IMG/VR virus record: IMGVR_UViG_3300025655_003149
Coordinates: 1 to 25,249 of that record
DNA: 25,249 bases
Origin: a virus
Direction: 5' to 3' (one strand)
A model generated the notes under the pieces. It was not told the origin of the DNA. It did not search any database and worked only from the letters and a program-made list of their open reading frames with translations. The position numbers and the translations under genes are program-made. Shown here in pieces: positions 1 through 25,249 of the stretch. Every line of letters starts with the position of its first letter. The stretch's first letter is position 1.

Positions 1-73
1 AAAAGCAATGGTAGCGAGAGTTGCTTCTGGGTAGCTAGCACCAGACGCCTACGGATTTTGCCGTAAGCCGTGC

Positions 74-1207
74 CTATAATGGTCCTAAGGCACAAGCCAG
101 TTCAGGCCATAATTTGAGAAAGTGGCCTGCTTTATCAGAGTGATATAGTGTCTCTATATCATGTATGTGCTGTGCGAGTTTTAATACTTCGTCTTGTTCT
201 TCAGCACCGTTAAAATTATTTAGTGCTGTTTCAAAGAAATTGCGTTCGCTGTCGATTAAATCATTTCTTTCAAGTAAGATTTCTATCTCTGTTTGTGCTA
301 ATCTTTTAACTTCTTTGTTGTGTTTTAATGGATCTAAACATTCCGGTTGATATAGACTTGCCCATTCAACATTTAGATTAACTCCTTTTGCCCAAGAAGT
401 AATCTCGTTTAACCGAGTACAGTTGTACAAATTATACACAGCATGCACACTAGCTGTGTGTCCGTGTATTTCTGCTAAATGTTTAATATTCTGTTCAATT
501 TGATCCCATTTGCCACCATACCTAACATATTCATAACGTTCTTTGATGTTATCAAAACTTAGGCTCCAACTGACATTTCTTTTGTTCTTTAACTTTTGGA
601 AAATTTTGTTCTTTTCTAAATCTACACTAAAATTAGTAATAAGAGAAATTTTTACTCCATCCGGAATAATATCCAATATGGATTCATTTTCAGGCAATAA
701 TAATGGTTCTCCGCCTACAAGTGCTATTTCTCGTATCCACCCCTGGTGTTGTTCTATATAATTGTGAACTTGTTGATAATATGGTCTTACTTGTGATCTA
801 AACGGGATATTATATAATGCTGCCCATTTACTGCTACACTTATCGTTACAATAATTACAAGATTGATTACAAGTAATATTCCACCGAACATCAATTAACA
901 CAGGTCTATGATAATTCAACTCCGCAGCAGAGCTATCAAAATCTTCACTAATGTCATTATGCCAGTGCCTCTCACTACGACCGTAACGTTCGGCTTGAAT
1001 ACAATTATAACAGTATTGTTCGTGCATCTGCCCTGTTTGTAAGGTTGCACGTATTTCTTTCATTGCGCTGCTCTGTAAAATTTCTTCAATACTCCTGGTA
1101 TTGAGATTTCCGAGCATATTTGGATCACCGGCACAGCATGTTTTTACATCACCCGTTGGGTTAATGTGTAGCCCGTGCCACGGTGCTGCACAATAAGTTT
1201 TATTCAT
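74..1207 (-). CDS. Radical SAM enzyme with N-terminal twitch/SPASM-like domain
   Basis: The 377-residue protein carries the radical SAM motif CxxxCxxC at C113, C117 and C120, which would hold the [4Fe-4S] cluster that cleaves S-adenosylmethionine, followed by GGEP at 165-168. Before the core is a twitch-like segment: C6 in CAAPW, the GDVKTCC motif with C24 and C25, and C66/C69 (CYNC), plausible ligands for an auxiliary cluster. This order, twitch then core, is known in stand-alone radical SAM proteins, including marine phage ones. The substrate is unknown. It is the last minus-strand gene at the left side and follows the 320-residue gene by 8 bases. No Shine-Dalgarno is visible before the ATG; the leader instead contains TAAATAAG ending nine bases before the start. 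The role in infection is not inferable; peptide or sugar modification is speculation. Confidence 0.85.
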   Translation of the reverse strand: MNKTYCAAPWHGLHINPTGDVKTCCAGDPNMLGNLNTRSIEEILQSSAMKEIRATLQTGQMHEQYCYNCIQAERYGRSERHWHNDISEDFDSSAAELNYHRPVLIDVRWNITCNQSCNYCNDKCSSKWAALYNIPFRSQVRPYYQQVHNYIEQHQGWIREIALVGGEPLLLPENESILDIIPDGVKISLITNFSVDLEKNKIFQKLKNKRNVSWSLSFDNIKERYEYVRYGGKWDQIEQNIKHLAEIHGHTASVHAVYNLYNCTRLNEITSWAKGVNLNVEWASLYQPECLDPLKHNKEVKRLAQTEIEILLERNDLIDSERNFFETALNNFNGAEEQDEVLKLAQHIHDIETLYHSDKAGHFLKLWPELACALGPL

Positions 1208-1215
1208 ATAGATAC

Positions 1216-2178
1216 TTATTTAGATCGGCGTTGGGCGCCTTTATATCCTTTGAAGCTAGTAGTAGGACTTACTTTGTTAACTGCATCCGGTTCGTCGCTT
1301 CCCGGAGGAACATGTTGTCCAAACGGAATACCCATAAAGCCAAATGCTTTTTTAGCCATTTCGTATTCTTCTGGAGTATATGTAACCATCATTGGAGAGT
1401 TGTTAATCCAACTCCACGGATCAATATCTTTTGGGTCTTCTGGCAGTCTAGCAATAATCATGCTAGCACGATACATGTCGTAGTACTTGTCTGCCGTATA
1501 AACTGATCCAGGGTTTGCTTCCCAATAATTAAGTGGCATTTTTCCTACTTTTGCTTCGCTTAGTACTTCTTTAAAATGTTGTTTTGTTTCGCTAACAATA
1601 GAAGCTACTGTTTTAGTTGTTTGATATTTTAAATGCCAATTTCCATTTTCAAATGTTAGTTGGCTTTCACTAACTTCCTTAATACCAGGAAAAGCAGCTA
1701 ATTTTAGATCCTTTGGGATAGTAATAACGTGTTGTTTACTTTTCGGTGCCCATTGATAGTCTAACTCTGGGATTGCTTTAGCGTATAACGCAATCTGGTT
1801 TGATGTAACGCCGGTTCCTTCTTTTTCTAAAATTTGATTTAAAATATGATCCTGAATAATAAGGACTATATCGTTACCGGTTTGGTGTTTGTCCATTACT
1901 TTTGGATTGTGCGAATATTTTAACACGTTAAGTAACGCACGACCCCATTTGCTGTAACGTCCAATGCGGTCAAAATCTACTACCGTTTTACCTTTTGCTT
2001 CGTTGGCAATAGCGTGTTTTAACACTTCGTTTGTAGCAGCATCCATTACAATTGCAATACCGTCTGTTACATCTGTAATCTTGCTTTCAATTACATACTC
2101 GTTGTTAACACTAATAACCACGCTATCACCGATGCGCGGTTTGTTAAAATTAGAAATGTAATCCGTAAGTTTTTTCAT
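1216..2178 (-). CDS. Uncharacterised phage protein, 320 aa
   Basis: I do not recognise the family. Residues 15-50 (RIGDSVVISVNN onward) look like a small beta-barrel: alternating hydrophobics after a GD turn, as in KOW or SH3-like folds. The middle is mixed alpha/beta, and residues 240-300 are rich in Y, W and P. The C-terminus (FKGYKGAQRRSK) is basic. The start ATG overlaps the stop of the preceding gene by one base (TAATG), so translation is probably coupled. It sits in a block of head-associated candidates, and a virion or head-assembly role is possible by position only. Unlike its upstream neighbours it lacks a clear (I/L)xE peptide near the start. Confidence 0.7.
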   Translation of the reverse strand: MKKLTDYISNFNKPRIGDSVVISVNNEYVIESKITDVTDGIAIVMDAATNEVLKHAIANEAKGKTVVDFDRIGRYSKWGRALLNVLKYSHNPKVMDKHQTGNDIVLIIQDHILNQILEKEGTGVTSNQIALYAKAIPELDYQWAPKSKQHVITIPKDLKLAAFPGIKEVSESQLTFENGNWHLKYQTTKTVASIVSETKQHFKEVLSEAKVGKMPLNYWEANPGSVYTADKYYDMYRASMIIARLPEDPKDIDPWSWINNSPMMVTYTPEEYEMAKKAFGFMGIPFGQHVPPGSDEPDAVNKVSPTTSFKGYKGAQRRSK

Positions 2179-2441
2179 TAATCTTCAAACTTATTGAACA
2201 GTTTACGACTACCCATTGTAGCAAACGGCTGTTCATAAATTGACATTACTACCGCTTGATTATCGTATTTTGCTTTCAATTGATCAGCAAAGTGTTGAGC
2301 TTGCCTTTGTATATCTTTATCATCTTTAGCATACATATACATTTCGATAGCAACAAGATAACGTGTCTCATCTGTTGCTTCTGTAATTTCTTCTTTACTT
2401 ACAGATTCTAAATTTTCTAAAATCTTGTAGATAGGATCCAT
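2178..2441 (-). CDS. Small protein with capsid-targeting-like N-terminus, 87 aa
   Basis: An upstream start at 2477 is possible, but ATG at 2441 is preferred. It is preceded by AAGGTG at good spacing and lies five bases after the stop of the upstream gene. The protein begins MDPIYKILENL; the I-L-E at residues 7-9 aligns exactly with the start of the next gene upstream (MENIYTILESL) and fits the (I/L)xE cleavage site of the T4 prohead protease gp21. The rest is mostly helical and ends MGSRKLFNKFED. Family unknown; I infer a possible internal head or scaffold-associated protein from the N-terminus and neighbours. Confidence 0.65.
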   Translation of the reverse strand: MDPIYKILENLESVSKEEITEATDETRYLVAIEMYMYAKDDKDIQRQAQHFADQLKAKYDNQAVVMSIYEQPFATMGSRKLFNKFED

Positions 2442-2445
2442 AAAA

Positions 2446-3897
2446 TTACACCTTTTTATACAGGTCCCATAGACCACGCATTAAGTTTTCTTCATTTACA
2501 GCCATTGGGTTGTCGCCAGGATATTCTTTTTTAAACTGTTGTTTTTGACGATTTAATCCACCTGCTAGTTTGTTAACCATAAAGTCTGTAGACATAGTTT
2601 TTTCGTCTGGCTCATTGGCATATTCTTCTTCGACCTGTTCACCGCATGGTGTTGCAGCAACGATTTTCGCTTCTTGTTCTTTGTACGGCAGGCCTGCTGC
2701 TTTAAGAATAGCTACCAACGTATGTGCATCTTCATCGGTTGCAGTGACATTAACAGTATCTGGCTGATCTGTACCTGCTGTTGTATTAACAGTCAAGGAC
2801 TCATTAAGAGCAGTATTAAATTTATCTTCAAATTCATTCATGGTACTTTCCTTAGGTTTTTCCATGCTTAGTACATTATAGTTTGCGTATAGTGCATTAC
2901 GTGCTGCACGTAAGCCTTCTGCTGTTTTATCAAAACTCTGCACTACTTCGCCGTCAGCATTTTTTAAATGATGTCCAGCGTGATCGCTGAATACAGTTGC
3001 AGCTCCTTCGTGGATTCCTCCAGACTCAGCGCCGTCAATTTTTTCTGCTAATGCATATAGCATTTCCTCTATGCTAGCATCTCCATTGGCATAGTTGGCT
3101 GCAACCTCATCGATTAAACTCATAATATATTCATCTCCGTGAGCCTTAAAAATTTCTGGCATTTTAATATAGGCTTCACGAGCAATTAATTCAACAAGCT
3201 CGTCGTTTGTTTCTTCAGTTATCTCCAATGATTCATCAATGCCCATTAATTGTTCAGGAGTGCCTGCTCTACGAATAACTACGTTTGCTAATCTTTTAAG
3301 ATCATCTGGTTTTGGGATATAATAAGTATATCCTTGTTGCGCTCCTGGCCCCGGGCCATCAATTTCGATAGTATCGTTCTTTTTATCTGCTACACTATCA
3401 TGCCACACTGAACTAACATTCATAATAATTTGCATTAATTCGCCAATGGCGTCACCTGGATAAGCAGATAACCATCGACGACTATTTTGTAGAATATAAT
3501 TAAGTAATTCAATACCAGCAGCGGCATACGGATAATATCCAAATACTTTCATTAAATTAGGTTCCGCACGGGAAAATTTCTTTGGCCATTCAGGTGCTGG
3601 ATCTATAGTAGGCTCTGGTTTAAGTTCTGGTTTAGTTGAAAACTTTTCGATGCATGCGGGATCACCATGACAATCATCGATGCCCTTAGGGTTACTTGAT
3701 TTTGGTCTATATAAGCCCTGACGAACTTCTCTATTCTGACGTTCTAGATCTTCAATATCTTGACTGTAGTCTGAATCCGTGTCGGTATCTTCCTCTGATT
3801 TTTTTGTTAACAACCCTTTTGCTTTTTTAGTTAACTCATCAAATGGTCCTTCGTTGACACGATTTAATGATTCGAGAATAGTATAAATGTTTTCCAT
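2446..3897 (-). CDS. Probable head-associated protein, 483 aa, capsid-targeting-like start
   Basis: The first residues, MENIYTILESLNRVNEGP, contain I-L-E at 7-9, matching the small gene downstream. Residues 20-95 are highly charged and low in complexity (KKSEEDTDTDSD, then proline-rich EPTIDPAPEWP), suggesting a disordered linker. Residues 105-280 look helical and globular. Around residues 300-345 is an alpha/beta stretch (DHAGHHLKNADGEVV), and from about residue 350 the text restarts with MNEFEDKFNTALNESL, which resembles a second protein start, so this may be a fusion or contain an internal start. Initiation is by ATG at 3897 with AGGAA about 15 bases upstream, which is a weak signal. The product is unknown; a prohead-core or internal head role is inferred from the leader peptide and neighbours. 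Confidence 0.65.
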   Translation of the reverse strand: MENIYTILESLNRVNEGPFDELTKKAKGLLTKKSEEDTDTDSDYSQDIEDLERQNREVRQGLYRPKSSNPKGIDDCHGDPACIEKFSTKPELKPEPTIDPAPEWPKKFSRAEPNLMKVFGYYPYAAAGIELLNYILQNSRRWLSAYPGDAIGELMQIIMNVSSVWHDSVADKKNDTIEIDGPGPGAQQGYTYYIPKPDDLKRLANVVIRRAGTPEQLMGIDESLEITEETNDELVELIAREAYIKMPEIFKAHGDEYIMSLIDEVAANYANGDASIEEMLYALAEKIDGAESGGIHEGAATVFSDHAGHHLKNADGEVVQSFDKTAEGLRAARNALYANYNVLSMEKPKESTMNEFEDKFNTALNESLTVNTTAGTDQPDTVNVTATDEDAHTLVAILKAAGLPYKEQEAKIVAATPCGEQVEEEYANEPDEKTMSTDFMVNKLAGGLNRQKQQFKKEYPGDNPMAVNEENLMRGLWDLYKKV

Positions 3898-3903
3898 TTT
3901 CTA

Positions 3904-4458
3904 TTAGTTTCCTACTGGGCTTTTTGAGTTGTCTTTTGCATCAGTATTGAATGTTGCCTTAGGAGTCTTTCCGCCAGCAATTTCATACTCGCGAGTTTCC
4001 ATATCCTTAACTACATTTTGGAAACTACTACCATATGCTTCCGAAGCATCTTTTTGTTCTTTAGTTTGTTCAGGAAGTGCTTGATCATCTAGCAACGCAC
4101 CTTCGTGCTCTTTTGCAGTATGTTCTGCATCAACCGAGTCTAAAAATCTTCTATCTAAAATCTTTAATCGATTAATATCACATCCCTTTGATGCTGCTAA
4201 TTCTGTGATTTGTGACACAGATGCAGGATATTCTAATACCACATCCATTGAACTTACAGATTCGTTTTCGAAATCCGGAAAATCGTAAGGGCATTTCATC
4301 ACAGGACTAGTTTTAATAGCACCAATTGATTCTGGATTGAATTTAGCAAGAATATTCTTTAGGATATCTTGCTTTTCTTTTGTAAAGTCACCTACATATT
4401 TAATGCGGTATTCATATGATTTTTTAGATTCTGTTAAAAATTCTTTAAGCGAGCGCAT
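3904..4458 (-). CDS. Probable internal head protein with capsid-targeting-like N-terminus, 184 aa
   Basis: The protein starts MRSLKEFLTESKK, close in pattern to the targeting peptide of T4 internal proteins (MKTYQEFIAE). L-T-E at 8-10 would be a gp21 cut site. Residues 14-75 (YEYRIKYVGDFTKEKQD onward) form an alpha/beta region seen in marine T4-like phages, and the C-terminal third is polar and probably flexible. A perfect TATAAATA late promoter lies 23 bases upstream, and an AGGAG Shine-Dalgarno precedes the ATG. That Shine-Dalgarno sits inside an 8-bp perfect palindrome. Likely expressed late and packaged in the capsid. The exact function is not known. Confidence 0.7.
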   Translation of the reverse strand: MRSLKEFLTESKKSYEYRIKYVGDFTKEKQDILKNILAKFNPESIGAIKTSPVMKCPYDFPDFENESVSSMDVVLEYPASVSQITELAASKGCDINRLKILDRRFLDSVDAEHTAKEHEGALLDDQALPEQTKEQKDASEAYGSSFQNVVKDMETREYEIAGGKTPKATFNTDAKDNSKSPVGN

Positions 4459-4460
4459 TT

Positions 4461-4478
4461 CTTAACTCCTGAGTTAAG
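4461..4478 (-). promoter_or_regulatory. Perfect inverted repeat enclosing the ribosome binding site
   Basis: The sequence cttaactc-ct-gagttaag has 8-bp arms and a 2-base centre. On the transcribed strand the AGGAG of the downstream gene (start 4458) falls across the centre and right arm, so folding would mask ribosome entry. No U-tract follows, so it is not an intrinsic terminator. A DNA operator is an alternative. Confidence 0.5.
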
Positions 4479-4480
4479 TA

Positions 4481-4488
4481 TATTTATA
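4481..4488 (-). promoter_or_regulatory. T4-type late promoter, exact TATAAATA
   Basis: The minus strand reads TATAAATA, the T4 late consensus recognised by the gp55-type sigma. It is 23 bases before the ATG of the 184-residue head-protein candidate and overlaps the stop codon of the gp16-like gene. This promoter spacing recurs at the other virion genes. Confidence 0.7.
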
Positions 4489-4966
4489 CGTCTTTGTCTT
4501 TATTTGGATTCAGCAACTTATCTAATAGTTCGTTACGATCTAAAACATGGCCAGACGCAGTAGTTCCGGTTTCGTCGCCGCGGTCCATGTCCAATTTTGC
4601 TTTGCGAAGTTGCAACTCAATCATTTTAAGTTTCTTATTCATCTTAGCATTCTTGGCAGTTATAGCGTGGCCTAATAACGAACTTGCTACTGAAAAAATT
4701 TCCGACGAAAACCGGGCTTCAACATTCATTCCAAGATCAACTAATTCTTTATATGTATCTGTTGCCATTTTTGCAAGTTCGTCCATTTCTGAATCAGATG
4801 CCTCAAGGCCGCGAACTGCCGGGAGCGCCTGATTAATCTTGTCAAGATTATCAAGCCCCTCAAGTGTAGCCGGAACTCGCGGTTCTTCGTCGGGTTCGTC
4901 AGAAACCATTGGTTCGTCTATATCGGATGTAGGTAAATCAAAAAGTTCTTCAAGTTTTTTAGTCAT
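4484..4966 (-). CDS. Probable small terminase subunit (gp16-like)
   Basis: The 160-residue protein has an acidic, disordered N-terminal third (PMVSDEPDEEPRVP). A helical core at about 55-130 includes YKELVDLGMNVEARFSSEIF and then AKMNKKLKMIELQLRKAKLD, and a short C-terminal motif LDRNELLDKLL ends it. Length, acidic start, paired helices and the closing helix match the layout of T4 gp16, the oligomeric DNA-recognition subunit of the packaging motor. This is a judgement on pattern, not a clear motif. gp17 is not in the window, so the usual gp16-gp17 pairing is broken here. No Shine-Dalgarno precedes the ATG; instead AATAAATA ends five bases before it. Confidence 0.55.
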   Translation of the reverse strand: MTKKLEELFDLPTSDIDEPMVSDEPDEEPRVPATLEGLDNLDKINQALPAVRGLEASDSEMDELAKMATDTYKELVDLGMNVEARFSSEIFSVASSLLGHAITAKNAKMNKKLKMIELQLRKAKLDMDRGDETGTTASGHVLDRNELLDKLLNPNKDKDV

Positions 4967-4971
4967 AATGA

Positions 4972-4979
4972 TATTTATT
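4972..4979 (-). promoter_or_regulatory. Late-promoter-like AATAAATA abutting the gp16-like start
   Basis: The minus strand reads AATAAATA with only five bases (TCATT) before the ATG at 4966. If used at T4 late spacing, transcription would begin at or next to the start codon, giving a leaderless message. The motif overlaps the stop codon of the SGNH gene and could be coincidental. Confidence 0.4.
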
Positions 4980-5907
4980 ACCGAGATTTACCCAGGCGAA
5001 CTGTTCTTTTTGATTGTGGATTAAACGAAAATACATTTTGACTTTTAACAATATCATCCCAGTACATTGCGTATTCTTTTTGTTCGTTTGAAATTTCTAC
5101 AAAGTGTTGTAAGTATTCAAGATGTCCTAACGGGGTAGGGTGCGTATCTGTTATTAATTTTTTAGATGTATCTGAACGCTTAATATTATCCCTCCACTCT
5201 AAAAATTTTAGGTCTGTAAGTTCTTGTTTTATATTAATATCAATCGTACAATTATTGTTAAAAAAATCATCAAAATCAGGCCAGTCCGGCCCTGCACACT
5301 CATGGTATACTTCTGCTAAATGTTGTTTCTTATACTGGGCTTCTGTTGCTTTAGATCTTACTACATTAATATCTGGCCTAGAATTCCAATCTTCCTTGTA
5401 AACTATCTCAAATACACTAGGACTAACTAGTTCAATTGTTTCTCGATACAAGGTATTAATATCTGACATTTCTGGCTCATTACTAACGATCGGGGACATA
5501 GAATAAAATTTATATCTACATCCGATTCCGTCTAAGATTTTTCTAACAGCTTCGATTAATGATATAGTAATTAACGTATATCCTTTAGTGTCTGACGTTT
5601 GTTTTCTGTCATTAAACCAATCATTATTAATGAAACTTACACTTTTTTCCAATGCTCCTCTGTTATGAACCCAATCATCATCTTTAAATCCAGTTTCTCT
5701 ATTAATTGCTGACCACATAATCTCAACGGTGTCTGAATCATTTATATTATTTCTCTGAATACACTCAATTAAAGAATATAATATATGCTGGTTTCCGGCA
5801 GATTGCGCACCCCAATTTTGAAATTCGTCGAAATCAAGGCTGCGTATATCAGCCCACGTTGGCCAATGGTAATTTGTAAAACTGCACCCAAAAGAAAAGA
5901 AACGCAT
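4978..5907 (-). CDS. SGNH/GDSL-hydrolase-like cargo protein
   Basis: The 309-residue protein begins with a beta-strand and FGCSFT (residues 6-11), where S9 would be the block I nucleophile. NWGAQSAGN at about 31-39 fits block II, WSAINR fits the block III region, and the C-terminal DTHPTPLGH (D254, H256) supplies the block V Asp and His. These are the catalytic elements of SGNH esterases and lipases, which act on esters such as acyl groups on sugars. There is no signal peptide. It is inserted between head-completion gp4 and the gp16-like gene, is visibly richer in A+T than its neighbours and lacks a Shine-Dalgarno. I infer auxiliary cargo, possibly for host-surface or virion glycan editing. 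The substrate is unknown. Confidence 0.75.
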   Translation of the reverse strand: MRFFSFGCSFTNYHWPTWADIRSLDFDEFQNWGAQSAGNQHILYSLIECIQRNNINDSDTVEIMWSAINRETGFKDDDWVHNRGALEKSVSFINNDWFNDRKQTSDTKGYTLITISLIEAVRKILDGIGCRYKFYSMSPIVSNEPEMSDINTLYRETIELVSPSVFEIVYKEDWNSRPDINVVRSKATEAQYKKQHLAEVYHECAGPDWPDFDDFFNNNCTIDINIKQELTDLKFLEWRDNIKRSDTSKKLITDTHPTPLGHLEYLQHFVEISNEQKEYAMYWDDIVKSQNVFSFNPQSKRTVRLGKSR

Positions 5908-5930
5908 ACAAGTAGTTATTTAAGAATATC

Positions 5931-6362
5931 TTACTTACGAAAGATTTGATCTTCTGTAATAACTCTAAATACAAGTCCTTGGCGTTTGCACCAAGCCTGA
6001 GCTGCTTCCCATTTAGCATAATTGACTGCAACTGTAGCACGTTGCTGCGGATTTTGTTTTTCAGTAAGCATTGATTGTCCTTTAGGCTTAATTTCAATAA
6101 CTTCTGCAACTTGTTTATTATTTTTAGTTCTATAGACAACAAAAAAATCCGGTACGTAAATAGTTTGTTTTCCTGTTAGCGGATGTCTATAGGGTATAGA
6201 AATACTTTCGCTTGCCCATTGTAGAATGTGTTCATTATTATCGCAGAAATTCATAAATGCTAATTCCCACGAACTTCTATATCTAGGAGTTCCTTTACCA
6301 ACATACTTGTTGGTGTTACGGATATGGTAAGGTCCTTGAGAAAAATTTGTCTTTCTTGGCAT
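5931..6362 (-). CDS. 4: Head completion protein gp4-like (nuclease fold)
   Basis: The 143-residue protein matches T4 gp4 (gp50) in length and in motifs: YVGKGTPRYRSSWE (residues 20-33), PDFFV (71-75), and EIKPK (90-94). E33, D72, E90 and K92 fit the TnsA-like PD-(D/E)xK nuclease active site. The C-terminus (WEAAQAWCKRQGLVFRVITED) also matches the family. In T4 the protein finishes DNA-filled heads before tail joining. The ATG directly abuts the stop of the 117-residue gene upstream. Confidence 0.9.
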   Translation of the reverse strand: MPRKTNFSQGPYHIRNTNKYVGKGTPRYRSSWELAFMNFCDNNEHILQWASESISIPYRHPLTGKQTIYVPDFFVVYRTKNNKQVAEVIEIKPKGQSMLTEKQNPQQRATVAVNYAKWEAAQAWCKRQGLVFRVITEDQIFRK

Positions 6363-6716
6363 TTAAGCCACCACGTTGCGTGCTGCGTAATAATTGCTGG
6401 TAATAATTGATGAAATACCTAATAGAGTTGAATTCGATCTTGCTCCGTTTAAGTAATACGAAAACGTTGCATTAAGTTCCATTGCATTTTGATTCTTAAT
6501 ATTTTCAAGAAAGGTTCTGGCTGCGATGCCAGTATCTTGTGCTATTTGGAATAAAGTAGCAGCAAAATGTGTAGCCATATCAGGATCGGCCATTACACCT
6601 TTAAAAAAAGAAATAGCAAGGTCGTAATCCTGCGTTGATACTACTAGTTCTTTTTTATAGAGTTTGTCAATGATTTTTGTATTGCGATCAGATCTTTCAA
6701 CATTAACACTACTCAT
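6363..6716 (-). CDS. Conserved small phage protein, probable virion-related, 117 aa
   Basis: The protein is predicted all-helical, with DYDLAISFFKGVMADPDMATHFAATLFQIAQDTGI followed by FLENIKNQNAMELNATFSYYLNGARSNSTLLGI (described here in parts: residues about 30-65 and 68-100). This style of protein accompanies tail genes in marine T4-like phages, but I cannot assign a function. Its start overlaps the stop of the tube-like gene by one base (TAATG), with AGGAG a few bases upstream. It directly abuts gp4, so the two are probably co-translated. Confidence 0.7.
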   Translation of the reverse strand: MSSVNVERSDRNTKIIDKLYKKELVVSTQDYDLAISFFKGVMADPDMATHFAATLFQIAQDTGIAARTFLENIKNQNAMELNATFSYYLNGARSNSTLLGISSIITSNYYAARNVVA

Positions 6717-8071
6717 TATTCGTCTCCTAATGGATTATATGTAGTTCCTGAACTTGGACGGTTAATTACACTTCCGTTACTCGACACATCGCCTGGGATA
6801 GTTGTTGTTCGTAAAGTAGTATCTTGTGGTTGTGCATTAGGGTTATTCCATGGCTTAGCTACTGATGTATAACCGGTGTTTGCACTATCAGTATTAACTG
6901 GCGATGCAAATGGATTTAGCGACCCTAAAACGCTGGTGAATCCACCATTTGTTGCGGTTGTTGCACCGTTAAGTGTACTGGTTCCTGCTGGAGGTTTTAA
7001 AAAATTAAAATTATTCACAGAATTAGCAACCGGTTGGCTACGTGCTGCAATAGTTCCTTGTGTAATCACTTGCTGGATACCTTCGTCAGCTAATACACTA
7101 CCAATGTCAGCATCTTTCCATGTATTGTAAGATCTTCCTGCTGTTAAAGCAGCTCCTAAGATATTTCCATTAGTTAAATCAGACATAATGCTATCTCCGG
7201 CATCGAGTAATCCACCTTGCCCAAAGATAGAAGTAGTACTCCCTGCCTTTGAAAGTTTGCTCTTAGAATGATCATAGCCAACTTCGCCCCAGCCTTTGAC
7301 CTCGCCGCCTGCGGACCCAATTTTTCCATGGTGATATTTAACAGTTTCGTATTTTACCACCATTTGATGTTGCATTACGCCGCCAGTATCGCTGGTGTCA
7401 AATGAGTCATGTTCCCATTTAACAATCATTGGATTAATTAAAGTATATGAAACAAAGTTTCCTCTGTTTAATCCGTATATTTTTATATCTCTAAAAAAGT
7501 TTGGTTTATACTCACCGTTGATACCTTGGCCGTTAAATCCCCAATCATTTACACTTCTAAAGTTATCGTAAATATCGCGTTTATTATAATCAAACGGGCC
7601 GTTCTGCAATCCAGTAGAAGTATCTGTGCCAATACCTTCGTACATATGCTTTGGATCATTATAGTAGTATTGAAAATAATTATACCACATTGTACGTACT
7701 AGATCACTGCCGTCATCATGTAATGTGATTCTGACAGGATCGTACGTTATCTTTTTTTGTACATAGCGTTTGCGATTATACTGGTTCAACTCAGCAGTTT
7801 CAATAGAAAACGATGGTAGACTCACGCCTTTAACCATCATCCCAACTTGGGCGTTTTCAGTTCCATTTACATTTAAACCAGGAATCGCTCCGTTTAAATT
7901 AAAATAAACATGAAATAGGAATTTTGGTTGCGGAGCCAACGCATAGCCGTCAGAGCGAAAAGTATTACTAGCATGTTTGTAATCTTTAACATACTCTGTG
8001 CCAACTAAACCTTCGACTAATCCGTCGGTGAATCCACTGAATAGATTACCTAAGGTGCTACCAAATCCCAT
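6716..8071 (-). CDS. Tail-tube-like protein, probable tube initiator/cap (gp54/gp48/gp19 superfamily)
   Basis: The 451-residue protein has a tube-like beta-barrel at about 45-150. PKFLFHVYFNLNG is followed by GVSLPSF, LNQYNRKRYVQKKITYDPV and TLHDDGSDLVRTMWYNYFQYY, the pattern shared by T4 gp19, gp54 and gp48. Residues 150-260 extend the fold (NFFRDIKIYGL, PMIVKWEHD, MVVKYETVKYHHG). The last 180 residues are Gly, Ser, Asn and Thr rich and probably flexible. It follows gp19 by six bases and is more than twice its length, so a baseplate tube-initiator or cap role is more likely than a second major tube protein. Which T4 gene it replaces cannot be decided by eye. Confidence 0.65.
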   Translation of the reverse strand: MGFGSTLGNLFSGFTDGLVEGLVGTEYVKDYKHASNTFRSDGYALAPQPKFLFHVYFNLNGAIPGLNVNGTENAQVGMMVKGVSLPSFSIETAELNQYNRKRYVQKKITYDPVRITLHDDGSDLVRTMWYNYFQYYYNDPKHMYEGIGTDTSTGLQNGPFDYNKRDIYDNFRSVNDWGFNGQGINGEYKPNFFRDIKIYGLNRGNFVSYTLINPMIVKWEHDSFDTSDTGGVMQHQMVVKYETVKYHHGKIGSAGGEVKGWGEVGYDHSKSKLSKAGSTTSIFGQGGLLDAGDSIMSDLTNGNILGAALTAGRSYNTWKDADIGSVLADEGIQQVITQGTIAARSQPVANSVNNFNFLKPPAGTSTLNGATTATNGGFTSVLGSLNPFASPVNTDSANTGYTSVAKPWNNPNAQPQDTTLRTTTIPGDVSSNGSVINRPSSGTTYNPLGDE

Positions 8072-8077
8072 TCTTTA

Positions 8078-8695
8078 TTAACCAGTGATTACTTCACCTA
8101 ATGTACGTCCTACAGTTGCGCCAAGGCCGTTACCAATTGGGGTTTGTAAAGCATTATCAAAGCGAATTGTTAAATCAACTTGAACAGGGTCGCTTGAACT
8201 ATATTCTAGTGACTGGTAATTAGCAGCCTGCAAATAACAGCCGTATAGTTCCCAAGTTTCTAAAACTGTCGGTTCGTTAGCGCCGTTGCCGCCATCTAAG
8301 ATTTCGCAACGTGTAATAAATTTATAATCAATACCTGATGCTGCTGAGCTCATTTCCATGAAGTCAAACTGCTTCTGTAATTGCTCGCCAACTAGCTTGG
8401 CAACATTGCCAGATGCGTCATCGCGCAAGCTCACTGATGTATCCGACCATTCATGCTTACCAGCTAATCTAACAACAGAATTATAGATATGAATGTCAGT
8501 ATTTGCAAATGATACTTGTGGGCGATTAAAATTAATAACTTGTTTTGTTAACTCTGTGCGTGGTGTACTTACACCAAAGTTCTCAAAAGTAACACGAAAG
8601 CGATACTTTAGCTTTGGCATTAACAGACCTTGAGTCGAAGAACTTTGATCTCCAGACAACGGTACTGTCATTCTAGTCAATGATGAAACTGCCAT
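8078..8695 (-). CDS. 19: Tail tube protein gp19
   Basis: The 205-residue protein shows the tube fold in order: PKLKYRFRVTFENFGV (27-42), strands with LTKQVINFNRPQV, LAGKHEWSDTSVSLRDD, QKQFDFMEM, ETWELYGCYLQAANYQSLEYSS, and DLTIRFDNA. Length and order fit T4 gp19 (about 163 residues) with modest loops added. It forms the stacked hexamer rings inside the sheath. AGGAG precedes the start, and GATAAATA lies 33 bases upstream. A terminator separates it from gp18, so it has its own late transcript. Confidence 0.88.
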   Translation of the reverse strand: MAVSSLTRMTVPLSGDQSSSTQGLLMPKLKYRFRVTFENFGVSTPRTELTKQVINFNRPQVSFANTDIHIYNSVVRLAGKHEWSDTSVSLRDDASGNVAKLVGEQLQKQFDFMEMSSAASGIDYKFITRCEILDGGNGANEPTVLETWELYGCYLQAANYQSLEYSSSDPVQVDLTIRFDNALQTPIGNGLGATVGRTLGEVITG

Positions 8696-8727
8696 AATAT
8701 GTTTCTCCTAAAAAGTTTGTTTAGTAA

Positions 8728-8735
8728 TATTTATC
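8728..8735 (-). promoter_or_regulatory. Late promoter GATAAATA for gp19
   Basis: The minus strand reads GATAAATA 33 bases before the gp19 ATG and just downstream of the gp18 terminator, as expected for a separate late unit. Confidence 0.65.
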
Positions 8736-8749
8736 ATATTGACGAAGAC

Positions 8750-8777
8750 AAAAAAAGGGGGTCTCTAGACCCCCTTT
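8750..8777 (-). terminator. Intrinsic terminator after gp18
   Basis: The arms gggggtct (8757-8764) and agaccccc (8767-8774) form a GC-rich hairpin with a tiny loop. On the minus strand it is followed by a run of seven T (complement of 8750-8756). Flanking AAA/TTT extends the stem. It lies between the gp18 stop and the gp19 promoter. Confidence 0.9.
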
Positions 8778-8799
8778 GAACTTATAATATTAATTTATA

Positions 8800-11700
8800 T
8801 TATAATCCTGCTGCGATGTCGCCTGTATTTTTAATACGAACCGGAATGTATACAAATTCAACAGCCTTAACAGGTTCAATCGCAATATCAACATACAGTT
8901 CATTGCGATCAATTCTCGAAGGTGTATTATTCGATTCATCACATACCACTAGATAATCGTAAATACCACGTTTTGCAACTAGATCATTCATTAGTCCTTC
9001 GATTTGGTTCTTAATTTCATCGCGTGTTAGCTTATCATTTGGTTCAAATAAGAAGCCTTTAGCAATTGATTCAACTTGCCCGCGAACATAAGCAACCAAT
9101 CGAGCAACATTAATACGATCTAATGCCGTGCCGCTTTCGGTAGTCTTATTGCCGTAGTTTACTAATCCAGTTCCAGGAATGAATGTTAACGGATTAACAT
9201 TATTTTCGTACAACGTGTCGCGAACTGATTCTCTATTTGCAATCTGCTTATATTCACCAGTTGATGCGTTAATGTAGCCTAATGAGCTGACGTTATCGAT
9301 TGTGCCGCGGCGTGTACCAGCTGGTGCTAACCACGGATATCCAATTTCATCATTGCGAATTAATGTACGTAACATCATATGACTTGCTGGTACGACAATT
9401 GTGTTACCACTCAAATCGTTAGTTTGTCCCGATGGGTAAAATGCACCTAAGTAAGGGTCATTGTTTAGTAATCCGTCACCGGTACTTAACCCTTCGCCGG
9501 AATTGTTAGTTGCCCAATTAATTAAATCGTTGCCTGCATCTGACAAGCGCATTGGAGTATCACCAACAATGAATGCTGTATTGTTGCGATCATTGTTAAG
9601 AGCAACCATGTTTGGCACTAACTCCGGATAGCCTGGTGCAGCAATGATATTGTATTGACGCTGTTCTTCGCGAATCTCTGTATTAGCATCAATACCACTT
9701 TGCATTGCCTGTACAACCATACGGCGCTGTGCTTGGCGTCCCATGTACGCTGAGCCGTCGTTTCTTAGTCCACTTGCAGTAACCCAAGTACTCTTCTGGG
9801 TCGGAAGTGATCCTTCAAAGTCGCTTGCGTTGAAGTAATTAACAACCCATTTCTTAACATTATAGCCTGAACGTCGAGTGTTAAACAGCAAAGTACCTGC
9901 TGGATATAAACTTGAACTTGGGCAGTCAAGATCTGTGTAGTTGCTAGTTAGCAATGATGTAATAGTTGGAATATCATCAGTAATTGGATCAACTGATCCA
10001 CTAGTTGCCCAACGTGCGTCAGCAAATAATACGCCGTTTTCTGTGGTTTGATCCGAAGTATCTAGTGTTACCCATGTATCTGTGCTGTTAACACTTTCAA
10101 AACGTTTGATCACTGGATAATTTTCTAAATCAGATGTATCAATCCATAAGTCGCCATAGACTAGGGCAGAGCCGTCGCTTTGAGTAGTTGGTTCGCTTGC
10201 ACTAACTAACGGTCCTGCAGGACTGGTAGCAGTTAAGTCAAAGCCACGAACATCATTTGAAACATTTTGGTATCCTTTCCAGCCAATACCGTCGTGAATC
10301 ATAATGTCAACTTCATCGATTGTACTATAATACCAATAAGTGCCGTCTGTTGGATCAGTACCTGGCTGGGTGCCGCTAGCAGTATAGCTAGTTCCGTCTG
10401 GATCTTCTAAAGGAATCCAATTAGACAAAATTAAACCTTCATTTGCGCCGTCAACAATTCTATTACGCACGCCATCGACTGTTGTTGCAAATCCAGCATC
10501 GGCAAACGGAGTACCAGTTGTTTCAATGATATGGATTACACCACCTTCGGTGTGCGAAATTTGAACTGCGCCAGTGGAAAGCACTTGTGCCGAAATATTA
10601 GTAAATTGCGAGCTTAGTACCGCAGCAACAAAATCTTCAGCAGTAGTTCCACCTAATGTACATGCAACTGGTGTTGCCATTGGCTCGTCGCCTTTATGAC
10701 TAACAGAAATAGTAAATGCGTCGCCATTAGTAAATGATGGCGAAGTGGTATTACCAGTGATAGTAGTTGCGCCACTTGAAATACGTTCAAAAATCTTTAA
10801 GGTAGCTGTACGATTAGCATTGATATCGTATTGAGCATATGTACTACCTTGCGCAATCGAAAATCCCCCATTGCTTGGATCTAAATTGTAGATAGCAGAT
10901 TGGTCATCATCGTATACAGGGCAGCTCTGAGCAACAAATAATCCAGTAGTAGATGAGTATCTTTTAACTGATAAATTAAGACCTTGGTTAACACTAGTAG
11001 TCTTAACCCATACACTACCTGTTGGACGTGGTACAGAATCTGTGCTTCTCCAGCGTGGGATACTTGTGTGCGCACTCTGTTGTAGTAAAGGACCGTAATA
11101 AGTTCCGGCAGTTAATCCTGCTGATGTTAATGTAGCAGACGTACTAGCAGCGTCGATGACAATGCTTACATCATCAGAACTGTCATCAGATCCAGCACCA
11201 GTTTCAGCATAAATTTCTAATTTTCCATTTACTGCGGCTGCACTAATACCAGTTGGCCCATGGGTATTAATGTCGCTAACTAGTGTCGATAATGCTCCGC
11301 CAGTAACTGGAATACTTGTGCTATTAAGTATCAAAGTACCTGCTGTGATTGTTGGATTTGTTTCTGTACCTATAATAGTTGGCCAGCTGTTTTTCCAATC
11401 ATCAGATCCAATTAATACCCAGTTATTACTACGATTCTTGTAATATACAGGATTATTAACATTAGTTGTTACTACAGCATATGATCCAACTGCGCCAACA
11501 CTTGATTTTGGCACTGATCCAGTTAGGTCGTCAGTGTTAGTAATTACAATCGGAGTTTTATTCACAAATGAATTTGTTGTATAACTCCACTCAAAAATAC
11601 CCCATACTGTATTATTTGTATCTACCCACCAAGTATTGTTTGCTGGAGTACCAGATGGTCGAGATACGCTCGCTGCTAGTTCAGACAAGTCAATGTCAAC

Positions 11701-12033
11701 ACGCTGAACGTATGCGCGATTGCTCACACCTAACACCGAATATGCTGCCATTAGGCCGTATTCATTTAATTCGTATCCATTAATTGGAGTGCCGGATGTG
11801 GTGTTATAAAAGAATGGGTTACCGAAAGTATTAACAAGTTCGCGTTGACTTGAAATTAAATAAACTTTGTTAGCGTTGGTTGCGGTTGTGCCGGATGCAA
11901 CACCAGTTCCTGAAGCGGTGACTTTATTTTGTGCTGTTGCAATCAAAATAAAAGGAACGCTGTTAGTAATAGCGGAACGGTAATTGCTTTCATCGACAAT
12001 TGAAACTTCAACGCCTGGTGAAACTAGTGCCAT
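8800..12033 (-). CDS. 18: Tail sheath protein gp18, very large
   Basis: The contractile sheath subunit. Residues 1-120 (MALVSPGVEVSIVDES onward) give the start typical of sheath proteins. Residues about 760-1077 give the conserved C-terminal sheath fold, including AAPGYPELV, IVVPASHMMLRTLIRND, WLAPAGTRRG and NELYVDIAIEPVKAVEFVYIPVRI. Between them lie about 640 residues of Thr/Ser/Gly-rich beta domains with repeated tryptophan-centred pieces (WWVDTNN, VWVKTT, TYWYYST, LWIDTSD). T4 gp18 has 659 residues; this has 1077, so the surface-facing insertion is exceptionally large. GAGG precedes the ATG, AATAAATA lies 34 bases upstream, and a terminator follows. Confidence 0.95.
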   Translation of the reverse strand: MALVSPGVEVSIVDESNYRSAITNSVPFILIATAQNKVTASGTGVASGTTATNANKVYLISSQRELVNTFGNPFFYNTTSGTPINGYELNEYGLMAAYSVLGVSNRAYVQRVDIDLSELAASVSRPSGTPANNTWWVDTNNTVWGIFEWSYTTNSFVNKTPIVITNTDDLTGSVPKSSVGAVGSYAVVTTNVNNPVYYKNRSNNWVLIGSDDWKNSWPTIIGTETNPTITAGTLILNSTSIPVTGGALSTLVSDINTHGPTGISAAAVNGKLEIYAETGAGSDDSSDDVSIVIDAASTSATLTSAGLTAGTYYGPLLQQSAHTSIPRWRSTDSVPRPTGSVWVKTTSVNQGLNLSVKRYSSTTGLFVAQSCPVYDDDQSAIYNLDPSNGGFSIAQGSTYAQYDINANRTATLKIFERISSGATTITGNTTSPSFTNGDAFTISVSHKGDEPMATPVACTLGGTTAEDFVAAVLSSQFTNISAQVLSTGAVQISHTEGGVIHIIETTGTPFADAGFATTVDGVRNRIVDGANEGLILSNWIPLEDPDGTSYTASGTQPGTDPTDGTYWYYSTIDEVDIMIHDGIGWKGYQNVSNDVRGFDLTATSPAGPLVSASEPTTQSDGSALVYGDLWIDTSDLENYPVIKRFESVNSTDTWVTLDTSDQTTENGVLFADARWATSGSVDPITDDIPTITSLLTSNYTDLDCPSSSLYPAGTLLFNTRRSGYNVKKWVVNYFNASDFEGSLPTQKSTWVTASGLRNDGSAYMGRQAQRRMVVQAMQSGIDANTEIREEQRQYNIIAAPGYPELVPNMVALNNDRNNTAFIVGDTPMRLSDAGNDLINWATNNSGEGLSTGDGLLNNDPYLGAFYPSGQTNDLSGNTIVVPASHMMLRTLIRNDEIGYPWLAPAGTRRGTIDNVSSLGYINASTGEYKQIANRESVRDTLYENNVNPLTFIPGTGLVNYGNKTTESGTALDRINVARLVAYVRGQVESIAKGFLFEPNDKLTRDEIKNQIEGLMNDLVAKRGIYDYLVVCDESNNTPSRIDRNELYVDIAIEPVKAVEFVYIPVRIKNTGDIAAGL

Positions 12034-12066
12034 ATTGATTTCCTCATTAATAAATGTTGTTATATC

Positions 12067-12074
12067 TATTTATT
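12067..12074 (-). promoter_or_regulatory. Late promoter AATAAATA for gp18
   Basis: The minus strand reads AATAAATA 34 bases upstream of the gp18 start, with GAGG between. It is nearly back to back with a weaker TATAAATC on the plus strand at 12083-12090. Confidence 0.6.
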
Positions 12075-12082
12075 AGTTTCAC

Positions 12083-12090
12083 TATAAATC
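12083..12090 (+). promoter_or_regulatory. Possible late promoter TATAAATC for the zinc-ribbon gene
   Basis: TATAAATC differs from the T4 late consensus by one base and lies 45 bases before the ATG at 12135. It would be divergent to the gp18 promoter. Confidence 0.35.
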
Positions 12091-12134
12091 AGCTGATTAT
12101 CAGACCTTGGCAAAGGCCTTATATAAGTAAATAT

Positions 12135-12482
12135 ATGGAAAGACCACTATGTTCGGTGTGCGAAAAGCAACCTTGCGCTGTAAATTATGTCAAAAACGGT
12201 ATAACCCACTATCGTTCGCGCTGTAACCAATGTAACGGCTTAAATAGAAGGAAAAAACCTTACGTTCCAAGGTGGAAGCAAAAGGGTTATAAACAAAAAG
12301 CTACCTGCGATCGTTGCGGATTTCGTGCAAAATATCCATCTCAGATTGTTGTTTTTCACATCAACGGAGACTTAAATGACGCTACTATCACAAACCTGCG
12401 TAGTATTTGTTTAAATTGTGTTGTTGAAATAGACAAGCAAGAACTGCCGTGGAAGCAAGGTGATTTAATTAGAGACTTCTAA
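12135..12482 (+). CDS. Double zinc-ribbon, HNH-like small protein, 115 aa
   Basis: ATG at 12135 is chosen because upstream residues in the frame look like promoter DNA. Two zinc sites are visible: C6/C9 with C30/C33, and C58/C61 with C92/C95. The second holds an HNH-type core (FHINGDLNDATITNL, H75, N77, N87), but the final His of HNH nucleases is replaced (LNCVV) and the paired His before H75 is Phe. It may therefore be a non-catalytic relative that binds nucleic acid. Similar proteins occur in marine T4-like phages. It lies divergent to gp18 and its 3' end overlaps the minus-strand small membrane gene by 14 bases. No strong Shine-Dalgarno. Confidence 0.7.
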   Translation: MERPLCSVCEKQPCAVNYVKNGITHYRSRCNQCNGLNRRKKPYVPRWKQKGYKQKATCDRCGFRAKYPSQIVVFHINGDLNDATITNLRSICLNCVVEIDKQELPWKQGDLIRDF

Positions 12483-12591
12483 GTAGTTCTATAAACACCC
12501 AAAAATATTTTACAAGAACAAATAAAAGCACGGTTGCTACCGCAACATATGCCATGCAGGTTGTACACTTTGCCCATTGCTCTAAGTTCAT
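12469..12591 (-). CDS. Hidden small single-pass membrane protein, 40 aa
   Basis: The reading frame starts with an ATG that overlaps the stop of the exonuclease gene as ATGA (start 12589-12591, stop TGA 12588-12590), so it is probably translated by reinitiation. The product begins MNLEQWAKCTTCMAY, with a CxxC motif at C9/C12. About 20 hydrophobic residues follow (roughly 14-34, including VAVATVLLFVLV), then a short tail ending IELLRSL. Topology is probably N-terminus in, by composition only. It overlaps the convergent zinc-ribbon gene end. The function is unknown; in phages such proteins can alter the host membrane or holin timing, but nothing here proves that. Confidence 0.55.
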   Translation of the reverse strand: MNLEQWAKCTTCMAYVAVATVLLFVLVKYFWVFIELLRSL

Positions 12592-13112
12592 GCTAGACTT
12601 GATACATTGAGTTTCTTTAAAGTACGTTGTAATAACCCAATTTGTAGAATAACATCTTCAAAAGCGTGGTGGCTATTACCTAACTTCTCACGATCTGGAC
12701 TCATTTTATACACCGTACGAGCATCCATTACTTTGTAATACTGCCACGGAATTGGCATATCATAACTCTTAAATGCGTGTTCTATAATAGTCATATCAAA
12801 CGCAATACCGTTAGCCCAAATGCGTTCTGCGTGCCACATTAGCCCTTTGAGTTCATCTAGTGCGTCTTTTAACGGCACACGATCCTCATCGCCAAATGCT
12901 TCCGCCTGTGCTAACTCGCCTTGTTTTGCCCACCATTCAACAGTTAGATCGTCAATGCTGCGATCATCTTGACACTCTGTATCAATGCGACGATACATTG
13001 CGTGTTGATCATATATTGTATCAGAGAATGGATCAAACGCACACGCTGCAATGTTTAAGATTACAGAATCAGGTGCAGATCCAAGCGTTTCTATGTCCAG
13101 CATTAAGTCCAT
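12588..13112 (-). CDS. dexA: DexA-like 3'-5' exonuclease (DEDD family)
   Basis: The 174-residue protein carries the DEDDh motifs: D6-I-E8 in LDIETLG, the middle Asp D106 in WANGIAFDMTIIEHAF, and the HHAFED block with H148 or H149 and D153. This matches T4 exonuclease A and the related Rv2179c-like exoribonucleases. TVEWWAKQ at 57-64 is another shared feature. It would degrade host DNA or RNA in the cytoplasm. A consensus TTGACA/TATAAT promoter ends six bases before the ATG at 13112, so the message may be leaderless. Initiation at the second ATG (M4, 13103) is possible and would give a nine-base leader. The gene is coupled to the 40-residue membrane gene. Confidence 0.85.
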   Translation of the reverse strand: MDLMLDIETLGSAPDSVILNIAACAFDPFSDTIYDQHAMYRRIDTECQDDRSIDDLTVEWWAKQGELAQAEAFGDEDRVPLKDALDELKGLMWHAERIWANGIAFDMTIIEHAFKSYDMPIPWQYYKVMDARTVYKMSPDREKLGNSHHAFEDVILQIGLLQRTLKKLNVSSLA

Positions 13113-13118
13113 AGTAGT

Positions 13119-13147
13119 ATTATAGTAGAAGGTTACGGAGTTGTCAA
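13119..13147 (-). promoter_or_regulatory. Consensus sigma-70 promoter for the exonuclease
   Basis: The minus strand carries TTGACA (13142-13147), a 17-base spacer, and TATAAT (13119-13124), all matching consensus. The expected start falls at about 13112, the A of the exonuclease ATG. It overlaps the 3' end of the preceding radical SAM gene (stop at 13133-13135). Confidence 0.85.
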
Positions 13148-14164
13148 CGGTAATTTTAATATTTTAGGTTTAACATTATCTGCGTGAATTAGTACTGTTT
13201 TTAAATCCTCTTTTGCGGGACACAATTTACATTGTGGAATAGCATTTTCTAAATTATCAATAAACTGTTTAATGTTATTGATATCCATACCAACTGTTGC
13301 AGGGGCGTAATTTTTTAATAACTGTGTATCTGACTTGGATAGATTTACTTGATACTGCTCCATAAATTCTAGAAGTAAAGGCACATGATGACACTTGTAC
13401 AATTTTCCACGAATAAAATGATGGCAGGTTTTTGATATACAAACATCGTGAGCTGCGTTTAGATCGTTATTATAAACTTGAAATTGATTATTCCCGGCAT
13501 ATTTTAGTGGCGCAGTAATAAACTGATTGTCATGTTGAAACCTAACTTTTACTCCATTACTATCAGTAAACAACGGCTGTGGGGAAATATTATGCACGCT
13601 TATACATTCATTTCTAATATTGTCTGGTAAATTAATAAAATCTTCAAACGTTTTACATTCTGGCCAATGCTCACCTTTAACTATATTGTACTCCTTGTCC
13701 CATGATTCTTCGCCGTTATACTCAACGTGATTTATTGTTCCTTTAAAAAACGTAGTTTTAGGATTGTCTAACATTTCTTCAACAACATTAGCTAACTCAA
13801 TTGTTCTAGAAATATTATGTGTAGATACAATTACATCAATTTTATATTTGTGCAAGACTTCATATAACCACGGCGTATGGACTAATCTAGATCCATTGGT
13901 AATTAACTCAATTGGAGTATCTGGCCATAATTCTCGTATGCCTATTAACCAATTTTTTAAATCTGGATTTAAAGTTGGTTCGCCACCAATAACAGCAATG
14001 TAATTAATATCAATGAGCGTACTCCATTGTGAATAGATGTCTTTCAGCTCACTCCATTTTTGATGTCCAGAAAACCTATAATTGTTCAATCTATTACATT
14101 GGTCGCAATTAAAATTACAGACGTTGGTTATGTAGAATTCAACGTATCCGAGGGTTACTTTCAT
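13133..14164 (-). CDS. Radical SAM enzyme with C-terminal SPASM-like cysteines
   Basis: The 343-residue protein has CxxxCxxC at C16, C20 and C23 (NVCNFNCDQC), GGEPTLNP at 60-67, and later strands typical of the partial TIM barrel (IELITNGS, DVIVSTHN). C-terminal cysteines C242, C247, C258, C312 and C315 could bind an auxiliary cluster as in SPASM/twitch enzymes. The substrate is unknown. It follows the basic targeting-peptide protein by 11 bases and has no visible Shine-Dalgarno. The coding strand is AT-rich compared with gp13. It differs in domain order from the radical SAM gene at 74-1207, so the two are not recent duplicates. Confidence 0.88.
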   Translation of the reverse strand: MKVTLGYVEFYITNVCNFNCDQCNRLNNYRFSGHQKWSELKDIYSQWSTLIDINYIAVIGGEPTLNPDLKNWLIGIRELWPDTPIELITNGSRLVHTPWLYEVLHKYKIDVIVSTHNISRTIELANVVEEMLDNPKTTFFKGTINHVEYNGEESWDKEYNIVKGEHWPECKTFEDFINLPDNIRNECISVHNISPQPLFTDSNGVKVRFQHDNQFITAPLKYAGNNQFQVYNNDLNAAHDVCISKTCHHFIRGKLYKCHHVPLLLEFMEQYQVNLSKSDTQLLKNYAPATVGMDINNIKQFIDNLENAIPQCKLCPAKEDLKTVLIHADNVKPKILKLPLTTP

Positions 14165-14175
14165 GATAAATGTAA

Positions 14176-14454
14176 TTATGTTTTACGTTGTTTGTTTAAT
14201 CTAGTTAACAGTCTACTAGCAACACTAGTTTTTTTAGTTTTTTTGGCTCGGACCTTTTGAAATGCTGGAGTTTTGGCACGTGTTCTACGCATCTGTTCCC
14301 TGCGTTTAGTGTCAATTGATTTTCCACAGTCGCTTGCGTTAGGCACAATTCGACCTTTGCGAATGCCATGTGTGCAACGCCATTTAAGTTTTGGTTTGTT
14401 ACTGGTTCGACTCCAAACCATTTCGTGTTCTGGAATGAACTCGCTTGCTCGCAT
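14176..14454 (-). CDS. Very basic small protein with capsid-targeting-like N-terminus, 92 aa
   Basis: The start at 14454 is chosen over 14469 because it forms a TAATG overlap with the gp13 stop and gives MRASEFIPEHE, a start common among marine T4-like phage proteins. I-P-E at 7-9 fits the gp21 cut site. The rest contains two cysteines (WRCTHG and ASDCGK) and a strongly basic C-terminal half (RREQMRRTRAK, VRAKKTKKTSV, ending NKQRKT), like a DNA-binding internal protein. I infer packaging into the head with the genome. It directly precedes a radical SAM gene, but no link is shown. Confidence 0.7.
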   Translation of the reverse strand: MRASEFIPEHEMVWSRTSNKPKLKWRCTHGIRKGRIVPNASDCGKSIDTKRREQMRRTRAKTPAFQKVRAKKTKKTSVASRLLTRLNKQRKT

Positions 14455-15212
14455 TAGCCAATAATCCACGACAAAGGCTGCGAACCATCTACATAGTTGC
14501 GTAAGTCATCAAGCAATGCTTGCTTTTCGGCCATACCTTCTTGCTTCATTTGAGAACCATTAAGAGGGGAGCCGCCGCCGGGTCCGGCAATTGAAGCAAA
14601 CTTCTCACGTGCTTGTCCGATAATAACTTTAGCAGAAGCGGTAGTAAAGTCTTTAATCCACTGTGAAGTTTGATAGTCCTGTAGTAATGTTACCTCAGGC
14701 TTGGCATTAAACACCCATAGTAAAATTTCTTCACCTGTGCCTTTTGGATCACGCACAACACGAAGTTCTTTTGTTACAGGGTTAAACGTGTAGTTCATAA
14801 ACCCGCCAAACATACGCATCGCAAGTTCGACATACTGCGAGTACATTTCAAATGTGGCCAGTCCGCCTGCGTAAGTATAGTTTAGAAGGTAGACGTTGAG
14901 AGTAGCCTGAGAAAATGGGTCAAAGCTACTACTATAAGGGCCAGTAGCGTCCCCCAGAGTGCGTCTGAAAATTTGACGGACATGTGTTACCTCTTGTGGT
15001 AATGTGTAAGTATCCTGCCCTTCCTGGAGTGTTAAAAACGCATAGCTCTCTTCCGTGCTAGCTTGCGAACGTTGTCTAAAAATACCAAGTGCTTCTTGGT
15101 ATGCTATCTCGTAGTGCTCTGGATCAAGCTCAATGTCAATGATGCCATCGCCTAATCTTAATCCTACATATTTAAAGAGATCTTGTTTTAGAGTGTCTAA
15201 ACTTGCAGCCAT
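14454..15212 (-). CDS. 13: Neck protein gp13
   Basis: The 252-residue protein begins with helices (LFKYVGLRLGDGIIDIELDPEHYE in parts, residues 11-34), then TLQEGQDTYTLPQEV, LLNYTYAGGLATFEMYSQY, and the closing segment IIGQAREKFASIAGPGGG with LNGSQMKQEGMAEKQALLDDL. This series is the gp13 neck or head-completion family of marine T4-like phages (T4 gp13 has about 309 residues). It helps seal the portal before tail docking. A strong AAGGACGGAAAGG precedes the ATG. A perfect 8-bp palindrome lies just upstream. The partner gp14 is on the opposite strand. Confidence 0.82.
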   Translation of the reverse strand: MAASLDTLKQDLFKYVGLRLGDGIIDIELDPEHYEIAYQEALGIFRQRSQASTEESYAFLTLQEGQDTYTLPQEVTHVRQIFRRTLGDATGPYSSSFDPFSQATLNVYLLNYTYAGGLATFEMYSQYVELAMRMFGGFMNYTFNPVTKELRVVRDPKGTGEEILLWVFNAKPEVTLLQDYQTSQWIKDFTTASAKVIIGQAREKFASIAGPGGGSPLNGSQMKQEGMAEKQALLDDLRNYVDGSQPLSWIIG

Positions 15213-15228
15213 ATACCTTTCCGTCCTT

Positions 15229-15246
15229 ATACACTATTTAGTGTAT
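15229..15246 (-). repeat. Perfect inverted repeat between gp13 and the upstream gene
   Basis: The sequence atacacta-tt-tagtgtat has 8-bp arms and a 2-base centre. It lies two bases past the stop of the upstream gene and 17 bases before the gp13 start, just before the Shine-Dalgarno. It is AT-rich and followed by no U-run, so termination is unlikely. RNA stabilisation or an operator are alternatives. Confidence 0.5.
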
Positions 15247-15247
15247 T

Positions 15248-16045
15248 CTAAACATGAAGGGCAATGTACGACTTCCAAAATTTAGTTATTAATTTTTCAT
15301 CAAAGTCGTCAAAGTTAAAGCTATCGTATAATTTTTTTATACTAGCTACAAATTCTGATTTGTCAAACATAGACTGGTCAACATTAAACCCAATAACATT
15401 ATTAGTAATAGTATTCCAATCGTAAAATTGTCCAATTTCGTTCTTAATATCTTGACTAAAATTATCTCCCAGACAATTGATATTATATAAGCAATCCTCA
15501 AAAGACTCCCACATTGGCCACGACATGCCAGCTAATGATTGGTATTTTTCTTTTGTATATAATCCGTGATCAAACACCTGGTTGGTCTTGATTTTTGCAG
15601 CAATGGATCGAAATTTTTCGCTATTATATAAAATAATAATACTTGCATTTGGCCAAACGCTTAGATAATTTCTAACCTCCGGAGTTCCACCATGCGCAGT
15701 AATAAAAAATCGTTGAGACCCAACCGATAACTGTTTAACTAATTTAGTTGGATTAGTAGGCTTGTTGCCTGCTTCCCACAAACTAAAATCATTTCCGTAG
15801 CATTGCTTATCACCAAACTCATACTTCTGAATCCAGTTTTTGGTATCTTCTTTTGGAGGTAATGTGTGTAGCACACATTGATACCGATACTCGTAATCAT
15901 CTGGGTGCTCTATTAAATATTTTGCTACTGTTGGGTTTTGTAATGATGCATGTTTGCTTAATCCTAAACAATTAATTACAAACTTTCCGCCTGCGAGTCT
16001 TGGAAAATGAACAATAACCGGATTAGTTGTTGAATAGTCAACCAT
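15248..16045 (-). CDS. Uncharacterised cargo protein, possibly sulfotransferase-like, 265 aa
   Basis: A TTG at 16048 precedes the preferred ATG at 16045, which overlaps the upstream stop as TGATG. The start contains VIVHFPRLAGGKFVINCLGLSKHA (residues about 10-33), a pattern common in marine phage proteins and loosely like the phosphosulfate-binding loop of sulfotransferases. Later segments such as RFFITAHGG and NASIIILYNSEKFRSIA fit an alpha/beta fold. There is no Walker A. AT-rich composition and position between two conserved genes suggest cargo. The enzymatic assignment is weak. Confidence 0.6.
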   Translation of the reverse strand: MVDYSTTNPVIVHFPRLAGGKFVINCLGLSKHASLQNPTVAKYLIEHPDDYEYRYQCVLHTLPPKEDTKNWIQKYEFGDKQCYGNDFSLWEAGNKPTNPTKLVKQLSVGSQRFFITAHGGTPEVRNYLSVWPNASIIILYNSEKFRSIAAKIKTNQVFDHGLYTKEKYQSLAGMSWPMWESFEDCLYNINCLGDNFSQDIKNEIGQFYDWNTITNNVIGFNVDQSMFDKSEFVASIKKLYDSFNFDDFDEKLITKFWKSYIALHV

Positions 16046-17169
16046 CAATGTACTCGGAGGATGACCAGATTCTCATTAAACCGTCCATTTAGCTTGGCTT
16101 CTACTGCCTTAATATCCTTAAAGAACTTACGACTGTTAGGTTTACTTGCTTTGGAAAGCTCTTTAATCTGCTCATCAGGTTTACGGAGCGTCTTCATAAC
16201 GCTTTGCGTCGGGTCATAACCAATAATAGCATTGTTCTTCACGTATAATCCACCTGAGTGCTGGTCTGCTATGTAGTACTGTAGTTTGCGGTTTTTGGTG
16301 TTGTACACAAACATTTCTTTAGCACCAAGTATCTTCACTGGCTTTTCTGACTTGATATCGCCAAATTCCTTCTGGTACTTGAGTTTTGCTACTACCTTCT
16401 CCGGTGGCACTGGCTTCTTACGGCGTGGAGTCTTAGCGACTTTCTTAAACTGTACGTAACTCAACGCATCAGCAATTACTTGCTCAGCAAACTTTACAAG
16501 GTTGCGCAGTTCAATCTTGCCGTAATTAGCATAATATTCAGCAATTTCTTCGTCACCATCGTGTGCTGCACGAAATTCAGCGAGCTTTGATTCCCATACA
16601 TCAGTGATTACTGAAATATGCTGCGGCAGAATGTTAGCAACTTTTAGTACATCGATAGGATTTTCGCCCTTAACCGGCTTGCATCCATTGAGAATAAAGT
16701 TGTCTAGAAATCCTTCTAGCTCTCCCGCTGCTTCATTTGCCTTCTCAAGCATACGTTCCTGAATAGTCGGACCCTTAGGCTTTGCTTCTTCCTCTGCTTC
16801 TTCTGCTTCTGGAACATCGTTTACGTGACGTTCTACTTCGAAATTGATGCGTTCAACTTCGTTTTCGTTAAGCTCTAGCCCTTGATTGCTCATACGACAC
16901 AACCAACCTACTGTGTTAGTGAGCTTTGCATCTGCGGTGCCTTTGATCACTTTATAAGCATCGGCTTTACCTTGCTCTTTGAAGTAATCCAGCATCATCT
17001 GCTTGGCTTGTTTGCTATCACAAGTATAGTTGTACCAGTTCATAGCAGTAACTAGTGCCGATGTGCGACTTTCTTCAGCAGGCTGTTCTGCCCAAGTAGG
17101 CTCTTGTCCTACATATTTGGCTTCTGCGGCTGCTGCCTTAATTTTGTTGCTTTGAGGCTTACGGGCCAT
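16045..17169 (-). CDS. Conserved T4-like phage protein of unknown function, 374 aa
   Basis: Residues 1-40 are basic then low in complexity. Residues 45-115 are helical (MNWYNYTCDSKQAKQMMLDYF), and 118-135 form a strongly acidic linker (EAEEAEEEAK). Residues 140-240 are helical (LQ to LVKFAEQVIADALSYVQF). The stretch at about 245-262 is very basic (KKVAKTPRRKKPVPPEK). A beta-rich C-terminus follows, with GAKEMFVYNTKNRKLQYYIAD and GLYVKNNAIIGYD. This looks like a nucleic-acid-contacting or regulatory protein, but I cannot name it. A consensus sigma-70 promoter and AGGAG precede the ATG, suggesting early synthesis, unlike nearby virion genes. Confidence 0.75.
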   Translation of the reverse strand: MARKPQSNKIKAAAAEAKYVGQEPTWAEQPAEESRTSALVTAMNWYNYTCDSKQAKQMMLDYFKEQGKADAYKVIKGTADAKLTNTVGWLCRMSNQGLELNENEVERINFEVERHVNDVPEAEEAEEEAKPKGPTIQERMLEKANEAAGELEGFLDNFILNGCKPVKGENPIDVLKVANILPQHISVITDVWESKLAEFRAAHDGDEEIAEYYANYGKIELRNLVKFAEQVIADALSYVQFKKVAKTPRRKKPVPPEKVVAKLKYQKEFGDIKSEKPVKILGAKEMFVYNTKNRKLQYYIADQHSGGLYVKNNAIIGYDPTQSVMKTLRKPDEQIKELSKASKPNSRKFFKDIKAVEAKLNGRFNENLVILRVH

Positions 17170-17198
17170 TGCTAACTCCTATTTGTTAGTATCTGCTT

Positions 17199-17226
17199 AT
17201 TATAGCGTCTGTGTCTGTGTTGTCAA
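17199..17226 (-). promoter_or_regulatory. Consensus sigma-70 promoter for the 374-aa gene
   Basis: The minus strand carries TTGACA (17221-17226), a 16-base spacer and TATAAT (17199-17204). The start would be near 17192, leaving a leader with AGGAG before the ATG at 17169. It is divergent to the gp14 late promoter. Confidence 0.85.
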
Positions 17227-17239
17227 CCTGATCAGAACG

Positions 17240-17247
17240 GATAAATA
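17240..17247 (+). promoter_or_regulatory. Late promoter GATAAATA for gp14-gp15-Nudix
   Basis: GATAAATA on the plus strand lies 73 bases before the gp14 ATG. The leader of about 65 bases is longer than for other late genes here and includes a small agtc/gact hairpin near 17265-17282. Confidence 0.55.
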
Positions 17248-17319
17248 CATAAAAATTTGCCGCGAGTCCATAAAATAGACTTATTGTGGTAAATTTACAA
17301 CACATAAAGAATTTTTATT

Positions 17320-18519
17320 ATGCCAAGATTAAGTTTATGGTCGCCAGAAAAAAGAAACGATTACAAATATTTAGATCGTGTAATTAGCGAACAATATACC
17401 GTTGGCGGTCTTGATATTTATATTCACAAATATGCAGGTCCTAAAGTAGGGGGTGATTACAGTACCCAATCATCTAATTATGATGTTACTAAACCTGTAT
17501 ATAACGAATCAAATCCTCTGTTTATCGAAGATCTTTTTTTATTAGAAAATAGAGATAGACATTATGAAGATAATATCTATAGATTAAGAGGTGTATATCA
17601 AGTTCAAGATTTAGATTTTAATTTAAGTCAATTTGGGTTATTCATTCAAAATGATACGCTTTTTATTACCTTTCATTATAACGACATGATTGACACATTA
17701 GGACGTAAATTAATGTCAGGCGATGTATTAGAATTACCAAATTTAAAAGATTATCATCCACTAAACCCCGATATTCCAATAGCATTACCAAAATTATATG
17801 TTATTCAAGATGCTTCATTTGCAAGCGAGGGGTTTTCAAAAACCTGGATGCCGCATATTTGGCGGGTTAAAGCTGTACCATTGGTTGGTGCGCAAGAATA
17901 CAAAGAAATCATTGATGGCTTTACAAACGAAAAAGGCGAAGAAACTGGCGACTTAACTGATTATTTAACTACATATAATAAAGATAGAGACATTAACAAT
18001 AAGATTGTTGCCCAAGCAGAAGTAGAAGTACCGCTAAGCGGATATGATGTTAGTAAGTTCTATGTTGCTCCGTACGGAAGTGACGGCGAACCAGAAGATG
18101 GCACAGGTATAAGTGCCGACAGTAATCAGTTAACTGCCGATTTATCTGTTGTAAGGGCTGATCGTAGCCGTGTAGCACCAGAATCCGACGGGTACTTAGT
18201 TGGATACCTAACAGGGAACAATATGCCACCAAACGGGTTGCCAGTGACACCTGGGGTTTCGTTCCCTGTTAATCCAATGGTAGGTGATTATTGTTTACGT
18301 TTGGATTATCATCCAAACAGGCTATTTAGATACGACGGAGCACGTTGGGTGAAAGTGGAAGATAATGTAAGAACCGAGCTCGATTATTTAAATAGTGACG
18401 CTAACACATTACGCAGCGGCTTCTTTAATAACACCGATACTGTTCAGACTACAGATCGAGGGTTAATTCCTTCGCGTCAAAGTTTAAGCGATCTTTTAAA
18501 ACCAGAGGCAGATAACTAA
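17320..18519 (+). CDS. 14: Neck protein gp14 with a C-terminal extension
   Basis: Residues 1-200 follow the T4 gp14 order: YLDRVISEQYTVGGLDIYIHKY, NPLFIEDLFLLENRDRHYED, DLDFNLSQFGLFIQNDTLFI, DVLELPNL, and LYVIQDASFA with HIWRVKAVPL. T4 gp14 has 256 residues; here 399, with about 90 extra residues. The extension contains GDYCLRLDYHPNRLFRYDG and ARWVKVEDN (about 309-350), a tryptophan-centred module that recurs in other tail proteins in the window. gp14 and gp13 together join head and tail. It is transcribed opposite to gp13. Its last base overlaps the gp15 start (TAATG). Confidence 0.78.
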   Translation: MPRLSLWSPEKRNDYKYLDRVISEQYTVGGLDIYIHKYAGPKVGGDYSTQSSNYDVTKPVYNESNPLFIEDLFLLENRDRHYEDNIYRLRGVYQVQDLDFNLSQFGLFIQNDTLFITFHYNDMIDTLGRKLMSGDVLELPNLKDYHPLNPDIPIALPKLYVIQDASFASEGFSKTWMPHIWRVKAVPLVGAQEYKEIIDGFTNEKGEETGDLTDYLTTYNKDRDINNKIVAQAEVEVPLSGYDVSKFYVAPYGSDGEPEDGTGISADSNQLTADLSVVRADRSRVAPESDGYLVGYLTGNNMPPNGLPVTPGVSFPVNPMVGDYCLRLDYHPNRLFRYDGARWVKVEDNVRTELDYLNSDANTLRSGFFNNTDTVQTTDRGLIPSRQSLSDLLKPEADN

Positions 18520-19940
18520 TGGCCGTACAATTTTTTTATGACGAGCAGATACGTAGATTTTTATTACAGTTTACTAGAATCTTTTCTGGATTTCAAGTCG
18601 AGTACGGGAAATCAGATGACGGAACCCCTACTTTATTAACTGTTCCAGTTAGATACGGTAACGCATCACGGCAAGCGCAAACTATCATTCAAAATAATAG
18701 TGCTAATAATATGCCAACAGCTCCGTTAATGTCTTTTTATATTTCAAATCTTAACTATGCTCGGAGCCGCGTGCAAGAACCGTATCATGTGAGTAAAGTG
18801 CATGTACGTCAGCGATCATGGGATCAAGATTCCGAAACATACGAAACTACACAAGGAAATGCATTTACTGTACAAAGAATAATGCCGGTTCCGTACGATT
18901 TATCTATATCGCTAGACATATGGACTTCAAATACTCAACAAAAATTGCAGCTACTTGAACAAATTTTAACTATGTTTAATCCAGCACTTGAACTTCAAAG
19001 CACAGACAATTATATTGACTGGACTAGTCTAAGTGTTGTTGAGTTAAATGATGTTAACTATAGTTCTCGAACTATACCAGTTGGTACTGATGAACCAATT
19101 GATGTTGCAACTTTAAGATTCACACTTCCGATATGGCTTTCGCCACCTGCTAAAATTACTAAGCTAGGAGTTATTCATAAGGTTATCGCTAATATGTATG
19201 ATTCCAATGGAGATGCATTACGTGCGCTTGATAATGATGATTTATTATTAGGCACTCGATTGCAAGTCACTCCACATGGGTACAAGGTTTTATTAATTGG
19301 AAATCAATTACAAATTTTAAAATCCAGCGCAGTGGACGAGCCAAATACTAATTTAGGGAATTTATCTACACAAGATGACAGTAATGTACTTTGGCATGCA
19401 GTGGTAGAAGAATATGGAAAACTGCGTGACGGAATTAGCCAAATTCGATTAGAAGACGATATTAATAATATAGAAATTATCGGAACCGTTGCATACCATC
19501 CTACTGATGATCGCATAATGTTGTTCACTGTTGATGCAGATACCATACCATCAAATACATTGGCTCCTATTAACGCTGTTATCGATCCGTTGAGAAGTGG
19601 ACCAGGAGTAGGACTACCTGACGCAGCGTCTGGGCAACGATATTTGTTAACCGAAAGCATTGGTTATAGCAACGACGAGTGGAATCCTGATGGTTCTAGC
19701 GTGTCGCCGATGTCAACTGCCTGGAGTGGTACAAATGACATTGAATTAGTTGCTAACAAGAACGACATAATTCAGTTCAATGGCATAAGCTGGGAAGTTG
19801 TTTTTAACGCTAACTCATATGAATCTACAGAATATGTAACTAATTTAACAACCAGCTTACAGTATAAATGGTCAGGGTCTGAATGGATTAGAAGTTATGA
19901 AGGATTATATGCGGGGGGCAAGTGGTCGTTGGTGATTTAA
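18519..19940 (+). CDS. 15: Tail sheath terminator/stabiliser gp15 with surface module
   Basis: The start FFYDEQIRRFLLQFTRIFSG matches T4 gp15 (FYNSSFRRY...). It is followed by VPVRYG, LMSFYISNLNYARSR and PVPYDLSISLDIWT with the helix LQLLEQILTMFNPALEL, then LRFTLPIWLSPP, all in family order to about residue 240. T4 gp15 has 272 residues. The additional 230 residues end in a domain (about 355-473) with GQRYLL, DIIQFNGISWEVVF, YKWSGSEWIRSYEG and GGKWSLVI, resembling DUF2793-type phage modules. gp15 caps the tail tube and sheath where it meets the neck. GAGG precedes the start. Confidence 0.85.
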   Translation: MAVQFFYDEQIRRFLLQFTRIFSGFQVEYGKSDDGTPTLLTVPVRYGNASRQAQTIIQNNSANNMPTAPLMSFYISNLNYARSRVQEPYHVSKVHVRQRSWDQDSETYETTQGNAFTVQRIMPVPYDLSISLDIWTSNTQQKLQLLEQILTMFNPALELQSTDNYIDWTSLSVVELNDVNYSSRTIPVGTDEPIDVATLRFTLPIWLSPPAKITKLGVIHKVIANMYDSNGDALRALDNDDLLLGTRLQVTPHGYKVLLIGNQLQILKSSAVDEPNTNLGNLSTQDDSNVLWHAVVEEYGKLRDGISQIRLEDDINNIEIIGTVAYHPTDDRIMLFTVDADTIPSNTLAPINAVIDPLRSGPGVGLPDAASGQRYLLTESIGYSNDEWNPDGSSVSPMSTAWSGTNDIELVANKNDIIQFNGISWEVVFNANSYESTEYVTNLTTSLQYKWSGSEWIRSYEGLYAGGKWSLVI

Positions 19941-20368
19941 ACGCAGTCGGTGTTTGGTTTTATTCTTATTGCACCCAGAGGTATCTATACCTAATGCGTA
20001 ACGATCCTAAACACCCCTACTGTTGGGGGTTGCCAGGCGGCAAAGTTGAAGGTAATGAAACTTTATTAGACACTATTACCCGAGAATGCACCGAAGAAAT
20101 AGGCAGTTTACCGGAATATATTAAACTAGTACCAATAGAACAGTTTACAGGTCCAGGTGGACATTTTATATATCACACGTTTTTTTGTTTAGTTAATCAA
20201 GAATTTATACCAAAACTTAACAACGAACATCTAGGATATGCTTGGCTTGATCGTGGGACAATTCCAAAACCGTTGCATCCAGGATTATGGGCGACTATTA
20301 ATGTCAATGATGTTTATAACAAAATCACGACCATTGAACAACTTCATACTCACGAAATATCACAGTAG
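19922..20368 (+). CDS. Nudix hydrolase
   Basis: The 148-residue protein has a full Nudix box: G40 x5 E46 x7 R54 E55 C x E58 E59 x G61, placed after CWGLPGGKVEG. Such enzymes hydrolyse nucleoside diphosphates linked to another group (NTPs, NDP-sugars, caps, NAD), using Mg2+ held by the box. The substrate cannot be read from sequence. Translation appears to start at GTG 19922, inside the 3' end of gp15 (19-base overlap), after a G-rich stretch; no later ATG fits before the fold begins. The stop overlaps the opposing gene by 19 bases. Confidence 0.88.
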   Translation: MVVGDLNAVGVWFYSYCTQRYLYLMRNDPKHPYCWGLPGGKVEGNETLLDTITRECTEEIGSLPEYIKLVPIEQFTGPGGHFIYHTFFCLVNQEFIPKLNNEHLGYAWLDRGTIPKPLHPGLWATINVNDVYNKITTIEQLHTHEISQ

Positions 20369-21021
20369 CTAATAAACTGTCTTACTTGCATTTCTTTAAC
20401 ATTTCTATATGGTAGCCATTCAGTTGGAATAGTTCCTTGGTCAATAACATGATAAAATTTAATATCTGAGTAAGCAGAAAACACTGGCAGCAAAGATGCA
20501 ATCATTTTTGTTCTGCGAGTTAACCCATCTGCTGTATATTCGTCGTATCCTACTAAGAATACTTCTTGATGGCCGTCGAACGCAGCTAGATATGCTGCTA
20601 CCGCTTCGTTTGTACTTTTAAATCCGTATGGAATGATAAAGAATTCCCCGGGTGTTTTAAGACAATTGGTTGTACTAGTATAAACCATAATTTGTTCTGT
20701 TAATTTTTGTTCTACTAGATAATCGAGATCATCTTTATTAAAAGTTACATGAAAGTTAGCATGCAGTTTTTTATAAAGATCGCCGGTTGTGTAAACATTT
20801 AATGTGAGTGTGTTTAATAAACCATGATAATTCATTAATCTGTTTAGCTGAAAACGAGTGCCCGAAATGCCATTACTTACACAAACAGCACGGCCGGAAA
20901 TTGAGTTGAGCTTCAATGGATTGTCAACAAACTCTCGTTCTTGTTGCTTACGTCCATTGACAACTTTTACGCTAGTAATTACAAATTCGCCATCGTAATC
21001 CGCCCTGTACGCTTCCTGCAT
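20350..21021 (-). CDS. Uncharacterised protein, possibly Rossmann-like, 223 aa
   Basis: The start MQEAYRADYDGEFVITSVKV leads to SGRAVCVSNGISGTRF at about 43-58, which resembles a nucleotide-binding turn (compare VIGNGPS in MptE/DUF115-like proteins). The segment VAAYLAAFDGHQEVFLVGYDEY is also in the style of that group. The family assignment is weak. The gene overlaps the 77-residue fibre-like gene by one base (TAATG), so it belongs to the fibre operon, and its end overlaps the convergent Nudix gene. A role in fibre modification or host-sugar use is only a guess. Confidence 0.55.
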   Translation of the reverse strand: MQEAYRADYDGEFVITSVKVVNGRKQQEREFVDNPLKLNSISGRAVCVSNGISGTRFQLNRLMNYHGLLNTLTLNVYTTGDLYKKLHANFHVTFNKDDLDYLVEQKLTEQIMVYTSTTNCLKTPGEFFIIPYGFKSTNEAVAAYLAAFDGHQEVFLVGYDEYTADGLTRRTKMIASLLPVFSAYSDIKFYHVIDQGTIPTEWLPYRNVKEMQVRQFISYCDIS

Positions 21022-21254
21022 TAATAGGTACCGCCATCAATTACGCTATCCGAAACTACATTAGTGATATAGTCATCAGTGGTTGACGTTGCATTTGACA
21101 TATCTGCTCTAAGCATCTCATGGCCGCCATCAGTTGTGCCATCGTGCGCCCTAATTGCACCCGTTGTTGTATTGAACGTAAGTTCACCAGCAGACCCAGT
21201 AAACGCATTATTTTGGGCAGTTGTTCCGCGTCTTAATTGTAGTACTGTAGGCAT
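21021..21254 (-). CDS. Short fibre-type domain protein, 77 aa
   Basis: MPTVLQLRRGTTAQNNAFTG, then GELTFNTTTGAIRAHDGTT with DGGHEM, is the beta-repeat found at the start of many marine phage fibre and tropism proteins. Here it stands alone, so it could be a short fibre tip, a collar protein, or a truncated fibre. AGGAA lies four bases before the ATG, and CATAAATA lies 24 bases upstream. Confidence 0.7.
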   Translation of the reverse strand: MPTVLQLRRGTTAQNNAFTGSAGELTFNTTTGAIRAHDGTTDGGHEMLRADMSNATSTTDDYITNVVSDSVIDGGTY

Positions 21255-21277
21255 TTCCTAATCCTGTTTAATATCTA

Positions 21278-21285
21278 TATTTATG
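21278..21285 (-). promoter_or_regulatory. Late promoter CATAAATA
   Basis: The minus strand reads CATAAATA 24 bases before the 77-residue gene start, overlapping the 3' end of the previous fibre gene. Confidence 0.55.
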
Positions 21286-22180
21286 CGCCTAGGTAGGCCT
21301 CTGGACTTCCGGCTGCTGTTCCGCTATTATATGTGTCAGCTAAATCATATGTAATAACTTGTCCACCTGGGTCCATATTATCAAATACGAGTGTTAATAC
21401 AACACCAAACGGATCTTCGCCGCCTTCTTCAAACGGAGTTTCAGAAGTTGTTTGTGTTAATGACTTGGCTAAGTCGTAGTTGCCGTCGTAGCCAGGCCAA
21501 GCATCGCCTGCGCCAGCAACAGGGTTTCCGTCTACATATAACTCTCCACTAACAATGCTAAGTGCTGTTTCACCTAAATATACTGTGCTTTGAGCAACGT
21601 GTAATGTAGAGAATCTATTTTCTGCTGTACCTAAGCTATATGTTTCATTTGCGCTCGGAACAATGTTGCCGCTAACTGTAATAGCGCCAGTACTAATAGC
21701 GTTTGATGTTGTAGCACCATTAGTAGTAACAGCATCTAATGTTGTAGCTACATTAACAAAACTCAAGTTGCCAGCACCGTCTGTTGCTAGTACTTGATTA
21801 GCATTTCCGTCAGCACTAGGAAATGTATATGCTCCGTTGAATGTAACTGTGTCTGTTACTGCATCACCAAGTACAACATTACCTTTCATTGTAATGCTAC
21901 CTTCTGCAACTAAATTATTAATATGCAGATTAGCATAACCAATGAGTGTTACATCTCCGGCGGTATTTCCTTGTTCGTTTGAACTGGCTAGAACAAATTC
22001 ATCAGCTGATTCGTCCCATAAAAAGACCTGATTCTGATCGCCACCGCGTTCAAACGCAATACCGATATCTTTAGTATTATTGATTCCAGAACTGGCATTA
22101 TTATTCAATACAATAACTGGATCGTCGAATGCCGACGTTGTTGTTTGCATTTGCCCAAGTCGCGGTCTAGTTAAGCCCAT
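21281..22180 (-). CDS. Fibre-like virion protein, 299 aa
   Basis: The protein begins MGLTRPRLGQMQTTTSAFDDPVIVL and includes DIGIAFERGGDQNQVFLWDESADEFVLASS (described in parts, residues about 38-68), close in style to the larger fibre at the right side (ERGTSTNVSFYWDESNDRW). Repetitive beta segments (GNVVLGDAV, YTFPSADGNANQVLATDG, TISTGAITVSGNIV-like) continue. The C-terminal 90 residues (GDAWPGYDGNYDLAKS, LTLVFDNMDPGGQVITYDL) differ and may be a tip domain. AAGGTAAAG precedes the ATG, and GATAAATA lies 22 bases upstream. Probable tail-fibre or baseplate-fibre component. Confidence 0.75.
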   Translation of the reverse strand: MGLTRPRLGQMQTTTSAFDDPVIVLNNNASSGINNTKDIGIAFERGGDQNQVFLWDESADEFVLASSNEQGNTAGDVTLIGYANLHINNLVAEGSITMKGNVVLGDAVTDTVTFNGAYTFPSADGNANQVLATDGAGNLSFVNVATTLDAVTTNGATTSNAISTGAITVSGNIVPSANETYSLGTAENRFSTLHVAQSTVYLGETALSIVSGELYVDGNPVAGAGDAWPGYDGNYDLAKSLTQTTSETPFEEGGEDPFGVVLTLVFDNMDPGGQVITYDLADTYNSGTAAGSPEAYLGA

Positions 22181-22201
22181 TATATTCTTTACCTTTTTAC
22201 A

Positions 22202-22209
22202 TATTTATC
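22202..22209 (-). promoter_or_regulatory. Late promoter GATAAATA
   Basis: The minus strand reads GATAAATA 22 bases before the 299-residue fibre gene, just after the terminator of the larger fibre gene. Confidence 0.65.
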
Positions 22210-22235
22210 TGGTCATGGGACTAGAAATTTCAGTC

Positions 22236-22268
22236 AAAAAGAAAGGGCGTTAAACGCCCTTTCTTTTT
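22236..22268 (-). terminator. Strong intrinsic terminator, possibly bidirectional
   Basis: The arms gaaagggcgt (22241-22250) and acgccctttc (22254-22263) form a long stem with a 3-base loop, flanked by A-run and T-run on both sides. It ends the large fibre transcript on the minus strand and precedes the GATAAATA for the next unit. Confidence 0.92.
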
Positions 22269-22289
22269 TGGTATTATAACCCTAAGGGA

Positions 22290-25249
22290 TTATAAGCGAC
22301 CTACAACAACTTCAATAACGCCTTCTTCGCCATCAAAGTTTTCTAGTGCCTTACCAATTACTGAACCTAGTACTGGGTTTTCTTCGGCACGTGCTGCACC
22401 ATTGCCTGCACTTACCATCATATCACCCTTACGTACTGGACCAACAACCTTACATGGAACGCGACCAGTTAGTGCTACATAAACACCTTCTGCGTCTGAG
22501 TTCATCATGTATGCTGGATCAGTAGAAACAACACCTGCAACCTTGCGATCCATATCGTGATCACAAACTTGAACTTCTGCATCACCACCAAAGCATACAA
22601 CTGTACCTGGCTCAATATCACCGTCTGCGGCATATTTTTCTGCCAAGTCAGCGTAGCGAGCGGCTGTTGCTGTACCAGAGAACAATGTTGCGTACAAAGT
22701 GTTGTTAGTGTTGTCAAAGTAGAAAGCACTATCTTCGTACACTGCCTTGTAGCCAGCAGTTGTATTAGCTGAGAACAAGATTGGGCAGTTAGTATCACCA
22801 GTGTCATCGTTGTTGATGTACAGGTTGTTAGCATTAGTTGCTGTAGTCGCTGTTGCTGCGTTACCTGAACAAGCGTTAGCGTTAGCAACGTTATTAACTG
22901 TAACCTGGTCAGTAGTACCATCGCCACGTGCTAGTGTGATAGTAGCATTGCTTACTGTCATTACGTTTGCTGCAGAACCTAGTGCCTGTGCTGAACTTGT
23001 GCCAACTTTGCCGCCAAGAGCAGTTGTAACTGATGCAGCATAAGAAGCATCATCATTAATTGCAGCAGCAAGTTCGTTCAGTGTATCCAACGCTGCTGGA
23101 GCACCACCAATCAAGTTAGAGATTGCTGTATCAGTGTAAGTGGTTGATGCTGAAGCGTTGTTTGCTAACAAGGTATCGACTTCTGACTCAGTGTAGTAAC
23201 GACCGTCGTGTGTGTGACTGTCGTTAGCAACAGCAACAGTTAGTGTAGCGTTACCCAAGTTAGTGAACGTTGCACTACCAGAAGCATCACCTGCTAGTGT
23301 TAGTGTTGGATCTTTACCTGCAACTGTTGAGATTGCAGCATCTAAGTCATCAAGTACGTCTTGTACGTTAGTTGAATTTGAATTACCAAACTCATCGTAA
23401 GTACCAATCTTGTATGCACCAGAAGTAGTGTTAGATGTACCATTTGCACCAAGCTCTGACTCGGTGTAGTAACGTCCATCGTGTGTGTGGCTGTCGTTAG
23501 CTACTGTAACCGACAATGTAGCATTGCCCATGTCAGTGAATGTAGCAGAACCTGAAGCATCGCCAGATAATGTCAATGACATATCGTGAGTTGTTGCCAA
23601 CTTACCATCAAGTGCTGCTTGCAAACCATCTACGTTACCAATAATGTGGTTGTGCGAATCGTCTGCAACAGTAGCAGTAATGCTTACATTACCTAGGTTA
23701 GTCATTGTAGCAGAACCGCTAACATCGCCAGTTAACGTAATTGTTGGATCATTTACGTTGATATCAAGAGTATTATCAGTATCATCATAAGTTACCGAAA
23801 CACCTGATTCTGTGTTACTTGACCACATAGCACCTGCTGTGTCAGCAATATACTCAGCCAATCCGTCAATGTTACCAACAACGTGGTTGTGCGAGTCGTC
23901 TGCAACAGTAACAGTTAGTGTAGCATTGCCTAGGTTAGTAAATGTAGCTGAACCTGAAGCATCGCCTGCTAGTGTTAGTGTTGGATCACTTGTAGCAGTT
24001 GTTGCTAGAGAAACGTTACCAGAACCGTCAACCGAAGCTGAACCAGTTACTGCACCAGTTAGGCTTAGTGTACGAGCAGTTGCCCAAGCACTTGCTGTAT
24101 CGGCGTTACCAGTTAAGTCACCTGTTACATTACCAGTTACGTTACCTGTTAAGTTACCAGTAAAGCCACCGCCTGCATACAAGTCTTCAGTGCCTGTTGA
24201 CCAACGATCGTTTGATTCATCCCAGTAGAACGAAACATTTGTTGAAGTACCACGCTCAATCTCAATACCGCCATTCTGTGATGGAGTGCCAGTTTCGTCT
24301 GAGTTTAGTACAAGCATGTTGTCACCAATGTTAACAGTGTTTGAGTTAACAGTAGTTGTAGTACCATTTACAGTCAAGTTACCTTGAACAATAACGTTAC
24401 CAGATGCTGTCATTGTAGCAGCAGTAATGTCGTCTGAGTTCAAAGAACCACCAACAGTTACGTCGCCTGATGTAGTTAAAGCAGTAACGCTTGGAGAAGC
24501 ATCTAACGCAACTGTTAGAGTGTTACCACTCATTGAAGTTGTGATGTTTGAGCCGCCTGCAACAGTCAATGTCTCAGTTAGTAGAGAAATTGTGCCTGTG
24601 CCTGAATCACCAGCAACTGGTAGATCAGAACTTACAGATGCTGTTGAAGCAGCAGTAACTTGACCTTGTGCGTTGATAGTTAAAACAGGAATTGCTGTAG
24701 CAGAACCGTACGATGCAGCAGTTACACCAGAGTTATCTAGGTTAACTGTAATTGTATCAGTAGTTGCTGCTGTTGACAGACCAGTACCACCAGTGATAGT
24801 AAATGTATCAGTACCAACAGTGATTGTATCTGAACCTGAATCAGCCGCAATAGTCATATCAGAGCTGATAGCAGTTGTGCCAGCAGCAGTTAAACGACCG
24901 TTTGCGTCTACTGTGAATGTTGGGATAGCAGTTGAAGAACCGTATGAACCAGCAGTAACAGCAGTAGCAGGTAAGCCAACAGTGATAGTGCCAGCAGACT
25001 CAGATACTGTAACTTCGTTAGCAGTGCCAGAGAATGTTAGCGTGTCGCCATCGCCTAGTGCAGTTGAGTTAGAACCATCTGTAACAGTAATCAACGAAGA
25101 TAAGTCTGCAGATAGTTGTGCGTCAACATATGCTTTAGTAGCAGCATCAGTTGATGCAGTTGGAGTACCTAGATCTTGAATCTTTTCACCGTTCATAGTG
25201 AAACCAACTGTACAAGAAATTGGGTTACCATCGTTAGATAGTAAGTTCT
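22290..25249 (-). CDS. Large repetitive tail fibre, N-terminus beyond the window
   Basis: The first in-window ATG is at 25196, but the frame stays open to the right edge (NLLSNDGNPISCTVGFT before the Met), so the gene is cut. After GEKIQDLGTPTASTDAATKAYVDAQ-type text come two or three copies of a beta module (TVDANGRLTAAGTTAISS, TINAQGQVTAASTASVSS). A stretch with GNLTGNVTGNVTGDLTGN and WDESNDRW follows, then four copies of a repeat with GDASGSATFTNLGNATL and DDSHNH or NDSHTH. The C-terminus has LAEKYAADGDIEPGTVVCFGG, VAGVVSTDPAY and VALTGRVPCKVVGPVRKGD, the conserved end of many marine phage fibres, possibly a chaperone-like or autoprocessing tip. It likely binds the host surface. Confidence 0.9.
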   Translation of the reverse strand, partial: NLLSNDGNPISCTVGFTMNGEKIQDLGTPTASTDAATKAYVDAQLSADLSSLITVTDGSNSTALGDGDTLTFSGTANEVTVSESAGTITVGLPATAVTAGSYGSSTAIPTFTVDANGRLTAAGTTAISSDMTIAADSGSDTITVGTDTFTITGGTGLSTAATTDTITVNLDNSGVTAASYGSATAIPVLTINAQGQVTAASTASVSSDLPVAGDSGTGTISLLTETLTVAGGSNITTSMSGNTLTVALDASPSVTALTTSGDVTVGGSLNSDDITAATMTASGNVIVQGNLTVNGTTTTVNSNTVNIGDNMLVLNSDETGTPSQNGGIEIERGTSTNVSFYWDESNDRWSTGTEDLYAGGGFTGNLTGNVTGNVTGDLTGNADTASAWATARTLSLTGAVTGSASVDGSGNVSLATTATSDPTLTLAGDASGSATFTNLGNATLTVTVADDSHNHVVGNIDGLAEYIADTAGAMWSSNTESGVSVTYDDTDNTLDINVNDPTITLTGDVSGSATMTNLGNVSITATVADDSHNHIIGNVDGLQAALDGKLATTHDMSLTLSGDASGSATFTDMGNATLSVTVANDSHTHDGRYYTESELGANGTSNTTSGAYKIGTYDEFGNSNSTNVQDVLDDLDAAISTVAGKDPTLTLAGDASGSATFTNLGNATLTVAVANDSHTHDGRYYTESEVDTLLANNASASTTYTDTAISNLIGGAPAALDTLNELAAAINDDASYAASVTTALGGKVGTSSAQALGSAANVMTVSNATITLARGDGTTDQVTVNNVANANACSGNAATATTATNANNLYINNDDTGDTNCPILFSANTTAGYKAVYEDSAFYFDNTNNTLYATLFSGTATAARYADLAEKYAADGDIEPGTVVCFGGDAEVQVCDHDMDRKVAGVVSTDPAYMMNSDAEGVYVALTGRVPCKVVGPVRKGDMMVSAGNGAARAEENPVLGSVIGKALENFDGEEGVIEVVVGRL
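23190..23988 (-). repeat. Four related coding repeats in the fibre
   Basis: Copies lie at about 23190-23312, 23455-23588, 23641-23750 and 23880-23988. Each encodes a GD(A/V)SGSAT(F/M) segment followed by a His-rich DSH-N/T-H end. The last two copies (toward the C-terminus) add DGRYYTESE. The DNA is similar enough to allow unequal recombination. Confidence 0.8.

Follow-up and report, generated by a model that had tools for sequence, protein, structure and literature searches.

Putative T4-type capsid targeting leaders in a predicted internal-head-protein operon of RaK2/PA5oct-like jumbo phages

Introduction

The internal head proteins IPII and IPIII of phage T4 (and also IPI and Alt) start with a ten-residue leader that has hydrophobic residues at positions 4 and 7 and an (I/L)xE motif at positions 8-10, and the same leader is found on unrelated protein bodies. 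Residues 4 and 7 of this leader serve in targeting and residues 8 and 10 in processing, and with aspartate at position 10 processing is blocked while packaging is not (PMC9026906). The T4 record gives the leader of ipII/ipIII as MKTYQEFIAEA and contains the stretch SFLTE65↓AEIGG in gp23 (arrows denote cleavage sites, including predicted ones). We take gp23 to be cut after Glu65. Short leaders ending in LxE are also seen on T4 gp24 (MAKINELLRE↓S) and on the core proteins gp67 and gp22, of which gp67 is encoded in the interval between the portal and protease genes. Among giant phages, phiKZ and SPN3US likewise process internal proteins at glutamate residues with a gp21-related protease (gp175/gp245), though at (S/A/G)xE or AxE sites and mostly with long propeptides, and many head proteins of phiKZ-type jumbo phages are not cut at all (PMC5694885).

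For most virion proteins of jumbo phages, neither the function nor the location in the particle is known. If a T4-type leader were a mark of internal head proteins, those that are carried into the head and possibly ejected from it could be listed from sequence, including those of uncultured phages. A preliminary description of a viral contig had pointed out that three consecutive genes begin with peptides resembling capsid targeting sequences and had suggested that they may encode internal head proteins. Our literature search found no description of these leaders in RaK2-like phages nor of a leader function in the protein family PHROG 14802, to which one of the three products belongs.

Results

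A run of genes with T4-like leaders in a jumbo phage fragment

The window analysed here is a stretch of 25,249 nucleotides (IMG/VR record IMGVR_UViG_3300025655_003149), i.e., a 25.2 kb viral contig that represents part of the genome of a RaK2/PA5oct-like jumbo myovirus of the T4 superfamily. The tail sheaths of PA5oct and Atu_ph07 are about 42-47% identical to that of the window in their aligned parts, and further related sheaths are found in SCTP-2, Vibrio phage 2.275.O, and RaK2-type Klebsiella phages. Genes A to D lie on the minus strand, with the sheath, tube, and gp4 genes all upstream of them. The gp4-type head completion protein (5931..6362, minus strand; PHROG 218 “head closure”, E=2e-40) is the syntenic anchor of the operon, and between it and gene D lies gene E (4484..4966, minus strand; beginning MTKKLEELFDLP), which matches PHROG 16202 of unknown function (E=5e-13), precedes D in the relatives seen, and is a candidate for the small terminase subunit by its position. 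Relatives have the order gp4 - E - D - C - A - MRAREFITE gene, and in several of them the gene for the large terminase comes next. The best reading of the run from A to D is that of an internal-head-protein operon between the terminase genes in which T4-like tags would load the products into the head.

The N-termini encoded from positions 4458 (gene D), 3897 (gene C), and 2441 (gene B) are exactly as previously quoted, i.e., MRSLKEFLTES, MENIYTILESL, and MDPIYKILENL (longer reads: MRSLKEFLTESK for D, MENIYTILESLN for C, and MDPIYKILENLE for B), and all three are encoded on the minus strand. The proposed alignments hold as well: the leaders of B and C match residue for residue with I7-L8-E9 in both, and that of D aligns in the same way with MKTYQEFIAE of T4 ipII/ipIII. 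The three start calls are plausible due to the upstream sites (AGGAG for D, AAGG for B, and TAGGAA for C) and the tight packing of the genes; the ORF finder's GTG start for B at 2477 is preceded by a poorer site. Two further genes of the window join this set, namely gene A (1216..2178, minus strand; 320 aa), whose leader MKKLTDYISN has the glutamate replaced, and gene R (14176..14454, minus strand), which encodes a basic protein starting with MRASEFIPE at 14454, overlaps the stop of the preceding gene with its start, and has homologues elsewhere that begin with MRAREFITE.

An [IL]xE motif with the glutamate at positions 8-11 is present in 53 of 871 proteins of the phage group (6.1%), and at this background rate its occurrence in three given consecutive genes has a probability of about 2e-4. 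Within the window, the motif is seen in 4/26 gene starts compared to 3/132 internal methionines.

The leader of gene D is conserved at the T4 processing positions

Gene D (3904..4458, minus strand) encodes a putative internal head protein of 184 aa, an assignment that draws on PHROG 14802, on 49 distinct homologous sequences, and on an AlphaFold model. Its leader comprises residues 1-10 (MRSLKEFLTE; 4429..4458, minus strand), and the predicted cut lies at LTE↓S after Glu10. Across the window and 48 distinct environmental homologues, Leu8 and Glu10 are each found in 49/49 sequences, position 4 is L (45) or F (4), position 7 is Y (40) or F (9), position 9 is T, I, A, or F, and many sequences have Ser11. 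The homologues were retrieved with two search patterns of which one was biased because it included part of the leader, but L8 and E10 are also present in 13/13 sequences of the subset found with a pattern outside the leader. An alignment of 30 sequences down to 25% identity has only eight invariant columns, with M1, L8, and E10 among them.

For D, the idea that homologues should keep the motif stands for environmental relatives but is partly contradicted among cultured isolates, where Glu10 is lost in RaK2 (LTD, i.e., Asp10), XaC1 (LTA, Ala10), and PA5oct (YDA, Ala10), all with hydrophobic residues kept at positions 4 and 7; the phages 121Q, Atu_ph07, and Vibrio 2.275.O keep LTE, and the 121Q protein starts with MNRLQQILTE↓KKPVYEYR. 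Cleavage of D would therefore not be universal. These exceptions fit the T4 rule in that the targeting residues 4 and 7 are kept and the processing position 10 is lost.

The protein matches PHROG 14802 “virion structural protein” (E=1e-5), whose members include RaK2 ORF047, 121Q gp557, and PA5oct gp282; they are encoded at the same place after gp4 and gene E, and Glu10 varies among the isolates. The PA5oct homologue is marked as a virion protein detected by ESI-MS/MS, and the RaK2 and 121Q copies are annotated as structural. A match to PHROG 2667 “internal head protein” is weak (E=0.089) and confined to the first 36 residues, and beyond it the mature body of D has no sequence similarity to T4 IPI, IPII, or IPIII. 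In the AlphaFold model (mean pLDDT 70), a low-confidence helix at residues 4-10 and a short linker precede a ferredoxin/S6-like domain that starts at residue 15 and is followed by a helical, partly disordered tail, which places the predicted cut between the leader and the domain. In a fold search, matches were limited to ribosomal S6/ferredoxin-like folds and to viral proteins that are themselves uncharacterised, which gives no function. Overall, the leader of D agrees with that of T4 in every sequence-level comparison except a universal Glu10, and the case that its leader is a T4-type capsid targeting sequence is convincing.

Gene A carries an internal candidate site at a fusion junction

Gene A consists of its leader, an N-terminal domain, and a C-terminal domain, and its body is unrelated to that of D. 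In the window, the leader keeps the targeting residues and has lost Glu10 (ISN), as is mostly the case in the window's clade; the homologue in contig L006 has INE, and those of other contigs have LTE. A-type genes elsewhere begin with MKTLRDYLTES, MKTLLDYLTEA, MKTLKDYLTEA, and MRSLKDYLTEA, i.e., mostly the MKTLxDYLTE type. In its C-terminal third, A shares 52% identity (E=2e-31) with a stand-alone protein of contig L138 (M_L138) that starts with MRAKEFITEN. At the fusion junction, homologue alignments place an internal [IL]xE site, L206-S207-E208↓A209 (1555..1563, minus strand), on the N-terminal leader of the stand-alone homologues; E208 is invariant in 11/11 sequences, and [LI]xE↓[AT] with a variable middle residue is present in each of the seven A homologues from the window's clade. 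The simplest reading is that, after fusion, the tag has been retained as a cleavage site. The structural model of A is too poor for use (mean pLDDT 51), and tblastn searches in cultured phages gave no direct homologues of A, C, or the M-type protein.

Genes B and C share a shorter leader

The leader M-x-x-I-Y-x-I-L-E is common to genes B (2178..2441, minus strand; 87 aa) and C (2446..3897, minus strand; 483 aa), and their bodies are unrelated. Gene C, which follows D in the operon of relatives, encodes a large and variable candidate internal head or core protein. Its leader MENIYTILE (residues 1-9; 3871..3897, minus strand) is represented in near homologues as Y-x-[IL]-x-E, with the [IL]xE kept despite a one-residue shift in leader length, whereas distant homologues do not keep ILE at 7-9 and often show an [IL]xE slightly further along, in many cases followed by G. 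A second candidate site of C itself is VNE16↓GP. The leader of B (MDPIYKILE, residues 1-9; 2415..2441, minus strand) is kept in three of seven homologues (L003, L006, and L007), while the other four (L010, L012, L014, and L015) have another N-terminus (MTEADILKRYQDI..YMLTENPYNVVEGY).

These leaders resemble those of T4 gp24, gp67, and gp22 in being short and ending in LxE, though no similarity of these proteins to B or C was detected. Genes of the portal-protease interval in the phage group begin similarly (MKINDIITEG in PA5oct, MLFKDIFES in RaK2, and MKLVELFEA in Vibrio 2.275.O), and this is the place of gp67 in T4. A role as core or internal proteins is thus quite possible for B and C, with the ILE as a candidate cleavage site. 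That they are targeted proteins is probable, with a weaker case than for D, A, and R.

Relatives encode a gp21-type protease and a capsid protein with a matching site

A protease of the gp21 type, which had been proposed as something to look for nearby, is present in relatives of the window. Peptidase_S77 was found in five isolates (PA5oct, RaK2, Atu_ph07, 2.275.O, and SCTP-2), in four of five large contigs carrying D (G002-G005, with none in the 86 kb G006), and in all three contigs picked for their capsid gene. No S77 domain was found in the window or in its closest large relative (G001, 213 kb, with a D protein that is 55% identical), both of which are fragments without the protease region: the window ends before it, and G001 opens with the capsid gene, whose counterpart in PA5oct is found two genes downstream of the protease.

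The N-termini of the major capsid proteins have L-x-E before [NSAT][AS] in 75/75 relatives, with a free middle residue and small indels, just ahead of the conserved shell domain (e.g., LFE↓S in RaK2 and LME↓S in Vibrio). The protease of this group is thus likely specific for (I/L)xE, and in T4 the site in gp23 (FLTE↓A) has the same FLTE as the leader of D.

Similar leaders recur on unrelated proteins

A strict regular expression fixed from T4 and D was applied to four large contigs, where it matched 18/773 protein starts compared to 2/3869 internal methionines (odds ratio 46); the nominal p = 1e-12 is optimistic because some matches are paralogues. The matches cluster in the gp4-E-D-C-A operon and, in G001, also at 170-190 kb, where four paralogues match a PA5oct virion protein. 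There was no match in G002, though its D starts with MKTLAQYLTES and its A with MMKTLRDYLTES. Around the capsid gene of other contigs none of 1064 proteins matched, so the tags are not generally close to that gene. With the loose [IL]xE motif, MS-detected PA5oct proteins (13/91) were not clearly separated from others (36/398), a comparison that is not decisive because this motif is common by chance.

A scan of the collection for MRA[RS]EFITE found at least 120 stretches. Among the matches listed, 75 distinct bodies fall into at least 10 clusters with no detectable similarity between clusters, including one with an SLT transglycosylase domain (Pfam E=1e-18), one that is kinase-like by eye only, and one that is the window's R family. 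Because the tag is found on at least 10 unrelated proteins, it probably marks proteins that are packed in the head of these related environmental phages. Among the matches listed, 82 copies of the tag are encoded by 71 different DNA strings that vary at synonymous positions, so selection acts on the peptide; several codons are likewise used for L8 and E10 of D.

Discussion

D, A, and R probably carry capsid targeting sequences like those of the T4 internal proteins, and B and C probably a shorter version. The reading as internal head proteins stands strongly for D, given the invariant Leu8 and Glu10, the T4-like residues at the key positions, the homologue detected by mass spectrometry, and, in relatives, the protease and the capsid LxE site. 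Its standing is moderate for B and C, with one leader on two unrelated bodies and its presence in near relatives in its favor and the distant C homologues and four of seven B homologues against it. In common with T4 IPII and IPIII, the group has one leader on unrelated bodies and a gp21-type protease. It differs in that the bodies are unrelated to those of T4, the leaders are MRSLxEFLTE, MKTLxDYLTE, MRAREFITE, and MxxIYxILE, the genes lie behind gp4 and E in an operon of structural genes, and one gene has an internal site; unlike in phiKZ and SPN3US, the leaders are short and end in (I/L)xE. In a T4-like mechanism, hydrophobic residues near positions 4 and 7 would bind the growing scaffold core, and the protein would thereby be built into the prohead, where a gp21-type (S77) protease would cut after (I/L)xE; the freed protein would then stay with the DNA and perhaps be ejected with it. 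Where Glu10 is missing, i.e., in A of the window and in D of RaK2, XaC1, and PA5oct, we would expect targeting without processing at the leader site, and gene A would instead be cut at LSE208↓A to release its C-terminal domain.

An unlikely alternative is that the leaders are helices that always stay uncut and serve for permanent docking, e.g., to the portal, core, or terminase, with (I/L)xE as no more than a part of an amphipathic helix. The three isolates without Glu10 in D keep the helix pattern, the model of D has its short helix at 4-10, and the many uncut head proteins of phiKZ-type phages would be in line with this view. However, apart from Met1, full invariance in the leader is restricted to Leu8 and Glu10, with a variable residue between them, which a helix alone does not demand, and the motif persists internally in gene A and as the same LxE at the capsid-protein site of relatives. 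More plausible, yet still tentative, is the view that B and C share their leader through a recent local duplication or recombination, so that ILE would be no processing site and only D and the relatives of A and R would be targeted. The adjacent genes with nearly identical leaders and unrelated bodies, the other N-terminus in four B homologues, and the distant C homologues without ILE at 7-9 speak for it; but swapping of leaders among unrelated bodies is itself the behavior of a targeting tag, near C homologues keep [IL]xE despite changes in leader length, and the portal-protease interval genes of PA5oct, RaK2, and Vibrio start similarly.

Many proteins begin with short hydrophobic-x-Glu strings, and the 6% background rate as well as the lack of clear enrichment of the loose motif among PA5oct virion proteins could suggest that the leaders arose by chance. 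The run of three genes and the 46-fold enrichment (as odds ratio) of the stricter pattern at protein starts make this very unlikely overall, and as origin of the D leader chance is refuted by near-total conservation; for B and C taken by themselves it may still apply. It is scarcely conceivable that the common starts reflect a signal at the RNA level, e.g., one that controls late genes or the start of translation. There is a strong bias at codon 2 (AGA in 67/82 copies among the matches listed), but the diversity of DNA strings encoding the tag and the several codons used for L8 and E10 of D point to the peptide.

If these leaders are targeting sequences, the T4 targeting peptide would also occur in a distantly placed phage group, and one could predict which copies are targeted but uncut. 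Evenly balanced, in our view, is the broader proposal that aquatic jumbo phages widely share a portable T4-type tag by which many unrelated proteins (among them SLT transglycosylase, kinase-like, and small basic ones) are loaded into the head, with A as a fused pro-protein whose second domain would be released by the head protease at an internalised tag. The fusion in gene A would be a natural test of whether the motif is read by the protease and not by the scaffold alone. Among the matches listed, Peptidase_S77 is encoded by all six MRA[RS]EFITE-carrying contigs of more than 180 kb and by three of the eight shorter ones.

Tagged proteins in related phages

Short N-terminal leaders resembling the T4 capsid-targeting type are also found on other proteins of the relatives. 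In G001, the closest large relative of the window, the region at 180-186 kb (L036) encodes four tandem paralogues that have MRA[RKN][ED][FL]I[LVF]EYKRD-like starts and are kin to the PA5oct virion protein gp279; they suggest that a tagged protein has been duplicated repeatedly. Loci L267 (minus strand) and L291 (plus strand, from 11485) carry the tag MRASEFITE in front of two proteins, an SLT transglycosylase with a Pfam match at E=1e-18 and one that looks kinase-like, as judged by eye. At L010, L012, L014, and L015, gene B starts with MTEADILKRYQDIVSRDYMLTENPYNVVEGY instead of the IYxILE leader, and the motif LTE|N (proposed cut at the bar) is also present within this alternative start.

The record of the cultured relative PA5oct annotates a second head maturation protease gene (L120; NC_071039.1, 180349-181020), which is distant from the head module and whose product has been detected by mass spectrometry.

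Other genes of the window

The minus-strand gene at 4978-5907 encodes a protein of no clear family with the start MRFFSFGCSFTNYHWPTWADI; a resembling start, MYKRFFAFGCSFTNYWYPTWADII, is found at L187 downstream of D, the putative internal head protein gene. Two minus-strand genes with radical-SAM domain matches (74-1207 and 13133-14164) lie on either side of the structural module, and the former keeps its place beside gene A, another leader-bearing gene, in relatives. An HNH endonuclease gene (12054-12482, plus strand) adjoins the tail sheath gene on the opposite strand and is possibly a homing element.
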